A stretch of DNA of 64,000 bases, taken from the NCBI GenBank assembly GCA_030695565.1, contig JAUYRZ010000128.1:1-64000 (forward strand), written 5' to 3'. This stretch comes from Archangium sp. (GTDB lineage: Bacteria; Myxococcota; Myxococcia; Myxococcales; Myxococcaceae). Under the pieces are notes generated by a model. The model saw only the letters and a list, made by a program, of their open reading frames with translations. It ran no database searches and was not told the origin of the DNA. Positions 1 to 64,000 of the stretch are shown here, in pieces; position 1 is the stretch's first letter, and each line of letters starts with the position of its first letter. The position numbers and the translations under genes were made by a program.

Positions 1-105
1 GCACGCCTTCGATCACCGAGCGAAACGCCGAGCAAGAGGGACAAAACCGCGATCAGGAACTCAGCTCGCAGAGGCGATTTACAGCCTGCATCTCCGAGTG
101 GTCGA

Positions 106-2778
106 TCACGCCCGCGGGCCTCTCACCGCAGTAGTGCTAAGATCGTCCTTTGTTACCCGCATCACAGTCGAGTATTGGCTCAGCGTCCGCAACGCAACTC
201 CGACAACCGATTCGATAGCCTGAATCTTAACTGAACCGGGAAGCAACGCGGGGAAACTCCGAACAACCTGTCCGATTACATGCATCGACTTCACGCATTT
301 GAAATATGCATTCAGCACGACGGTTGCTTCCGCCGTCCCAGCCTCCGCGGCCTTCCGGACATCCTCCTGCGCTTGTTCGACTTGGTCTTGGCTCTCGCGG
401 AATCTGCGTAGTCGCTTCTCATCCAAATTTACATCTTCTAGAATGTTTTGCGGCCAAGCAGACGCGAGACCAAAATCAAGCGTTAGCGGGTCAGCGAGGG
501 CCTCGTCCGCGAATACGGCATTCGTCGCCGTAATTGCCTTCTGGACCGCGCCGAGGTCTTTTGAGAAGTACAGATAACAGACCAAGATGTTTGCCGATTC
601 GTCGCGGTCGATTGTTGAGATGAGTTGGTCGATCGCCTCGTCCGCTTGGGCGCGCAATTCCGGGTCCTGTTTTTGAATTTGCAATGCCTTCGCGCATGAT
701 AGGTAATACATGTGCGGATATCGAAAGACTAATCGCCCATCACGCAGTCGCAGAAGGCGCGCATCGAGAAGCGCCTCACGGATATGTTCTTGACTGAAAT
801 CAGTGAGGCGGCTCGCATTGAAGGCGGATGTTAATGCAAGAAATTCATCCTCCGTCATTTCACGAATTCCGCCAACAAACATGTATATCGCAATTTCGGC
901 CAAGATCGCTTGGAGGAACTCAGCAGGTACCCGTCGACTGTTTCGCGCCAACGAGGCCTGCAGAAGCACTTCGAAAATAGCGCCGTATGCACCGGCCGAA
1001 AGGTCAGTGTTCGTTGCCAGTGTGTGCGCCTGAATTAATGTGAGGACGCAAATCGGCTGGCTTGGAAATATTCCGCGGCCTACGTGGCCGTTTACATACG
1101 TCTCTGCAGAGGCGACGAGGTTCTCGTACTCGTCCTCGCCTGAAAGTAAGTCTGCACCTATGCTGTACCACTTCTCAACCAGTTCGCGCTTCGCCCTTCG
1201 ACCCAGATCCCGTATCGTTGCGCGCTGATAGTGAAGTAGGCCATCGCGGGCCTCGGCGTTTCCCAAGACGATCTCAACGGCGGGAAAGAGATCGCTTACA
1301 AGCGCAATAACTTTCCCGAACAGCTTTCCACTGTTGTTTAAGAGATGTCCGAACTTCGCCTTGTCGACGTTGGCAAGGTCAAGGTTGTCAATAATGAGAA
1401 CGGCGGATTCTGGCGTGTTCTGCAGGATCGCGGAGAGCGATTCGCCACCGTAGGTGGCCCGATATGCCTGCTCAAATTTTGACATCAATTCCGCGACGTC
1501 GAAGCAATTGATAGTTGCGCCCTCTATCCACACGACAGTGTGTCCGGTCGCGAGTAACGCCTGTGCGAGCATCTTTGCGATCGCAGTGCGGCCTGAGCGT
1601 TCGGCACCGTCAATCAACAAATGCTTTTGGGCGAGGAGGCGTTCTCTCGCGGGTTCACCGCCTAATTCAAGAGACGGCCCCTTCTCGACACGATCGAGGT
1701 GTTGAAATGAGAAGTCCGGCCAAACAAATAGGTCCTCGACGCGTAGGTCGCTGGCGCGAGGATGCGAAAAGTTAATATCCGGTGAGGACAGAAACTCAAC
1801 GAATGCCGGCTTGGGCTTCTTGGGCGAGTGCGCGGCGGCGCCAATTCGTTCCAGTTTTGAGGTTTCCGGTTCAAGCGCCTCGTAGGCGCGAGTGGTGCCT
1901 TTCCACTTGTATACCTGATGGATAAGTTCGCGATTTGCGCCATCAACGCGGAGCATTGCGAATCCGCTCGAGTCATTTCCGGCAGATTGAAATGCCGGCG
2001 CATCCACCACCACCACGGCATTCCCAGATGGGTCCGATGTGGTTGTGATGTCGGCCATGTGTTCATGACCAACAAGCAGAATATCAACGCTCCTCAAGAT
2101 ATAGTCGCGAAAGGAACGCGCCGCGCCTGGTGCCTGCCAATTGGCGGGGTGGTGAATCATGGCGATGCGAAAGTCGGGGTTCGTTTGTGGCGGACTGAGC
2201 ATGGCCGCGGGCACTGCCAAGCGTCCTTGCTGCTCGCGCTTCAGAGACAACCATGCGCTGTTTAAGCCTAAGATTTCTATTCGCTTATCTTCAATTGTGA
2301 TTTCATCAACGTATCCAATTCGTCTTTGGTTGGACTCTGCTGTTCCGCTGGTCTTGGACTCGCACGTCCAGAAGTCAGCCTGCACGGAAGCGCAAATGTC
2401 GACGATAGAGGCCGCTGCGCCTTCCACGGTGTCAGAGTCAAGCATGGGCGTGATGAGCGCGGTGCGAACCGCATTCTCTGTTGAGAAGTTGCAGTCGTGG
2501 TTTCCTGGAACCATTCGCAGATGAATCGATGCGCCTGGAAAGGCAACCTCGAGTTCGCTTTTGATGTCTTTGATAACGCGCGCGAAGGCTTCGTACTCTT
2601 CCTTTAGGCCCCAGTTCGCGATGTCGCCGGATATCAACACGAGAAGATGCGAGATCGTGCTGTGTTGTTGCGAGATGGCCCTGACGACGACCTTCCCTTT
2701 ATCGCCAACGAAGTTGCCGCTTGCCTTCATGTGAATGTCAGACAGATGTAATACATGAAATTTCATTGGCAGCCTCAT
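106..2778 (-). CDS. metallophosphoesterase - STAND-like NTPase fusion protein
   Basis: An 890-residue protein with two enzymatic parts. Residues 1-290 form a calcineurin-like phosphoesterase with every metal motif in order: DIH (14-16), GD (51-52), GNHD (92-95), HH (209-210) and GHEH (237-240). After a linker comes a P-loop NTPase with Walker A GAERSGRT (391-398) and Walker B VLIIDNLD (460-467), then about 400 helical residues without recognised repeats. The Walker A lysine is arginine (CGC codon), so nucleotide hydrolysis may be altered. Met5 is the likelier start: AGG lies 6 nt before that ATG, while Met1 has no ribosome binding site. The gene is visibly AT-richer than its neighbours and has no operon partner inside the window. 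An N-terminal effector fused to a STAND-like sensor is the layout of many antiphage proteins. That role is inference. Confidence 0.8.
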   Translation of the reverse strand: MRLPMKFHVLHLSDIHMKASGNFVGDKGKVVVRAISQQHSTISHLLVLISGDIANWGLKEEYEAFARVIKDIKSELEVAFPGASIHLRMVPGNHDCNFSTENAVRTALITPMLDSDTVEGAAASIVDICASVQADFWTCESKTSGTAESNQRRIGYVDEITIEDKRIEILGLNSAWLSLKREQQGRLAVPAAMLSPPQTNPDFRIAMIHHPANWQAPGAARSFRDYILRSVDILLVGHEHMADITTTSDPSGNAVVVVDAPAFQSAGNDSSGFAMLRVDGANRELIHQVYKWKGTTRAYEALEPETSKLERIGAAAHSPKKPKPAFVEFLSSPDINFSHPRASDLRVEDLFVWPDFSFQHLDRVEKGPSLELGGEPARERLLAQKHLLIDGAERSGRTAIAKMLAQALLATGHTVVWIEGATINCFDVAELMSKFEQAYRATYGGESLSAILQNTPESAVLIIDNLDLANVDKAKFGHLLNNSGKLFGKVIALVSDLFPAVEIVLGNAEARDGLLHYQRATIRDLGRRAKRELVEKWYSIGADLLSGEDEYENLVASAETYVNGHVGRGIFPSQPICVLTLIQAHTLATNTDLSAGAYGAIFEVLLQASLARNSRRVPAEFLQAILAEIAIYMFVGGIREMTEDEFLALTSAFNASRLTDFSQEHIREALLDARLLRLRDGRLVFRYPHMYYLSCAKALQIQKQDPELRAQADEAIDQLISTIDRDESANILVCYLYFSKDLGAVQKAITATNAVFADEALADPLTLDFGLASAWPQNILEDVNLDEKRLRRFRESQDQVEQAQEDVRKAAEAGTAEATVVLNAYFKCVKSMHVIGQVVRSFPALLPGSVKIQAIESVVGVALRTLSQYSTVMRVTKDDLSTTAVRGPRA

Positions 2779-2902
2779 TGCGATTTAGACGAGATGATCA
2801 ACGGCCTGGTTGTTCCCAGTCTGGGTGAATCTACATCGAAATCGGTCGACTCTTGGTCAAGGTTGATCACCATGTGGTTTCGCGGCGGCGGCCCCGCGCT
2901 GA

Positions 2903-4213
2903 TCAGGGAGCCGGCTTCACCACGTCCTTGAGGGACGCCGGCGGTGCGTTCGGATCGCGCGCAGTGACGTGAAGGTCGGCCATCGCCCACAACCCTGCGC
3001 GGCTGGGGCAGGGGCTCAGCGCGGTCCGCAAAGCGCGCGCCACGCACTCGGCCAGCTCCTTGGGCAACGGCGGGTAACCCTTCTGCTCTAGCACCTTGGT
3101 CGGCCGGCCCACCGCGTCGAACCACAACGCCCAACGTGAGTTGAGGCTGCCTGCTGCGGTGAATGCGTTCCCGAAACAACCCGTCGCCAGCCGCGGAGAG
3201 CCGGGGCTCCAGTCCTGGATGCTCGGGTCTTGCACCTTCGGTTTGAAGCGCGGGTACTTCTGGCCCTCGACCTGGTAACGCTCGAGGTACGTGGTCCAAT
3301 AACCCGAGAGCACGAAGCGGCGGTCGGCGGTCGTCTGATCACGGCGAACGAGGTCGAAGCCCACGTTCCATCGTCGGCCCGCCATCCACGCGGCCGGCGC
3401 GAGCCGCTGGAGCTGACCGCACGCGCAGCTCGCTTGCGTCACGTCTTCCGATTCAGTGCCTTCGCAACGGCCGAGCGTTCCACTCGGGGTGACCTCCATC
3501 AGCACGTCGATGCTCGTTTCGCTCGCGCTCAAGCAGCTCTGCAGCTGTGTGACCGTGAAGCCGGGGAAGCTGCTCTGTGCATCGGGGACCGCCGTGCGGC
3601 TGCGTTGATCTGCAGGCCAGAGGCGCACCTTCAGTCGATCCTCTTCTTGAATCGGAGCTCCACCCGAGTTGCCCATTCCCAAACCACCGATGAGTCCGCC
3701 CGAGTCGCGGGGGGGCGGCGGGCTGAGCTGGTCGAGGGCGGTGGCGAACGCGCTCAGCGGAGCTCCATTCTCTGCGAGGGGCGCGACGAGCGTGAACCGG
3801 TCGTCGGCGTCGTCGTCGAGCGGCCTGCCGTACACGCTGAGCTCGCACCCTGCGTCCGCCGCGCACCACACCTGAGCGCTCACGCTCCCCGTCACGCCCA
3901 GCGCCTGGCCCCAGCGCTTGCGGGCACCCCACGAGCTCAGCCCCTTTCCACACGAGGCGCCGCTGAACGGGTTGCGGCCCTCGGCGGCGAGCGCCCAGGC
4001 GCGTTGAACGGTCTCGAGCGGGAACACCCCCGCATCGCGCTGGGAGAGCGCCTCGGCCAGAATCACCTGCGCACGCGCGCGTTCGTCAGAGAAGAGCCCC
4101 AACCCGTGCACCGCTTCGACCTCGAGGCCCTTCGGAGGTGAAGCCGGCGCCGTCGGAAGCAGAGGCGCAGCTGTGCAGCCAACGAAGAAGAGCCCGAGGA
4201 GCGGGGTGCGCAT
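2903..4213 (-). CDS. putative lipoprotein, unknown function
   Basis: A 436-residue protein with a lipoprotein signal: Arg2, a short hydrophobic stretch and a lipobox ending FVGC with Cys13 as the lipidated residue. It should be anchored in a membrane facing the periplasm. The middle contains a Pro/Gly-rich linker (around residues 165-185). Two segments, one near residues 235-275 and one near 355-400, look like the TonB-C-like 'value times G..V..L...C' modules common in myxobacterial lipoproteins. Eight or more cysteines suggest disulfides. I do not recognise a specific family. The gene stands alone between the phosphoesterase fusion and the divergently transcribed SRPBCC gene. Confidence 0.65.
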   Translation of the reverse strand: MRTPLLGLFFVGCTAAPLLPTAPASPPKGLEVEAVHGLGLFSDERARAQVILAEALSQRDAGVFPLETVQRAWALAAEGRNPFSGASCGKGLSSWGARKRWGQALGVTGSVSAQVWCAADAGCELSVYGRPLDDDADDRFTLVAPLAENGAPLSAFATALDQLSPPPPRDSGGLIGGLGMGNSGGAPIQEEDRLKVRLWPADQRSRTAVPDAQSSFPGFTVTQLQSCLSASETSIDVLMEVTPSGTLGRCEGTESEDVTQASCACGQLQRLAPAAWMAGRRWNVGFDLVRRDQTTADRRFVLSGYWTTYLERYQVEGQKYPRFKPKVQDPSIQDWSPGSPRLATGCFGNAFTAAGSLNSRWALWFDAVGRPTKVLEQKGYPPLPKELAECVARALRTALSPCPSRAGLWAMADLHVTARDPNAPPASLKDVVKPAP

Positions 4214-4263
4214 GGGCGCGCCTTCTACGCGGCAGAGGCAGGTCGTGGTACCTCCTGGCTTCC

Positions 4264-4890
4264 ATGCCCGTTCGCGCGTGCAGCTTCTGGTGGCTCCTCT
4301 GCTCCGGCCTGGCGTTCGCCCAGCCGGTGGAGATCCCCACGCTGACCGCGGAAGAGACGAAGAAGCTCGACGCGGGCGGGGTGGTGATTCACGACCTCAA
4401 GCCCACCGACGACAAGGGCGTCTCGGGTGAAGCGCTGGGTGTCATCGACGCGCCGACCACCGAGGTGTGGCCGGTGGTGCGCGACTGCGAACACTTCTCG
4501 CTCTTTCTCCCCAGCACCAAGAGCAGCTCGCGGAAGACCGAAGGCGAAGACAGCATCTGCTTCGACGAGATCAGCATGCCGTTTCCACTGGCCAACCTCT
4601 GGGCGGACACGAAGTCGGTCGCGCGTGAATCACCCACCGGGCACTTCAAGCGCGAGTGGTCGTTCGTGCGCGGCACCTACAAACGCAATCGCGGCTCGTG
4701 GACGGTGGTGCCGTGGGGCGCGGACGGAAAGAAGTCGCTGGTGGTGTACCTGGTCGACTCGGATCCCGCGATCCTCGTGCCTGAGTTCATTCTTCGCGCG
4801 GCGCAAGCCGGCTCGTTGCCGCAGGTCTTCGTGGGAATTCGCAAACGTGTCACGGCGCTGCGGGCGTCGGCCGATGCCGGCGTTCGGTAA
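4264..4890 (+). CDS. secreted SRPBCC/START-like protein (copy 1)
   Basis: A 208-residue protein starting at ATG 4264, with a signal peptide ending in a typical AFAQ site near residue 22. The mature part has the SRPBCC (polyketide cyclase/START) pattern: VIDAPTTEVWPVVRDC, then a substrate-cavity region and a C-terminal helix. An upstream in-frame ATG at 4138 would place extra residues before the signal peptide and is unlikely. It is a clear paralogue of the gene at 10661-11260, sharing the whole layout (KPTDxKG, EVWPV, NLW.DT.SV, VRGTY.RN.GSW, DSDP.I). The ligand is unknown, but the fold binds hydrophobic molecules. Periplasmic location is inferred from the signal peptide. Confidence 0.75.
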   Translation: MPVRACSFWWLLCSGLAFAQPVEIPTLTAEETKKLDAGGVVIHDLKPTDDKGVSGEALGVIDAPTTEVWPVVRDCEHFSLFLPSTKSSSRKTEGEDSICFDEISMPFPLANLWADTKSVARESPTGHFKREWSFVRGTYKRNRGSWTVVPWGADGKKSLVVYLVDSDPAILVPEFILRAAQAGSLPQVFVGIRKRVTALRASADAGVR

Positions 4891-4938
4891 TACGTTGTGC
4901 GCTCACCGCGAAGACAGCGCCCGTGAGACAACACGCGC

Positions 4939-5361
4939 ATGCGCCCGTTCAAGCTCCTCGTGTTCTCCCTGGCGATCGCCGGCGCTGCGCAAGCCAAGCC
5001 GAGGGAAGGGCTGGGGCTGATCAGCTCGAGTTTGATTTCCCTGGGCACGCTGTACCTGGGCAACGTCGGCACGGCGACGGTGAGCCTGGCGGTCTCGGGC
5101 TCGTTCGAGAACAGCTCACTCAACGCTCTCTACATTCCCATCGCAGGGCCCTTCATCGCGCTGGGAGATCCACGCAATGCGCCGGCGATCAGCTCGGTGC
5201 CGCTGGTGCTCGATTGCATCGCCTACGTGACGGCGGTGACCGTGGTGGTGGTGGCGATCGTGATGGAGCACCTCGTCGGTTCGATGCCCCGGGCCTGGCT
5301 GCTGGCGCCGGGCGCCCCTCGCGCGGCGGCTGGAGCGAGCTTCATTCTGCAGCTGCCGTGA
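4939..5361 (+). CDS. small membrane-associated protein, unknown function
   Basis: A 140-residue protein with an N-terminal signal (MRPF, hydrophobic core, AQA site) and a long hydrophobic segment around residues 92-112 (VTVVVVAIVM), so it is probably inserted in a membrane. No family recognised. It lies 100 bp before the graspetide precursor on the same strand, which raises but does not establish a link with that locus. The gap before it (4891-4938) contains an imperfect inverted repeat (GTTGTG..CTCAC / GTGAG.CAACAC) that could be regulatory. Confidence 0.5.
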   Translation: MRPFKLLVFSLAIAGAAQAKPREGLGLISSSLISLGTLYLGNVGTATVSLAVSGSFENSSLNALYIPIAGPFIALGDPRNAPAISSVPLVLDCIAYVTAVTVVVVAIVMEHLVGSMPRAWLLAPGAPRAAAGASFILQLP

Positions 5362-5461
5362 CCGCTGGAACGCGGGAGTGACGTTTTTCAATCGAAGCTG
5401 GTGACCCCGTTTGGCGCTGTGGTCTATTGCCCCAGCCGTCGAACCCCCTCCGAGGATCACC

Positions 5462-6385
5462 ATGACTCGCATCGCCAGCCGACCTCCGCCGCGCCCCGCA
5501 ACCGACCGCACGCCCGCAGTGAAAGCCGACACGCGCAAGCAGCTCAAGGCCACCTTCGAGAAGTTGGCCAAGGCCGGCACGCTCGAGTTCAGCAAGGCGC
5601 CCGCGGGAGATCAGTACGTGCGCGTGCCGCTCAAGGCAGGCAAGGGCCCTGATCAGTACTCGTACACCGCGCTCATCCCGACGGGAGGGAAGTCGAAGGA
5701 TCCGAACAAGGCCGACGGCTTCTTGATCGAGCGCAGTGGTGGGCTCGCGGGACGCAAGCAGGTCGCCGGTCCCTTCACGTTCGAGGGCAAGAAGCTGGGC
5801 AAGCCGGCTCCGTTCTTCGAGAAGTTCCTCGAGGGGCAGAAGAACGGCGGCACCGTCACCACCAAGCGGTACCCGTCTGATGAAGAGGCGACCGAGCCGA
5901 CCAAGCCGGGCACGGGCGTGACCACCAAGCGCTACCCGTCTGATGAAGAGGCGGTCGAGCCGACCAAGCCCACCAAGCCGGGCGGCATGATGCAGACGAT
6001 GCGCTACCCGTCGGACAACGAGTCGGTCGACACCAAGCCGACCAAGCCGGGCGGCATGATGCAGACGATGGCCTACCCGTCGGACAACGAGTCGGTGGAT
6101 CAGAAGCCGACCAAGCCGGGCGGCACGATGCAGACCATGCGCTACCCGTCGGACAACGAGTCGGTCGACACCAAGCCGACCAAGCCGGGCGGCACGGTGC
6201 AGACCATGCGCTACCCGTCGGACAACGAGTCGGTGGATACCAAGCCGACCAAGCCGGGCGGCACCGTGCAGACCATGCGCTACCCCTCGGACAACGAGTC
6301 GGTGGACACCAAACCGACCAAGCCGGGCGGCATGGTCACCACCATGCGCTTCCCTTCTGACAACGAAGACAACAACGTCCGCTGA
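5462..6385 (+). CDS. multi-core graspetide (microviridin-type) precursor peptide
   Basis: A 307-residue RiPP precursor. ATG 5462 is chosen because GAGG sits 6-7 nt upstream. Residues 117-126 read PFFEKFLEGQ, matching the helical leader motif (PFFxRFLE) that microviridin ATP-grasp ligases bind. Residues 131-307 are eight tandem cores: two TTKRYPSDEEA, then QTMRYPSDNES (one with Ala for Arg) and a final TTMRFPSDNED. They are separated by Lys/Pro/Thr-Gly spacers (TKPTKPGG). This matches the microviridin core T-x-K-Y-P-S-D-x-E, whose Thr-Asp and Ser-Glu side chains are joined as omega-esters. The lysine needed for the third, amide ring is replaced by Arg, and the second acidic residue is mostly missing, so two esters per core are expected. 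The 116 residues before the leader motif are far longer than ordinary microviridin leaders and look partly folded. The ligase gene follows after 3 nt. Confidence 0.88.
   Translation: MTRIASRPPPRPATDRTPAVKADTRKQLKATFEKLAKAGTLEFSKAPAGDQYVRVPLKAGKGPDQYSYTALIPTGGKSKDPNKADGFLIERSGGLAGRKQVAGPFTFEGKKLGKPAPFFEKFLEGQKNGGTVTTKRYPSDEEATEPTKPGTGVTTKRYPSDEEAVEPTKPTKPGGMMQTMRYPSDNESVDTKPTKPGGMMQTMAYPSDNESVDQKPTKPGGTMQTMRYPSDNESVDTKPTKPGGTVQTMRYPSDNESVDTKPTKPGGTVQTMRYPSDNESVDTKPTKPGGMVTTMRFPSDNEDNNVR
5810..5839 (+). other. graspetide leader recognition motif (PFFEKFLEGQ)
   Basis: Codons 117-126 of the precursor encode PFFEKFLEGQ, directly followed by a Lys-Asn-Gly-Gly linker and the first core. In characterised microviridins the equivalent PFFARFLE helix docks on the ATP-grasp ligase. 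Its presence ties precursor and ligase together. Confidence 0.85.
5852..6382 (+). repeat. eight tandem graspetide core repeats (about 69-bp period)
   Basis: Cores occupy 5852-5917, 5918-5986, 5987-6055, 6056-6124, 6125-6193, 6194-6262, 6263-6331 and 6332-6382. Units 2-7 are exactly 23 codons. Cores 5-7 are nearly identical in DNA, pointing to recent unequal-crossover expansion, while cores 1-2 (Lys at the variable site) and 8 (truncated, Phe for Tyr) form separate sequence classes. Confidence 0.9.
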
Positions 6386-6388
6386 GCC

Positions 6389-7381
6389 GTGCGGGTTCTG
6401 CTGATCACCCACAGCGGTGACAACGAGAGCATCGAGATGGTCAGCCGCGAGCTCTCGCGGCGGCGGCACACGCCTGTGCGGCTCGACACCGATCTCTACC
6501 CGACGGAGGTTCAGATCTCGTCGGAGCTGGTGGGGAAGAGGTCTCGCCGTTGGCTCACCGTCAACGGCGAGCGCACCGATCTCCAGCAGGTCGGCGCGCT
6601 CTGGTACCGCCGCTACTACGTGGGCTACGCGCTGCCCGGCGATCTGGGCGATACGCGGCAGGCCTGTGTCGACGAGGCCCGGCGCACGCTCTACGGCACC
6701 ATCGCGTCGCTCGATTGTTTCCAGCTCGATTCGCTGCGGGCGGTGCGGCGGTGCGATCACAAGGAGCTGCAGCTCGAGCGCGCCAGGGCGTTCGGCCTCG
6801 ACGTTCCACGCACCTTGTTCACCAACCAGGCCGATGCCGTTCGCGCGTTCGCCCGCACGGTGAAGGTGCCGTTGATCACCAAGATGCAGCACTCGTTCGC
6901 GATCTACCGCGAGGGCGAGGAGCAGGTGGTCTTCACCACCGCGCTCAGCGAAGACGATCTGGATCAGCTGGAGGGCCTCGAGTTCTCGCCCATGACTTTC
7001 CAGGAGAAGGTGCCGCGCAAGCTCGAGCTGCGCGCGACGGTGGTGGGCAACAAGGTGTTCACCGCTTCGATCGACGCGAAGCTGCTCGAGAAGACGGGCG
7101 TCGATTGGCGGCGTGATGGGGTCGAGCTGCTCGAGCAATGGAAGCCGTACCAGCTGCCGCGCGCGGTGGAGAAGTCGTTGCTGCGCCTGACGAAGTGGTT
7201 CGGGCTCAACTACGCGGCGGCTGACTTCATCGTCACGCCCGAGGGGCGGCACCTGTTCCTCGAGATCAATGCCGGTGGCGAGTTCTTCTGGCTGCAGCGT
7301 ACGCCGGGGTTGCCGATCGCACAGGCGCTCGCCGAAGTGCTCACCACGCCGTCAGCCAGAGCCTGCCACCTCGAACCCTGA
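6389..7381 (+). CDS. MvdD-like ATP-grasp graspetide ligase
   Basis: A 330-residue enzyme with GTG start 3 nt after the precursor stop, so the two are probably translationally coupled. The N-terminus (VLLITHSGDNESI, then DTDLYPTEV) is the signature of MvdC/MvdD ribosomal-peptide maturases. The ATP-grasp fold continues through KMQHSF near residue 168 to the magnesium-binding E292-I-N294 and the AGGEFFW segment. Length matches the roughly 325-residue family. Known family members phosphorylate Asp/Glu side chains with ATP and condense them with Thr/Ser hydroxyls (MvdD) or Lys amines (MvdC). Only one ligase is present, which fits cores lacking the lysine. No transporter, protease or N-acetyltransferase gene is adjacent, unlike cyanobacterial microviridin clusters. 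Confidence 0.9.
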   Translation: MRVLLITHSGDNESIEMVSRELSRRRHTPVRLDTDLYPTEVQISSELVGKRSRRWLTVNGERTDLQQVGALWYRRYYVGYALPGDLGDTRQACVDEARRTLYGTIASLDCFQLDSLRAVRRCDHKELQLERARAFGLDVPRTLFTNQADAVRAFARTVKVPLITKMQHSFAIYREGEEQVVFTTALSEDDLDQLEGLEFSPMTFQEKVPRKLELRATVVGNKVFTASIDAKLLEKTGVDWRRDGVELLEQWKPYQLPRAVEKSLLRLTKWFGLNYAAADFIVTPEGRHLFLEINAGGEFFWLQRTPGLPIAQALAEVLTTPSARACHLEP

Positions 7382-7394
7382 TCTCTCGGTCTCC

Positions 7395-7412
7395 CGCTCC
7401 CCGAGGGGAGCG
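7395..7412. terminator. GC hairpin between graspetide ligase and tacT
   Basis: Perfect 7-bp inverted repeat CGCTCCC/GGGAGCG with a CGAG loop, placed between the 3' ends of two convergent genes. There is no T-tract, so it is at best a weak or bidirectional terminator. Confidence 0.4.
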
Positions 7413-7463
7413 CCAGGCCCCGCTCGAGGTGTCGGCTTCGCGGCCGCTTCCCTCAGTAAGCGG

Positions 7464-7982
7464 TCAGCGACGCTCGGCGGCCGCGAGCCCTGCTGCTGCA
7501 GTTTGGGTCAGAAGAAAGAGACGGTGAGGCTGAGAGGCAAGGGGGATGAATCCGAAGCCCTCGTAGAAGTGCTTGGCCGCGTCGTCCTTGGCATCGACCA
7601 CGATCGCGTACGCCGCGACGGACTCCGAAGCCGCAAGCACTCGCTTGATTGCGTCCGCGACGAGCAGGCCGCCCATGCCTTGGCCTCGCTCGCTCTCTGC
7701 TCTCGCAAGGCGGCCGATGATCGCGGCGGGAATCGCGTCGTACTTCGGCAGCTTCCTGGCGAGCGCAGCGGGGAGGCTGTCGAGCGCAAGAGTGAACATG
7801 CTGAGGCTGTAGAACCCCACGATCCGATCATCGCGGAGCGCGACGAATACCTGCGCCACATGACGCTTCTGGTCCTGGCTTGCACGCGTGTGAAACCACT
7901 GGTCGAGCGCCTGGTTTCCGCAGGTGAAGTCATCGCGCTTGTGGGCGGCTGCGAGGGTTTCGAAGCGGAGCTGTTGGGTCAC
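7464..7982 (-). CDS. TacT-like GNAT toxin
   Basis: A 172-residue GNAT acetyltransferase with the acetyl-CoA loop ESERGQGMGG (around residues 95-104) and a C-terminal FYEGFGF motif. Length and sequence fit TacT/AtaT-type toxins, which block translation by acetylating the amino acid on charged tRNA. Its ATG overlaps the stop of the upstream DUF1778 antitoxin gene by 4 nt, the usual arrangement of this toxin-antitoxin class. It could be mistaken for the N-acetyltransferase of microviridin clusters because the graspetide ligase is next door. The antitoxin partner, opposite strand and intervening hairpin argue against that. Confidence 0.85.
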   Translation of the reverse strand: MTQQLRFETLAAAHKRDDFTCGNQALDQWFHTRASQDQKRHVAQVFVALRDDRIVGFYSLSMFTLALDSLPAALARKLPKYDAIPAAIIGRLARAESERGQGMGGLLVADAIKRVLAASESVAAYAIVVDAKDDAAKHFYEGFGFIPLASQPHRLFLLTQTAAAGLAAAERR

Positions 7983-8263
7983 CCGCGCAATTTTCCATGC
8001 GCGCGAAGCGCCGCAATCAGCCGCTGCTTCGGCTTCGCCGGGCGAGCGATCGCCTCGAGAAAGATTTCGCGATCCGCGCCCGTCAACCGCATGCGGTCGT
8101 GGTCTTCGATGACGCGCCGGGCGCCTTCAAAGGCGAGGTCGCCAGCTGCCAGCCCCGAGATGGCGCTGGCCTGTTCGATGAGCTTGCGGACCGAGGGAGC
8201 AACCCGCAGTTCCAGGCGCTCGGTCTTGCGTTCGACTGACCGGTTCCGTCGTGGTGCCGACAT
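7979..8263 (-). CDS. DUF1778 (TacA-like) antitoxin
   Basis: A 94-residue protein of the DUF1778 family. The N-terminal part (KTERLELRVAPSVRKLIEQAS) is a ribbon-helix-helix DNA-binding domain, and the C-terminal part (DREIFLEAIARP) is the segment that wraps the acetyltransferase toxin. It is cotranscribed with and overlaps the toxin gene. A perfect palindrome 9 bp upstream is the probable operator through which the pair represses itself. Confidence 0.85.
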   Translation of the reverse strand: MSAPRRNRSVERKTERLELRVAPSVRKLIEQASAISGLAAGDLAFEGARRVIEDHDRMRLTGADREIFLEAIARPAKPKQRLIAALRAHGKLRG

Positions 8264-8272
8264 GTTGGAAAA

Positions 8273-8291
8273 GTACGGTGATTAGCCGTAC
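8273..8291. promoter_or_regulatory. palindromic operator of the tacAT-like module
   Basis: Perfect inverted repeat GTACGG-7 nt-CCGTAC immediately upstream of the antitoxin start, in an AT-richer patch. Its position and symmetry fit a ribbon-helix-helix dimer site. Confidence 0.65.
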
Positions 8292-8325
8292 ATTGCAACC
8301 CGACGGAGAGTCGTGACCCGAGGCT

Positions 8326-9420
8326 TCACTTCACTTGCAGCACGTACAGCGTGGTCACTTCCTTCGACCGCGCCGCGTGAAGCGGATCGCTCTTGTCCTT
8401 CGCCTTGCCGTGTTTGGCCGTCATCTCGAACCGGCCCGCGATCGTCAGCAGGCAACGATCGAACTCGGCCTCGAGCCAGCCCTGCTCACGCAGCCCCAGC
8501 AGCTCAGCGAGGTTCGAGATCAACAACGCGCCACGCCCACCCGGCGTCAGGTGCTTGGGCAAACCATCGAGGAAGCCCATCAACATCTGGCTGCCTTCAT
8601 CGAACACGGCGCGGTCCACCCGGTTCTTCGGCGGCTCAGGCACCCATGGCGGGTTGCACACCACCAGGTCCGCGCGGCCCTTCGGGTACAGCGCGCGTTC
8701 TTCGATGGTGAACTTGTCCTCCACCTTGAAGAACTTCGCGTTCTCCTGCGCACACGCCACCGCGCGTGGATCGATGTCGGTGCCCACGACCGAAGCGGCG
8801 CCCTTCTGCAGCAGCATCAGCGCCAGCACGCCGGTGCCCGTACCGATGTCGAAGCAGGTCTTGCCCTTCACCTCACCCAACCGCCGCAGCAGCTCGATGT
8901 AGTCCGTGCGCGTGGGCAGGTAGACGCCGTAGTGCGGAGTCAGCTTGCGCGTGAGCCCGGGAACCTCGAGGCCCTTCTTGCGCCACTCCGCCGCGCCGAC
9001 CAGGCCGAGCAGGGTCTTGAGCGGCACCACCGTGCGCGCGTCGGTCGTCTTGCCCCACGCCTGCTTGCACGCCACCGTCACGTCGGGCGCGCGCTTGAGG
9101 GCGAGTTTGTAGTCTGCGTCGAGCTCCACCACGATTCGACCCAGCGTCTCGTGCTCGATGGCCCGGGCGCGGCGTTCGGAGCGGAAGGACTCCAGCGGCG
9201 TGCCCGAATGGCGGGGGGTGGGCAAGCGCCGACCCATGGCACCCAGCAGCTGCCGCGCGTTGTGAAAGTCACCCTGGTACAAGAGGAACGAGCCCTTGCG
9301 GACGAGCCTCAGCGCGTCGTCGGCCTTCAGGGCGTCGTCGACGGGGATCAGCTTCTCCGGAGCGGGGGTGTCGCTCTCGGTTCGCCAGGTAAAGGGAGCT
9401 GCTTCAGGAGCGTCAGGCAC
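8326..9420 (-). CDS. class I SAM-dependent methyltransferase with NPPW motif
   Basis: A 364-residue protein (GTG start). The N-terminal 170 residues are a family-specific extension. The C-terminal half is a Rossmann methyltransferase with motif I FDIGTGTGVLAL and the catalytic-type motif CNPPWVPEP. NPPW/Y motifs are typical of enzymes methylating planar amide or amino nitrogens, such as PrmC (glutamine) and RsmC (guanine N2). The substrate cannot be fixed from sequence. It is transcribed divergently from the mannose-1-phosphate guanylyltransferase gene across a 77-bp gap. Confidence 0.75.
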   Translation of the reverse strand: MPDAPEAAPFTWRTESDTPAPEKLIPVDDALKADDALRLVRKGSFLLYQGDFHNARQLLGAMGRRLPTPRHSGTPLESFRSERRARAIEHETLGRIVVELDADYKLALKRAPDVTVACKQAWGKTTDARTVVPLKTLLGLVGAAEWRKKGLEVPGLTRKLTPHYGVYLPTRTDYIELLRRLGEVKGKTCFDIGTGTGVLALMLLQKGAASVVGTDIDPRAVACAQENAKFFKVEDKFTIEERALYPKGRADLVVCNPPWVPEPPKNRVDRAVFDEGSQMLMGFLDGLPKHLTPGGRGALLISNLAELLGLREQGWLEAEFDRCLLTIAGRFEMTAKHGKAKDKSDPLHAARSKEVTTLYVLQVK

Positions 9421-9497
9421 GCGGGCCTTGTGTCACGTTCGCCGCCGGTCCCCAACTCTCTCCTCCTTCGCCATCGAGGGAGGTATAGGGGCGCGAC

Positions 9498-10568
9498 ATG
9501 AGCAACGTCTTCACCGTCATCATGGCTGGTGGCAGCGGAACCCGCTTCTGGCCTCTCTCCCGCAGCTCGCTGCCCAAGCAGTTCCTTCCCCTCACCAGCA
9601 AGCAGCCGCTCATCGCCGAGACGATGAAGCGCATGGCGGGGTTGAGCACGCCCGCACGCACCTCGGTGGTGTGTGGCGCCAAACACGCCGCGCTGGTGAA
9701 GAAGGCGCTGCCGAAGATGCCGAAGCAGAACGTGGTGGTCGAGCCCGAGGCCCGCAACACCGCCCCGGCCATCGCGCTCGCGTGCGCGCACGTGGCGCAC
9801 CAGGATCCCGAAGGGGTCATCGTGGTGTTGCCGTCGGACCAGCACGTGGCCGACGTGGCCGCCTTTCAGAAGAGCATCGAGGAGGCCGTGCGCGTCGCGC
9901 AGACCGGCTTCATCGTGACCCTGGGCATCAAGCCCACCCGTCCGGAGACCGGCTACGGCTACATCCGCCTGGGCGAGCCGATGTCGGGTGACGCGCGCAA
10001 GGTGGCCGCCTTCGCCGAGAAGCCGAATCACGAGACCGCGCAGGGGTACCTCGTGTCGGGTGACTACCTGTGGAACGCGGGCATCTTCGTGTTCCGCGCC
10101 GACGTGATGCTCGCCGCCTTCGCCAGCCACATGCCCGAGCTGGTCAAGCCGCTCGAGAACATCCGCGCAGCGTGGGGCACCAAGAAGGCCGCGGCCGTGC
10201 TGGCCAAGGAGTTCAAGAAGATGCCCGCCACCTCCATCGACTACGGCGTCGCTGAACGCGCGCCCAACATCGCGGTGGTGCCTTCGTCGTGTGGTTGGAG
10301 CGACGTGGGCAGCTTCAACGCGCTGCCTGAGGTGCGCCCCACCGACGCGGCCGGCAACGTGGCAGAGGGCGAGGCGCTGGTGATCGACTCCAGTGGCTGC
10401 GTGGTGCTCGGAGGCCAGAAGCGCGTGGTCGCCGTGGTGGGCATGAAGGACGTGGTGGTGGTCGATGCGGGCGATGCGATCCTCGTGATCCCCAAGGACA
10501 AGTGCCAGGACGTGCGCAAGGTGGTCGAGGCGCTCAAGGCCCAGAAGCGGCTCAAGCACCTGGTCTGA
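9498..10568 (+). CDS. manC: mannose-1-phosphate guanylyltransferase
   Basis: A 356-residue nucleotidyltransferase with the signature VIMAGGSGTRFWPLSR at residues 7-22, KQF, and the mid-protein PSDQHV and EKPN motifs. It forms GDP-mannose from mannose 1-phosphate and GTP, feeding polysaccharide and glycoprotein synthesis. It is the shorter single-domain type, without the C-terminal phosphomannose isomerase domain of bifunctional ManC/AlgA. The phosphomannomutase that supplies its substrate is encoded at 15855-17249. It is followed at 93 bp by the second SRPBCC gene. Confidence 0.88.
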   Translation: MSNVFTVIMAGGSGTRFWPLSRSSLPKQFLPLTSKQPLIAETMKRMAGLSTPARTSVVCGAKHAALVKKALPKMPKQNVVVEPEARNTAPAIALACAHVAHQDPEGVIVVLPSDQHVADVAAFQKSIEEAVRVAQTGFIVTLGIKPTRPETGYGYIRLGEPMSGDARKVAAFAEKPNHETAQGYLVSGDYLWNAGIFVFRADVMLAAFASHMPELVKPLENIRAAWGTKKAAAVLAKEFKKMPATSIDYGVAERAPNIAVVPSSCGWSDVGSFNALPEVRPTDAAGNVAEGEALVIDSSGCVVLGGQKRVVAVVGMKDVVVVDAGDAILVIPKDKCQDVRKVVEALKAQKRLKHLV

Positions 10569-10660
10569 GCTGGAGAGGGCAAGGCACCACCCCGTAACGG
10601 TGCACATGGTTTCCCCGGCCCGCTGCGATCACGCGCCGCCTGCGTGGTACAGAGGGTCTC

Positions 10661-11260
10661 ATGCGCGCCGTCCTGCTCTCTCTCTTCGCCTCCGGCATCG
10701 CCTTCGCGCAGCCCCTCGTGCTCCCCGCCTTCACCGAGGCGGAGTCGAAGAAGCTCAACGCGGGCGAGACGGTGGTGCATGAGGTCAAGCCCACCGACAA
10801 CAAGGGCATCGGCGTGCAGTCGTTCGGTATCGTCGACGCGCCCTCGACCGAGGTGTGGCCCGTGCTGCGCGACTGCGCGCACTTCGACAAGTTCATGCCG
10901 CGCACCAAGAGCAGCGCGGTCAAAGAAGAAGAGGGCGTTCCGCTCTGTCACGTCGAGCTGAACCTGCCCTTCCCGTTGATGAACCTGTGGTCCGACACCA
11001 GGTCGGTGCAGCGCGAAGAGCCGGCGGGGCACTATCACCGCGCGTGGACGCTGGTGCGCGGCACCTACCGGCGCAACAGCGGCTCATGGTCGGTGATGCC
11101 GTGGGGTGATGACGGCAAGAAGACGCTGGTCATCTACGCCATCGACTCGGATCCGATCATCTTGATCCCCGATGGCATCTTGCGTTCGGCGCAGACGGGC
11201 TCGTTGCCCGAGGTGTTCGCGGCGATTCGCAAACGCGTCGTCGCCGTGCGCGCGCCTTGA
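10661..11260 (+). CDS. secreted SRPBCC/START-like protein (copy 2)
   Basis: A 199-residue protein with an N-terminal signal peptide ending AFAQ, then the same SRPBCC domain as the gene at 4264-4890: VDAPSTEVWPVLRDC, NLWSDTRSV, VRGTYRRNSGSW, DSDPIIL. Periplasmic location is inferred. The two copies lie 5.8 kb apart on the same strand and have diverged mainly in the signal peptide and in the loop around residues 85-100. The ligand is unknown. Confidence 0.75.
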   Translation: MRAVLLSLFASGIAFAQPLVLPAFTEAESKKLNAGETVVHEVKPTDNKGIGVQSFGIVDAPSTEVWPVLRDCAHFDKFMPRTKSSAVKEEEGVPLCHVELNLPFPLMNLWSDTRSVQREEPAGHYHRAWTLVRGTYRRNSGSWSVMPWGDDGKKTLVIYAIDSDPIILIPDGILRSAQTGSLPEVFAAIRKRVVAVRAP

Positions 11261-11289
11261 CTGATCCACGGCGATGGCCACCACCGCGC

Positions 11290-11811
11290 TCAGCGGCTGT
11301 GTCCTTCCAGTCCGCTCCACGGCGGCCGGCCCAACGTCAGAATCCGCTCGAAGTTGGCCATCACGACGCCCGCGCTCACCGCCATGCCCGCGGCTGCGAG
11401 CGTGTCTGACGTCGCCGCGACCCAGGCGGCCCCCGCGAGGATCACGACCGGCCGAAGCAACGTGAAGGGGCCCAGCACCAGCACGCTGGCCAACACACCG
11501 AAGTCGAAGCTGCTGCTCAGGTAGAGACCCAGCGCCGCCACCACCAACGTCGCGTAGATGCCGTAGACGAACACCAGCTTCGCCGCGGCCGCGGTCATCG
11601 AGGCCCACACGAGCTCGCCTCCGAACGCGCGCAGCACGAGCCCCAGCCCCAGAAACAGCACGATGGTGAACACCGAGACCAGCGCGCCTCGGCGCATCGA
11701 CGCCGCGTAGTAGTTCCACAAGAAGAGGCGTGGATTGCGCCCAGCCGCCGCGCGAAAGCCGCACAACGTTCCGTCGATGAAGGCGAGCACGCCCAGCAGC
11801 AAGAGCGTCAT
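11290..11811 (-). CDS. integral membrane protein, unknown function
   Basis: A 173-residue protein with about four to five hydrophobic segments (near 1-16, 45-65, 78-100, 105-130 and 135-150). Its ATG overlaps the stop of the upstream methyltransferase gene by 4 nt, so the two are translationally coupled and probably act together. No family recognised. Confidence 0.6.
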   Translation of the reverse strand: MTLLLLGVLAFIDGTLCGFRAAAGRNPRLFLWNYYAASMRRGALVSVFTIVLFLGLGLVLRAFGGELVWASMTAAAAKLVFVYGIYATLVVAALGLYLSSSFDFGVLASVLVLGPFTLLRPVVILAGAAWVAATSDTLAAAGMAVSAGVVMANFERILTLGRPPWSGLEGHSR

Positions 11812-12725
11812 GAGAAGGGCTCCAGCCGCGCTGACAGCGGGCCCAATCTCTCGCGGAAGGGTTCTGCGAACTCCGCCCGCACACCCACCAACGTGTTCAT
11901 CGTGCGGAGGATCGGCAGCAGCGAGGGCTTGCCGTCGAACAACGCGAACCGAAGTGGGCTGCCGCCTTCACGAGAAGCCGAGAGCAACACCTCGCAGGGA
12001 TGGGCGCGGACCGCCGAGAGCACGCCGTCGTGCCGGGCCAACGGCTCTCGCATGCGCGCCTGGTGGAAGATCCACGAGCCGAGCGGCGCCGCCCACGAGG
12101 CCTTGATGTCGCAGTGGAGCATCGCCGCTGCACCCACGCTGGCCTGGCTGCGGAAGAACCCGGTGAGCGCTTCGCCGCGGAAGTGATGAATGACTCCGGT
12201 GGAGAGAAACACGTGCGCCTGCTGCTCGAGCGTGAACGCATTCGCTACGCGGAATTTGCAGCGCAGGCCCTCTTCGCGCGCGAGCTTTTCGGCGTTGGCG
12301 ATCAGCGTGGGGTTGAAGTCACAGCCGAGCAGCTCGACGTCGTCACCGAGCGCTCCGTACGCCGCGAGCCAACGCAGCACGAAGCCCATGCCGCAGCCGA
12401 TGTCGACGATGCGCAGCGGCCGCTGGGGGAGCTTCGCGCGCAGCACCTCGAGCATCGGCGCGAGCAACTGCAGCAGCCGCTGCCCATTGCGAAACTCGTA
12501 CGACAACCGCTGCAGCTCGCAGTGCGCGCGCACCAGGATGCCGTCGACCGTCGCTGCGTCGAGCACTTCGCCCCCGGGAATTCCATCGAGGATTCGTTCG
12601 GCGGTGCGCATGCCGTGTCGACGCAGCACCGCACGCACGGCACCCCGCGACACGGGTTTGCGCGCGAGCGTGTCGAGGTCCGTGTCGAGGAGCAGGTCGC
12701 TCAGTTCCGGCCAGTCGGCGTTCAT
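11808..12725 (-). CDS. SAM-dependent methyltransferase
   Basis: A 305-residue protein starting at ATG 12725. A longer in-frame reading upstream overlaps the divergent gene and is not supported. Motif I is RIVDIGCGMGFVLRWL, followed by an acidic residue after CDF and the STGVIHHF segment typical of class I methyltransferases. The N-terminal 90 residues are a helical extension. The target is unknown. It overlaps by 4 nt and is coupled with the downstream membrane protein gene. Confidence 0.75.
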   Translation of the reverse strand: MNADWPELSDLLLDTDLDTLARKPVSRGAVRAVLRRHGMRTAERILDGIPGGEVLDAATVDGILVRAHCELQRLSYEFRNGQRLLQLLAPMLEVLRAKLPQRPLRIVDIGCGMGFVLRWLAAYGALGDDVELLGCDFNPTLIANAEKLAREEGLRCKFRVANAFTLEQQAHVFLSTGVIHHFRGEALTGFFRSQASVGAAAMLHCDIKASWAAPLGSWIFHQARMREPLARHDGVLSAVRAHPCEVLLSASREGGSPLRFALFDGKPSLLPILRTMNTLVGVRAEFAEPFRERLGPLSARLEPFS

Positions 12726-12804
12726 CGTTTCCGAAGCGTGACAGACCCATCGAAAGGACAGGTGCGGTTTTCTGTGCAGACCTGGGAGGTGAGAGGCTTC
12801 GTTC

Positions 12805-13293
12805 ATGAGCTCCAGCGCCCTCCTGCTCCTCGTCGTGCTCTCGGCCGAGTGTCCGAAAGAGCTCTTCCGCATCGAGCGCAGCAAGAACGCCAACGTCGTC
12901 GTGTACGAGGGAAACCGGGGCACCCAGACGCCGATCGACGCAGACCAGCCGGTCAGCGCGAGCTGGTTGCTGTTGGCCACCACGGGAGAGCGTGCGCGGC
13001 TCGGATTTCTCGAGAAGCTGCTCGCGTACGGGTTCGAGGCGCGGGTGGTGGAGAAGGGGCAGAGCGCGACGCTCACCTTGAAGGCGCTGCGTGGCCGACC
13101 GCTCAAAGTGGTGCAGCGTGAAGGCTGCCTCGCGGCGATCGGTTCGATCGACGGCGCGCACGCGGTGCTCAAGCGGGTGTTCGTGACCACGGATGAACGG
13201 GGGGCGACCCCGAAGGTGATTGGCGTCGAGCTGTTCGGAGTCGATGCAGTGACAGGTGCTGAGCGCACGGAGAAGCTCGTCGCTGGCAAGTAG
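12805..13293 (+). CDS. DUF4833-like secreted protein
   Basis: A 162-residue protein with a short N-terminal hydrophobic signal (MSSSALLLLVVLSA). The start of the mature part, LFRIERSKNANVVVYEGNRG, resembles the DUF4833 family (secreted, unknown function). It ends 2 bp before the convergent kinase gene. Family assignment is from memory of the motif and is moderately sure. Confidence 0.6.
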   Translation: MSSSALLLLVVLSAECPKELFRIERSKNANVVVYEGNRGTQTPIDADQPVSASWLLLATTGERARLGFLEKLLAYGFEARVVEKGQSATLTLKALRGRPLKVVQREGCLAAIGSIDGAHAVLKRVFVTTDERGATPKVIGVELFGVDAVTGAERTEKLVAGK

Positions 13294-13295
13294 AT

Positions 13296-14315
13296 TCAGT
13301 GGTTCCAGTCGATCAAGTCGACGGTCTCCGTCGCCATCTTGAAGTCGATCACTTCGCGCGTCCCCATCACGTCGCCGCCCACCTGAAACGGCATCGGCCG
13401 CGACAGGTGGAGCCGCACGCCGGTCACCCACCAATCGAACATGCCCGGCAGCTCTTTGCCGCCCCACAGGTTGAACATGTTGTTCACCCCGATCAGCACG
13501 TGCCGGTCGTACACGCGGAAGTTCATCCGCCCCGGCACCGCGGTCGCGTGGGGGAAGGCCATGAACTTCGAGCCCCAGTACGGCTCGATGCCCGCGGCGC
13601 CGATCGACATCGGCCCCTCGTAGAGCGTGGTCTGCGTGGCCGGCACCAGCACCCGCTGCTGGTGCTGATCGAAGGTGAGCGCGGGCTCGCCGAGATTCTC
13701 GAGCCGCAGCTGGGTGCCTCCTTCGCGCGCCCGTTGAAGTTCACCGGGCACCGTGAGGCGGAACAACGAATAGAGGTAGCCGCCGAGGCCCTTGCTCAAC
13801 CGTGCCGCCAGGCCGCCCGCGAGGATCTGCTGTTGGCGGTTCTCCAGGTTGCGTTTGTAGTCGTTGAGCAACGTCGCATCCCAACCGACGCCGGTGAACT
13901 GACAGAGCTTTCCTTCGACTTCGCACAGCTGGAAATGCCGCGAAGGCGCGGCGAGCGGCATCGTGGGCAGCCGGCGCAGCTCGGTCTCGTAGCGGTGCGC
14001 CCCGACCGCTGAAGGCCAACCGTTGCCCGTGCCGAGCTTGAAGAGCCCGATGAGGGGAAACGTCTTCGCGCCGCGCTTGCGCAACGAGTTGAGCAACGCC
14101 ACCACGGTGCCGTCGCCGCCGCCGCAGAACAAGATGCGCGGGGGTGACCTCACCAGCTCGTCAGCGTGACGCTCGGCCTCGTCGAAGCTGGAGCACGCGA
14201 AGACCCGCGCCTCGGGCAGCGTGGTGTGGAAGGCGTCGACGCGCGCCTGGGTGACGCGTTTGGCGTGGGTGTTGAACCAGCCCGCTACGTCTGCGCCCCG
14301 GCCGATGACTTCCAT
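13296..14315 (-). CDS. diacylglycerol/lipid kinase-like protein
   Basis: A 339-residue protein from ATG 14315. A GTG at 14324, overlapping the upstream stop, is an equally possible start. The N-terminal half has the diacylglycerol kinase catalytic pattern, including the nucleotide loop FCGGGDGTVVALLN, then GTGNGWPSAVGA. Family members phosphorylate diacylglycerol, sphingosine or undecaprenol-type lipids, and which applies here is unknown. The C-terminal half is the usual beta-sandwich. It is transcribed with the upstream DUF7079-like gene, with the two ends within a few bases. Confidence 0.78.
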   Translation of the reverse strand: MEVIGRGADVAGWFNTHAKRVTQARVDAFHTTLPEARVFACSSFDEAERHADELVRSPPRILFCGGGDGTVVALLNSLRKRGAKTFPLIGLFKLGTGNGWPSAVGAHRYETELRRLPTMPLAAPSRHFQLCEVEGKLCQFTGVGWDATLLNDYKRNLENRQQQILAGGLAARLSKGLGGYLYSLFRLTVPGELQRAREGGTQLRLENLGEPALTFDQHQQRVLVPATQTTLYEGPMSIGAAGIEPYWGSKFMAFPHATAVPGRMNFRVYDRHVLIGVNNMFNLWGGKELPGMFDWWVTGVRLHLSRPMPFQVGGDVMGTREVIDFKMATETVDLIDWNH

Positions 14316-14320
14316 GGTCT

Positions 14321-14902
14321 TCACACCGACAACAACTTCATCACCGCCGCCGAGCACGCGTCTGCGCGCTCGTCGCCCATCAGCATGGCGCGGCAGACGG
14401 GCTCGTACCGAACCCATTCTTCCCGCGCGACGCCCATCACTTCTTTCATGCGAATCGGTGAGGCCACCAGAGACTCACGCGCCGGATCTTCGAAGTAGCG
14501 GCGACCGAGCAGGTCGAGCGCGCGCACCCGGGTCTCGCGTTCCTCCGGGCTCAGCTCGCGCAGCCACGCCGTCACCTGCCGGGTGGCCAGCCAGCTGGCC
14601 TGCACCAGGCCGCCGTGCGCGCGCCGGGTGAGCCAGGGAATGCTGCCGTGGTTCGCCCGATTGATCAGCGCCTGTTCGTCGAGCTTCAACAGGGCCCACT
14701 CGCCGGCGATGTCGAGCAGGTTGTGAATCGCCTCGGGGAAGACCTCGGCCCAGAAGATGCGCTCGAGCGCTTCGTCGTCGTGGCCCGACGCTGCGCAGCG
14801 GCGCGCCACGTGAGGCACGCTCCAGCGCGTCTCGGTGTCGAGGAAGAGGTCGCTCATCGCCTCCCACACCGGGCGCCGGCGGAGGAGATCATCGTGCGTC
14901 AT
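14321..14902 (-). CDS. DUF7079-like protein
   Basis: A 193-residue protein beginning RRPVWEAMSDLFLDTE, then FWAEVFPEAIHNLLDIAGEW, a pattern I associate with the DUF7079 family of small, often immunity-like proteins. The C-terminal half is an extra helical region. There is no signal peptide, so it is cytoplasmic. It is directly upstream of and overlaps the possible GTG start of the lipid kinase gene. Function unknown. Confidence 0.55.
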   Translation of the reverse strand: MTHDDLLRRRPVWEAMSDLFLDTETRWSVPHVARRCAASGHDDEALERIFWAEVFPEAIHNLLDIAGEWALLKLDEQALINRANHGSIPWLTRRAHGGLVQASWLATRQVTAWLRELSPEERETRVRALDLLGRRYFEDPARESLVASPIRMKEVMGVAREEWVRYEPVCRAMLMGDERADACSAAVMKLLSV

Positions 14903-14973
14903 GATTCACCGTTCGCCCCGAGAGAAGCCGAGGGGCCACGTGCCGCACGAAGCAGAGGTGGCATCTTGACGGC

Positions 14974-15855
14974 TCATGACAACAGCGCCGCGCCCACGAG
15001 CCCGGAGTCATCACCCAGCGAGGCCATGACGATCTTCACCGCCGCGGCCGAAGCCACGGTCGAACGGCGGGCCACCGTCTCCCTGATTCGCTGCACCATG
15101 CCGGGGCATCGGGAGAGCACGCCGCCCCCCAGCACCAGCACCCCCGGGTTGAGCACCGTCACCTGATTGGCGATCGCCAACGCGAGGTGACCGACCGCGA
15201 AGTCGTACAGGCGCCTGGCGGTGGCATCACCCGCTGCAGCCAGCGGCTCGAGATCCGCCGCGGTGCCGCTCAGGCCTTCTTCCTTCATCCACTCGCCGAG
15301 CTTCATGCCGCCCATGTACGCCTCGAGGCAGCCCTGTTGCCCGCAGCCACACAGGCGCCCGCCGTCGACCATCAGCTTCACGTGACCGAACTCGCCCGAG
15401 ACCTGGCTGACGCCGGACAACAACGACCCACCCGCGATGATCGCGCTGCCCACGCCGGTGCCCACGAACACGGTCAACGCATCGCTGGTGCCCTTCGCCG
15501 CACCGGCCGCGTATTCACCCCACGCCGCCGCGGAGAGATCGTTCACCAGCCGCACCGGCCTGCCCACCGCTGCCGAGAGCGGCGTACCGAAGTCGACCTC
15601 ACGCCAGCCCAGGTTCGGAGCGTTCGCCACCACCGGCCCGCGCAACATGCCCGCGAACCCCACGCCCACCGACCCCGTCGCTTCGGGGTGCGCGGCCGCG
15701 AGCCGGTTGAGCAACGCGGCCGTGCCGCTCACCACCGCCTCCACGCTGCGGTCGGTCCACGTCTGCTTTTCAGAGGCGACGATGCGGCCCGTGCTGCGTT
15801 CGACCACCGCGACACGAGCCGTCGTACCGCCCAGGTCTACCCCCAGGGAGAGCAT
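14974..15855 (-). CDS. ROK-family sugar kinase (glucokinase-like)
   Basis: A 293-residue protein starting at ATG 15855. It has the N-terminal phosphate loop DLGGTTARVAVV (from residue 7), the mid-protein GTGVGSAII, EFGH and the zinc motif CGCGQQGCLEAY, all diagnostic of ROK kinases. It probably phosphorylates glucose or a related hexose in the cytoplasm. Its start overlaps the phosphomannomutase stop (TGATG), so kinase and mutase form a coupled operon converting a free hexose to its 1-phosphate. Confidence 0.85.
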   Translation of the reverse strand: MLSLGVDLGGTTARVAVVERSTGRIVASEKQTWTDRSVEAVVSGTAALLNRLAAAHPEATGSVGVGFAGMLRGPVVANAPNLGWREVDFGTPLSAAVGRPVRLVNDLSAAAWGEYAAGAAKGTSDALTVFVGTGVGSAIIAGGSLLSGVSQVSGEFGHVKLMVDGGRLCGCGQQGCLEAYMGGMKLGEWMKEEGLSGTAADLEPLAAAGDATARRLYDFAVGHLALAIANQVTVLNPGVLVLGGGVLSRCPGMVQRIRETVARRSTVASAAAVKIVMASLGDDSGLVGAALLS

Positions 15856-17249
15856 CAGCCGCCGATCTCCTGCTTGGCCTCGTGGATGGTGCCGTCGATG
15901 AGCTGCTGGATCTCCGCCAGGCGCGCCTTCGTCTTCGCCTCGTAGCGCACCACCAGGATCGGCGTGGTGTTCGACGCGCGGATGAGACCCCAGCCATCGG
16001 GCCACGTGGCGCGCACACCATCGACGGTGATCAGCTCCAGGCCCTTCGCCCTCAGCTTCTCCGTGCAGAGCTGCACCAGCGCGAACTTCTTCTCCTCGAC
16101 CGTGTCGAAGCGCAGCTCGGGGCTCGAGTACGTGACGGGCACGTCGCTGAGCAGCTCGGTGAGAGACTTCGTCTCGTGCGAGAGGATCTCCAGCAGGCGC
16201 GCGGCCGTGTACGGCGCGTCGTCGAAGCCGAAGAAACGCTCCTTGTAGAAGATGTGGCCGCTCATCTCGCCGGCGAGCGCTGCGTGGGTCTCCTTCATCT
16301 TCGCCTTGATGAGCGAGTGGCCCGCCTTCCACATGATGGGCTTGCCGCCGTGCTGCTTGATGTCGTCGTACATGGTGAAGCTGCACTTCACCTCGCCCAC
16401 GATCGCAGCGCCCGGCACGGCCTTGAGCACCGCGCGCGAGAGCAGGATCATCAGCTTGTCGCCCCACAGAATCTCGCCTTCTCCGGTGACCACGCCGATG
16501 CGATCTGCGTCGCCGTCGAAGGCCACGCCGAGATCAGCCTTCGTCTCTTTGACCTTCGCGATGCACAGCTCGAGGTTCTTCGCGACGGTGGGATCCGCGT
16601 GGTGGTTGGGGAAGGTGCCGTCGGGCTCGCAGTAGAGCGGCACCACGTCGTAGCCGAGCTTCTCCAGCAGGGGCACCGCGACGATGCCGCCCACGCCGTT
16701 GCCCGCGTCGACCACCACCTTCATCTTCTTCGGCCCGCGCTTGACGGTGGAGAGCACGAAGTGGAGGTACGGGGTGATCGCGTCGAAGTGCGAGACGGTG
16801 CCGGGGCTGCCCTTGTCGAAGTCGCCTGCTTCGATGAGCTTGCGCAGCTCCTGAATGGTCTCGCCGTAGAAGGTCGTCTTGCCGACGCCCATCTTGAAGC
16901 CGTTGTACTCGGGCGGGTTGTGGCTGCCGGTGATCATCGCCAGGCCTTCGACGGGCAGGGTGTTGGCCGCGAAGTAGACGATGGGGGTCGGCACGATGCC
17001 CACGTCGATGACGTGCATGCCGGTGGAGGTGGCGCCCTTGATGAAGGCGTCGCGGAAACGCTGGCCAGAGAGGCGCGCATCGCGGCCGACCACCACGGTG
17101 GTACCGCCTGCCCGTTTGACCATGGTGCCCAGGCCCTTGCCGAGGTTCTCCACCACGGCGTCCGTCAGGTCTTTGTCCACCAGGCCACGCACGTCGTATT
17201 CGCGAAAGATCTGTGGGTTCATGGAGGGCACGTCTAGCAGCCCGGCCAC
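15855..17249 (-). CDS. manB: phosphomannomutase/phosphoglucomutase
   Basis: A 464-residue alpha-D-phosphohexomutase. Visible motifs are the phosphoserine loop ITGSHNPPEYNGFK, the metal loop DGDADRIG, the sugar loop GEMSGHIFYKERF and the phosphate loop RASNTTP. The reading from GTG 17249 has GGGAGG about 10 nt upstream. The family-typical MNPQIFREYDVRG start would be ATG 17222, which lacks a ribosome binding site, so either is possible. It interconverts hexose 6- and 1-phosphates, supplying the guanylyltransferase at 9498-10568. It is coupled to the downstream ROK kinase. Confidence 0.88.
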   Translation of the reverse strand: MAGLLDVPSMNPQIFREYDVRGLVDKDLTDAVVENLGKGLGTMVKRAGGTTVVVGRDARLSGQRFRDAFIKGATSTGMHVIDVGIVPTPIVYFAANTLPVEGLAMITGSHNPPEYNGFKMGVGKTTFYGETIQELRKLIEAGDFDKGSPGTVSHFDAITPYLHFVLSTVKRGPKKMKVVVDAGNGVGGIVAVPLLEKLGYDVVPLYCEPDGTFPNHHADPTVAKNLELCIAKVKETKADLGVAFDGDADRIGVVTGEGEILWGDKLMILLSRAVLKAVPGAAIVGEVKCSFTMYDDIKQHGGKPIMWKAGHSLIKAKMKETHAALAGEMSGHIFYKERFFGFDDAPYTAARLLEILSHETKSLTELLSDVPVTYSSPELRFDTVEEKKFALVQLCTEKLRAKGLELITVDGVRATWPDGWGLIRASNTTPILVVRYEAKTKARLAEIQQLIDGTIHEAKQEIGG

Positions 17250-17272
17250 GAACTGGAACCTCCCATCCTCGC

Positions 17273-17352
17273 CGCTCAGGCATGCACTGCGCGCCCTCGA
17301 ACTCCCCGAAGATGGTGACGCTGCAGGAACTGGGTGAGGTTCGACACGCGCC
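17273..17352 (+). pseudogene. relic of a kinase gene related to the 19.7-kb pseudokinase
   Basis: Around 17312-17341 the DNA encodes MVTLQELGEV, nearly identical at DNA level to MVTLQEVGEL inside the pseudokinase gene (around 19853-19882). Similarity fades on both sides, and the reading ends against the 3' end of the toxin gene at 17354. It looks like the stump of a duplicated kinase gene cut when the toxin-antitoxin pair arrived. Confidence 0.4.
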
Positions 17353-17353
17353 T

Positions 17354-17776
17354 TCAGCCGTCGAGGTCGAGCAGGTTCTTGAACGGCTTGCGCTTCTTCC
17401 AGCGGTACGTCCGGAAGTCGCGCCGGTCGGTGGAGAGAATGCGCCCGTCGTTCTGCTCCTCTGCCAGCAGGACCAGGGACGCATCCGCCAGGTCCATGGG
17501 GAGCTCGGCGTAGTGCCTCATCAGCGCCTCGAGCCTGAGCCAGTGCGCGGACGTCAGCTCGAAGATCTCGAACGCGCCGCCGCGAGCACTGGCCACCCAG
17601 GTGAGCAGCGCGTGGGTGCCCAGCCTGTTGGCGAGGAGATGCGCCGTCTCGGTGACCACCGGCCAGGTCGTCACCAGACCTTCCCGCAACTTGCCCAGGG
17701 CACTGACCGCCGCCTCGTTGTCACGGTCGGCGCGATTGGCCAGCGCCAAGAAGAACCCGGTGTCGGCGATGATCAC
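17354..17776 (-). CDS. VapC-like PIN-domain toxin
   Basis: A 140-residue PIN-domain protein. Acidic active-site residues are visible: Asp5 in MIIADTGFF, Glu in VVTETAHLL, Asp in MDLADASLV and Asp in STDRRDF. PIN toxins are magnesium-dependent RNases, often cutting tRNA or rRNA. The start overlaps the antitoxin stop by 4 nt. The antitoxin is of ribbon-helix-helix type. Confidence 0.85.
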   Translation of the reverse strand: MIIADTGFFLALANRADRDNEAAVSALGKLREGLVTTWPVVTETAHLLANRLGTHALLTWVASARGGAFEIFELTSAHWLRLEALMRHYAELPMDLADASLVLLAEEQNDGRILSTDRRDFRTYRWKKRKPFKNLLDLDG

Positions 17777-18030
17777 GCCTTCCTCTTCAAGGACTCCGCG
17801 AGGTACTTCTTGGAGTTCCGCGCGAGGTCACGGGGCCCTTCGCCCGAGCCGATGAACCCGGTGGAGGCGAAGACCTGCGCTGCAGAGTGCTTCTTGCCGA
17901 GCTGCTCTTTCGTCCAGGCGCGGAGCGCGGCCTCGATGATCTCGGTGACCGTCTGGCCGCTGCGGCGGCGCAGCTCCTCGAGCTGGCGGCTCAAGTCGTC
18001 ATCGATGCGTGCGTTGATGCGAGTCGGCAT
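17773..18030 (-). CDS. ribbon-helix-helix antitoxin
   Basis: An 85-residue protein. Start ATG 18030 is chosen because the N-terminus then reads MPTRINARIDDDLSRQLEEL, a typical ribbon-helix-helix strand and helix (RSGQTVTEIIEAAL), and because the palindromic operator lies immediately upstream of it. The C-terminal tail (residues 50-85) would neutralise the PIN toxin. Confidence 0.8.
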   Translation of the reverse strand: MPTRINARIDDDLSRQLEELRRRSGQTVTEIIEAALRAWTKEQLGKKHSAAQVFASTGFIGSGEGPRDLARNSKKYLAESLKRKA

Positions 18031-18049
18031 GTCATACGGAGCGTATGAC
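18031..18049. promoter_or_regulatory. palindromic operator of the PIN toxin-antitoxin module
   Basis: Perfect 8-bp inverted repeat GTCATACG-GAG-CGTATGAC directly abutting the antitoxin start codon. It is a likely autoregulatory site covering the promoter or ribosome binding region. Confidence 0.65.
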
Positions 18050-18127
18050 ACGGACGCAGCCACGGACAAGCCGCCCGCCCCTTTCGTCAGGGCGAGCGGC
18101 TCGGGGTGATTGCGCCCGCAGCTGGGT

Positions 18128-19186
18128 TTAGTTGCCGGCCTTGATGAACATGTTGCGGAAGCTCATCGCCTCGTTCTTGGAGGGCTCGTACGACGCGCCT
18201 TGCCCCCCGAAGAACGCCGAGAAGACGATCTTGTCGGTGGTGTTCCACAGGTAGCTCAGCGTCTGCCGGCCCTTCTCGACGCCGTTGAGGTAGCCGACGG
18301 TCTCACCGGTGTTCATGTCGACGGCGATCTCGATGGTGTTCCACTGGCCCGGCTTGAGCTTCGCGTCGGCCGCCCACATCCAGTGAGTGCCGTAGCCGCC
18401 GGTGTCGATGCTGCCGACGCCACCGGTCACTCGGTAGAAGTAGAAGCTGAGCCGGCCGCCGTGGCCCCACATCAGCCTGCCGCTGTAGCCGTCAGTCGCC
18501 TGGCTGCCGCCCGCGGGCGTGCCGCCACCACCGAAGCCGGGCAGCTTGCCGCCGGCGCGGAAGTCGAAGTTACCCTCGGGCAGCACCTCGTACTTGATGC
18601 GGTAGACGCGCGCCGCGGGGATGTTGATGGTGAAGGCTGAGCCCGTGATGCCCGGGCCGGTCTGGCCCTGGGGGAACGTGGAGCGCCTGGTGCCTCGGGG
18701 AATGGCAGTCCACCCGGCGTTCGGATCCACCGGTGCGGGCGTGGCCGGAGTCGGCTCCGTGACAGGAGGCGTCACGGGAGGCGGCTCTGTGGGAGGAGGC
18801 GTGGCCGGGGTCGGCTCCGCGGGAGGAGGCGTCGTGCTGGGCGGCTCCGTCGCAGGAGGCGCGGTGACGGGCGGCTCTTCGGCAGGCGGCTCCTCCGCAG
18901 GGTTCTCTGCGGGCGGCTGCTCCACCGGAGGAACCTCGTCGTTCACCGGCGCGGCGGGCACGATTGGCGCCGCGGGGTCGAGCGTGGGCAGCGTGGCGGT
19001 CTCGTCGTTTTGAGGGGCCGGGGCCACCTGCTCGAGCTGCGCCGGCGTGGTCGTCGTGACGGGTTCGGCTTCACCACCACAGGCGGAGGTGGCGAGAGCA
19101 AAGGCAAGGAGGCAGAGCTGGGGAGTCTTCAAGGACAGGGGAAACCTCGGTGTGGAGAGCTCGGTCAGCGCCCGCGAGGGACGCAC
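18128..19186 (-). CDS. lipoprotein with polysaccharide-lyase-14-like domain
   Basis: A 352-residue protein. Residues 1-36 include a hydrophobic signal with lipobox SAC, so it is probably a lipoprotein. Residues 60-150 are a Pro/Thr/Glu-rich linker (TPPP, EPPP repeats). The C-terminal 200 residues resemble polysaccharide lyase family 14/20-type jelly-roll domains: KLPGFGGG, SGRLMWG, YGTHWMW, GQWNTIEIAVDMN and FFGG. Alginate- or glucuronan-type substrates are possible. Extracellular or outer-membrane location is inferred. Confidence 0.65.
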   Translation of the reverse strand: MRPSRALTELSTPRFPLSLKTPQLCLLAFALATSACGGEAEPVTTTTPAQLEQVAPAPQNDETATLPTLDPAAPIVPAAPVNDEVPPVEQPPAENPAEEPPAEEPPVTAPPATEPPSTTPPPAEPTPATPPPTEPPPVTPPVTEPTPATPAPVDPNAGWTAIPRGTRRSTFPQGQTGPGITGSAFTINIPAARVYRIKYEVLPEGNFDFRAGGKLPGFGGGGTPAGGSQATDGYSGRLMWGHGGRLSFYFYRVTGGVGSIDTGGYGTHWMWAADAKLKPGQWNTIEIAVDMNTGETVGYLNGVEKGRQTLSYLWNTTDKIVFSAFFGGQGASYEPSKNEAMSFRNMFIKAGN

Positions 19187-19713
19187 GCGGAGGGACCGAT
19201 CGAGCCGTGTGGTGGGGACCTTCGAACGGAGCGCGGTGTCGCAGGTTCCGTGAAATATCTCAATAGTTCCGATGGCTTACAGTCTGTTCGGTTTGTGATC
19301 GCCTGTCGGCCCGTGTGCGCAGCGCGCCTCACCGCCGCGGTCAATTCAGGGGCTTGAGGCGGCCACCCGTGTCGCGCCGAAAGGCGATGTGCCGCGGTGT
19401 GTCCTGAGGCGCACACGCACGGAAGCGGTGAGAAGAACGCAGCTGTCATCGACGCGGTGCTGCCGTTCAACGCGTGGCAGAGCCACACGACCACTCCGCG
19501 CGACGAGCGATTCGCACCGCCAGAGTTTGAAGTGCGAAGGGACTTTTGTCAGGCCGCGAACTTGTTTTTCCGCCGGAGCGAGGAGCCGCGCAAGCGGCAG
19601 TTGCCGCGATGGTCGGCCTCTCACCCCAACCCTTGCCGCGCTTCGCAGAGCGAGGGGGACGCTCGAACTCGAAGCTCCCTTCCTGTTCGCGCAGGCATAC
19701 ACTCCGCGCCTTC
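19187..19713. other. intergenic region without a recognisable gene
   Basis: About 530 bp between divergent genes. Short open frames exist on both strands but show no family signal. Near 19620-19660 lies a degenerate copy of the GC palindrome repeat (CTCACCCCAACCC...), which argues that the pseudokinase does not start upstream of it. An AT-richer patch at 19250-19300 may hold promoters. Confidence 0.4.
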
Positions 19714-21792
19714 GTGGCTCTCGAGCTCGTCACGCCGCTCCCCCCGGGGGCGCCTTCGCATACCCGGCTGGCGAAGCATGGCGTTCGCCTCGTCGTCTTG
19801 CGGGAGATCAAAGACGGCACCGACTGCTCCTGGCCGCAGCCCTCTGCGAACATGGTGACGCTGCAGGAAGTGGGAGAGCTTCAAGGCAAGCGCCACGCCC
19901 TGTTCCCGTGGGTTCCCGGGGTCACCCTGCGCGACGTGGTCAAGGCGCTGGAGGCCGGCGGTAAGCCTGCGCCCATGGGTCTCGCCGGGCGCGTGCTGGT
20001 CGACACGGCCCGGGCGCTCGCCGCCATCGACCCCGCGCGTGCACACGGCGGCATTCAAGACGGGGCGATGCAGATCGGCTTCGACGGCAAGGTCTCGGTG
20101 CTCGACTTCGGAGCGCCGCGGCTCTCCCGTTTCCGCCCCATCGGCCGGGTGAACTTCGCCGCAGACGTGTTCGCGCTGGGTGGTGTGCTGCACACCGTGC
20201 TGACCGGTTTTGCCGGCGACTACGCGAGCCCGCAGGTCACGCTCGCGCTGCCTTCCAACTCACACGGCGAAGCGACGCCGGCGATCGATGACGTGGTGAT
20301 GCGCGCCTTGTCGGCGCAGCCCGATTTGCGGCAGGCCGACGCGGCCACCTTCGCCGACGAGCTGGAGGCCGTGCTGGGTGAAGCGGTCTACACGCCGCAG
20401 CAGTTGGCCGAAGTGGTGAGCTCGCTCTTCAAGGATCGCATCAAGCTGTTGCACTCGTTGGGTGGGCTCATCGAAGAGCAGCCGAGCCTCGAGGCGGTGT
20501 TGCCGGCGCCCTCTGCTCCGATGGCGCCGATTCCGATGGGTACGCAGCCCGGCATCGGTGGGCCTCGCCCCGAGCCGCTCTCCGAGCCCACGCTGCCGCG
20601 CATCGCGTTGGGTGATGATCCTTCGGAGCGCACCGACGTGCGCATTCCGATGCCCGACGCAGGCGGTACGTCGCGCTCGATGCTCCCGTGGGACTCGGGT
20701 GAGCATCTCGGTCCCGCGACCGAGATGGCGCAGGCGCCTTTGGGTGGCCCGCGGCCTTCTTCTCCCGCGGTGCCCGTCGCCCGGGTGGAGCCCGAGACCA
20801 ACCCCGGTGTGAGCCTCCCGGTGCGCGAGGCCGAGGCCGACACCAACCCACGCGCCGCCGCCCCGTCGCTCCCGTCGGACACCGATGAGTCGAGCGCGCC
20901 GCGGCCCCGAGCGAGTTCGCCCCGGCCGCTCGGCGCAGAGAATGAACACGCCGTCACCCGCGCCGGTGGCCCCCGGGCGCTCTCCCGCAGTGACGTGGAG
21001 GCGGCCCGCCCGCGCGCGAGCTCGTCACGCCCCGCAGTGTCTGAGGTGGAAGCAGCGAAGACCGCGGCGACTTCGTTGCCTGAAGACACCAACCCGCGCA
21101 TCGCTCCGACCGATGACACCAATCCGCGCGCGAACCGGCCTTCGCGCTTGGAAGACGACGTCGCCGCGACGGGACCCCGGCCAGGTCCGCAGCCGGGCCC
21201 GCGCAACACCACCGAAGCAGAGCGCTATCGCGCCAAGGGGCAGGAGCGGCTGACCACCCCGCCTGCCGGCAGCCCCTCGGTTTCGGTGGATGCCGATCAC
21301 GAAGACATCTTGAACGAGCCGACGGCGGTGCGTCCGCGGCCCGACTCGCGCATGACGGCGCAGACCTCGCAGACGCTCGAGCCCGCTCCGCCGCCGGATG
21401 GCTCTTCGGGGGCAGGGCTGCGGGTGGTGATGGTGGTGCTGCTGGTGCTGGTGGTCGGCATCGCGGTGGCGGTGGTGCTCAAGCTCAAGCGGCAGTCAGA
21501 AGAGCCGCTGCCGATGGATGAGACGGTCCTCGAGGTCGATGCCGGCCTGGAAGAAACCCTGGATGCAGGGGACGAGCTGGTCGCGCTCATTGCCGATCTC
21601 GATGGCGGCGACGAAGAGGAAGAAGAAGAAGAGGAGGACGAGCTCGACGGCGGAGAACCCGATGCGGGTGACGTCGACGCAGGCGTGTCAGTCTCGGATG
21701 CGGGCGTGACCGATGGTGGTGAGGTGAAGAAGGCCGCGCCGGTGAAGAAACCGGTGAAGAAGGGCGCGAAGAAGAAGAAGAGGCGCAGGTGA
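19714..21792 (+). CDS. kinase-like membrane protein (predicted pseudokinase)
   Basis: GTG 19714 is chosen so that the product (692 residues) begins at the kinase N-lobe (ALELVTPLPPG). Upstream sequence is a repeat relic, so the start is uncertain. The fold follows Hanks kinases, but key residues are gone. The glycine loop is PPGAPSHT, the beta-3 lysine is replaced (VVLREI), and HRDLKPxN reads HGGIQDGAM from residue 111. DFG is kept at 131-133. A long Pro/Ser/Arg-rich linker leads to one transmembrane helix (about 570-592), an acidic Glu/Asp run, DAG motifs and a Lys-rich tail. It is probably a non-catalytic receptor or scaffold. eutB follows after 42 bp. Confidence 0.7.
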   Translation: MALELVTPLPPGAPSHTRLAKHGVRLVVLREIKDGTDCSWPQPSANMVTLQEVGELQGKRHALFPWVPGVTLRDVVKALEAGGKPAPMGLAGRVLVDTARALAAIDPARAHGGIQDGAMQIGFDGKVSVLDFGAPRLSRFRPIGRVNFAADVFALGGVLHTVLTGFAGDYASPQVTLALPSNSHGEATPAIDDVVMRALSAQPDLRQADAATFADELEAVLGEAVYTPQQLAEVVSSLFKDRIKLLHSLGGLIEEQPSLEAVLPAPSAPMAPIPMGTQPGIGGPRPEPLSEPTLPRIALGDDPSERTDVRIPMPDAGGTSRSMLPWDSGEHLGPATEMAQAPLGGPRPSSPAVPVARVEPETNPGVSLPVREAEADTNPRAAAPSLPSDTDESSAPRPRASSPRPLGAENEHAVTRAGGPRALSRSDVEAARPRASSSRPAVSEVEAAKTAATSLPEDTNPRIAPTDDTNPRANRPSRLEDDVAATGPRPGPQPGPRNTTEAERYRAKGQERLTTPPAGSPSVSVDADHEDILNEPTAVRPRPDSRMTAQTSQTLEPAPPPDGSSGAGLRVVMVVLLVLVVGIAVAVVLKLKRQSEEPLPMDETVLEVDAGLEETLDAGDELVALIADLDGGDEEEEEEEEDELDGGEPDAGDVDAGVSVSDAGVTDGGEVKKAAPVKKPVKKGAKKKKRRR

Positions 21793-21834
21793 GGTTGCTT
21801 GACCCTGCGTGAGTTGATCAGCAGAAAGTGACCC

Positions 21835-23208
21835 GTGGCCTTCTCGACCCAAGTGCATGGCGAGCACTTCACCTTCCCCACGTTGAAAGACGTGCTCGCG
21901 CGCGCCAATGAGCTGCGCTCGGGCGATCGCCAGGCCGGGCTCGCGGCGCGTTCGATGCGCGAGATGGCCGCCGCCAAACAGGTGCTGGCCGACATCACGC
22001 TGGAGCAGCTCTACAACGCGCCCTCCGTTCCCTACGAGGCTGACGAGGTCACCCGGGTGGTGGTCGATGATCTCGATCAGCTCGTCTACAACCGGCTCAA
22101 GGGGTGGACGGTCTCTCGCTTGCGCGAGTGGCTGCTCGACGATCGCACCACGGGGGAAGACATCCTCGCCGTCTCGCCGGGTCTCACGCCCGAGATGGTG
22201 GCCGCGGTCGCGAAGCTGATGTCGAACATGGATCTCGTGACGGCCGGGCGAAAGCCCCGGGTCGTCGTGCGGTGCAACAACACCATCGGGCTCGCCGGGC
22301 GGATCTCGAGCCGGCTGCAGCCGAACCACCCGACCGATGAAGTCGAAGGCGTGCTCGCGGCGGTGAAAGACGGCCTGAGCTACGGCAACGGCGACGCGGT
22401 GATCGGCGTCAACCCTTCGACCGGCGACATTCAGGGCACCGTCGACATCCTCACCGCGGTCAAAGACCTGATGCGCAAGTACCGGGTGCCCACCCAGAAC
22501 TGCGTGCTCTCGCACATCACCATTCAGATGGCGGCGGTGCGGCGGGGGGCTCCGCTCGATCTGATGTTCCAGTCGATCGCCGGCAGCCAGGCCGCGAATC
22601 AGAACTTCGGCGTGTCGGTCAGCGTGCTCGACGAGGCCTTTGATCTCGCGCGACGGGAGGGCACCGCGCAGGGGCCCAACGTCATGTACTTCGAGACGGG
22701 GCAGGGCACGGCGCTCTCGGCCAACGCGCACCACGACACGGATCAGGTGACCATGGAGGCCCGCGCCTACGGCCTCGCGCGGAGGTACAAGCCGTTCCTG
22801 GTGAACTCCGTGGTCGGCTTCATCGGGCCGGAGTACCTGCGCGACGCGAAGGAGATCACCCGCGCCGGCCTCGAAGATCACTTCATGGGCAAGCTCAGCG
22901 GCATCTCGATGGGCTGCGACGCCTGCTACACGAATCACGCGATCGCGGATCAGAACGATCAGGAGAACCTCGAGATGCTGCTCACGCTCGCGGGCGTGAA
23001 CTACCTGATGGGCATCCCGATGGGCGACGACGTGATGCTCAACTATCAAACGACCTCGTTCCACAACAACGCGGCGCTCCGGGAGCTCTTCCACTCACGG
23101 CCCGCGCCGGAGTTCGAGACGTGGCTGGAGAAGATGGGCCTGTGGCGCAACGGGAAGCTGACCGAGCGAGCGGGCGATGCCTCCGTCTTCGAGCAATCCT
23201 TCCGCTGA
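21835..23208 (+). CDS. eutB: ethanolamine ammonia-lyase large (heavy) subunit
   Basis: A 457-residue protein (GTG start) matching EutB over its full length: RCNNTIGLAGRISSRLQPNHPTD, YGNGDAVIGVNP, MYFETGQGTALSANAHH, GKLSGISMGCDACYTNH and MGIPMGDDVMLNYQ. With EutC it forms the adenosylcobalamin-dependent enzyme that splits ethanolamine into acetaldehyde and ammonia. The ethanolamine-binding Arg, Asn and Glu region is intact. No cobalamin riboswitch fits in the 42-bp gap upstream. A GC palindrome lies between eutB and eutC. Confidence 0.92.
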   Translation: MAFSTQVHGEHFTFPTLKDVLARANELRSGDRQAGLAARSMREMAAAKQVLADITLEQLYNAPSVPYEADEVTRVVVDDLDQLVYNRLKGWTVSRLREWLLDDRTTGEDILAVSPGLTPEMVAAVAKLMSNMDLVTAGRKPRVVVRCNNTIGLAGRISSRLQPNHPTDEVEGVLAAVKDGLSYGNGDAVIGVNPSTGDIQGTVDILTAVKDLMRKYRVPTQNCVLSHITIQMAAVRRGAPLDLMFQSIAGSQAANQNFGVSVSVLDEAFDLARREGTAQGPNVMYFETGQGTALSANAHHDTDQVTMEARAYGLARRYKPFLVNSVVGFIGPEYLRDAKEITRAGLEDHFMGKLSGISMGCDACYTNHAIADQNDQENLEMLLTLAGVNYLMGIPMGDDVMLNYQTTSFHNNAALRELFHSRPAPEFETWLEKMGLWRNGKLTERAGDASVFEQSFR

Positions 23209-23211
23209 TGG

Positions 23212-23248
23212 TCTCCCTCTCCCTTCGGGAGAGGGTCGGGGTGAGGGC
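23212..23248. repeat. GC intergenic palindrome, copy between eutB and eutC
   Basis: Copy of the CTCCCTCTCCC..GGGAGAGGGTCGGGGTGAGGGC family, placed between two same-strand genes with only 75 bp between them. It can form a stem of CTCTCCC/GGGAGAG. Confidence 0.75.
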
Positions 23249-23283
23249 TTGACCCGCCCCCGTCATCCGAGCAGAACCACCCT

Positions 23284-24171
23284 GTGACCGAGGCAGAACT
23301 TCGCGAGCTGGTGAAGGCGATCGTCACCGACGTGGTGAAAGAGGTCGAGTCTGCACCGCCCGCCGCAGCCGCAGCCCCTGAGCCCGAACCCGAGTACGGC
23401 CGGGGCCCCGAACACCGCCCGCTGCTGCCTGCCCGCAACGAAGCCGTGCTCGCGCACCTGGTCACCACGACGCCCGCGCGCATCATCACCGGCCGCACCG
23501 GCACCCGGTACCTCACGCACTCCTACCTCGGCCTGCGCGCCGACCACGCCATCGCGCTCGACGCGGTGGAGTCTGAAGTCGAAGAAGCCTGGGCCCAGCA
23601 GCAGGGTTGGCTTCCGCTGCGCACGAAGGCCAAAGACCACGCCGAGTTCCTCCTGCACCCGGAGCAGGGCCGCCGCCTCGACGAGGCGAGCCGCGCCCGT
23701 TGCGAGAAGGAGGCGGACAAGGGGGTCGACGTTCAGTTGATCGCCGGTGACGGGCTGTCGGCCCTCGCGCTTCAAGTGAATGGGCCCGCGTTGATCAAGG
23801 CCCTGCAGACCGCTTTCGCGGCGAAGGGCTTCCGGGTGGGCAAGCCGCTCTTCGTGAAGTTCGCGCGCATCGCGGTGCAAGACGAGATCGGCGTGCTGAC
23901 CCAGGCGAAGAGCACGGTGATCGTGGTGGGTGAGCGGCCGGGTCTGGGCACGGGCGACTCGTTGTCCATCTACACGGCGTTCGGCCCGAAGCTGGCGCAA
24001 GACAACGCCGAGAAAGACTGCATCTCGAACGTGCGCACGGTCGGTTTCCCCCCGGAGCGCGCGGCGCAGAAGGCGGCCGAGTTGATGAAGGCCTCGTTCG
24101 CGGCAGGTGGTGGTGGCGTGAAATTGTCGGGCGGCGATCCTGCGTTCCGGCCTCACGTGGTGAACCACTGA
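23284..24171 (+). CDS. eutC: ethanolamine ammonia-lyase small (light) subunit
   Basis: A 295-residue EutC (GTG start). The N-terminal 22 residues (TEAELRELVKAIVTDVVKEV) form an amphipathic helix like the encapsulation peptides that send EutC to microcompartments. An Ala/Pro/Glu linker follows. The catalytic part carries the cobalamin-contact segments GDGLSALA, VGERPGLGTGDSLSIY and the CISNVR motif. It pairs with EutB. eutL starts 1 nt after its stop. Confidence 0.92.
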   Translation: MTEAELRELVKAIVTDVVKEVESAPPAAAAAPEPEPEYGRGPEHRPLLPARNEAVLAHLVTTTPARIITGRTGTRYLTHSYLGLRADHAIALDAVESEVEEAWAQQQGWLPLRTKAKDHAEFLLHPEQGRRLDEASRARCEKEADKGVDVQLIAGDGLSALALQVNGPALIKALQTAFAAKGFRVGKPLFVKFARIAVQDEIGVLTQAKSTVIVVGERPGLGTGDSLSIYTAFGPKLAQDNAEKDCISNVRTVGFPPERAAQKAAELMKASFAAGGGGVKLSGGDPAFRPHVVNH

Positions 24172-24172
24172 C

Positions 24173-24859
24173 ATGCGCGCGTTGATCCCCCAGCGGCCCC
24201 GGCTGCTGTCGGTGCGGCAGCTCGAGCAGGTCGAGCCGCAGCTCGCGAAGAGTCTCGGCCTCGATCCCACCCGTCACGTCTCGGCGGGGCTCATCACCTG
24301 TGATCAAGACGACTCGCTGTATGCGGCGCTCGATCACGCGACCAAGTACGCCGAGGTCGACGTGGTGTACGCGAAGTCGTTCTACGCGGGCAGCGCGCAC
24401 GCGTCGGGTCCGCTCTCGGGCGAGATCATGGGTGTGATCGCCGGGCCGAACCCTTCCGAGGTGGCGGAAGGTCTGTGGGCGCTGAGGGAGGCGCTCACCT
24501 CGAGCATCCACTTCGTCGCCTTCGAAGGCACCAAGGGGCCCGCCTTCTTTCCTCACGTGATCGCGGAGACGGGCCGCTATCTCGCGCCGCTGGCGAACGT
24601 GCGCGTCGGAGCACCGCTGGCGTACCTGATCGCTCCTCCGGTCGAGGCGATGGTGGGGCTCGATGCGGCGTTGAAGATCTCGAACGTGACGCTGCAGAAG
24701 TTCTTCGGCCCGCCCACCGAGACCAACTACGGCGGCGGTTACCTCACGGGCGAATTGGCCGACGTGGAAGCGGCAGCGCAGGCCTTCACCGAAGCCATCG
24801 AGTCCGTCGTGCTCTCGCCGCTGGGTGGCTTGGTGCGCCCCGAGCGCGAGCGCCGATAG
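24173..24859 (+). CDS. eutL: microcompartment shell protein EutL
   Basis: A 228-residue protein matching EutL: start RPRLLSVRQL, then TCDQDDSLYAALDHATKYAEVDVVYAKSFYAGS and GEIMGVIAGP, and a second BMC domain (residues 110-220). EutL trimers are gated shell tiles of the ethanolamine microcompartment. No other shell gene (EutS, K, M or N), aldehyde dehydrogenase, reactivase or permease lies in the window. The start is immediately after eutC, so the three form one operon. Confidence 0.9.
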   Translation: MRALIPQRPRLLSVRQLEQVEPQLAKSLGLDPTRHVSAGLITCDQDDSLYAALDHATKYAEVDVVYAKSFYAGSAHASGPLSGEIMGVIAGPNPSEVAEGLWALREALTSSIHFVAFEGTKGPAFFPHVIAETGRYLAPLANVRVGAPLAYLIAPPVEAMVGLDAALKISNVTLQKFFGPPTETNYGGGYLTGELADVEAAAQAFTEAIESVVLSPLGGLVRPERERR

Positions 24860-24872
24860 GGTTGCCCCGAAG

Positions 24873-24917
24873 GCCCCTCACCCCGACCCTCTCCCCGCTT
24901 CGCAAGGAGAGGGAGAA
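24873..24917. repeat. GC intergenic palindrome, copy between eutL and hsp70-like gene
   Basis: Inverted orientation of the same family (CCCTCACCCCGACCCTCTCCCC ... GGAGAGGGAG). It sits between two convergent genes. Confidence 0.75.
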
Positions 24918-24920
24918 AAA

Positions 24921-26429
24921 TTAGCGGCGTTGATCGACGATCTGCAGCTGCGTCTGCATGCCGCCCGGAGCCACCAGGCGCGCGGTCAACGCGAAGTCCT
25001 GCCCGACGGTCAACTCGAGCGAAGGCACCACGTCTTTCCTCGTGCGCCACTCTTCTGAGATGTGCACCGTGCCGATGATCTCGCGATCCACCGAGGTCTG
25101 ATCGAGCGACTCGAAGAGCACCAACGGCACCGGCGCGCTCCACGGCGGCAACCCCTCGAGCGGGATCGACTTCGTGCACGGCACCGGCGTGTTGCCCGGA
25201 ATGATCTCCACCGTGCGGCCGCCCACCAGCATCACGCTCATGGGCATCGCCACCACGTCGTTCAAGCCAGAGCTCTTGGTGCGGCGCAAATTGCGCCCGA
25301 GGATCGCCGCGCCCACGGCCACACCGAGCTCGGGGTTGAGATCCTTCTCGCTGGAGAGCCGGGAAAAGTGAGCGAGGCGCTTGCGGATCATCGGCATGCG
25401 CGTCTGCCCGCCGACCAGCACCAACTCGTCGATGTCGCTCGCCTTGAGCCCCGCGCGCACCAGCACGTCGTCGCAGGCACCCACGCAACGCTCGACCAGC
25501 GGGCTGACGATGCCTTCCATCTCTTCACGGGTCAGCTTGTGCTGGAAGTCGATGAAACCGCCGCTCTCGCGTTGCGCGACGACCGGCACGCGCACGTCGA
25601 GTGACTCCACGCGGGAGAGCTGAATCTTGGCGAACTCCGCCGCGAGCCCGAGGCGCTGCATCACCGTGCGGTTGGCGCGCACCGAGACGCCCTGCTTGTC
25701 TTCGATCTGCTGCGCGAAGGTCTCTGCCAGCAGCTCATCGAAGTTGCCGCCGCCGAGGAACGCGTCGCCGCCGGTCGCGAGCACCTTCACCACCCGGTTC
25801 TCCACCCGCATCACCGTGGCGTCGAAGGTGCCGCCGCCGAGATCGAAGATGAGCACCGTCTGCTTCGGGCTGCGCAGGTTTGCGTAGAAGAGCGCCGCCG
25901 CGGTCGGCTCGTTCACCATCGCCGCGACCGTGAGGCCCGCAGACTCTGCCGCGCGCCGCACGGCTTCGCGCTGCCGAACCGAGGCATGCGCCGGCACCGT
26001 CATCACGCAGTGGGTGAAGGCGTGCCCCGCCGCCCGGGCAGCGCGCATCACGATGTCGCGCACCACCACGCCGGCCACCTCCACCAGGGGGATGGTCTGG
26101 CCGTAGATCAACACCGAGGTGTAGCCGTCTTCGCCTTCCACCAAATCGAAGGCGAAACGTTCGCGGTGTTTCGAGACGTACTCTGAGTTGAAGCGCCGCC
26201 CCAGGAAGCGCTTGGCCCCGAAGACGGTGTGCTTCTGATCATCGATGAGCTGCGTCTTGGCCGCCTGGCCCACCAGGCACTTGCTCAAGTCGGCCGATGG
26301 AAACCACGCCACCGAGGGCAGCACCGCTGACTTTTCTGTGACAGGCGCCACCCTCAACTTCCCCTGCTCGTCGAACCACGCAGCGGAAGTATTGGTGGTG
26401 CCGAAGTCGATACCGAGAATCGGCTGCAC
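24921..26429 (-). CDS. Hsp70/DnaK-like protein
   Basis: A 502-residue protein from GTG 26429, chosen because it gives VQPILGIDFGTTNTSAAW, the Hsp70 phosphate-1 motif, at the N-terminus. Upstream in-frame sequence overlaps the divergent promoter. Other ATPase motifs are NEPTAAALFY, IFDLGGGTFDATV and LVGGQTRMPMI. The substrate-binding part is short and the C-terminal lid is missing, so this is an Hsp70-like ATPase distinct from housekeeping DnaK (about 610-640 residues). No dnaJ or grpE is adjacent. It converges with eutL. Confidence 0.82.
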   Translation of the reverse strand: MQPILGIDFGTTNTSAAWFDEQGKLRVAPVTEKSAVLPSVAWFPSADLSKCLVGQAAKTQLIDDQKHTVFGAKRFLGRRFNSEYVSKHRERFAFDLVEGEDGYTSVLIYGQTIPLVEVAGVVVRDIVMRAARAAGHAFTHCVMTVPAHASVRQREAVRRAAESAGLTVAAMVNEPTAAALFYANLRSPKQTVLIFDLGGGTFDATVMRVENRVVKVLATGGDAFLGGGNFDELLAETFAQQIEDKQGVSVRANRTVMQRLGLAAEFAKIQLSRVESLDVRVPVVAQRESGGFIDFQHKLTREEMEGIVSPLVERCVGACDDVLVRAGLKASDIDELVLVGGQTRMPMIRKRLAHFSRLSSEKDLNPELGVAVGAAILGRNLRRTKSSGLNDVVAMPMSVMLVGGRTVEIIPGNTPVPCTKSIPLEGLPPWSAPVPLVLFESLDQTSVDREIIGTVHISEEWRTRKDVVPSLELTVGQDFALTARLVAPGGMQTQLQIVDQRR

Positions 26430-26520
26430 AGTCAGATGGTACGGGCCCCGCCGCTCCGACGGACACGGAAAGTTGGAGTTTTGTGGAACGGGCAGGCCGG
26501 GGTGGCCTACATCAGCACCC

Positions 26521-26907
26521 ATGCGGCTGCATTTCGTCGTCTTGGCAATGATCGTCAGTGGATGCGGCGGCGGGCTGGAGCGGGTCGCTTTCGCCACGGA
26601 TCAGCTCAGCTATCGACCCGGTGGCCGGGTCGGCCTGACCCTGGTCAACACCAGCGCCCTCAACCTCGGCATCAACCTCTGCTTGAGCCGGGTGGTCTCC
26701 GAAGACGGCAAGACGGCAGGGCCCGCCGACGGGGAGAGCTGTGTGCTCGAGCCGCAAACCCTGGAGCCGGGCGCCCGGGTCGACGCGCGCAAGACCCTCT
26801 CCCCCTCCATCGCCGCGGGAATGTGGCGATATGAGACGACCATTCGCCTGGCGAACGGGGCGGGCGAGACCGTGTTGACGGCGCCCTTCGCGGTCGGCAG
26901 CAACTGA
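26521..26907 (+). CDS. small lipoprotein, unknown function
   Basis: A 128-residue protein from ATG 26521 with a lipoprotein signal (VLAMIVSGC, Cys at about residue 15). The mature part is a predicted all-beta, immunoglobulin-like fold: SYRPGGRVGLTLVNTS ... LEPGARVDARKTLS ... GMWRYETTIRLANG, similar in pattern to intracellular proteinase inhibitor-type beta domains. It is divergent from the Hsp70-like gene and followed by a lytic transglycosylase gene. Confidence 0.6.
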   Translation: MRLHFVVLAMIVSGCGGGLERVAFATDQLSYRPGGRVGLTLVNTSALNLGINLCLSRVVSEDGKTAGPADGESCVLEPQTLEPGARVDARKTLSPSIAAGMWRYETTIRLANGAGETVLTAPFAVGSN

Positions 26908-26957
26908 AGAAACAGGGGAGAGATCGCAAGCTGTCGCCGTTCGTTCCACGGGCTACC

Positions 26958-27551
26958 GTGTGGCGCGTGCTGAAGTTTTTTCTCCGGCTGTTCGGGAAGC
27001 TTCGCTTCTGGCAGCAGCTGGTGATCCTGGTGTGCGCGCCGCTGGCGTTGCTCAACACCTCGGTCGCGTTCTTCGGCAGCTCGGCCGTGTTTCCGCTCTC
27101 TCCCTTCTTCCTCAAGGAGAAGTGGCACGCGCTGGGGGCCTACGCGAAGCACCGGCCCCTCTGCTTCTTCACCGGCCACGATGACCTCGGCCCGCTCGCA
27201 GCGAAGGCAGAGAAGAAATACGCCCTGCCGCGCGGGTTGATGACGGCCATCGTCGCGGTGGAGTCGGGGAGCCGGCCGCACCGCATCTCGTTTGCCGGTG
27301 CGATGGGGCCTGCGCAGCTGATGCCGGGCACCGCGGCGATGCTCGACGTCGACGATCCCTTCGATCCTGAGCAGGCGATCGATGCCGGTGCGCGGTACCT
27401 CTCACAGATGCTCAAGCGGAACGGCCGCGTGGATCTGGCTGTGGCGGCCTACAACGCGGGCCCCGGCGCGGTGAACGGCCGCATTCCGCAGAACGGTGAG
27501 ACCGAGCTCTACGTGGCGAAGGTGATGAAGGCGCTGGGCCGGCCCAACTGA
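26958..27551 (+). CDS. SLT-type lytic transglycosylase
   Basis: A 197-residue protein (GTG start) with an N-terminal membrane-spanning segment (about residues 15-40) and a C-terminal soluble lytic transglycosylase domain. The domain has VAVESGSRP (catalytic Glu), AMGPAQLMPGTA, DPEQAIDAGARYLSQ and AVAAYNAGPGAV. It would cleave peptidoglycan in the periplasm, anchored to the inner membrane. It converges with the downstream gene across a GC palindrome. Confidence 0.85.
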   Translation: MWRVLKFFLRLFGKLRFWQQLVILVCAPLALLNTSVAFFGSSAVFPLSPFFLKEKWHALGAYAKHRPLCFFTGHDDLGPLAAKAEKKYALPRGLMTAIVAVESGSRPHRISFAGAMGPAQLMPGTAAMLDVDDPFDPEQAIDAGARYLSQMLKRNGRVDLAVAAYNAGPGAVNGRIPQNGETELYVAKVMKALGRPN

Positions 27552-27556
27552 CTCGA

Positions 27557-27595
27557 GGCCCTCACCCCGACCCTCTCCCGAAGGGAAAGGGAGAC
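27557..27595. repeat. GC intergenic palindrome, copy after the lytic transglycosylase gene
   Basis: Same family, inverted orientation, between two convergent genes. Stem CTCTCCC/GGGAAAGG imperfect. Confidence 0.7.
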
Positions 27596-27599
27596 AGGG

Positions 27600-28058
27600 T
27601 TAGCGCGTGGTCTGTACGAAGTTCTTGCCGCCGTTGTTGAGCCACAGCTCCGCCACATCGCGCGCGAAGGCCGTGTCTCCCGGAGCGTGACAGGCGATGC
27701 CCACGTGAACGGCGAACTCCACCTCGGTGCCCGGGGCGCAGCCGGCCAGATGAAACGTGCCATTCACCACCGGGCAGGGCACGTCATTGCTCGACACCAC
27801 GTGCAGGGTCTTCCAGCCATCCGAGGTCCAGTGCAGCTCGAGCCACGGCACGGTCAGCGCCGTGAAGCCGCGCTCCATCCAGCCGCGGGCCTGGGCCACC
27901 CGTCGCAGCTCGGCCATCTCGCCATGCACCAAGAAGTGCACCGTGCTGACCGGCCCGCGCGAAGCGAACATCGTGGTCAACCCGCTGCGTGACTCGAGGC
28001 GGGTGGGCGGCGGCGGCAGGGAGTGATCGGGTTTGCTCGGTGGTGGTTTCGGATTCAT
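27600..28058 (-). CDS. hypothetical protein with a possible carbohydrate-binding fold
   Basis: A 152-residue protein from ATG 28058, with a Pro-rich N-terminus and no signal peptide. The C-terminal part (VEFAVHVGIACHAPGDTAFARDVAELWLNNGG) recalls starch-binding CBM25/53-type modules, in which a WxNNGGxN-like end is typical. This is a weak resemblance only. It is divergent from the sigma factor gene. Confidence 0.45.
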   Translation of the reverse strand: MNPKPPPSKPDHSLPPPPTRLESRSGLTTMFASRGPVSTVHFLVHGEMAELRRVAQARGWMERGFTALTVPWLELHWTSDGWKTLHVVSSNDVPCPVVNGTFHLAGCAPGTEVEFAVHVGIACHAPGDTAFARDVAELWLNNGGKNFVQTTR

Positions 28059-28149
28059 GTGGCCCCCGACCCGGAAACTAGGCCCATTCGTCGAGGCCTC
28101 GCTACTCGCGCTTTGACCTTTTTCCGGGTGGGGTGTCCTCTCGAATGAC

Positions 28150-28779
28150 GTGAGCCCTCCGGCGCCACAGCTGCGAGTCATTGCCGGTGGTTCTTCAGGA
28201 GAACCGACCGAGAGCGAGCTGGTGCGTGCATTTTCTGCGGGCGATTCGGCCGCTTTCGGGCTGCTCATCAAACGCCATCAGGAGACCGTGTTCCGGGTGG
28301 TGCGCCGCTATGCCCGATCGGCTGACGAGGCGCGCGATCTCACCCAGCGCGCCTTTCTCCAGGCCTTCGAAGCGGCCGAACGGGCGATGCCGAAGCTCGC
28401 CGCCGATGAAGAGCCGGTGCCGTTCAAAGCCTGGGTGCTGCGAATCGCGGTCAACCTCGGCAAGAACCACGTGCGTGACTCGAGCCGCTGGGTGATGACC
28501 TCGGTGGCCGCAGTCGACGCCGAACGGCCTTCCCTGCCTGTGCCGCAAGAGGCGCTCGAGCAGGCTGAACAGGCCGCGCTCACCCGCCGCGCGGTGCTCG
28601 AGCTGCCTTCGCGTCAACGCGAAGTGTTCACGCTGCGCATCGACGCAGGCCTGCCCTTCGCTGAAGTGGCCAGCACGCTGGGCATCACCGAAGGCAACGC
28701 GAAGGCCCATTTTCATCACGCCGTGAAGCGCCTCAAAGAAGAGGTCGCGAAGTTGTCGACGCCAGGAGGCGCGCCATGA
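28150..28779 (+). CDS. ECF-type RNA polymerase sigma factor
   Basis: A 209-residue protein (GTG start) with sigma region 2 (AFGLLIKRHQETVFRVVRRY ... DEARDLTQRAFLQAF) and region 4 (LPSRQREVFTLRIDAGLPFAEVASTLGITEGNAKAHFHHAVKRLK), with no region 3. It directs transcription of an unknown regulon. The stop overlaps the start of a zinc-finger anti-sigma gene by 4 nt, so the pair is co-translated. The regulon may include its own operon. Confidence 0.88.
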   Translation: MSPPAPQLRVIAGGSSGEPTESELVRAFSAGDSAAFGLLIKRHQETVFRVVRRYARSADEARDLTQRAFLQAFEAAERAMPKLAADEEPVPFKAWVLRIAVNLGKNHVRDSSRWVMTSVAAVDAERPSLPVPQEALEQAEQAALTRRAVLELPSRQREVFTLRIDAGLPFAEVASTLGITEGNAKAHFHHAVKRLKEEVAKLSTPGGAP

Positions 28780-29210
28780 ACTGTGAAGACGTCGAGCTGG
28801 AGCTGTCGGGAAACGAGCCTTCGGTCGAAGCGCGCGTGCACCTGGCAGGCTGCGTCTCCTGTCAGGAGACCTCGAAGCTGCTGGGGCTGGCGGCGTTGCC
28901 CCCGCTCACGCAGACCGAGCGCATGGTGCTCAATGGGCTTGCGCCCAGCACGCAGCAGCTCTGGCGCGCCCAACGGACGCGGGGCGCGGGTCTTCGCCGC
29001 GGCGCGAGCCTGCTGATGGCCGCGGGGCTGGGGGCGTTGATTGCCTCGGCGTTGATCAAACCGGCCACCGTCATCTCCGAGCCCCTCGTTCGCACCGTGA
29101 TGGTCACCGCACCGGAAATCCCCGTGCTCGATTTCGAAGAAGCCAACCTTTCCGATGACGAAGTGTTCTTCGAAGTGGGTTGGCCATCGCCGACCGAAGG
29201 AGACCTGTGA
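28776..29210 (+). CDS. zinc-finger anti-sigma factor (ZAS-like)
   Basis: A 144-residue protein with the anti-sigma zinc motif: Cys3, then H22-x3-C26-x2-C29. A single transmembrane helix lies at about residues 75-93, and a short periplasmic tail rich in Glu/Asp follows. It would hold the upstream sigma factor inactive at the membrane until a signal arrives. It overlaps both neighbours (ATGA and TGATG junctions). Confidence 0.78.
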   Translation: MNCEDVELELSGNEPSVEARVHLAGCVSCQETSKLLGLAALPPLTQTERMVLNGLAPSTQQLWRAQRTRGAGLRRGASLLMAAGLGALIASALIKPATVISEPLVRTVMVTAPEIPVLDFEEANLSDDEVFFEVGWPSPTEGDL

Positions 29211-29722
29211 TGAAGACGAAGCTCATGTTGCCGGTGGTGCTGTGTGGTGCCCTCGTTGCGTTCGCCGCGCCCCCTCCGGGAGGAAAAGGAGGCCCTGGAC
29301 AAGGCAAGTGGGGTGGAGAAGATCGCGAAGAGCGCATGGAGTCGCGCGAGCGCGAAGCCCGCCTGATGTACGTGGTGGCGATCAGTGAAGCGCTCGAGCT
29401 CAACGAAGCCGAAGCGCTCAAGCTCTCCGAGAAGCTGCGGGTGATCGAAGAGAAGCGACGCCCGCTGCGCCAGGCGATGGGCGAGGCGATGCGTTCGCTC
29501 AAAGACGCGGCCGACAACGACGCTGCTGCGCTGCCTCAAGTCGACGCCAACGTGCAGAAGGTGCTCGATGGCCGCGCGCAGATGGCCGCGATGGACAAGG
29601 AGCTCTTCTCGTCACTCGCGCAAGGCTACCCCCCGCAGAAGCGCGCGAAGCTGGCGCTGGTGCTGGCGCGGCTCAACCACGAGATGAAGGGCTTCAAGAA
29701 GGGCCGTCACGGCGGCCGTTGA
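29210..29722 (+). CDS. Spy/CpxP-like periplasmic protein
   Basis: A 170-residue protein from ATG 29210 (TGATG overlap with the anti-sigma gene). It has a signal peptide (LPVVLCGALVAFA), a Gly/Lys-rich spacer and a helical body (ISEALELNEAEALKLSEKLRVIEEKRRPLRQAM) like the LTXXQ-type Spy/CpxP/CnrX-like proteins. In that group periplasmic members sense stress and modulate ECF anti-sigma factors or act as chaperones, so it may be the signal input of this three-gene operon. Confidence 0.65.
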   Translation: MKTKLMLPVVLCGALVAFAAPPPGGKGGPGQGKWGGEDREERMESREREARLMYVVAISEALELNEAEALKLSEKLRVIEEKRRPLRQAMGEAMRSLKDAADNDAAALPQVDANVQKVLDGRAQMAAMDKELFSSLAQGYPPQKRAKLALVLARLNHEMKGFKKGRHGGR

Positions 29723-30280
29723 TCACCAGGAGACGAAGTACTGCAGCACCGCTCCGTCGGGCGAGTGGCGTGAGCGTTCGACGCGCCCCGTCGCCTGCGT
29801 GACCTCGAAGACGTAGCGCAACACCCCGCGCCACGAGCCCTCGACGTGAGCTGCGACCGGGCGCGGGTAGCTCACCTGGAGCAGGCCTTCTTGGGGTCCA
29901 TCGGCCTTCCAGGTCACGGTGATGCCCTTCATGGCGACCTGCACCACCGACTCCAGCTTGCTCAAGATGGCCGCGGGCGATCGATTGCTGGAAGCCAGCG
30001 TGCTCTTGAGCATCGGCAACACGATGGGCCCGAACCGATCCTTCACCGCGCCGTAGGCCAGCTCTTCGAAGGCCGGCGCTCCGATGGCGGCGATGGCGGC
30101 TTCGCCTACGGCCTCCAGGTGCAGAGCGGGGTGCCAGGTCTCTGACCAGGGGTTGTTCACCATGGCGAGCACGTGCGGCGCGAGCTTCTCCTTGATGGCG
30201 GAGAAGTGAGGCGAGCTTCGCAACGACCGCAACACCGCGTCGACGTAGGCGCCGCTCAATTCGTAGTCGGCCATACCCAT
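29723..30280 (-). CDS. TIGR02265/DUF2378-like protein
   Basis: A 185-residue cytoplasmic protein. The length, the opening AYVDAVLRSL and the ending in a GVLRYVFEVTQ-type beta hairpin fit the TIGR02265/DUF2378 family, which is expanded in myxobacteria and distantly resembles heme-NO-binding-type domains. Assignment is tentative. It is tail-to-tail with the Spy-like gene (1-bp spacing) and divergent from the oxidoreductase gene, sharing a 34-bp upstream gap. Confidence 0.5.
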   Translation of the reverse strand: MGMADYELSGAYVDAVLRSLRSSPHFSAIKEKLAPHVLAMVNNPWSETWHPALHLEAVGEAAIAAIGAPAFEELAYGAVKDRFGPIVLPMLKSTLASSNRSPAAILSKLESVVQVAMKGITVTWKADGPQEGLLQVSYPRPVAAHVEGSWRGVLRYVFEVTQATGRVERSRHSPDGAVLQYFVSW

Positions 30281-30314
30281 GACCTACTGCATCGGCGCGC
30301 GTTACACATGCGGC

Positions 30315-31286
30315 ATGTCCAAAGCCATCCGCGTGCATGAGGTCGGTGGAGCTGAGGTGATGAAGTTCGAGACGGTGGAGGTGCCCCCGCCGGGGCAAGG
30401 CGAAGTGCAGCTCCGTCACACCGCCATCGGGGTGAACTTCATCGACATCTATCACCGCACGGGGCTCTACCCGCTGCCGCGCCCCTTCACGCCCGGCCAG
30501 GAAGGTGCGGGCGTGGTGACGGCATTGGGAGAAGGCGTCACCTCGTTGCAGGTGGGGCAGCGGGTGGCGTACGCCGGGCTGGCCGGCTCGTACGCCGAGG
30601 TCCGCAACGCGAAAGCCGAGCGGCTGGTGGTGCTGCCCGAAGGCATCTCGGAGACCCTCGCGGCGTCGGTGATGCTCAAGGGCATGACCGCCGAGATGTT
30701 GCTGCGTCGCTGCCGGCCCGTGGGCGCGGGCGACACGGTGCTCATTCATGCGGCAGCGGGAGGCGTGGGGCTGCTCGCCACACAATGGGCGAGGCAGCTG
30801 GGCGCCACGGTGATCGGCGCGGTGGGCACGCCTTCGAAGGTGCCGTTGGCGAAGCCGAGCTGTCACCACGTCATCTCGCTGGCCGACGGACCGTGGGTGG
30901 AGAAGGTGAAGGCGCTCACCGGCGGGCGGGGCGTGAACGTCGTCTACGACTCGGTGGGCAAGGACACGGTGATGCAGTCCCTCGACGCGCTGGTGCCACG
31001 CGGCATGTTGGTGTCGTTCGGTCAGTCGAGCGGCAAGCCACCGCCGCTGGAGATCATCTCGCTCGGAGGCATGCGTTCGTTGTTCCTCACCCGGCCGACC
31101 CTGCATGCGTACGTGGCCACGCGCGAAGAGTTGGAGCTGTGCGCCGCGGCGTTGTTCGAGGTGATTGGTTCGGGCGCGGTGCACGTGAAGGCGCCGCGCA
31201 CGTTCCCGCTGAGCGAAGCGCAAGAGGCGCACCGGGCCCTCGAGGGCCGGCAGACGTCAGGCTCGGTGGTGTTGATCCCCGGGTGA
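30315..31286 (+). CDS. NADPH:quinone oxidoreductase (MDR family)
   Basis: A 323-residue protein from ATG 30315. The slightly longer reading from 30279 would overlap the divergent start. It has the zinc-free quinone oxidoreductase pattern: NFIDIYHRTGLYPLP, GQEGAGVV, the nucleotide motif AAAGGVGLLATQWARQLGA and YDSVGKDT. It reduces quinones with NADPH in the cytoplasm. Its 3' end overlaps the convergent DoxX-like gene by 30 bp. Confidence 0.87.
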   Translation: MSKAIRVHEVGGAEVMKFETVEVPPPGQGEVQLRHTAIGVNFIDIYHRTGLYPLPRPFTPGQEGAGVVTALGEGVTSLQVGQRVAYAGLAGSYAEVRNAKAERLVVLPEGISETLAASVMLKGMTAEMLLRRCRPVGAGDTVLIHAAAGGVGLLATQWARQLGATVIGAVGTPSKVPLAKPSCHHVISLADGPWVEKVKALTGGRGVNVVYDSVGKDTVMQSLDALVPRGMLVSFGQSSGKPPPLEIISLGGMRSLFLTRPTLHAYVATREELELCAAALFEVIGSGAVHVKAPRTFPLSEAQEAHRALEGRQTSGSVVLIPG

Positions 31287-31682
31287 GTGGGAGGGCGTGG
31301 TCGCCCGCAGCACCGCGGGGCGGTTCTCCATGATCAACCAACCCGCGGCGAAGCAGAGCACCGCGTTGGCGAAGAGCATGGGCAGCATCACGCCGGTCAT
31401 CACGTGCGAGAGCGACGCGCCGATCATCATCAGCGCAAGGCCCAGGGCGCCGTGCGAGCGGGTGGAGCGGGCGATCAACATCAGCGCGAGGATGATCTCT
31501 GCAGCGCCGATGGCCACCATCATCCAGTGGGGCAGCCCGAACTGGCGGAACAGCGATGCAGGCAGCTCGAGCGTGGCGATCTTGGACACCCCAGCGCCGA
31601 TGAAGAGCACCGCGAGCAGCCCGGCCACGATCGTCTGGCGCTTGCGAATCTCAGGGCGGCTCTTCTTGAGTGGTGAATCCAT
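31257..31682 (-). CDS. DoxX-like membrane protein
   Basis: A 141-residue protein with four predicted transmembrane helices (about residues 17-37, 50-68, 75-95 and 98-118). The layout and the FIGAGVSKIA.LELP...FRQFGLP opening are typical of the DoxX/DoxX-like family. Function is unknown, and the family is often linked with respiratory or redox stress. Convergent overlap with the oxidoreductase gene. Confidence 0.7.
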   Translation of the reverse strand: MDSPLKKSRPEIRKRQTIVAGLLAVLFIGAGVSKIATLELPASLFRQFGLPHWMMVAIGAAEIILALMLIARSTRSHGALGLALMMIGASLSHVMTGVMLPMLFANAVLCFAAGWLIMENRPAVLRATTPSHSPGDQHHRA

Positions 31683-31783
31683 GGCTCCGGTTGAGCACGC
31701 TCCGCGCCAGTGGCTGGGTGAGTCAATGCGGCCGCTTGCTGGAGCGGTGCCATCAGGATGATGGAGTGGGGTGCATCAGCTTG

Positions 31784-31830
31784 GTCTCCCTCTCCCCTCG
31801 GGCCCCTCGGGAGAGGGTCGGGGTGAGGGC
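31784..31830. repeat. GC intergenic palindrome, copy upstream of the esterase gene
   Basis: Same family, direct orientation (CTCCCTCTCCCC ... GGGAGAGGGTCGGGG), with 10 extra bases in the loop. Confidence 0.75.
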
Positions 31831-31869
31831 ATTGACTGCTCGGGAACCCGCGTGCCAGTCACCACCTCG

Positions 31870-33042
31870 ATGCGCACCTCGGTTCTCTTCGTCTCGCTCT
31901 TCCTGCTCGCTTGTGGCGCGCCTCCCGAACTCGACGCAGGCGTCACCCCTGATGCAGGCGCTCCCGACGCCGGCCTCACCACTACCGACGCCGGCACGCC
32001 CGACGCCGGCATCGTCACGGTGCTGCGCGTGAAGTACCCGGCAGGAACCCGCGCCGTCTTCGCCCGTGGCTCGAAGCCGCCCTTCACCTGGAACACCGGC
32101 CTGCCGATGGTGAAGGTCGACGACACCACCTGGTCACTCTCGGTCACCACGCTCAAAGATGATCTCGAGTGGAAGCCGCTGCTCGACGACGCCACCTGGT
32201 CGAAGGGCCCCAACTACATCGGCCGACTCGGCGCGGTGAACGAAGTGGCGCCACGTTTCTTCCGCGACGCAGGCGAGTGGACTCGGCGCTGGCCCACCTT
32301 CACCTCGACGCTGTTGGGCAATACCCGCGGCATCTACGTCTACCTGCCGCCGACCTATCTGGAGAACACCGCGGCCCGCATGCCGGTCGTCTACATGCAC
32401 GACGGTCAGAACCTGTTCGATCCCAACGCGGCGTTCGGTGGGGTGACCTGGGGCGTGCCGCAGACGATGGACACCGCTGCGAATGACGGCCGCTTCCGTG
32501 AAGCCATCGTGGTGGGCGCGGAGAACGCGGGGGGCGCGCGCATCTCCGAGTACACGCCGACCTCCGACCCGATGTACGGCGGGGGCAACGGCGATCTCTA
32601 CTTGCGCATGCTGGTCGAAGAGCTCAAGCCCCGCGTCGACGCCGAGCTGCGCACGAAGCCTTCGCGCGAAGACACGGTGTTGATCGGCTCTTCGCTCGGT
32701 GGGCTGATCAGCAGCCACGCGGGCGTGCGCAAAGCAGACACGTTCGGTCTCATCGGGGCGATGTCACCCAGCGTGTGGTGGGACAGCCGGGTGCTGCTGA
32801 CCACCGTTTCGCAGACCACCACGCCTCGGCCGATTCGCGTCTACGTCGACAGTGGAGACAGCGGGAACTCGAACGACGGCGTCACCGACACGCGCGAGCT
32901 CGCGGCCGCGTACCGCACCCTGGGCTACGTCGAGGGGAGCACGCTCAAGCACGTGGTGCAGCCCGGCGCGACGCACACGGAGAGCGCGTGGGCTTCACGG
33001 CTGCCGGGGGCGCTCGAGTTCCTGCTCGGGCCTGGCCGCTGA
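31870..33042 (+). CDS. lipoprotein esterase (alpha/beta hydrolase, enterochelin-esterase-like)
   Basis: A 390-residue protein from ATG 31870 with a lipobox (FLLAC, Cys at about residue 14), followed by a DAG/PDAG-repeat linker (residues 22-50) of a kind seen on many myxobacterial surface lipoproteins. Next comes a small beta domain, then an esterase_D-type hydrolase: MPVVYMHDGQNLFD, GSSLGGLISSHAG (nucleophile Ser), MSPSVWW, YVDSGDSG and a late His in GATHTESAW. The substrate is unknown, and relatives cut siderophore or acyl esters. A GC palindrome lies upstream. Confidence 0.8.
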   Translation: MRTSVLFVSLFLLACGAPPELDAGVTPDAGAPDAGLTTTDAGTPDAGIVTVLRVKYPAGTRAVFARGSKPPFTWNTGLPMVKVDDTTWSLSVTTLKDDLEWKPLLDDATWSKGPNYIGRLGAVNEVAPRFFRDAGEWTRRWPTFTSTLLGNTRGIYVYLPPTYLENTAARMPVVYMHDGQNLFDPNAAFGGVTWGVPQTMDTAANDGRFREAIVVGAENAGGARISEYTPTSDPMYGGGNGDLYLRMLVEELKPRVDAELRTKPSREDTVLIGSSLGGLISSHAGVRKADTFGLIGAMSPSVWWDSRVLLTTVSQTTTPRPIRVYVDSGDSGNSNDGVTDTRELAAAYRTLGYVEGSTLKHVVQPGATHTESAWASRLPGALEFLLGPGR

Positions 33043-33085
33043 CCCGCGTTGCAAGAGCGCCCTCTCGCCGAGGGGGAGACGGCAG

Positions 33086-34291
33086 TCAGTCCTTCAGCCG
33101 TCTCAATGCCGTCGCGGCAGCCTGCTTCGAGTTGCACCCGAACAAGAGCACCTGCTCGCCGTCATCCGGCCCACCATCCTCGGCCAGATCCTCGAGGGCA
33201 CCGCGCGCCCGCTTCACCTGCAGATCCGCCAGCGCATCTGCCGCCGCCGCGCGCACGCCGCACTTCGGGTGCGCCAGCAGATCGATCAACCGGCCTTCTG
33301 CCGCCTTCGCGCCCGCCCGCGCCGCCGACGCGTAGTGACCGGCAGCCGAGCTCTCTCCGAGCTTCTCCGCGAGCTGACCTGAATAGAGGCTGCGCTCCTT
33401 CGCGTCTTTCTCCTGGGCGATGAGCTTGCGCGCGACGTCGACCTTCTTGTTGCGCTCTTCGCTCTTCGCACCGGCGGCGTCAGCGATGGCCCGCTCGATC
33501 GGGCTCTTGCCGAACACGAGGTAGAGCAGGGCGAGCACCACCACCGCGCCTGCGCTCAAGAAGGCGAGGCGCTTGCGCGGCATGCCCTGTCGTTCCGCGG
33601 AGACCAGCGAGCTCTCCACCATCCGGCTGGTGCTCTCGAAGGCCTTGCTCGCCGCGACGCTGGTCGACTCCATCACCTTGGTGGCGGCCTCGAACGCCTT
33701 GTGCGTACCCGACGTGGAGCGCGTGCCCTCGGCCAGCCGCGACAGCCCCTTGTTCGCAAAGGGCGGCTCGCCCGCGACGGTGCCGCGCGTCACCTTGTAG
33801 AGGCGGATCTGCTCGGGGATGCCCTTGAGCTCGAAGCGGCCGAGCTCTTCGCAGGCCAGCTCGGCGCGGTTCATCGACAGATAGACGGACTCGGTGAACG
33901 TGACCTCGTCGGCTTCAGCCACGCCTTCCACGCGGGCGGCGATGTTCACCGGCTCACCGAAGACGTCGTTGCCCTCGAGGCGCACTTCGCCGACGTTGAT
34001 CGCCACGCGCACGTGCAGTTGCTCTTCGGCGATGGCGCTCTGGTTGTACTTCCACAACGCGTCCTGCACCGCGACGCCGGCCAGCACGGCGGAGGTGGGC
34101 GACTCGAAGGTCACCATGAACGCATCGCCGATGGTCTTGACGATGCGGCCGCCCAGCCCCTTGAAGAGCGGCGCGAGCATGTCGTTGTGCGTCTTGAGCA
34201 GCTTCTCGTTCTGCTCCAGCGTCTGCTTGCTGGTGCGCTCCGTGAAACCTTTGATGTCGGTGAAGACGATGGCGAGGTTCGAGGTACGCAA
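33086..34291 (-). CDS. membrane-anchored class III adenylate cyclase
   Basis: A 401-residue protein with a TTG start preceded by AGAAGAGG. The catalytic domain is N-terminal (residues 5-170). Metal aspartates are D12 and D56, adenine-specifying residues K52 and D109, and transition-state residues N116 and R120, so all key residues are present and ATP is the likely substrate. It continues with a Ser/Ala-rich linker, one transmembrane helix (about residues 245-262) and a C-terminal helical-repeat region rich in Ala. It probably makes cAMP in response to an unknown signal. Confidence 0.85.
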   Translation of the reverse strand: MRTSNLAIVFTDIKGFTERTSKQTLEQNEKLLKTHNDMLAPLFKGLGGRIVKTIGDAFMVTFESPTSAVLAGVAVQDALWKYNQSAIAEEQLHVRVAINVGEVRLEGNDVFGEPVNIAARVEGVAEADEVTFTESVYLSMNRAELACEELGRFELKGIPEQIRLYKVTRGTVAGEPPFANKGLSRLAEGTRSTSGTHKAFEAATKVMESTSVAASKAFESTSRMVESSLVSAERQGMPRKRLAFLSAGAVVVLALLYLVFGKSPIERAIADAAGAKSEERNKKVDVARKLIAQEKDAKERSLYSGQLAEKLGESSAAGHYASAARAGAKAAEGRLIDLLAHPKCGVRAAAADALADLQVKRARGALEDLAEDGGPDDGEQVLLFGCNSKQAAATALRRLKD

Positions 34292-34314
34292 GGCGCGCCT
34301 CTTCTAGCAGAGCA

Positions 34315-34968
34315 TCAGCCCGTCATCCCCAGAACGACGCGGGTCACTGCGACGAAGTGGCAGGCCGCGCCCAGGCACACCAGGGTGTGGAACACCTCGT
34401 GGTAGCCGAACACCGCCGGCCACGGGTCGGGCTTCTTGAGCGCGTACGCCACGGCGCCCAGGGAATAGACGACCCCGCCGCCCAGAAAGAACACCACGCT
34501 GGTGGTGCCCATCACCGAGTTGAGTGCGGGCATGAAGGGGTAGCTGAACCAGGCCAACGCGAGGGCGAGCACGGCGACCAGCGGCTTGGGGGCGGTGATC
34601 CACACCATCGCGCGCAGCACGCCCAGCGCGGCGCCACCCCAGAGCAGCATGAGGAAGGAGCGGGTGGCTTCAGACGGCAGGGCGACGGCCAGCGGCGTTC
34701 CGGTGCCCGCGATGAGGATCATGATGAACGAGTGATCGAGCCGTCTCCACCACTGGCGCGCCTTCGGGGCCCAGGTGAGGCGGTGGTAGAGCGCGCTGAC
34801 CGCGAACTGGCCGCAGAGCGAGACCAGGTAGACCACGCAGGCCCAGAACATGGCGCCGCTTGCATGGGTCAGCAGCCAAGCGCCGGCGGCCAGCGCGATG
34901 AAGAACGAGACCTGGTGGAACACGCCGCGCAGCTGGGGCTTCACCGGGGCGCTCAAGGTCGTTTCCAT
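34315..34968 (-). CDS. hemolysin III / PAQR-family membrane protein
   Basis: A 217-residue protein with seven predicted transmembrane helices. PAQR/hemolysin III motifs are visible: SALYHRLTW, RRLDHSFIMILIAGT (His, Asp, His metal site) and GYHEVFHTLVCLGAACHF. Bacterial members may be membrane hydrolases, and the cytolytic role is not general. It is preceded on its upstream side by a GC palindrome. Confidence 0.87.
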   Translation of the reverse strand: METTLSAPVKPQLRGVFHQVSFFIALAAGAWLLTHASGAMFWACVVYLVSLCGQFAVSALYHRLTWAPKARQWWRRLDHSFIMILIAGTGTPLAVALPSEATRSFLMLLWGGAALGVLRAMVWITAPKPLVAVLALALAWFSYPFMPALNSVMGTTSVVFFLGGGVVYSLGAVAYALKKPDPWPAVFGYHEVFHTLVCLGAACHFVAVTRVVLGMTG

Positions 34969-35017
34969 ACGCGATGGTTACTCCGCGTCGCGTCACGATG
35001 TTGTCATCGATCACGTT

Positions 35018-35050
35018 CTCCCTCTCCCCCGCGGGGGAGAGGCCGGTCAG
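35018..35050. repeat. GC intergenic palindrome, copy upstream of the argC leader
   Basis: Same family, shortened and partly diverged (CTCCCTCTCCCCC/GGGGGAGAGG). Confidence 0.6.
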
Positions 35051-35081
35051 GAAGGATGTGTTGCACCGTCTTGAATTCCCA

Positions 35082-35223
35082 AGTCGCCCGGCCCGAGAGG
35101 CCCTACACGCAAACATCCCTCCAAAGGACCAGGTCGCGGGTTCGAGTCCCGCCGGGTGCATTCCTACGCGCCCGTAGCTCAGTGGTAGAGCAGGTAAATC
35201 GAGGCTTCTCATCTCGGGCGACT
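35082..35223 (+). other. tRNA-like region with the 3' half before the 5' half
   Basis: From 35119 to 35160 there is an anticodon loop CTCCAAA, stem GGACC, variable AGGTC, perfect T-arm (GCGGG-TTCGAGT-CCCGC), acceptor strand CGGGTGC and A. After 7 nt come acceptor strand GCGCCCG (35168-35174), TA, a D-arm GCTC-AGTGGTA-GAGC, A and GGT. The two acceptor strands pair 7/7 (one G-U), and GGT plus TCC would complete the anticodon stem. The whole is framed by a perfect 9-bp inverted repeat AGTCGCCCG / CGGGCGACT. It could be a circularly permuted tRNA gene, remains of two tandem tRNAs, or a tRNA-mimicking leader. CCA is not encoded. Confidence 0.55.
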
Positions 35224-35261
35224 GAAATCTTTTCGCGATGATCATTGCGAGTGCATAGAAG

Positions 35262-35279
35262 GTGCATATACATGCGCAC
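35262..35279. promoter_or_regulatory. probable ArgR operator (ARG box) at argC
   Basis: The near-palindrome GTGCATATACATGCGCAC, with another GTGCATA just upstream and TGCAT downstream, sits directly before argC. ARG boxes are 18-bp AT-centred palindromes with TGCAT/TGAAT half-sites. ArgR is encoded in this same operon, so autogenous arginine repression is likely. Confidence 0.55.
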
Positions 35280-35282
35280 TCC

Positions 35283-36284
35283 ATGCATCACACCGCAGGC
35301 ATCATCGGAGCGTCCGGTTACTCCGGCATCGAGCTGACCCGGCTGCTCCTCGCGCACCGCGACGTGAAGCTCGCCTTCGTCACTTCGGATCGCTGGGTGG
35401 GGCAGCGCATCGCCTCGAAGACCGCGTTGCCTTCCGAGCTCGTCTACGTGAGCAACGAGCAGGGCCTCGCTTCGGCGAAGGGCTGCGACGTGGTGTTCCT
35501 GGCCACGCCCGCGGAGACCTCGCTGGAGCTCGCCCCGAAGCTGCGCGCCCAGGGCGTGCGCGTGGTGGATCTCGCCGGCGCCTTCCGCCTGCAGGACCTC
35601 ACGAAATATCCCGCCTTCTACAAGTTCGAGCACTCCTCTCCGGCGCTGGTGAAAGAAGCCGTCTACGGAATGCCCGAGCTGTTCCGCGAGCAGATCCGCG
35701 GCGTGAACTTCGTGTCGAACCCGGGCTGCTACGCCACCGCGGCCGCGCTCTCCCTGGCGCCGCTGCTGAAGAGCGGGCTCATCGATCCCACCTCCATCGT
35801 GATCAACGCTGCCTCGGGCGTTTCAGGCGCGGGCCGCAAGGCGAGCGAAGAATACGGCTTCATGGAGATCGACTCCGATTTCCGCGCCTACAAGACGCTC
35901 AAGCACCAGCACGTGCCGGAGATCGAGCAGACCCTGGGCGGCGTGAAGCTGGTCTTCACCCCGCACCTGCTGCCCATCAAGCGGGGCATCTTGAGCACTG
36001 CGGTGGCGCGTCTGAAGTCGGGCGTGAGCCAGGCCCAGGTGAATGACGCCTTCACCGCCGCCTTCGGCAACGAGCCGATGGTGCAGCTGCTTCCTTCTGC
36101 CGACTCCGTGCGCATCGCCGACGTGGCGAAGACGCCGTTCTGTCTCATCGGCGCGTCGACCGACGAGAGCCACGTGGTCAGCGTGAGCGCCATCGACAAC
36201 CTGCTCAAGGGCGCCGCGAGTCAGGCCGTGCAGAACATGAACCTCATGCTCGGGCATGAGGAGACTTCCGCGTTGATCAGCTAG
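35283..36284 (+). CDS. argC: N-acetyl-gamma-glutamyl-phosphate reductase
   Basis: A 333-residue protein from ATG 35283. A GTG at 35262 inside the ARG box is an alternative start. The N-terminal Rossmann motif GIIGASGYSGIELTRLL and the active-site FVSNPGCYATAAAL (catalytic Cys) identify ArgC. It reduces N-acetylglutamyl phosphate with NADPH, the third step of arginine synthesis. It is first gene of an operon with argJ-argB, argR, argH and argF, with 12 bp to the next gene. Confidence 0.92.
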   Translation: MHHTAGIIGASGYSGIELTRLLLAHRDVKLAFVTSDRWVGQRIASKTALPSELVYVSNEQGLASAKGCDVVFLATPAETSLELAPKLRAQGVRVVDLAGAFRLQDLTKYPAFYKFEHSSPALVKEAVYGMPELFREQIRGVNFVSNPGCYATAAALSLAPLLKSGLIDPTSIVINAASGVSGAGRKASEEYGFMEIDSDFRAYKTLKHQHVPEIEQTLGGVKLVFTPHLLPIKRGILSTAVARLKSGVSQAQVNDAFTAAFGNEPMVQLLPSADSVRIADVAKTPFCLIGASTDESHVVSVSAIDNLLKGAASQAVQNMNLMLGHEETSALIS

Positions 36285-36296
36285 AGGTCTCTCAAC

Positions 36297-38348
36297 ATGC
36301 CAGTCGCTCGTGGGTTCCTGTTCGCCGGGCTGCATGCCGGCATCAAGCCGTTCAAGAAAGACCTCGCGCTGGTCGTGAGCGAGTCGCCGTGCTCGGCCGC
36401 GGGCGCGTTGACCATCAACAAGGCGAAGGCCGCCCCGGTGGAAGACTGCGTGCGACGGCTGCCGATGAGCGGCGTTCGCGCGGTGTTGATCAACTCCGGC
36501 AACGCCAACGCGCTCACCGGCGCGGAAGGTCTGCAAGACGTGGTCGAGCTGTGCGCGGCCACCGGCAAGGTGCTCGAGGTGGGCGCAGAGACCGTTTTGA
36601 TGGCGTCGACCGGCGTCATCGGCCAGCGCCTGCCCAAGGCGAAGATGGTGGAGGCTTTGCCGCGTTTGAAGGCGCAGCTGAAGGCGGCCCCTGAATCCGC
36701 GGCCGAGGCCATCTGCACCACCGACACCATCATCAAGATCGCCAGCCGCGCGGTGCGCATCGGCCGCAAGGAAGGGCGCATCACCGCCATCTGCAAGGGC
36801 AGCGGGATGATCGCCCCGCAGCTCGCGTCGACCATCGCCATCATCTGCACCGACGTGGCCATCACGCCCGCGCTGCTGCACCAGGCGTTGATCGGCTCGA
36901 TGGAGGGCAGCTTCAACAACCTCACCGTCGACAACGACATGAGCACCAACGACGCGGTGATCGCGCTCGCCAATGGTCAGCTCGGCAACCCGGAGATCAC
37001 CGAGGCGAACGCGGAGTACGAACTCTTCGCGACACAGCTCCAGTCGTTGTGCGTGGAGCTGGCCCGCGAGGTCGCCAAAGACGGCGAAGGCGCCACCAAG
37101 CTGCTCGAGGTGCGGGTGCTCAACGCGCCGACGCTGCCCATCGCCACCGATCTCGCGCGCAGCGTGGCGGGCAGCACGCTGGTGAAGGCCGCCGTCTTCG
37201 GAGCGGATCCCAACTGGGGCCGGGTACTCGCCACGGTCGGCGCGCGCTGCGGCTCGCAGAAGTACGACGTGAACCCGGGCGACGCGAAGGTCACCGTGCA
37301 GGGCATCGTGGTCTACGACCGCAAACCCACGCTCGATCTCACCACGTTGACGCCCACGGCCGGCGACGGGCCCTCGGGTCACCCCAACCTGCGCGCGCGC
37401 ATGCGTTCGCCTGAAGTGCTGGTGGAGATCGATCTGCGCTGCGGCGAAGCGGCGTCGGTCGGCTGGGGCTGCGACCTCTCGTACGACTACGTGAAGATCA
37501 ACGCCGACTACACCTCGCTGCTCGTGCCCACGGCCGACGGCAGCGTGGCGAAAGACGATCGCCTCACCAACTACTCGCCCAAGTTCAAGGTGAACCTGGT
37601 CAAGGAGGCGCTCACGTACATCTCGCGCTTCGCCGACAAGCGCGTGGTGATCAAGCTGGGCCGCCAGGCGATGGGCAAAGACTCGTTGCGCGCGTCGATC
37701 GTGGAAGACGTGCAGCTGCTGCGCGCGGTGGGGCTGGTGCCCATCCTGGTGCATGGCGAGAGCCCCGAAGGCACCTCGAAGGGCGATACGCACAGCAAGG
37801 AGATGATGGTCTCCGGCCAGACCAACACCGAGCTGGTCACGCTGCTCAACCGCACCGGCGTGCAGGCGATCGGGCTGTCCGGCATGGACGCGTCGTTCAT
37901 GAAGGGGCGGCGCATGGGCGAAGGGTTGCCCGGCGAAGTGGTGAGCATCAACTCCGACCTGCTGGAGATGTTCCTCCAGCGCAACTACGTGCCGGTGGTC
38001 TCGCCGGTGGGGTTCCTCGACGACGGCAGCACCCTGCCGCTCGAGCCTGATCAGGTGGCCAGCGAGATCGCGCGCACCGCGAAGGCCTCGAAGCTGGTGT
38101 TCCTCGTCGGTGGCCCCGGCTTCGTGGAGAACGACGAGCTGCTCGGGCAGATCAACACCACCACGCTGCGGCAGAAGGTCGAGAAGGGCATCTTCAACAA
38201 GAACCTCGCGCGCAAAGCGAAGTGGGCCATCGCCGCCCTGGAAGGCGGCGTGGAGCGCGTGCACGTCATCGACGCCCGCACCCCGCACTCGATCATCGCG
38301 GAGTTCTTCACCGATCAAGGCATCGGCTCGTTGGTGACCCATGGCTGA
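36297..38348 (+). CDS. argJ: ArgJ-ArgB fusion: ornithine acetyltransferase + acetylglutamate-kinase-like domain
   Basis: A 683-residue fusion. Residues 1-410 are ArgJ: NSGNANALTG, GSGMIAPQLAS, DNDMSTND and FGADPNWGRV, ending near WGCDLSYDYVKINADY. ArgJ cuts itself before a conserved Thr, but here that position is Ser178 (TCG). Residues 430-683 are an amino-acid kinase domain aligned with ArgB, yet the usual KYGGxAM is KLGRQAM (K453) and HGGGP is HGESP (from H486), so the glycine-rich ATP and substrate loops are changed. Known ArgJ recycles acetyl from acetylornithine to glutamate, and ArgB phosphorylates acetylglutamate. The fusion joins steps 1/5 and 2 of the pathway. The C-terminus overlaps argR by 8 bp. 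Confidence 0.85.
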   Translation: MPVARGFLFAGLHAGIKPFKKDLALVVSESPCSAAGALTINKAKAAPVEDCVRRLPMSGVRAVLINSGNANALTGAEGLQDVVELCAATGKVLEVGAETVLMASTGVIGQRLPKAKMVEALPRLKAQLKAAPESAAEAICTTDTIIKIASRAVRIGRKEGRITAICKGSGMIAPQLASTIAIICTDVAITPALLHQALIGSMEGSFNNLTVDNDMSTNDAVIALANGQLGNPEITEANAEYELFATQLQSLCVELAREVAKDGEGATKLLEVRVLNAPTLPIATDLARSVAGSTLVKAAVFGADPNWGRVLATVGARCGSQKYDVNPGDAKVTVQGIVVYDRKPTLDLTTLTPTAGDGPSGHPNLRARMRSPEVLVEIDLRCGEAASVGWGCDLSYDYVKINADYTSLLVPTADGSVAKDDRLTNYSPKFKVNLVKEALTYISRFADKRVVIKLGRQAMGKDSLRASIVEDVQLLRAVGLVPILVHGESPEGTSKGDTHSKEMMVSGQTNTELVTLLNRTGVQAIGLSGMDASFMKGRRMGEGLPGEVVSINSDLLEMFLQRNYVPVVSPVGFLDDGSTLPLEPDQVASEIARTAKASKLVFLVGGPGFVENDELLGQINTTTLRQKVEKGIFNKNLARKAKWAIAALEGGVERVHVIDARTPHSIIAEFFTDQGIGSLVTHG

Positions 38349-38817
38349 CGTGAGCACGCACACGGCGAGGCGCGAGGTGATTCGCCGCATCCTGCGCACG
38401 CACGTGGTGGGTACGCAGGAAGACTTAGGCAAGCTGCTCGAGCGCGAAGGCATCGAGGTGAACCAGGCCACCCTCTCGCGCGATCTCGCCAAGCTGATGG
38501 CCCGCCGGGTGACGTTGCCCGATGGCGGCACGGTGTACGAACTCGCCGAAGCGCCCGTGGGCCGCGGTGACGAAGCGTTGCGCCAGGTGCACCACCTGGT
38601 CACCACCGTCGATGATGGCGACGCGATGGTGGTGGTGCGCACCTTGCCCGGTGGCGCGCAGGCCGTGGCAGCAGCGATCGATTCATCCCGGCCGCCTGGC
38701 GTGCTCGGCACGCTGGCCGGCGACGACACCATCTTCATCGTGCCCGCGCGCGGCGTGAAGCCCCTGCGCGTGAAGCGAGATCTTCTGACTCTCTGGAAAA
38801 AAGGAAGTGCCGTGTGA
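38341..38817 (+). CDS. argR: arginine repressor
   Basis: A 158-residue ArgR. The N-terminal winged helix covers VIRRILRTHVVGTQEDLGKLLEREGIEVNQATLSRDLAKL. The C-terminal arginine-binding/hexamerisation domain has the GDD-containing LGTLAGDDTIFIV. It binds ARG boxes when arginine is plentiful, presumably the site at 35262-35279. Its gene overlaps argJ-argB (8 bp) and argH (4 bp), an unusual placement inside the biosynthetic operon. Confidence 0.88.
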   Translation: MADVSTHTARREVIRRILRTHVVGTQEDLGKLLEREGIEVNQATLSRDLAKLMARRVTLPDGGTVYELAEAPVGRGDEALRQVHHLVTTVDDGDAMVVVRTLPGGAQAVAAAIDSSRPPGVLGTLAGDDTIFIVPARGVKPLRVKRDLLTLWKKGSAV

Positions 38818-40259
38818 CTCTCGCCAAGACCGAAGCCGCTGGTGGACCGGGGCTGTTGCCCGAAGTGATGGCCTTCTCCAGCTCGCTCTCGTTGGACAAG
38901 CAGCTGCTGCGTGAAGATCTGGTGGGCTCGATCGCGCACGTGACCATGCTCGGTCGCACCGGCGTCATTCCCCTCGCCGATGCGCGCGCCATTCGGGGCG
39001 GCTTGATCGCGCTGTGGGAGTCGGCCAACGCCGGCACGCTCGTCCTCCCGCAAGAAGAAGACGTGCACATGGCGGTCGAGGTCGAGCTCAACCGCACCAT
39101 CGGCGCGCCCGCTGCGTTGCTGCACTCCGCGCGTTCACGAAACGATCAGGTCGCCACCGATCTGCGCCTGCACGTGCGTGAAGTCGCCGCGCTCGCGCTC
39201 GAGTCGATCACCGGGCTCATCGGCGAGCTGGTGGTCCGCGCGCGCCAGGAGAAAGACGTCATCCTTCCGTCGTACACACACCGCCAACGCGCCCAGCCCA
39301 TCTCGCTGGCCTACTGGTTCGCCAGCTATGGTGCCGCGTTCCTGCGTGATGCGCAGGCGATGGTCTTCGTGCTCGAGCAGTGTCGGCTTCTCCCGCTCGG
39401 CGTGGGCGCCATCTCGGGCAGCTCCTTGCCCATCGACCGCGAGATCAGCCGCCAGCTGCTGGGCTTCGAAGGCGTCACCTTGAACGGCATGGACACCGTG
39501 GGTGATCGCGACTTCGCGCTCGACCTTCTCTACGCGACGGCGCGTTTCTTCGTGCACGCCAGCCGCCTCTCCACCGACCTCATCGACTTCTCCACGCAGG
39601 AGTTCGGCTTCGCCTCTCTCTCCGGCGACATCTCGATGGGCAGCTCGATGATGCCGCAGAAGAAGAACCCCGACGTGTTCGAGCTCATCCGCGGCAAGTC
39701 CGGCAAGGCGGTGGGCAACCTGATGGGCCTGCTCACCACCGTCAAAGGTCTGCCCGGCGGCTACAACCGCGACCTGCAGGAAGATCGTGCGTCGGTGCTG
39801 GAGTGCGGCCCGCAATTGCTCGGCTCGCTCTCGGTGCTGCGGCTGGCGATTCCCCGCGTCACCTTTCACCCCGAGAAGTGCCGGGTGGGCGTCGATGAAG
39901 GCTTCACCCAGGCGACCGATCTCGCCGAAGCGCTGGTGAAGAAGGGCATGCCCTTCCGCAAGGCGTACCAGGTGGTCGGCTCGTTGGTGCGCCGCTGCCA
40001 GGAGCAGGGCCTCAACCTGCGCCAGGCCCGCGTGGAGATGGCGCAGGCCATCGACCCGTCACTCGACGCCGCCACGTTGTCGGTGCTCGAGCCCGCGGGC
40101 GCCGTCGCGCGCAAGCTCTCGGCGGGCAGCACCGGCCCCGCCGCGGTGGAGGCCACGTTGAGCACGCTCGAGACGCAAGCGAAGGCGCTGGGCGAGAAGA
40201 GCACCCAGGTACCGCGGCTCGCCCAGTTGTTCAGCTCCCTGAAGGCCGCGCCGCTCTGA
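38814..40259 (+). CDS. argH: argininosuccinate lyase
   Basis: A 481-residue enzyme (GTG start) with the fumarase/aspartase superfamily signature GSSMMPQKKNPD at about residues 275-286, plus HSARSRNDQVATDLRL and THRQRAQPISL. It splits argininosuccinate into arginine and fumarate. It has an N-terminal start unlike the usual WGGRF, beginning instead KTEAAGGPGLLPEVMAFSSS, so the first 15 residues are divergent. It overlaps argR by 4 nt. Confidence 0.9.
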   Translation: MTLAKTEAAGGPGLLPEVMAFSSSLSLDKQLLREDLVGSIAHVTMLGRTGVIPLADARAIRGGLIALWESANAGTLVLPQEEDVHMAVEVELNRTIGAPAALLHSARSRNDQVATDLRLHVREVAALALESITGLIGELVVRARQEKDVILPSYTHRQRAQPISLAYWFASYGAAFLRDAQAMVFVLEQCRLLPLGVGAISGSSLPIDREISRQLLGFEGVTLNGMDTVGDRDFALDLLYATARFFVHASRLSTDLIDFSTQEFGFASLSGDISMGSSMMPQKKNPDVFELIRGKSGKAVGNLMGLLTTVKGLPGGYNRDLQEDRASVLECGPQLLGSLSVLRLAIPRVTFHPEKCRVGVDEGFTQATDLAEALVKKGMPFRKAYQVVGSLVRRCQEQGLNLRQARVEMAQAIDPSLDAATLSVLEPAGAVARKLSAGSTGPAAVEATLSTLETQAKALGEKSTQVPRLAQLFSSLKAAPL

Positions 40260-40323
40260 ACTTGCCGCTGACGGACAACTCGGGCAATCACGACCCTTCG
40301 CCGTAAACCCAAGGAGCCCCACC

Positions 40324-41256
40324 GTGACGTCGAAGAAGCGCGACTTCCTCAAGTTCACCGACCTCAGCCTCGACGAGCACCTCGGGCTGTTCCGACGAGC
40401 CGCGGTGCTCAAGCACGCGCGCCGCGAGCGCCGCCAGGTCAACACCATGGGTGGCCGCACGCTGACGATGATCTTCGAGAAGGCGTCGACCCGAACGCGG
40501 TTGTCCTTCGAGGCGGCGATGCTGCAGCTCGGCGGCTCGTGCATCGATCTCTCGGCAGGCAACTCGCAGATGTCGCGTGGTGAGCCGCTCCCCGACACGG
40601 CCCGCGTCACCGGCCGCTACTGCGACGTGGTGATGATGCGCACCTTCGCCGATGCCCGCATCGAGGAGTTCGCGCAGCACTGCGAAGTGCCGGTGATCAA
40701 CGGCCTGACCGACGGTGGTCACCCGGTGCAAATCCTCACCGACCTGTTCACGGTCGAAGAGAAGCTCGGCTCCATCAAGGGCAAGACCCTCGCGTTCGTG
40801 GGCGATACCGCCAGCAACATGGGCCGCAGCTTCACGCGCGCCGCGCCCATCTTCGGCTACCAGCTCAAGCTCGCTTCGCCCAGGGGCTACCACCCGGCCG
40901 ACGACGTGGTCGAGCCGGCGAAGGGCTTCGTCGAGCTGCTGGCTGATCCGAAAGAGGCCGTGAAGGGCGCCGACGTGGTGATCACCGACGTGTGGACCTC
41001 GATGGGCCAGGAGGCCGAGTCGAAGCAGCGCCTGGCCGACCTGGGCGCCTACCAGGTCAACCCGGGGCTCATGAAGCTCGCCAAGGCGCACGCGCTGTTC
41101 CTCCACTGCCTGCCGGCGCACCGGGAAGAAGAGGTGACGGCTTCCGTCATCGACGGCCCGCAGTCGGTGGTGTGGGACGAAGCGGAGAACCGCCTGCACG
41201 TGCAGAAGGCGCTGCTCGAGTACCTCGTGCTCGAGAACGAACGCCGTCAGGGCTGA
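40324..41256 (+). CDS. argF: ornithine carbamoyltransferase
   Basis: A 310-residue protein, GTG start with AAGGAG 8-9 nt upstream. Carbamoyl phosphate motif STRTR, MRTF, ornithine-binding DVWTSMGQE and HCLPAHR are present, with HPVQ for the more usual HPCQ. The HCLPAHR motif favours ornithine over acetylornithine as substrate. It makes citrulline. argG and argD are not in the window. It is the last arg gene, 64 bp after argH. Confidence 0.9.
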   Translation: MTSKKRDFLKFTDLSLDEHLGLFRRAAVLKHARRERRQVNTMGGRTLTMIFEKASTRTRLSFEAAMLQLGGSCIDLSAGNSQMSRGEPLPDTARVTGRYCDVVMMRTFADARIEEFAQHCEVPVINGLTDGGHPVQILTDLFTVEEKLGSIKGKTLAFVGDTASNMGRSFTRAAPIFGYQLKLASPRGYHPADDVVEPAKGFVELLADPKEAVKGADVVITDVWTSMGQEAESKQRLADLGAYQVNPGLMKLAKAHALFLHCLPAHREEEVTASVIDGPQSVVWDEAENRLHVQKALLEYLVLENERRQG

Positions 41257-41355
41257 ACCAACCGTCGCAGCGAGCGCAGTCGACGCGGCAAGTGACCCTC
41301 GGTGGGTCCCGGATCTCGGCGCCGCGCGCGGGCGTGCTCGCGCTTAAGGTGCTGC

Positions 41356-42243
41356 ATGGTTCGTGGACTGCTTGCCGTGATGGTGGTGCTGACGGGCTGT
41401 GCACACGGGTCTCGCGTCACCGAGCCGCCCCGCGGCCGTGCCTTCTGGCTCTCACTGCGCGACGCGAAGTTTGCGTTGCCCGCGGGCGAGTCGCAGGAAG
41501 CGGTGCTGCGCGACGCGGAGACCCTGGTCGATTCGGAAGATCCGGTGCTGCGCGACGAGGTCGGTTACGGCCTGGTGGTGGCGTGGGTCTACCAACAGAA
41601 GTCGGTGCCTGCCCCGGCGTTGCTCGAGCTCACCTCTCGCCTGCAGGAGCGGCTCAAGAACCTGGCGTCGCCGGTGCTCGGTCGCAGCTTCTCGGCCTTG
41701 AGCCTGTCCATCATCGCCGCCGCCGAGCTCAAGCAGCCGGTGCTCAGCCAGTCGCAGTTCGACGCGCTGGTCGAAGCGGCGACCGACGAGCTGGTGCTCG
41801 AGCCCGATCTGCGGGGGCATGACGCGAAGCTGGGGTGGATTCACGCCACTGCGCACACCGCTGATCTCCTCAAGTTCCTCGCACGCGATGACCGCCTCAC
41901 TGGCGGGCAGCAGGACCGGATCATCAACGCCATCGTGCACCGGCTCTCTCACGGCACCTCGTTCGTGTGGGGTGAAGAGGAGCGCCTCGCCGCGGTCTTG
42001 CGCTCGTTGATCATGCGCAAGGATGCCCGCGTGCCGGTGATGACCGCGTGGCTCGGTACCCTGGGCCCTGCCTGGAAGCGCTTGTGGAGCACGCCGGTGC
42101 TCAACCGCGACGAATACGCGCACCTGAGCAACGTGAAGCTGACCCTGCGTTCGCTCTACGTCTCGCTCTCGGCTTCGGAGCAGACGCCGATGGTCGACGC
42201 CACCCGCGCCGACGTGCTCGAGGCCCTCAGCGCGCTGCAGTGA
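41356..42243 (+). CDS. DUF2785-like lipoprotein
   Basis: A 295-residue protein from ATG 41356 with a lipobox (VVLTGC, Cys15). The mature part is helical, and GWIHATAHTADLLKFLA near residue 175 matches the DUF2785 family (HEAT-like, unknown function). The lipid anchor is unusual for that family. It is preceded by an about 100-bp gap after argF, so likely its own transcription unit. Confidence 0.65.
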   Translation: MVRGLLAVMVVLTGCAHGSRVTEPPRGRAFWLSLRDAKFALPAGESQEAVLRDAETLVDSEDPVLRDEVGYGLVVAWVYQQKSVPAPALLELTSRLQERLKNLASPVLGRSFSALSLSIIAAAELKQPVLSQSQFDALVEAATDELVLEPDLRGHDAKLGWIHATAHTADLLKFLARDDRLTGGQQDRIINAIVHRLSHGTSFVWGEEERLAAVLRSLIMRKDARVPVMTAWLGTLGPAWKRLWSTPVLNRDEYAHLSNVKLTLRSLYVSLSASEQTPMVDATRADVLEALSALQ

Positions 42244-42310
42244 AGCCTCCCGATGGCGCATGACGACCGAGCGAGGGCGCACTAAGAGCGCGGTCACCTG
42301 GAGGCTTCAC

Positions 42311-42832
42311 ATGCGTGCATCGCTCATCGTCGTGACCCTGGCGTTCAGTTCCTGCAACTTCCCCACGGTGGTCCCCGAAGCGCTCAACACCGAGTTCAAG
42401 CCCACGGGCGAGCTGCTCCTCTACAACCGCACGGCCAGCTTCGACGCGTACCGGGTGCGCAGCATCAAGTGCAACCTGTCCAAACGCAGCGACGGCAGCT
42501 GGGCAGGCACGCTGGCAGAGCGGCCCATCGACGTGACGGTGACCGACAAGCGCATCTCGGGCGTCGAGCTGATGCTCACGCGCGAGATCACCGACGGCAA
42601 CAAGACGGTGATCACCGGCCAGTTCCAGAACCGCATCTACCGCTTCGAGTTCGACGACCAGCGGGCCCTCTTCCGCGGGCCCAACAAGGCCTTCACGTTG
42701 GATGGGCGGGAGGTCAGCCCGACCCAGACCACCTACGGACCCCAGGGAAATCTGCAGCTTCGGGGCGAAGCGGGTGGCGAGAACCTGCCCTGGCCGCAGA
42801 TGGGCTTCGCGCTCATCGCCATGATGAATTGA
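42311..42832 (+). CDS. lipoprotein, unknown function
   Basis: A 173-residue protein from ATG 42311 with a lipoprotein signal (LAFSSC, Cys at about residue 14). The mature part is rich in beta strands, with Ser/Thr and Asn, and has no recognised family. It lies 67 bp after the DUF2785 gene on the same strand and before atpA, which appears to have its own promoter. Confidence 0.55.
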   Translation: MRASLIVVTLAFSSCNFPTVVPEALNTEFKPTGELLLYNRTASFDAYRVRSIKCNLSKRSDGSWAGTLAERPIDVTVTDKRISGVELMLTREITDGNKTVITGQFQNRIYRFEFDDQRALFRGPNKAFTLDGREVSPTQTTYGPQGNLQLRGEAGGENLPWPQMGFALIAMMN

Positions 42833-42859
42833 GGTTTTTCTGGCCTTTGGAAGTTGTAG

Positions 42860-44491
<1,632 letters not shown>

Positions 44492-44531
44492 GAGCTGGTT
44501 TTGCCGCGTGCGGCGGCGTAACACCCGCCGC

Positions 44532-44951
44532 ATGCGTCTGACTCTCATCGTCGTCTCCATCGCGTCGCTCATGAGCGGCTGCGCGCTCCGGCCGCGATAC
44601 GCCGACTTCGTCACTGCCAAGACCGCCGGCAAAGAAGTCACCTTCGTGGTGACCGATGCCGACACCCAAAAACCGGTGCCCAACGCGCGGGTCGAGGTGA
44701 GTGAGCTGAAGAACCGCCTGCAGGTCACCACGGCGGCCGACGGCACCTTCAAGCTCCCCGTCGAGAAGAAGTACCTCGAGGAGAACCCGGTCTTCGTGGT
44801 CACCCTGCCGAAGGGTTTTGAGAACTACCGCGTGGCCCTGGCGCCCCCTCCGGCGCCGGTCGAGCCGGTGGCCGCCCCTCCGGAAGTGCCGGCGACCGAG
44901 CCTGCTCCTGCCGCACTGCCCGATGCGGGCATGCCGGCATCGAATGGCTGA
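44532..44951 (+). CDS. lipoprotein with carboxypeptidase-regulatory-like domain
   Basis: A 139-residue protein from ATG 44532 with a lipobox (LMSGC, Cys at about residue 16). Residues 30-90 look like a carboxypeptidase regulatory-like/CNA-B beta sandwich (VTDADTQKPVPNARVEVSEL ... TTAADGTFKLPV). The C-terminal 45 residues are Pro/Ala-rich. Probably a small surface or periplasmic protein. Confidence 0.6.
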   Translation: MRLTLIVVSIASLMSGCALRPRYADFVTAKTAGKEVTFVVTDADTQKPVPNARVEVSELKNRLQVTTAADGTFKLPVEKKYLEENPVFVVTLPKGFENYRVALAPPPAPVEPVAAPPEVPATEPAPAALPDAGMPASNG

Positions 44952-44976
44952 GCGCGCCTTTCGTCGAGAGGCCACG

Positions 44977-45528
44977 ATGCGATTCTTCGCCTGTTGTTTC
45001 GTGCTGTTGAGTGGCGCTGCGCTCGCCGATTCGGAGATCTTCCACGGCTGGTCGAAGGACGGCAGCTGGCTCGTGTACGAGCAGCGCACCCACGACGATC
45101 GGGTCGAGCTCTACTTCTGCGCGAGCGAGAACCAGACCCAGCCCAGCTGGCCAGCCGCGCTCAATGGACTGGATCGCGAAGACGGCACCCTGTCGTGCGT
45201 GCGTTTCCTCGACCCGAACAAGGCGCCTTACCAGTGGAAGAACCAGCTGGTGCTGCCCGCGCCTTCGATGTCGCAGGCGGGCATCACCATCTCGGCTGAG
45301 CTGGCCACCGACGGCGAGTCACCGGGCTTCACCTTGATGTCGGGTGACAAGAAGCAGAGCTGCTACGCGTCGGCGACCCGCGAAGACTCGAAGTTGATGA
45401 AGACCTGGTTTCACCCCAGCACGCGTTTCGTGGCCGCCCTCATCGATGGGAATTTCCGGCACTGCGTGGTGACGCTCAAGGCGGGTAAAGCGCCGGTGGG
45501 CAAGCCGCCGGGTGGGAAGAAGAAGTAG
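44977..45528 (+). CDS. secreted protein, unknown function
   Basis: A 183-residue protein from ATG 44977 with a signal peptide (FVLLSGAALA). The mature start DSEIFHGWSKDGSWLVYEQ resembles a WD40/TolB-like 'SPDG' blade, but only one is present. The C-terminus is Lys/Gly/Pro-rich. It follows the lipoprotein gene by 25 bp and is probably cotranscribed. Confidence 0.55.
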   Translation: MRFFACCFVLLSGAALADSEIFHGWSKDGSWLVYEQRTHDDRVELYFCASENQTQPSWPAALNGLDREDGTLSCVRFLDPNKAPYQWKNQLVLPAPSMSQAGITISAELATDGESPGFTLMSGDKKQSCYASATREDSKLMKTWFHPSTRFVAALIDGNFRHCVVTLKAGKAPVGKPPGGKKK

Positions 45529-45589
45529 GCCGGGCTCCCGAGAGCCGTCGAGGGAGTCGGTGTTTCCGTGCGCTCGATGCGAACGGTGG

Positions 45590-46546
45590 TTACCGCTGCG
45601 CTTCTTCCTGCAGCCACTGCAGCACGCGCGCTTCGGCCCAGAACCCGGGGCGGAAGAGCGAGCCGGTGACGAAGCCCACGTGACCACCGCGCCGGGTGAG
45701 CAGCACGTCGAGCGCGGCATTGTTCATCACGTCTGACGGAAGCACCGGCGGGGCCAGCGCGTCGTCGTGCGCAGAGAGCAACAGCGTGCGCGTGTGAATC
45801 GACGCCAGCTGGGGGCCCGCTGAACACTTCGCGTAGTAGTCCTCCGCCGAGGAGAACCCGAAGAGCGGCGCGGTCACCAGGTGATCGAAGTCGCGAATGC
45901 GGGTGGCCGCCTCGATGGAGCGCACGTCGAAGTGTTTCGGGTGGGTCTTCGCTTTGGCCAGCGCCTTGGCCTTCATCGCCGGGAGGAAGCGGTGCAGGTA
46001 CGCGCGCGCGAGCACCGAGCCCGAGTCGATGAAGCGCACGCCACGGGCCAGCTCGAACGGCGTGGAGACCGCCACCGCGCCTTTCAGCTTTTCCGCGGCC
46101 CCGTGCTTCGCGAGGAAGTTGAGCAACACGCTGGCGCCCAGCGAGAAGCCCACCGCGAAGAGCGGCCCGTCGAGCCTGCCCACCAGCCAGGCGAGATCGC
46201 GGAAGTCGCCCGACGAGTACGAGGCCGCTTGCAGGTTCGGCTCACCGGAGCAGCTGCGCGCGTTGAGGGCGATCCCGCTCCACCCCAGCGCGGCGAGGTC
46301 GCGCAGCATCAGCTGGATGTAGCCGGAGCCCGAAGAGCCCTCGAGCCCGTGCAGCAGGATGACCGTCGGTGCGCCGGGTTTTCCATCCACCCGATCCAAA
46401 TCGACGAAGTCACCATCGGGCGTCTGCAGCCGCTCGCGGCGCAGGGGCAACTCGACCTTCGGCCGGCCCATCACCCCGAAGAGAGATTGAGCGTGACCCC
46501 AGCTGAGGCCCGTCGCTGCGCGGAAGTCGTCGGAGAGAAGCGCCAT
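45590..46546 (-). CDS. YheT-like alpha/beta hydrolase
   Basis: A 318-residue cytoplasmic hydrolase of the YheT/ABHD1-3 type: VILLHGLEGSSGSGYI (oxyanion HG), NARSCSGEPN and nucleophile elbow GFSLGASVLLNFLA. The acid D is in AHDDALAP and the catalytic His in RGGHVGFV. Members are esterases or lipases. Its start codon is 16 nt downstream of an intrinsic terminator in a structured leader, implying attenuation-type control. Confidence 0.82.
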   Translation of the reverse strand: MALLSDDFRAATGLSWGHAQSLFGVMGRPKVELPLRRERLQTPDGDFVDLDRVDGKPGAPTVILLHGLEGSSGSGYIQLMLRDLAALGWSGIALNARSCSGEPNLQAASYSSGDFRDLAWLVGRLDGPLFAVGFSLGASVLLNFLAKHGAAEKLKGAVAVSTPFELARGVRFIDSGSVLARAYLHRFLPAMKAKALAKAKTHPKHFDVRSIEAATRIRDFDHLVTAPLFGFSSAEDYYAKCSAGPQLASIHTRTLLLSAHDDALAPPVLPSDVMNNAALDVLLTRRGGHVGFVTGSLFRPGFWAEARVLQWLQEEAQR

Positions 46547-46561
46547 CGGCGGTCACCGGGA

Positions 46562-46598
46562 AAAAGAAGAGCCGCCTCTCGTACAGCAGAGGCGGCTC
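46562..46598 (-). terminator. intrinsic terminator in the leader of the YheT-like gene
   Basis: On the minus strand: GAGCCGCCTCT, 8-nt loop, AGAGGCGGCTC (perfect 11-bp stem, 46569-46598), then TTCTTTTT. It points toward the hydrolase start only about 20 bp away and has no upstream gene on that strand, so it is an attenuator or ends a small RNA. Confidence 0.75.
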
Positions 46599-46798
46599 CC
46601 ACAGCTTTCATTCGGGCCACTCCGCAGTGTCACCTGAGCCGCAAGGCTTCAGAGAACCACTGCGGAGATGGTCCCTGCTTTCTGTCGTTGCAAGGCACCA
46701 CCTCCTTTCGCCCCGAAGGGCTCGCGCATCTTTACGCATCGAATCACCCACGCAAGGGAGCCACTGTGCGTTCAGGTAGGGCGCGTTAGAAACGACCC
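46599..46798 (-). ncRNA. candidate structured leader or small RNA
   Basis: Upstream of the terminator on the minus strand lies a strong extended hairpin: 10-bp stem CTCCGCAGTG / CACTGCGGAG (46620-46629 with 46658-46667) with an inner stem CTGAAGCC/GGCTCAG. A GGCTC in it could compete with the terminator's GAGCC. I do not recognise a known riboswitch class. Confidence 0.4.
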
Positions 46799-47578
46799 AT
46801 GGCGACGACCGCTGATGGGTGGGCTCCCGAGGTGTACGCGCGGTTCGCTGCCGATCGAGCTGCGCCGTTCGATGATCTGCTGCGCCTGCTCACCCCCGCG
46901 CGCAGAGGCACCCTGCTCGATCTGGGGTGTGGAACGGGCGAGCTCACCGCGAAGGCGCACGTGGCGTTGCAGGTCTCGAGTTCGCTGGGCCTGGATGCGT
47001 CGCCTTCGATGCTCAAGAACGCGGCGCCCGCTCCGGGCGTGGTGTTGGAGCAGTGCGACATCACTACCTCGTTACCCCCGCGGCAGTTCGATCGCGTGGT
47101 GAGCAACTCGGCCTTCAACTGGATTGCCGATCACCGCACGTACCTGCCACGGGTGCTCGCGCTGGTGGCACCGGGTGGTGAGCTCGCGGTGCAGATGCCC
47201 TCCAACACCGACACGCCGTTCTTTCGCTGCGCACTGGAGGCGGCTGCGGCACTCGCGCCGGAACTGGGCGGCTTCAGCTACCGCTCGCCCGTGGAGTCGC
47301 CCGAGGTCTACGCCGAGCTCTTCGCGCGCGACGCACGCATCGCCCAGAGCAAGGTGGGCACCTGGTACTACCCGCAGCTCCATCAGTCGGTGGACGGGCT
47401 GGTGGAGTTCGCGAAAGGCGGTCAGCTCTCCGCGTACCGCGCCCGGTTGCAGCCGGCCGACTTCGAACGATTCTGTTCGAGCTATCGGCAGGCGCTGCAA
47501 CGCGAGCTGGGCGAGGGCCCCGTCTTCTTCGCGTTTCGCCGGGTGTTCTTGTTCGCCCGGCTCAAGGCGCTGGCTTGA
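46799..47578 (+). CDS. SAM-dependent methyltransferase (Tam-like)
   Basis: A 259-residue class I methyltransferase: LLDLGCGTGELTAKA, GLDASPSML, then NSAFNWIADHRTYLPRVLALVAPGGELAVQMPSN, which follows trans-aconitate 2-methyltransferase-type enzymes. The substrate is not certain. Its last 17 bp overlap the 3' end of the convergent SpoIID/LytB gene. Confidence 0.78.
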   Translation: MATTADGWAPEVYARFAADRAAPFDDLLRLLTPARRGTLLDLGCGTGELTAKAHVALQVSSSLGLDASPSMLKNAAPAPGVVLEQCDITTSLPPRQFDRVVSNSAFNWIADHRTYLPRVLALVAPGGELAVQMPSNTDTPFFRCALEAAAALAPELGGFSYRSPVESPEVYAELFARDARIAQSKVGTWYYPQLHQSVDGLVEFAKGGQLSAYRARLQPADFERFCSSYRQALQRELGEGPVFFAFRRVFLFARLKALA

Positions 47579-48617
47579 TCTGCGACTCGGGGAAGTAGCG
47601 GGTGAGGATGCCCTTCACGTCGACGCCCTTCTCCGCGAGCGCGCGTGCGCCGAGCTGACAGAGCCCCACGCCGTGGCCGGTGCCCGCGCCTTGAATCACC
47701 ACCGAGGTGTCGGTCTCGGTGGTGCTGAACTTGAGGCTGCGCACCGAACGCCAACCGAACGCGCGGCCGACCTTCGAAAGAAACTCCTGGCCACTGAAGC
47801 GCCGGCCGAACGAACGCACTTCGAGAATGCGACCACCGCTGTCACGCTTCAGCGGCTCGAACGCGATGCCATTGGGCGCGACGCTCAACGCTTCGGCGAG
47901 GCGGTTCTTCTCCACCTCGAAGGTCCACGCGAGGTCAGGGCCCTTGCAGCGAGGCGCGCCGTCCTCCACGTCGCTCACCGCTGAACCGGTCGCGTCTTCG
48001 CCGAAGACATCGCCCGCCGTGCTGGTGTGGCCACCACAGGCGGCGTGAAAGAAGGCGGGCTTGAGCACGATGCCGCCGATCAGCAGCACCTGGTTGGTGG
48101 TCTTTTTCACCGCGGCTTCGGCGTCACCGCTCGACGCGCCCTGGCCGCGGTAGACCTGGCAATGCGCGAGATCGCACAGGTGATAGCCGGCGTTCGCGTG
48201 CCGTCGGTGAGCCGTGAGCGCGAAGGTGCGCGAGACGATCGCCTGCGCTTCGAGGGCCGCGGGCTTCGACGCATCGGCCTCCGCGAAGACGACGGAGGGC
48301 AGGTACGCCTCGACGTCGACCACGTTGATCAACCGCAGCAGTCCACCCTGCAACGAGACCCGCAGCTGGCCGCCGTACTTGCGCTTCGTCTCTTTCACCG
48401 TCACGGCGACGCCGTCTTCTGCGACGACCTGGGTGCACTTCAGCTCGCCCACCCGCACTTCGCGCGCACCGGCTTCCGCGTCGACGCTGCTGGCCAGCGG
48501 CTTTCCATCACAGGTGATGCGAGCGGCCTCGAGGTGCACGCGCACGGGCGTGTCACGCTCCAGCACCCGCACTTCCAGGGGCGCCGCGCTCAACGCCAGC
48601 AGCAGGAGCGCCGTCAC
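47562..48617 (-). CDS. SpoIID/LytB-domain protein
   Basis: A 351-residue protein with an N-terminal signal. The SpoIID/LytB domain is clear: VVDVEAYLPSVVFAEADASKPAALEAQAIVSRT, HLCDLAHCQVYRG, FFHAACGGHTS and the GTGHGVGLCQLGARALAEKG end. SpoIID is a peptidoglycan lytic transglycosylase of sporulating Firmicutes, and homologues in non-endospore formers probably remodel wall. The catalytic Glu region (AEAD) is slightly changed. It overlaps the upstream gene by 4 nt. Confidence 0.83.
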   Translation of the reverse strand: MTALLLLALSAAPLEVRVLERDTPVRVHLEAARITCDGKPLASSVDAEAGAREVRVGELKCTQVVAEDGVAVTVKETKRKYGGQLRVSLQGGLLRLINVVDVEAYLPSVVFAEADASKPAALEAQAIVSRTFALTAHRRHANAGYHLCDLAHCQVYRGQGASSGDAEAAVKKTTNQVLLIGGIVLKPAFFHAACGGHTSTAGDVFGEDATGSAVSDVEDGAPRCKGPDLAWTFEVEKNRLAEALSVAPNGIAFEPLKRDSGGRILEVRSFGRRFSGQEFLSKVGRAFGWRSVRSLKFSTTETDTSVVIQGAGTGHGVGLCQLGARALAEKGVDVKGILTRYFPESQIKPAP

Positions 48618-49288
48618 TTCGGCTCCTTCAAGGCGCGCCAGGTGGGCGCTTCGATGACGTTCTGCGTTGCCTCCGCACCCTGGCTGATCATTCCTTTGGC
48701 GTCGCGAAATGCCGTTTCTCCCCTCTGTTCCATCGGCCCCGAGGCCTTGGGCAGGTGCTGCTTGTCGACGAGTTTGCCACCCACGGCGACGGCTTTGCCG
48801 CGCACCTCGGCAGGCCAGGACGCCAGGCCCTCGAGATAGAAGGGCGCCTTGTCGATCATCAGCACCGCGCCTCCTTTGGCGTCTTGCGCGATGCCTGAAA
48901 TGCGCACCCGGTTGCCCATCAACTTCGCGAGCGAGCGGGCTTCTTTCGTCGGCTTGCCCGGCTCCCTCAGGTGCGGCGCGATGAGGGACTGCTCGTGTTC
49001 ACTCAAGGAGGGACGCAGCGTGCCTTCCACGCGAAGGCGGGCACCGATCAACGCTTCCCAGCCCGGCGGCGGAGCGCTGTAGCTGAGGTAGATGATGGTG
49101 TCGTCGTCGAGCACCAGGCCGGTGCCTGCCCAGTTCGAGTTGCCCTTGCCCAGGGGTACCCGCTCGAGCTGGCCGACCACGGTGACCTGCCCGCCCATGA
49201 ACTGCTTGACCGTCTCAGCGCTCGTCACCTCGGGTACCTGCACGGGGGCTCCCAACACGACCAGGGTCACAACGAGTCCGCTGAACAT
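48614..49288 (-). CDS. secreted OB-fold-like protein, unknown function
   Basis: A 224-residue protein from ATG 49288 (GTG 49309 is a possible longer start). It has an N-terminal hydrophobic signal. Two segments, QFMGGQVTVVGQLERVPLG and KLMGNRVRISGIAQD, look like successive OB-fold strands ('GxxVxVxGxL'), so it may be a two-domain nucleic acid/oligosaccharide-binding fold. Function unknown. It is coupled (4-nt overlap) to the SpoIID/LytB gene. Confidence 0.55.
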   Translation of the reverse strand: MFSGLVVTLVVLGAPVQVPEVTSAETVKQFMGGQVTVVGQLERVPLGKGNSNWAGTGLVLDDDTIIYLSYSAPPPGWEALIGARLRVEGTLRPSLSEHEQSLIAPHLREPGKPTKEARSLAKLMGNRVRISGIAQDAKGGAVLMIDKAPFYLEGLASWPAEVRGKAVAVGGKLVDKQHLPKASGPMEQRGETAFRDAKGMISQGAEATQNVIEAPTWRALKEPK

Positions 49289-49318
49289 GAGCTCGAATCT
49301 AAAGCACACTTCAGCCTC

Positions 49319-49504
49319 ATGAAGCCGGTGGTGGAGCTGAAGACCGAGCGGGTGCTCCTGCGCGATTGGCGTGACGCGGATCTGCGGCCCTTCGCGGCGC
49401 TCAACGCAGAGGACACGCGCTGCGCACGCATGTCCTCTACCGGCATCAGTCGACGAAGAAGTCCGGCGTGGGCTCGACGTTCGGATCGACCTGATACTGC
49501 TTGA
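49319..49504 (+). pseudogene. truncated GNAT acetyltransferase remnant
   Basis: From ATG 49319 the frame encodes MKPVVELKTERVLLRDWRDADLRPFAALNAED, the standard N-terminus of RimJ/RimL-type acetyltransferases (usually about 170-180 residues). After about 32 residues the similarity stops and the frame runs into the 3' end of the opposing SDR gene. It is probably cut by a deletion or rearrangement. Confidence 0.6.
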
Positions 49505-50264
49505 GGTCGGTCACGCCCGCGGCGCGCATCACGTCGTCGTCGATGAGGAAGTTACCGGTGAAGTCCTTGCCCTTGAGGAAGATGGCGTGCGCGGCGTCGG
49601 CCATGATGTCGGGCTTGCGGCTGGCGCGCATGAGCTCGTCGCCGCCCAGCATGTTCACCGCGGCGGTGGCGATGGTGGTGCGGGGCCAGAGCGCGTTGAC
49701 CGCGACCTTGCCCTGGAACTCGGCGGCCATGCCCAGCACGCACATCGACATGCCGAACTTCGCCATGGAGTACGCGACGTGATTCTCGAACCACTTCGCC
49801 TGCATCGAGAGCGGGGGCGAGAGGTTCAAGATGTGCGGCGTGAACTTCGAGTTCAGCAGGTGAGGCAGGCACGTCTTGCTCACCAGGAACGTGCCGCGCG
49901 TGTTCACGTGGTGCATCAGGTCGTAGCGCTTCATGGTGGTCTCGAGCGTGCCGGTGAGGCTGATCGCGCTCGCGTTGTTCACGCAGATGTCGATGCCGCC
50001 GAACTGCTCGACCGTCTTGCGCACGGCCTCTTCGACCTGGCCCTCTTCGCGGATGTCGCACATCAGCGGCAGCGCCTTGCCGCCGGCCGCTTCGATCGCC
50101 TTGGCCGCCGAGAAGATGGTGCCCTCGAGCTTGGGGTGCGGGTCGGTGGTCTTCGCCGCGATGGCGATGTTCGCGCCGTCACGTGCCGCGCGCAGGGCAA
50201 TGGCCAGACCGATGCCCCGGCTCGCGCCAGAGATGAAGAGGGTTCTTCCTGCCAGTGAGCTCAT
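49446..50264 (-). CDS. short-chain dehydrogenase/reductase (HSDL2-like)
   Basis: A 272-residue SDR: cofactor motif ISGASRGIGLAI, AAKTTDPHPKLEGTI, CVNNASAI and a YSMAKFGM active site (Tyr-x3-Lys). The sequence around it follows the SCP2/HSDL2-type SDRs. The Ser of the triad lies in LNLSPPLS. Substrate unknown, possibly fatty acyl or steroid ketones. Its 3' end overlaps the GNAT remnant. Confidence 0.82.
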   Translation of the reverse strand: MSSLAGRTLFISGASRGIGLAIALRAARDGANIAIAAKTTDPHPKLEGTIFSAAKAIEAAGGKALPLMCDIREEGQVEEAVRKTVEQFGGIDICVNNASAISLTGTLETTMKRYDLMHHVNTRGTFLVSKTCLPHLLNSKFTPHILNLSPPLSMQAKWFENHVAYSMAKFGMSMCVLGMAAEFQGKVAVNALWPRTTIATAAVNMLGGDELMRASRKPDIMADAAHAIFLKGKDFTGNFLIDDDVMRAAGVTDLKQYQVDPNVEPTPDFFVD

Positions 50265-50356
50265 GACCTGCGAGGTAGCACTTCTCGTTCTGGAAGGAAG
50301 CCCGCTTTCTGGGCGCCTCGCGGGCGTGTACCGTCGGGCGTCTGCGCTCCTTCGGG

Positions 50357-51877
50357 TTGATCATCGTGATGCTCTCGGGCTGCGCGCCGAAGCCGGCGGC
50401 CCCCGTCTTGCGCGCGGTCGAGCCGGCCTTCTTCGACGCCAACGTCGGCGCCTCACTCACGTTGATCGCCGAGGGGCTGCTTCCCGCGGCCACGCTCGAC
50501 TTCGATCGACCCGCGAACTCCCCGATGCCGCCCCCGGTGGTGAGCGCGTTCATCGACGACGGCACCACGCGGGTCGAGCTGCTCGACGTGCAATGGGTCG
50601 ACGCCAGCCGGGTGACGGGGCGGCTGGCCGCGCCGGTGGTGGTGGGCGTCTACGACGTGCACCTGATCGAACCGCGCGGTGGTGAGCTGGTGCTGCCCGC
50701 GGCGTTGCAGGCGCTCGACTGCTCCGAGGGTGATTGCCCGCTGGAAGATGGCGGCATTCCCGATTCAGGCGTCGTGGTGTGCAGCACGATCAGCTACCGC
50801 GATCGGGATCTCGACGGCTACGGCTCCGGTGCAGCACGCATGCTCTGCGGACCGGGCTGGGTGCCGCTCAGCGGCGACTGCGAAGATCGCGACAGCCTGA
50901 CGTTCCCCTCGGCGCCCGAGCAGTGCAACGGCCTCGATGATGACTGCAACTCGGTGGTCGATGACGGCCGCTGTGTGGATGCAGGGTGGACGCAGGTCGA
51001 CGAGCTCCGCGCGCCCGGTACCGATCTGCTCGCCTCGGCCTCTTTCGCGCCGGGCTCCTTGTGGATCGCCGCGGGTTCGAAGGTGTTCATTCGCCGCGGC
51101 GTGCTGGGTCTGGCCGAGGTCTCCAGCGCGTGTCCTGTCAACCTGAGGGCGGTCTTCGCGGAGCCCGGTGGTGAGGCCGAGCTGGGTGGTGGCCGCAGTG
51201 GGGCAGGGCGCATCGTCGAGCACTCCTTCACCGCGGCGGGTTGTAGCAACGACCGCGTGGTGGCTGAGCCGCCCGTGGCGATGGTGGGTTTTCAGAGCGG
51301 TGCTTGGTTCGAGAACGTCGCGGTGCTGCACGATGGGCGGTTGCTGCGGTGGCGCCGGGGGCAGGCGCCGATGATCAGCTCGAGCAACCTGTCGTCGTCT
51401 GCCGAGGTCACCGATCTGCACGGCGTCGCGCCGGATCAGTTGATCGCCGTGGGTTCGGTTGCGCAGGGCAACAACCGCCGGCCGATGAGCTGGCTGCTTC
51501 AAGCCGATGGAGGCTGGCGCGAGGAGTCACTCACCGGTGGCGGCAATCCCAACGGGAAGATGCTGGGGGTGTGGGCGCTCACCGCGGTCAACGCGATCGC
51601 CGTCGGTGAGAACGGGCGGATCTTCCGTCGCAGCGCGAGCGGGTGGCGGTTGCTCTCGTCAGACACCTCGAGCGCGCTCACCAGCGTGCGTGCGTTTTCA
51701 CCGGGCCGGTTCTACGTGACCACCGACGATGGGCGCGTGCGGCGGCGATCGGGCTCGACCTGGCAGACCGTGTTCCGCAGTGATGCGGGCGTCAGGCTCA
51801 ACGATCTGAGTGGCACCGGTGAAGAAGATTTGTGGGCGGTGGGGGATGATGGCGTCATCGGCAGGGGACCGCGCTGA
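50357..51877 (+). CDS. MopE-like lipoprotein with beta-propeller
   Basis: A 506-residue reading from TTG 50357. The signal peptide is short, and CTG 50342 (MRSFGLIIVMLSGC) would give a better lipoprotein signal, so the start is unsure. Residues 10-120 form an IPT-like beta domain. Residues 140-205 form the putative metal-binding MopE motif (DRDLDGYG ... DCEDRD ... EQCNGLDDDCNSVVDDG). From 210 on there is a beta-propeller of WAVGDDG-type blades. A surface lipoprotein of a type common in myxobacteria. Confidence 0.72.
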   Translation: MIIVMLSGCAPKPAAPVLRAVEPAFFDANVGASLTLIAEGLLPAATLDFDRPANSPMPPPVVSAFIDDGTTRVELLDVQWVDASRVTGRLAAPVVVGVYDVHLIEPRGGELVLPAALQALDCSEGDCPLEDGGIPDSGVVVCSTISYRDRDLDGYGSGAARMLCGPGWVPLSGDCEDRDSLTFPSAPEQCNGLDDDCNSVVDDGRCVDAGWTQVDELRAPGTDLLASASFAPGSLWIAAGSKVFIRRGVLGLAEVSSACPVNLRAVFAEPGGEAELGGGRSGAGRIVEHSFTAAGCSNDRVVAEPPVAMVGFQSGAWFENVAVLHDGRLLRWRRGQAPMISSSNLSSSAEVTDLHGVAPDQLIAVGSVAQGNNRRPMSWLLQADGGWREESLTGGGNPNGKMLGVWALTAVNAIAVGENGRIFRRSASGWRLLSSDTSSALTSVRAFSPGRFYVTTDDGRVRRRSGSTWQTVFRSDAGVRLNDLSGTGEEDLWAVGDDGVIGRGPR

Positions 51878-51888
51878 ACGCAAGTGCG

Positions 51889-51940
51889 GCCCCTCACCCG
51901 GTCCTGCGGACCGACCTCTGCCCGCTGGCGCAGGGCGAGG
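51889..51940. repeat. diverged GC palindrome between MopE-like and FAD-enzyme genes
   Basis: Diverged copy (CCCCTCACCC ... GGCGCAGGGCGAGG), between two convergent genes. It could act as bidirectional terminator. Confidence 0.45.
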
Positions 51941-51943
51941 TTT

Positions 51944-53296
51944 CTACGGCAGTTCGTGCAGTTCCATCCGGTGACGATCGACCCAGCGCCGGGTCGCACG
52001 CTCGGCCGCCACTTCCAACCGGCCGTAGGTCGTCTTCACCAGCGAAGAGAGCGTCCTGGTTCCGAGCACCGGGTTCTTCACCAGCTTCGCGAACACGTCG
52101 ACCGCCGACCCGCGGAACACGCGCGTGTACTCGCTGACGAAGCGCGAGATGCGCACCTCTTCGCCCGACAAGATGTTCATCGACGCATCACGCGAACGCA
52201 CCGACGACGCCCAATAGCGGAACACGCCTTCTTGCAGCGCGCGCGAACCTGCGTCCTGGCCGCGGAAGACCTCGTAGAGCGCATCGGTGAAGAGTTCGCG
52301 CATGCGCACGAAGTCGTAGCGGCGGCGCTGGTACTCCGAGAGCGCTTCGTCGGTCGGCCCCGCGGCGGCGACCTCTTCGCTCAGGGTGATGACGTCGTTC
52401 ATCGCGTTGGTCATGCCCGACGCCGTGAGCGGGTGACTGCAACCGCCTGCGTCACCGACCAGCACCACGCCGGGCGCCGCGCAATTCTGCGTGGTGATGG
52501 AGTGATTGGCGCAGCCCTCGAACGGCTCGTCACGCAACGACGCGATCATCGCCTCGCGCAGCCCTTCGGGCACCACCGGCGCGTACTGCTGGGTGAGCAG
52601 ATCGACCATCGCCTGGCGGCCCCTGGCAGCGCCCAGCGGCACGTCGACACAGAAACGAATGAGCCCCTCGCCGTACGGGTACGCGAGGATCGGCCCCGGT
52701 GCGCCGAGGAACACGTGCCCCTTGCGGCCGTGCGGCAGCTCACCTTCGACGCCGAAGGCCACGGTGTACGAGAGCAGCGTGATGTTGGGCTCGAGGCCCA
52801 GCACGCCGCGCAACTTCGATTGGCGGCCATCGGCGACCACCACGAGATCCGCGCGGTACGTCTCGCCCGTCTCCGCGCGCACGCCTGCGATGCGCGAGCC
52901 GTCACGGACGAAGTCGGTGATGCGTTGGCCGGTGGTGATCGACACGTTGCGACGAGCGCCGACCTGGTCGCGCAGGGTGCGCACCATCAAGTGGTGATCG
53001 ATGCCCAGCCCGGGGCCCTGCTCAGCGCCGTACGGGAGAATCGAAGCGGGAACACCGGGCCCGGCGGTCACGGCGAAGCCAAAGACCCCGACACCCCCCT
53101 GCTCGAAGAGCGGAGTCTTGAGCCCCAGCTGCTCCAACCCCCGCACGCCCCGCGGGTGAATGAGCTCTCCCCGAAAGCGCGGGTCGGTGCCCTGCGCAGC
53201 CTCGAACACCTTCACCTGAGCGCCCGCTCTGGAGAGCGCCGCCGCGGCGATCATGCCTGTGTATCCACCGCCGACGATGACGACTTCGAACGACAT
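51944..53296 (-). CDS. squalene monooxygenase-like FAD enzyme
   Basis: A 450-residue flavoprotein from ATG 53296. It has the FAD motif VVIVGGGYTGMIAAAALSRAGA at residue 5, RGELIHPRGVRGLEQLGL (like the squalene epoxidase GELLQPGG motif), VVVADGRQSKLRG, and GDAGGCSHPLTASGMTNAMND (like GDAFNMRHPLTGGGMT). These support squalene monooxygenase, which makes 2,3-oxidosqualene with O2 and NADPH, although the general monooxygenase class is also possible. Placed head-to-head with squalene/phytoene synthase and 2 kb from an oxidosqualene cyclase, the sterol role is likely. Confidence 0.75.
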   Translation of the reverse strand: MSFEVVIVGGGYTGMIAAAALSRAGAQVKVFEAAQGTDPRFRGELIHPRGVRGLEQLGLKTPLFEQGGVGVFGFAVTAGPGVPASILPYGAEQGPGLGIDHHLMVRTLRDQVGARRNVSITTGQRITDFVRDGSRIAGVRAETGETYRADLVVVADGRQSKLRGVLGLEPNITLLSYTVAFGVEGELPHGRKGHVFLGAPGPILAYPYGEGLIRFCVDVPLGAARGRQAMVDLLTQQYAPVVPEGLREAMIASLRDEPFEGCANHSITTQNCAAPGVVLVGDAGGCSHPLTASGMTNAMNDVITLSEEVAAAGPTDEALSEYQRRRYDFVRMRELFTDALYEVFRGQDAGSRALQEGVFRYWASSVRSRDASMNILSGEEVRISRFVSEYTRVFRGSAVDVFAKLVKNPVLGTRTLSSLVKTTYGRLEVAAERATRRWVDRHRMELHELP

Positions 53297-54356
53297 GACC
53301 CCTCCAGAGGAGCAGCGTCTCCCCTCTAATGGGGCAGCGTCCTTCACCGCAACTCAGAGCGTTACCAACGTGGTGACGCATGTCAGCGGTGCGTTGCTTC
53401 GTGACATCGACTATCGGCGCGGCGTGGACCTCGACGACCTGCTCCGCAAGACGAGCCGCACCTTCGCGTTGGCAATCCCGCTGTTGCCCGAGCCGACCCG
53501 CCGCGCGGTGGGCGTGGCGTACCTGCTCTTCCGGGTGGCGGACACCTTCGAAGACGCGACGACCTGGCCGCGCGAGCAACGCCTCGAGGCGCTGGAGAGC
53601 TTCGTCGAGCTGCTCGAGCTGCCGCCTGCCCAGCGCCTTCACGAAGCGACGTTGCGCGCGGCCGAGTGGCTGAAACGCCCGCCGGTGGAGCACGAAGGCT
53701 ATCTCGAGCTGCTCGGTGAATTGCCCGGGGTGCTCGCCGAGCTCGACACCCTGGCGCCGAAGGTGAGCGAGCTGGTGGTGCATCACACCGTGCGCACGAC
53801 CGACGGCATGGCCTCGGTGGTGGCGCGCGCCGATGAGAAGGGCAACCTGCGCCTGGCCACCGTGCGGGAGCTCAAAGACTATTGCTACATCGTGGCGGGC
53901 ATCGTGGGAGAGCTGCTGACCGATCTCTTTCTGCACGACGCGCCTTCGCTCGATGCTGAGCGCAAGGAGCTCGAGCGGTTGATGCGCTCGTTCGGTGAAG
54001 GGCTGCAGCTGGTCAACATTCTCAAAGACGTCGGCGACGACGCGGTCGATGGGCGCGTGTACCTGCCTGCCGCGGTGCCGCGCCCCGAGCTCTTCGCGTT
54101 GGCGCGGGCCGACCTCGACGAAGCCAACCAGTACGTGCAGACGCTGCAGCGGGGCGGTGCTCCCCGGGGGTTCCTCGCGTTCACCGGGCTCTCGTTGGTG
54201 CTGGCGTTCGCCGCGCTCGACAGGCTGGAGGCCGATGGTGCCGGCGCGAAGGTCTCGAGGCCCGAGGTGATGCAGCTCTTCGAATCGTTGGAGCGGGATC
54301 TCGACGCCGGCGTCGCGCTCGATTTGCGGCAGCGCGCCCGGGAGCAGCGCCCATGA
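53295..54356 (+). CDS. squalene/phytoene synthase
   Basis: About 350 residues. The two Asp-rich prenyl-diphosphate motifs are DTFED and DVGDD (in NILKDVGDDAVDGRVYLP), with the KTSRTFAL start typical of the family. It condenses two farnesyl diphosphates to squalene, given the neighbours, rather than making phytoene. ATG 53295 shares CATG with the opposite gene's start, leaving no promoter room, so a start at GTG 53370 or 53373 is more likely. The stop overlaps the downstream SDR start by 4 nt. Confidence 0.82.
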   Translation: MTPPEEQRLPSNGAASFTATQSVTNVVTHVSGALLRDIDYRRGVDLDDLLRKTSRTFALAIPLLPEPTRRAVGVAYLLFRVADTFEDATTWPREQRLEALESFVELLELPPAQRLHEATLRAAEWLKRPPVEHEGYLELLGELPGVLAELDTLAPKVSELVVHHTVRTTDGMASVVARADEKGNLRLATVRELKDYCYIVAGIVGELLTDLFLHDAPSLDAERKELERLMRSFGEGLQLVNILKDVGDDAVDGRVYLPAAVPRPELFALARADLDEANQYVQTLQRGGAPRGFLAFTGLSLVLAFAALDRLEADGAGAKVSRPEVMQLFESLERDLDAGVALDLRQRAREQRP

Positions 54357-55276
54357 AATGGACTCTCGAAGCGATGCCCTCTCTGGAGGGGCAAGTCTGG
54401 GTCGTCACCGGCGCGAACTCAGGTCTGGGCCTGGAGACGGTGAAGGGCCTGGCCGCCAGGGGTGCGGCGGTGTTGATGGCCTGCCGGGATCCACAACGCG
54501 CGGAGGCCGCCGCTGACGAGGTGCGCAGGGGCGCTCCGAACGCGAAGCTCGAGCTGGAGAGCCTCGATCTCGCGTCGCTCAAGTCCATCGAAGCGTTCGC
54601 GGCCCGCCTGGCCAACGCGCACCCGGTCGTCGACGGGCTCATCAACAACGCCGGCATCATGGCGATCCCGCGGAGGACCACCGCCGACGGCTTCGAGATG
54701 CAGCTGGGCACCAATCACCTCGGTCACTACGCGCTCACCCTGCGCGTGTTGCCACTGCTGGAGGCTGCGAAGGCGCCGCGGGTGATCAGCGTGGCTTCCA
54801 CCGCGCACCGCATGGGCACGATGAACTTCGATGATCTGATGGGCGAGAAGTCGTACTCGCCGTGGAGCGCCTATGGGCAGTCGAAGCTGGCCAACCTGCT
54901 GTTCACCTACGAGCTCCACCGAAAGCTGAGCGCGGCCGGCAAACGCACCATCGCCGTCGCGGCGCACCCCGGTTACGCCGCCACCAATTTGCAGGGCGTG
55001 GGCGCCAAGATGACCGGCTCGAAGCTGAGCGCGTGGTTCATGAACGTGGGCAACTCGGTGATGGCGCAGTCGGCCACCATGGGCGCGCTGCCCACGCTCT
55101 ACGCGGCGACGGTCAGCGAGGTGAAGGGCGGCGAGTACTTCGGGCCCGATGGCTTCATGGAGCTCAAGGGCCACCCGCGCCGCTGCGACTCGAACACGAA
55201 GTCGAAGGACCTCGTCGCTGCGCAGAAGCTGTGGGAGGCCTCGGAGACGCTGACCGGCGTTCGTTTTCCGGCGTAG
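54353..55276 (+). CDS. short-chain dehydrogenase/reductase (RDH/WWOX-like)
   Basis: A 307-residue SDR: TGANSGLGLETVKGLA, INNAGIM, NHLGHY and YGQSKLANLL active site (Tyr-x3-Lys). The subclass includes retinol and steroid dehydrogenases. Its ATG overlaps the squalene synthase stop, so it probably acts in the same pathway, perhaps on the sterol 3-hydroxyl/ketone, but this is inference. It converges with the cyclase gene 2 bp away. Confidence 0.82.
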   Translation: MKWTLEAMPSLEGQVWVVTGANSGLGLETVKGLAARGAAVLMACRDPQRAEAAADEVRRGAPNAKLELESLDLASLKSIEAFAARLANAHPVVDGLINNAGIMAIPRRTTADGFEMQLGTNHLGHYALTLRVLPLLEAAKAPRVISVASTAHRMGTMNFDDLMGEKSYSPWSAYGQSKLANLLFTYELHRKLSAAGKRTIAVAAHPGYAATNLQGVGAKMTGSKLSAWFMNVGNSVMAQSATMGALPTLYAATVSEVKGGEYFGPDGFMELKGHPRRCDSNTKSKDLVAAQKLWEASETLTGVRFPA

Positions 55277-55278
55277 TG

Positions 55279-57261
55279 CTACATCTCGCTCGTCAGTCTC
55301 CCCAGGGGGGAGAGGGAGGCTTGTTTCCACTCGGCCAGCGCCCAGACGGGGAAGTAGTGGCGGTAGCAGTCGTAGTTGATGAGGCAGGTGCGGTTGAACA
55401 CGCCCACCATCGGCTCGCGCGCCCAGCTGCCGTCGGCTTCCTGCTTCGCGCAGAGCCACTCGGCCGCGCGATCGATCGCCGCGCGGTCGGTGCACTCGGC
55501 GCGCAGGAGGGCAGACATCGCCCACGAGGTCTGCGCGGCGTGACCTGCATCACCTTCGAGCCAGCGGCGTTCGCGGCAGGTGTCGCCGTGTTCGCTCCAG
55601 CTTCCGTCGGAGCGCTGCTTGCTCAGCAGGAAGTTCACCGCCCGTTGAATGGCCGGATCGTCTTGCTTCACGCCCGCGGCGCGCAGCCCGGAGATGCCGA
55701 ACCAGGTGCCGTAGGTGAAGCAGACCGCCCAGCTGCCTTCGAAGCTGCCGTCGGGGCGCTGCTGTGAGCGCAAGAACGCCACGCCGCGCGCGATGACGTC
55801 GTCGAGTTGGAAGCGGCTGCCGAACCGCTCCTTCGCTTTGACCAGCGCCTGAATGCACGCGCTGGTGCACTCCACGAACGACGCGTCGATCATGATGTCG
55901 CCGAACACCTGCGACGGATTGAGCGCCTCGAGCCAGGTGCCGCCGCGCTGCTTCTCGTAGGTGGCCCAGCCGCCGTCCGCGTTCTGCCACGAGAGCATCA
56001 GCCGCACCGCGTCGTGCAGGAGCAGCTCGGGGATCTTCCCTTCGAAGCGGCCCTCCAACGCGAGCGCGCACTTGAGGCCTTCCGCGGTGCAGTCGGTGAT
56101 GGGCCAGCCGTGTTCGCGGTTGCTGAAGGGCCAGCCGCCGCGGCTGGGGTGACGGTAGTGGCGCGCGGCCTCGGGCACGTCTTCGAGGATCTGGTTGGCG
56201 CGCAAAAACTCGTACGCCTTGCCCAGCACGCGCTTCGTGTCGTCGGGGGTCAGCACGCCCGCGCGTTCACTGGCGGTGATCGCCTGCATCGCGAACGCCG
56301 TGTCCCAGAGTTCGGCGTTGTTGTAGCCCTGCATCTTGAGGCCGTCGTGGCCGTCCCACAGATACGCGTCGTCGAACTTGGGCCAGCCCCGCTCGAAGTC
56401 GGCGCGGCCTTCGCTTCCGCGGAAGTGGTGCACGAACATGTTGAGCACCGCGTTGACCGGGCCGATGTCGAGGTCGTGCGTGGCCGCGTCTTCATGGCGG
56501 ATGAGCTTCAGGCACTCGTCGAGCGCCCGTTTGCGCAGCAGCCCGGAGAGCTTCTCGAGGCCCACCTGCGCCAGGTTCACGCCCTTGAGCGCGGCGGTGC
56601 TGGGCCGGTAGCTGTCGGCCTTCGCCACCACCTCACGCTGCGCTTCCCACGCGATGTCCTGGTACGTGCCCTGGTACAGCTCTTCACGAAGCGAGCGCAG
56701 CAGCGGGTCGTCAGCCGCGATGCACTTGTTGCCGTAGAGCCAGGCCATCGGCAGGTACACCATGCGCGCGTGGCACCAGAGTCGGCTGGGGTGCAGCGGC
56801 GCTTCAGGCGGGAGAATCCACAGCTCGGGCAGAAGCGGAACGATGCCCTTCCAGTCGTAGAGACCCAGCAGGCACAAGGTGAACTTGCCCCACGACGCTG
56901 CGCCGAGTGCGCCGCCGTTCGAGTGGATCCACCCGAGCAGCGTCGTTGCGCGGGGATCTTCGGCCTGCATGCCCAGCAGCCGCATGGCCACGTACGAGAG
57001 CGTGGAAGTGAACATGCTGCCGCTGGTCGACTCGGCGTGCAGGCCGATGCTGCCGTCGGGGCGCTGCACGTTGGTGAAGTAGGTGAGCAGCCGCTCGGTG
57101 CGGTGCGCGTTGGGCAGCCGCTTCGTCACGTAGGCCAGCGCGACCCACATCGGCAGCAGGAACATCGGGCCGCCGTAGTCACTGGGCCAGCTGCCGCGTT
57201 CGGCCTGAAGCCGCTCGAGATTTCCGAGGCCACGCTTGATGGTCTGCTCGACGTTCATCAT
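55279..57261 (-). CDS. oxidosqualene cyclase (cycloartenol synthase-like)
   Basis: A 660-residue protein from ATG 57261. The oxidosqualene cyclase active site reads H384-GWP-I388-T-D390-C-T-A-E, with catalytic Asp390; squalene-hopene cyclases instead carry DxDDTA. Other signatures are SDYGGPMFLLP, WCHARMVYLPMAWLYG, GYNNAELWDTAFA and QW repeats (QRPDGSFEGSW). His384 and Ile388 correspond to plant cycloartenol-synthase residues His477 and Ile481 (lanosterol synthases have Val at the latter), so cycloartenol is the better guess for product. It is a membrane-associated monotopic enzyme of the sterol pathway. The substrate is presumably made by the epoxidase-like enzyme at 51944. Confidence 0.88.
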   Translation of the reverse strand: MMNVEQTIKRGLGNLERLQAERGSWPSDYGGPMFLLPMWVALAYVTKRLPNAHRTERLLTYFTNVQRPDGSIGLHAESTSGSMFTSTLSYVAMRLLGMQAEDPRATTLLGWIHSNGGALGAASWGKFTLCLLGLYDWKGIVPLLPELWILPPEAPLHPSRLWCHARMVYLPMAWLYGNKCIAADDPLLRSLREELYQGTYQDIAWEAQREVVAKADSYRPSTAALKGVNLAQVGLEKLSGLLRKRALDECLKLIRHEDAATHDLDIGPVNAVLNMFVHHFRGSEGRADFERGWPKFDDAYLWDGHDGLKMQGYNNAELWDTAFAMQAITASERAGVLTPDDTKRVLGKAYEFLRANQILEDVPEAARHYRHPSRGGWPFSNREHGWPITDCTAEGLKCALALEGRFEGKIPELLLHDAVRLMLSWQNADGGWATYEKQRGGTWLEALNPSQVFGDIMIDASFVECTSACIQALVKAKERFGSRFQLDDVIARGVAFLRSQQRPDGSFEGSWAVCFTYGTWFGISGLRAAGVKQDDPAIQRAVNFLLSKQRSDGSWSEHGDTCRERRWLEGDAGHAAQTSWAMSALLRAECTDRAAIDRAAEWLCAKQEADGSWAREPMVGVFNRTCLINYDCYRHYFPVWALAEWKQASLSPLGRLTSEM

Positions 57262-57282
57262 GCGTTGCGGATAGCACACTGT

Positions 57283-57327
57283 TCTCCCTCTCCCTGCGCG
57301 AGCGGGGAGAGGGTCGGGGTGAGGGGC
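57283..57327. repeat. GC intergenic palindrome, copy between oxidosqualene cyclase and M23 genes
   Basis: Same family, direct orientation (CTCCCTCTCCC ... GGGGAGAGGGTCGGGGTGAGGGG), between two minus-strand genes, filling nearly the whole 67-bp gap. Confidence 0.75.
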
Positions 57328-57328
57328 G

Positions 57329-57856
57329 TCACCTGATTCCCAGCAGCGGAGCAGGATCGACTGCCCTCGATCGCCACCACCCGACTCGATACACCCCGAA
57401 GTGCAGGTGCGACGGCGTGGTGCGCGCGTTCCCCGTATTCCCGACGAACCCCAGCGGCGTGCCCTTCTCCACGCGCCGTCCCACGAAGAGCCCGTCCTCC
57501 CAGTCGTCGAGATGCGCGTAGTAATAGAGGGCCGGCCCATCGCCGAGCACGGTCACCACGTTGCCACCGAGCTTGTCCCTGCCGATGCGCCAGATCTCCC
57601 CGCGCGTGGCCGACACCACCGTGGTGCCCTGCTTCGCAAACAAGTCGATGCCCTCATGCTTCCGGCCACCGGACCGCGGTGCATGCCAACTCGAGCGCGC
57701 CTCACGTGGTTGCAGACCCGACACCGGCATCTTCAAAGCGCGTGGCCGGCCATACCTCGCTGCGTGAATCAGCAACGGCATTCGCGGCAACGAAACCGCA
57801 CCCACCAGCAGACACACCACACAGCTGAGGCTCACCAGCCACGCGCGTCGGGACAT
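57329..57856 (-). CDS. M23-family metallopeptidase
   Basis: A 175-residue protein with an N-terminal hydrophobic signal/anchor (residues 8-25). The M23 (lysostaphin/NlpD-like) domain has HEGIDLFA (HxxxD zinc site) and SHLHFGVY (HxH). It would cut peptide crossbridges of peptidoglycan in the periplasm, or act as a degenerate activator. Both zinc motifs look intact, so catalysis is likely. Confidence 0.85.
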   Translation of the reverse strand: MSRRAWLVSLSCVVCLLVGAVSLPRMPLLIHAARYGRPRALKMPVSGLQPREARSSWHAPRSGGRKHEGIDLFAKQGTTVVSATRGEIWRIGRDKLGGNVVTVLGDGPALYYYAHLDDWEDGLFVGRRVEKGTPLGFVGNTGNARTTPSHLHFGVYRVGWWRSRAVDPAPLLGIR

Positions 57857-57874
57857 GCGGCCCTGCTCTGCAAC

Positions 57875-60706
57875 TCAGAAGCCCGCGGAGAGCTCGATGA
57901 AGAAGGTGCGGCCGTACTGCGGCACCTTGGAGAACGCGGTCTCGCTCAACACCGGCACCACGTAGCGTTGGTCGAGCAGGTTCTGCACACCGGCGAAGTA
58001 GCGGATCGGCCCGTACTCACCCGACAACCCGAAGTTCAGCAGGAACGCTTCACCCGCATACGTGCCGTCTTGCGCCCGCCGGCCCGACTGGAAGACGCCC
58101 TGGCCCGACAACCGCACGAGCCCTTCTTTGAGCGGCACCATCGCGCGCAGCGACGCGACGTGCATCGGGTACGCACCGCCGGTGATGTCGGCGCCCCCGA
58201 GCATCACGAACGAATACGATGCGTCGACCAGGGTGAAGCGGCTGGGCTGCCAACGCAGCTCGATCTCCGCGCCGCCCGCGGTCAACCGCCCCGGGGAGTT
58301 CCCGTACGACAGACACTGCGCGGGCTCGTCGATGGAGCCGCATGCGGGCGTCTCGAGGGTCTCTTCGGTCAACACCACGAGTTGATCGATGAGGTTGAAG
58401 TACCCGCCCGCCGTGATGCGCAGCTCGCGGGTGAGATCGTGCGAGTGTTCGCCTTCGAAGGTGGTGATCAGCTCTGGTCGCGGCGGGACGACGGGCGCGA
58501 CCAACGTCTCCGCGTCGGAGAAGGTGGTCTCGTAGATGGTCGGCGCGCGGAAGGCGCGCCCCACCACGAGCTTGGTGATGCCACCGTCATACAACTTGGC
58601 GACGATCGCTCCACGCGGCGAGAGCGCGATGCCGTCGAGGTCGAAGTACTTGTCGACGCGGATGCCTGCCTGAATGAACAACCGGCTGATCACCTGCCAC
58701 TCGTCGAGCAGCGTCGCCGAGAGCAACACGCGCGTGTGGGGATCTTCAGCGAGCGCGCGCTGGGGCCGCTGGGTGACGAACTGCCCTTGCGCCTCGAGAG
58801 AGCCCGTCAGCCGGTTGCCCGCGAACAGGGTGGCGGCCACGCGCACTTCTCCGCTCAGCCAGTCGGCCCCGCCGGTGTCGGTGGTGCGGGCCCGGTTTCC
58901 TTCAGTGTCGACCTGCGCGAACCAGCCGCGATACCGGCTGGCGTCGTAAGCGCCGCGGGCGGTGAGGGTCACGCGCTCCCACGCCTTCTCGTAGCGGAGC
59001 TCGGCGAAACCGCGCACGTCGGTGTATTCGGTGCCCGGTACGCCCACGCTGGCACCCAGCGGCGCGGTGGGGATCTGCTTGCGGCGTTGGTTCAACTTCC
59101 CGCTCAAGGTGAAGCCGTTCCACTCGGCCTTCATCGCGGCGCCGAACGCGCGCTCTCCGTCGAGGCCACGCACGGTGGTGCTGCCCAGCTCGGTGAACGG
59201 CGCACCTTCAGAGAGCATGCCGGCACCCGTGAGCATGAGCGAAGCGCCGTCCTGGCCGAGGCTGCCGGTGACGCGCGCCTTCACGCCGTTCTGGCCGCCC
59301 GCTCCGAGCACGGCTTCGACGTGTTTCTGGTCGCCCACCCGCGCCCGCGGCACCACGTTGATGACGCCGAAGAACGCGCCCGTACCGAAGAGGATCGACG
59401 CGGGGCCACGCACCACTTCGATGCGATCGACTGCGGAAAGATCAGGCTCGAGATCGCGCGCGGTGAACGCCTGGCCCGCCCACACATCGTTGATGGGGTG
59501 GCCATCCCACAGCACCAGGATTCGGGTGTTCAGATCGCCCGGCGGCTGAAACCCGCGCACGCCCACGTAGGTGTAGATGCGGTCGTCGGCGAGGAAGAAC
59601 CCGCGCACGCCCTGCAGCGCTTCTGCGAGCGTCTGGTAGCCGAACGCGCGCAGCTCTTCGCGGGTGATCACCGTGACCGAAGCGGGCGCGTCATCCACCG
59701 ACACCGCTTGCTTCGAGGCCGCTCCGACCTTGGGCGGCGCGTAGCGCAGCTCGGCGGTGACCCGGGTCTCGCTGTTCTCGGTCACCTTCACCGGCTGCAC
59801 GAGCGGGGTGACCTCTTCGCTGCTGACCTCCACCGTGTAGTCGCCCACGGCCAGTGTCAGCACGGTGGGGGTGAAGCCGAAGTCACGACCGTCGACCCGC
59901 ACCACTGAGTTTTCCCGGTTCGAGGTGACGATCACCTTGCCGGTGGGCCTGGGCTTTTCGGACAGCGCGACCTTCGCGGCGATCGTCTCGTCGGCTTTCA
60001 CGTCGACCAGCACCTGCTGCGCGCTGTGACCGGGCGCTTGAACGACGAGCAGGCGCTGACCGGGAGGGAAGGAAAGGGTGACGGGCACGCGGCCGAGTTC
60101 AGCGCCATCGGCCGACTCGCGAATCACCGCGCCTTCGGGCGTGCCGGTAAAGGCGATGCTGCCCTCCACGCGCACGAGGGGCGCGGCCAGCTTCGTTTCC
60201 CGCCCTCGCGCGGCGGTGAGCTTCACGCTGCCGGGGCGGTAGCCGCTGAGCTCGAGCAGGAGCGTGTGCGCCCCGGGGCTGACCGCGATGGTCTGCGGGG
60301 TGCGGCCGCGGCTGCCGAGGTCTTTGCGGTCGACGTAGAGCTCGGCGCCTGGCGGGGTCGAGGTGATGGTCACCAGCGCGACCTTGGGCGCGAGCCGCGC
60401 CAGCGCCTGCTTCACGTCGCGGCGATCGGCCTCGGGCAAGGAAGGATCGACGAAGAGATCGTTCCAATAGCGGTACGCCTCGTCGAGGCGATCGATCGCC
60501 TCGTAGCAGCGCGCGATGTTGAAGAGCACGTTGCGGTTGGGCACCAGCCGGTACGAGAGGAAGTACGACGCGAGCGCAGCGTCGTAGTCACGCCTGGCGT
60601 AGGCCTTGTTGCCCAGGTCGAAGGCGACGTCGGCCTCGTCTGCGGTGTTGTCTGCGAAGGCTGGCACCGCCAGTGCCAGCGCGAGCAGGAGGGGGAGGTG
60701 ACGCAC
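57875..60706 (-). CDS. TonB-dependent receptor with N-terminal TPR and PEGA domains
   Basis: A 943-residue outer-membrane protein (GTG start) with a signal peptide ending AFA. Residues 25-110 are tetratricopeptide-like (AYARRDYDAALASYFLSYRLVPN). From 115 to about 330 come several PEGA domains (PPGAELYVDRKDLGSRGRTPQ, SGYRPGS, FGFTP). From 345 a TonB plug (SVDDAPASVTVITREELRAFG, VRGFQPPGD, DRIEVVRGPASILFG) is followed by a beta-barrel ending in a Phe. Usual receptors have no TPR/PEGA front, so it may assemble with or sense other envelope proteins. Substrate unknown. Confidence 0.82.
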   Translation of the reverse strand: MRHLPLLLALALAVPAFADNTADEADVAFDLGNKAYARRDYDAALASYFLSYRLVPNRNVLFNIARCYEAIDRLDEAYRYWNDLFVDPSLPEADRRDVKQALARLAPKVALVTITSTPPGAELYVDRKDLGSRGRTPQTIAVSPGAHTLLLELSGYRPGSVKLTAARGRETKLAAPLVRVEGSIAFTGTPEGAVIRESADGAELGRVPVTLSFPPGQRLLVVQAPGHSAQQVLVDVKADETIAAKVALSEKPRPTGKVIVTSNRENSVVRVDGRDFGFTPTVLTLAVGDYTVEVSSEEVTPLVQPVKVTENSETRVTAELRYAPPKVGAASKQAVSVDDAPASVTVITREELRAFGYQTLAEALQGVRGFFLADDRIYTYVGVRGFQPPGDLNTRILVLWDGHPINDVWAGQAFTARDLEPDLSAVDRIEVVRGPASILFGTGAFFGVINVVPRARVGDQKHVEAVLGAGGQNGVKARVTGSLGQDGASLMLTGAGMLSEGAPFTELGSTTVRGLDGERAFGAAMKAEWNGFTLSGKLNQRRKQIPTAPLGASVGVPGTEYTDVRGFAELRYEKAWERVTLTARGAYDASRYRGWFAQVDTEGNRARTTDTGGADWLSGEVRVAATLFAGNRLTGSLEAQGQFVTQRPQRALAEDPHTRVLLSATLLDEWQVISRLFIQAGIRVDKYFDLDGIALSPRGAIVAKLYDGGITKLVVGRAFRAPTIYETTFSDAETLVAPVVPPRPELITTFEGEHSHDLTRELRITAGGYFNLIDQLVVLTEETLETPACGSIDEPAQCLSYGNSPGRLTAGGAEIELRWQPSRFTLVDASYSFVMLGGADITGGAYPMHVASLRAMVPLKEGLVRLSGQGVFQSGRRAQDGTYAGEAFLLNFGLSGEYGPIRYFAGVQNLLDQRYVVPVLSETAFSKVPQYGRTFFIELSAGF

Positions 60707-60771
60707 GGAGGTGCCAGCCTACACGGGGCGATTGAGGGGGCAATTGTTCACGCTGGGGGCCCTCAATCGAG

Positions 60772-61257
60772 TCAGCGGCAGTACTTCGCCCACTGATCAG
60801 GAAGCGGCCCGCCCATCAGCTTCTCCGCGCCCGAACGATCCAGCAGCACGAAGGTGAAGTCGCCGGTGAAACACAGCTCGGCGTCCTGGCGGATCTCCAC
60901 GGTGGCCTTCACCACCCGGCTGCCGCTCCTGGTCACCCGCGCCCGCGCTTCGACCTCTTTGCCCACCCGCACGCCCTTCGACAGCCGCGCCTCGAAGTGG
61001 GTGGTGAAGCCGAACTTGCCGGTCACCGCCAACACCGCCCACGCCGCTGCCTCATCGGCCAGGGTGGAGATGAGCCCGCCATGCATCAACCCCAACGGGC
61101 CCTGGTGGTGCTGCGCCGGGGTCATGCGGGTGACCAGGTCTTCCCCCTCGTTGACGAACTTGAGGTGGAACCCCGCCGGGTGGTCAGGGCTGCACCCGAA
61201 ACAGGGCTGACCTGCGCCGAACAGGCTGCCATCGAGGGGGGTGACCACGGGCGTCAT
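60772..61257 (-). CDS. PaaI-type hotdog thioesterase
   Basis: A 161-residue protein from ATG 61257. The hotdog fold motif is HHQGPLGLMHGGLISTLADEAAAWA, with the catalytic Asp/Glu in the central helix. Such enzymes hydrolyse acyl- or aryl-CoA thioesters in the cytoplasm. An upstream part (CFGCSPDHPAGFHLKF) matches YbgC/PaaI-type N-termini. It is divergent from the kinase gene across 62 bp. Confidence 0.8.
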   Translation of the reverse strand: MTPVVTPLDGSLFGAGQPCFGCSPDHPAGFHLKFVNEGEDLVTRMTPAQHHQGPLGLMHGGLISTLADEAAAWAVLAVTGKFGFTTHFEARLSKGVRVGKEVEARARVTRSGSRVVKATVEIRQDAELCFTGDFTFVLLDRSGAEKLMGGPLPDQWAKYCR

Positions 61258-61319
61258 GGGCGCCGCCTCTAGTCGCCAGAGAGGCGGAAAGCACGATCCC
61301 ACGGTAAGGTCGCGCCGCG

Positions 61320-63008
61320 GTGGGTTCCCAAATTCCCGATCTGAGCGGCCGGACCATCGGCGAGTACGAGATCGTCGCGCGGGTTGGCGTCGGTGGCATG
61401 GGAGAGGTGTACGAAGGGCGCCACCCCCTCATCGGCAAACGGGTCGCCGTGAAGGTGTTGTTGCCCTCGCTCTCCAACGAGGCAGAGCTGGTCGAGCGGT
61501 TCCTGGCCGAAGCCCGCGCGGTCAACGAGATCCGCCATCGCGGCATCGTCGACATCTTCAGCTTCGGGCAGCTCCCCGAGGGCTCTCGTTACTTCGTGAT
61601 GGAGTTCCTCGAGGGCGAGGCCTTCGACAAGATCATCAAGAAGCGCTCGCCCTTGCCGATGGGCGAGGTGCTCGGCTGGGCCGACGAGATGCTCGACGCG
61701 CTCGAAGCGGCGCACTCCGCGGGCATCATTCACCGCGACATCAAGCCGTCGAACCTCTTCCTGGTGAACACCGGCCGCGGTCGGCCCTACGTGAAGCTGC
61801 TCGACTTCGGCATCGCCAAGTTGGGCGCCATCAATGGAGAGGCCACCCCGCAGACGCGCGCGTCGGTGATCCTCGGTACGCCCGACTACATCAGCCCCGA
61901 GCAGGCCCGCGGCAAGCCGATCAGCCCGCAGACCGATCTCTATGCGCTGGGCTGCGTGCTCTTCGAGATGCTCACCGGCGAACGCGTCTTCCGCGGCGAG
62001 AACACGCTGCAGACGATGTGGATGCACGTCGAAGACAAGCCGGCGCTGCCTTCGTCGATCCGCCCCGACATCCCGCCCGAGCTCGACGAGCTGATCCTCT
62101 GGGCCCTCGAGAAGGAGTCGGCCAACCGCCCACCCAGCGCCGCCGACATGCGAGAGCGCCTGCTGGTGATCAAGGCGCAGCTCGCGCCCACCGGTCAGTT
62201 CACGCCTCCGCCTATTACTTCGAGCGGCCACCGCCCCATCGCCCTGACCCCGCCCCCTTCCGGCCGGAACAAGGTGGTGGGCTCGACGCCTGCGCCCCGC
62301 TCGGGTTCGTTGCCGCCGGTGGGTTCACGCAGCGGGGGGCAGCCCCCCATCTCGACCCGCACCAAGCTGCAGCCGCAGGCCACGGTGGCGAGCTCGAACG
62401 AGACGCGCCTGCAGCCGCTGACGGCCATGACGGGCCAGGCGCCCGCCGAGCCGGCCAGAGTGGAGGCGCTGGAGAACTTCACCGATCCCGAAGTGCCGGT
62501 CGCTCCGAAGTCGAAGCTCCCGGTGGTGCTCGCGGGTGTGGTCGGCGTGCTGTTGCTGGCGGTGGTGGTGTTCTTCGCGGTCGGCCCGGCTGCGCAGACG
62601 GAACAACCGCCGGTGGTCGATCCCCCGGTGAAGGTCGAGCCGCCCCCCGTGGTGAAGGTGGATCCTCCGGTGAAGGTGGATCCGCCCCCCGTGGTGAAGG
62701 TCGATCCTCCGGTGAAGGTGGATCCGCCTCCGAAGGTCGAGCCCGATCCACCCAAGGTCGATCCGGTCGCCAAGGTCGATCCGCCCAAGCCCAGGGGCCG
62801 GGTGATCACCACCGAGCAGCTCGTCAGCCGCCTGCGGAAGATCGAAGCGCAGCTCGCCGCCAAAGAAGCGGAGACCGGCCAGAAGGACAACGTGCTGCGT
62901 CAGTTCGTCGAGCAGGCCCGCAAGGAAATCCAGAAGGCGACCAACGACGCTGACCGCAAGGCCGCCTGGAGCTTTCTGGGCGACATCGAAGGCCAGTTGA
63001 AGCGCTGA
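61320..63008 (+). CDS. Ser/Thr protein kinase (Hanks type), membrane-anchored
   Basis: A 562-residue protein (GTG start). Active kinase domain: GVGGMGEVYEG glycine loop, K45 in VAVKVL, H138-R-D140 in HRDIKPSN, DFG at 162-164 and GTPDYISPEQ. A Pro-rich linker (about 290-395) leads to one transmembrane helix (about 400-421). A PPVVKV/PVKVDPP repeat and a C-terminal coiled-coil (RLRKIEAQLAAKEAETGQK) follow on the far side. It is probably a sensor kinase in the cytoplasmic membrane. The partner gene follows 40 bp later. Confidence 0.88.
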   Translation: MGSQIPDLSGRTIGEYEIVARVGVGGMGEVYEGRHPLIGKRVAVKVLLPSLSNEAELVERFLAEARAVNEIRHRGIVDIFSFGQLPEGSRYFVMEFLEGEAFDKIIKKRSPLPMGEVLGWADEMLDALEAAHSAGIIHRDIKPSNLFLVNTGRGRPYVKLLDFGIAKLGAINGEATPQTRASVILGTPDYISPEQARGKPISPQTDLYALGCVLFEMLTGERVFRGENTLQTMWMHVEDKPALPSSIRPDIPPELDELILWALEKESANRPPSAADMRERLLVIKAQLAPTGQFTPPPITSSGHRPIALTPPPSGRNKVVGSTPAPRSGSLPPVGSRSGGQPPISTRTKLQPQATVASSNETRLQPLTAMTGQAPAEPARVEALENFTDPEVPVAPKSKLPVVLAGVVGVLLLAVVVFFAVGPAAQTEQPPVVDPPVKVEPPPVVKVDPPVKVDPPPVVKVDPPVKVDPPPKVEPDPPKVDPVAKVDPPKPRGRVITTEQLVSRLRKIEAQLAAKEAETGQKDNVLRQFVEQARKEIQKATNDADRKAAWSFLGDIEGQLKR

Positions 63009-63048
63009 CTACACCGGCCCACACCGGGAATGACGCTATGGTGGCAGC

Positions 63049-63927
63049 GTGCTTTCGCTCCTGATGATGCAGCTGGCGTTGGGTCAAGCCTCCGACCTGC
63101 GTGGACCCGTCGCCGTGGTGATGACCAGTAAGCGGCCTGGCGCCGAGACGGCCGCGCCGAAGATCGCGCAGCGCGTGTTCGATTCGTTCAAGCGCGAAGG
63201 CGTGGTGGGGCTGCTCGATGACGCGGCCACCGCCAAAGAGCTGCGCGCCGCCGGCTTCTCCGATCCACGCTCCTGTCAGGGCACGCGCGCGTGCTTGAGC
63301 AAGCTCGCCATTCTCCTCGGGCCCCGCGCCGTGGTGGTGGGCATCGACGTGGGCAAGGTCGGCAAGACGCTGGCGATTCACCTCGAGGCCGTGTCGGCCG
63401 ATCGCGAAGAGTCGCTCGGTACGCTCGACGTCTCGTCTTCGCTGAGTGGTTGGAGCGACGCGATGTCGGCCCCCATCGTGGTCTTCGTGCGCGACGTGAA
63501 AGCCGGGCTCGAGCTCAAGAAGAAGACCCCTGGCGATCCGCCGCCGACCCCGCCGCTCGAGGTGGCGCGCACCGATACGCCGAAGAAGACCGAGCTGGTG
63601 CCCGCTCCGAAAGCAGAAGGTCTGGTGAACGTGGTCGAGCAGGGTGATGGCAAGCCGCCCAAGGTCGCCGCCTGGGTCTTCGCGGGCGGCGCTGCAGCCA
63701 CCGCGGGCGTGGCCGTCGCCTTCGGGGTGATGTCGGGCAACGCGAAATCGCAGTTCGACGCGTCGCTGGTGGATCTCGGCGGAGGTGCCCGCGGCAGCAC
63801 GTTGCCCGAAGACCAGGCGCGTGCGCTGGCGAACTCGGCGAACACCAACGCCGCCGTCGCGCTCACCTCTGGCCTCGTGAGCGCTGGTCTCACCGCCGCG
63901 GCCGCCATCTTCTTCCTGAAGGACTGA
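63049..63927 (+). CDS. kinase-linked membrane protein, unknown function
   Basis: A 292-residue protein (GTG start). A short N-terminal hydrophobic stretch is followed by an alpha/beta region (residues 18-150) with VVVGIDVGKVGKTLAIHLEA, where a TolB N-terminal or FlgT-like fold is possible. A Pro/Lys linker precedes one or two C-terminal hydrophobic segments (about 205-225 and 270-288). It follows the kinase gene by 40 bp and is likely cotranscribed, perhaps a partner or substrate. No family recognised. Confidence 0.55.
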   Translation: MLSLLMMQLALGQASDLRGPVAVVMTSKRPGAETAAPKIAQRVFDSFKREGVVGLLDDAATAKELRAAGFSDPRSCQGTRACLSKLAILLGPRAVVVGIDVGKVGKTLAIHLEAVSADREESLGTLDVSSSLSGWSDAMSAPIVVFVRDVKAGLELKKKTPGDPPPTPPLEVARTDTPKKTELVPAPKAEGLVNVVEQGDGKPPKVAAWVFAGGAAATAGVAVAFGVMSGNAKSQFDASLVDLGGGARGSTLPEDQARALANSANTNAAVALTSGLVSAGLTAAAAIFFLKD

Positions 63928-64000
63928 GGTCGTCATGCTCTGGGTCGCTCCACCTCGGCCAGCTGTTCGCTGCGCTCCCGTCTGTCTCGCGCAGCGTTCC

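Follow-up and report, generated by a model that had tools for sequence, protein, structure and literature searches.

A two-gene graspetide cassette of Archangium sp. that probably encodes an uncleaved, multi-headed serine protease inhibitor

Introduction

The core of marinostatin, a small one-core peptide of the inhibitor family I10 (MEROPS/Pfam), reads ATMRYPSDSDE. Marinostatin has a PFFARFL-type leader and arises by lack of MdnB; absence of this enzyme is expected to lead to marinostatin (PMC7823629). In microviridins, MvdC/MdnB closes a lactam from Lys3 to the acid at position 10 (numbering of the cores described here) (PMC7823629). The residue after the Thr is P1 and occupies the S1 pocket in microviridin J; the P1 Met variant F5M of microviridin L has an IC50 of 0.09 µM on subtilisin, and P1 Arg and Lys favour trypsin and subtilisin (PMC7823629).

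Class II microviridin precursors, recognised by at least two consecutive cores, have up to five of them, contain double-Gly motifs and are frequently accompanied by a C39 transporter (PMC13039773). In the three-core class II precursor AMdnA of Anabaena PCC 7120, which combines a PFFxRFLE-type leader with several YPSD cores, a single MdnC-type enzyme, AMdnC, serves all cores; it acts distributively and left the three-core substrate incompletely processed (PMC5934393). Chryseoviridin, plesiocin and thuringinin likewise arise from one precursor with several cyclised cores and one ATP-grasp ligase (PMC8939145, PMC12291112), plesiocin and thuringinin being without sequence similarity to microviridin (PMC8939145). 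Uncharacterised 'microviridin' clusters of myxobacteria were listed for Archangium, Cystobacter and Sorangium in a 2025 survey (PMC12766979).

The locus described here is likewise myxobacterial and of the microviridin type. It lies in a stretch of 64,000 nucleotides from Archangium sp. (contig JAUYRZ010000128.1), hereafter the window, whose source genome comprises 8.5 Mb in 134 contigs and is 100% complete. Relatives were collected by searches of related genomes and of 84,980 species genomes.

Results and discussion

The precursor and its cores

An earlier note on this DNA had proposed a two-gene cassette, composed of a multi-core precursor and one ligase, and the analysis confirmed this composition. 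Its features are as follows.

5462..6385, plus strand: precursor gene, 307 aa, ATG start
5519..5791, plus strand: N-terminal domain, about aa 20-110, motif ERSGG[LF]AG, helix and four-stranded sheet predicted
5810..5839, plus strand: leader motif PFFEKFLEGQ, predicted to recruit the ligase, aa 117-126
5861..5887, plus strand: core 1, TKRYPSDEE, P1 Lys, aa 134
5924..5950, plus strand: core 2, TKRYPSDEE, P1 Lys, aa 155
5996..6022, plus strand: core 3, TMRYPSDNE, P1 Met, aa 179
6065..6091, plus strand: core 4, TMAYPSDNE, P1 Met, aa 202
6134..6160, plus strand: core 5, TMRYPSDNE, P1 Met, aa 225
6203..6229, plus strand: core 6, TMRYPSDNE, P1 Met, aa 248
6272..6298, plus strand: core 7, TMRYPSDNE, P1 Met, aa 271
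6341..6367, plus strand: core 8, TMRFPSDNE, P1 Met, aa 294
5891..6366, plus strand: 69-bp tandem repeat, 6.9 copies of core plus linker (K)PTKPGG (Tandem Repeats Finder)
6389..7381, plus strand: MvdD/MdnC-type ATP-grasp ligase gene, 330 aa, GTG start

The precursor (pI 9.4, no Cys, average mass 33,297 Da unmodified) begins with some 116 residues that precede the leader motif; this motif is present at the place where it had been read before, and is followed by eight cores, the number given in the earlier note. It matched the NCBIfam model NF033738 for microviridin/marinostatin in seven stretches (100.6 bits, cut-off 26, E 6e-29) and the Pfam family Inhibitor_I10 (PF12559; 68.5 bits, cut-off 21, E 6e-19). 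With the PFFxRFLE-type leader and an adjoining MvdD/MdnC-type gene as cognate ligase it shows the marks of the microviridin/marinostatin graspetides, and its eight consecutive cores agree with class II. The C39-peptidase transporter described as frequent in that class was not found in the source genome, in which the C39 peptidase family (PF03412) gave no match; 8 of 14 control genomes matched. The precursor further differs from class II by the number of cores, the long N-terminal domain and the missing lactam pair.

The repeat had been described as T-x-R-Y-P-S-D-x-E; this holds for eight repeats in general outline, although one of them carries A instead of the R found at position 3 of the other seven, and in core 8 the Y is replaced by F. 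TMRYPSDNE occurs four times, TKRYPSDEE twice, and TMAYPSDNE and TMRFPSDNE (the last core) once each. The marinostatin core nearly equals the stretch TMRYPSDNES of the window precursor; unlike marinostatin, however, this is a protein of 307 residues with eight cores, mixed P1 residues and a folded N-terminal domain. The linkers between the cores are of a Pro/Lys/Gly type (e.g. VDTKPTKPGG), and every one ends in GG or GTG followed by two or three residues. Those of the relatives are wholly unlike, with poly-Gly in place of PTKPGG.

The ligase and the gene neighbourhood

The ligase gene starts 3 nt past the precursor stop, as had been noted, and the junction TGA-GCC-GTG keeps both genes in one reading frame, which suggests translational coupling. 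The earlier note had called this single ATP-grasp protein MvdD-like and proposed an HMM search against the MvdC and MvdD families; the top NCBIfam model was indeed MvdD (404 bits, E 3e-121), 141 bits ahead of MvdC (263 bits). The protein also matched PF21068 (113.9 bits, cut-off 27). Since 404 bits lie below the 475-bit cut-off of the NCBI MvdD equivalog TIGR04184, as do the 368 and 402 bits of two myxobacterial relatives, we term the ligase MvdD-type and not the MvdD equivalog.

In the PDB the closest entry was 5IG9 (E 2.5e-90), followed by 7mgv, which is the homologous chryseoviridin ligase CdnC, 5ig8 and 7m4s (AMdnB). Entries 5IG9 and 5ig8 carry only the label 'ATP grasp ligase'; we take them to be MdnC and MdnB, respectively. 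Lys165 and Asp279 of the window ligase are invariant across the aligned relatives and correspond, through the alignment with 5IG9, to K165 and D280 of AMdnC, both essential as judged by mutants (PMC5934393). Comparison with the ligase of a congener (dN 0.09, dS 0.45, dN/dS about 0.21) points to purifying selection.

Neither a protease nor a transporter was recognised next to the two genes, and neither a signal peptide nor a transporter was seen that could serve export of the precursor. Directly 3' of the ligase lies a toxin-antitoxin-like pair on the opposite strand.

7464..7982, minus strand: GNAT gene
7979..8263, minus strand: TacA-type antitoxin gene

That the GNAT gene might encode an MdnD-like acetyltransferase was considered but dismissed, because its overlap with the TacA-type gene looks like a toxin-antitoxin pair and its strand is opposite to that of the cassette. 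Upstream of the cassette are an SRPBCC/START protein and proteins without assignment, partly syntenic with the congener. The genes at 2903-4890 are conserved near the congener's cassette, but as one is without assignment and one is of the SRPBCC/START type there was no reason to include them. Two SRPBCC/START-like paralogues (4138-4890 and 10661-11260, plus strand) share 80% and 74% DNA identity, respectively, with the gene upstream of the congener's cassette. A gene at 106-2778 (minus strand) encodes 890 aa with an N-terminal calcineurin-like phosphoesterase domain and a weak STAND-NTPase match, and could be of a defence type. The region downstream of the congener's cassette is unrelated to that of the window; precursor and ligase are what stays together.

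The N-terminal domain

The earlier reading of the precursor was right in leader and cores but missed an N-terminal domain of about 100 residues, with the conserved marks D-[GQ]-[YF]-x-[YF], DPN and [RQ][ST]GG[LF]AG. Its divergence between window and congener (dN 0.17, dS 0.70, dN/dS about 0.24) shows purifying selection. In other Myxococcota it occurs in core-less proteins (L075, L077, L078, L080, L082 and L083), and in one protein of 526 aa (L076/L114) it sits behind five cores. Judged by this distribution, it is a separate mobile domain. The five cores of the latter protein (L114:1247-2827, identical to L076:487-2067) are of the types TxKFPSD and TxKAPSD and stand in the middle of the chain, followed by the GG-AG domain; the 9.4-kb contig has no PFFxxFLE motif and no ligase, and two MvdC/MvdD pairs are located elsewhere in the genome. 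A domain of the window type is not reported for chryseoviridin, plesiocin or thuringinin in the papers cited above.

The AlphaFold2 model of the domain from the relative L071 (pLDDT 84, pTM 0.78) has one helix and a four-stranded sheet; that of the window's own domain reached a pLDDT of 73. Searches of both models with Foldseek and VIA-align returned nothing above Z 4.8. For L071 the structural matches were weak, the best VIA match being a designed cystatin-fold protein (Z 3.8), with several cystatin-like entries among the equal-scoring rows and no Foldseek E-value under 0.6. A cystatin-like fold may thus be taken as a lead, not as an assignment.

The motif ERSGG[FL]AG brought emfourin (PF20242, an inhibitor of M4 proteases) into consideration. 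It was rejected, since the matches stay below the gathering score of 27: the best, of 12.5 bits, came from one relative and lay at the SGG motif, with E 0.09 otherwise, and a weak match was present in 2 of 14 members. Emfourin above the cut-off was found neither in 40 related genomes nor in 94 genomes from the class to which the gammaproteobacterial relative L060 belongs. A profile search of the PDB with the domain yielded nothing beyond one short hit, to ribosomal protein L12 (E 0.014, at the DPN..GG motif), which was attributed to chance.

Relatives and turnover of the core array

Among members of the same bacterial family, the ligases nearest to that of the window share 61-87% identity with it, and all their precursors have the same N-terminal domain. 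The precursors contain 5 cores (L048/L074), 9 (L032), 12 (L034/L072 and L070), 13 (L035/L071) or 16 (L033/L073). The window cassette, present in only two of six sampled genomes of its genus, is a member of this myxobacterial family, whose large precursors combine 5-16 cores with an N-terminal domain of about 100 residues. The eightfold repetition that the earlier note had called unusual does exceed the published class II maximum of five but is not extreme, as relatives reach 16. An unplaced MAG (L037) encodes 10 cores behind a different N-terminal region of about 270 residues. Cyanobacterial relatives mostly have 1-4 cores and short leaders, and the large genomes examined from the window's own family (L008-L011) differ in having two ligases, small precursors of 2-4 cores and an LLE[EA]QELEQ leader. 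No description of these large myxobacterial precursors was found in the open-access literature; large graspetide lists elsewhere could contain them.

Two further variants were observed. In the MvdC-bearing relatives L070-L073, many TxKAPSD cores (Ala for Tyr at position 4) stand among TxKYPSD cores in one array. In L060, a gammaproteobacterial MAG, a six-core TLAYPSDSD precursor (7002-7850, minus strand) is convergent with its ligase (5926-6978, plus strand); its best leader-like motif, PLFVDFLKGQ, forms the extreme C-terminus, and a weaker candidate, FREWFRENKG, precedes the cores. The C-terminal motif is possibly a natural 'follower' replacing the leader; in another graspetide a C-terminal leader has been engineered (PMC13003496).

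The P1 residues of the window precursor follow the order K,K,M,M,M,M,M,M and those of the congener M,M,M,K,K,M,M,M,M; E, R, A and L also occur in other relatives. On the DNA level, window cores 3-7 resemble one another at 81-97% but the congener's Met cores at 72-83%, so that the two arrays expand separately. Common to both are two Lys-P1 cores and a terminal TMRF core, whereas the inner cores turn over. Retention of the Lys pair and the terminal core would fit selection for two specificities.

Two predicted staples per core

All eight window cores have Thr1, Ser6, Asp7 and an acid at position 9, in agreement with the two esters per core predicted earlier, and none combines Lys3 with an acid at position 10. 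The source genome has one MvdD; MvdC is absent from the whole genome, the only MvdC-like gene being the MvdD itself. The lactam ring cannot form because the MvdC enzyme and the Lys/acid pair are both absent. As the loss of MvdC is accompanied by that of the lactam Lys and its acidic partner, the cores are classed as marinostatin-type, that is, predicted to be bicyclic with two omega-esters. Of the microviridin-type assignment in the earlier note, the graspetide class is thereby retained and the type refined.

The same relationship was seen in the relatives, among loci with readable cores, MvdC being counted if adjacent or in the same genome. Lys3 and acid 10 occurred together in 133 of 137 cores from 31 sampled loci with MvdC and in 0 of 29 cores from five genomes without it, this absence having been checked genome-wide and some of the five genomes being incomplete MAGs. 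L046 and L053, which have the Lys and no MvdC neighbour, both encode MvdC elsewhere in their genomes, and second ligases at five loci were of the MvdC type by NCBIfam. Members without MvdC lost the pair by several routes: the window and L032 show R/A at position 3 and mostly A/S/G at position 10, with R only in L048, loss of the acid alone in L043, and mostly A, with V/A/Q/I, in L060. On the tree MvdC changed four times, two of them on well-supported branches, and the core pair almost always changed the same way and never contrary. Because the independent changes are too few, the Fisher value of 2e-28 is not readable as a probability, and a phylogenetic sign test was not significant; the covariation is a consistent pattern, not a significant test.

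The predicted product

In the proposed mechanism the ligase would dock on PFFEKFLEGQ and close the omega-esters Thr1-Asp7 and Ser6-Glu9 in each core, converting it into a marinostatin-type bicycle without lactam. Up to 16 esters per chain would be formed, equivalent to about -288 Da; since AMdnC processed its three cores incompletely, full 16-fold modification is not assured. The product would have the size of a protein, with eight reactive-site loops strung on Pro/Lys/Gly linkers after the folded N-terminal domain. It would inhibit serine proteases as a multi-headed protein with the leader retained, two Lys-P1 heads being suited to trypsin-like and six Met-P1 heads to subtilisin-like enzymes.

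We consider it probable that the two-gene graspetide cassette gives rise to such an uncleaved, multi-headed serine protease inhibitor, and infer crosslinks, inhibition, absence of processing, export route and the role of the N-terminal domain. One multi-headed protein is favoured because inhibition needs no leader removal, a modified precursor being inhibitory with the leader attached (PMC11672978), because there is no C39 peptidase, because the linkers differ between relatives, and because the N-terminal domain is maintained. For microviridin B, binding by a bicyclic variant was about 100-fold weaker than by the tricycle (PMC11672978); one may speculate that many heads and a subtilisin-suited P1 Met offset this.

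With the same chemistry, the protein could instead be a storage form from which an unlinked protease, cutting the linkers, releases about eight marinostatin-like peptides. The known forms of marinostatin and of microviridins are small peptides, the unit KPTKPGG recurs in the linkers, and the proteases that remove microviridin leaders often have their genes away from the cluster (PMC13039773); cutting into single modules by an unlinked non-C39 protease is possible, because every linker has the GG/GTG ending described above. We nevertheless regard a storage form as unlikely: the missing C39 peptidase and the lack of any recognised protease or transporter beside the genes speak against it, as do the poly-Gly linkers of the relatives, which leave no conserved cleavage site, and the purifying selection on the N-terminal domain. 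Distinctly less probable is a structural, adhesive or signalling protein made of crosslinked repeats, with protease inhibition incidental. The core-less proteins with the same domain and the relative with cores midway in 526 aa would suit such a role, but the cores match the inhibitor family I10, P1 Lys and Met are known from inhibitors of the marinostatin/microviridin class, and the two-Lys-P1 pattern is retained in the congener despite the turnover of the array. A tricyclic microviridin, made through an MvdC-like enzyme encoded elsewhere as in some cyanobacterial genomes in which MvdC is distant from the MvdD/precursor pair, is hardly conceivable in a source genome whose only MvdC-like gene is the MvdD and with both Lys3 and acid 10 in none of the eight cores.

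Conclusions

The chemistry of the predicted multi-headed inhibitor is already known; its novelty lies in how many loops it has, in its folded N-terminal domain and in having lost the third staple. As a tentative and rather doubtful generalisation, myxobacterial protein-sized graspetides may keep 5-16 ester-stapled loops on a new folded domain as an uncleaved protease trap of several specificities, the domain being mobile, carrying or presenting loops at either end and occurring also loop-free. If true, the cassette would show the reach of one ATP-grasp enzyme on one chain, with 16 bonds, and would provide a natural, genetically tunable string of inhibitor heads that combines different specificities within a single protein. 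The joint presence or absence of MvdC and the Lys/acid pair offers a sequence rule for predicting a bicyclic or tricyclic product from a genome, and the mobile N-terminal domain makes the need for removal of a graspetide leader directly testable.
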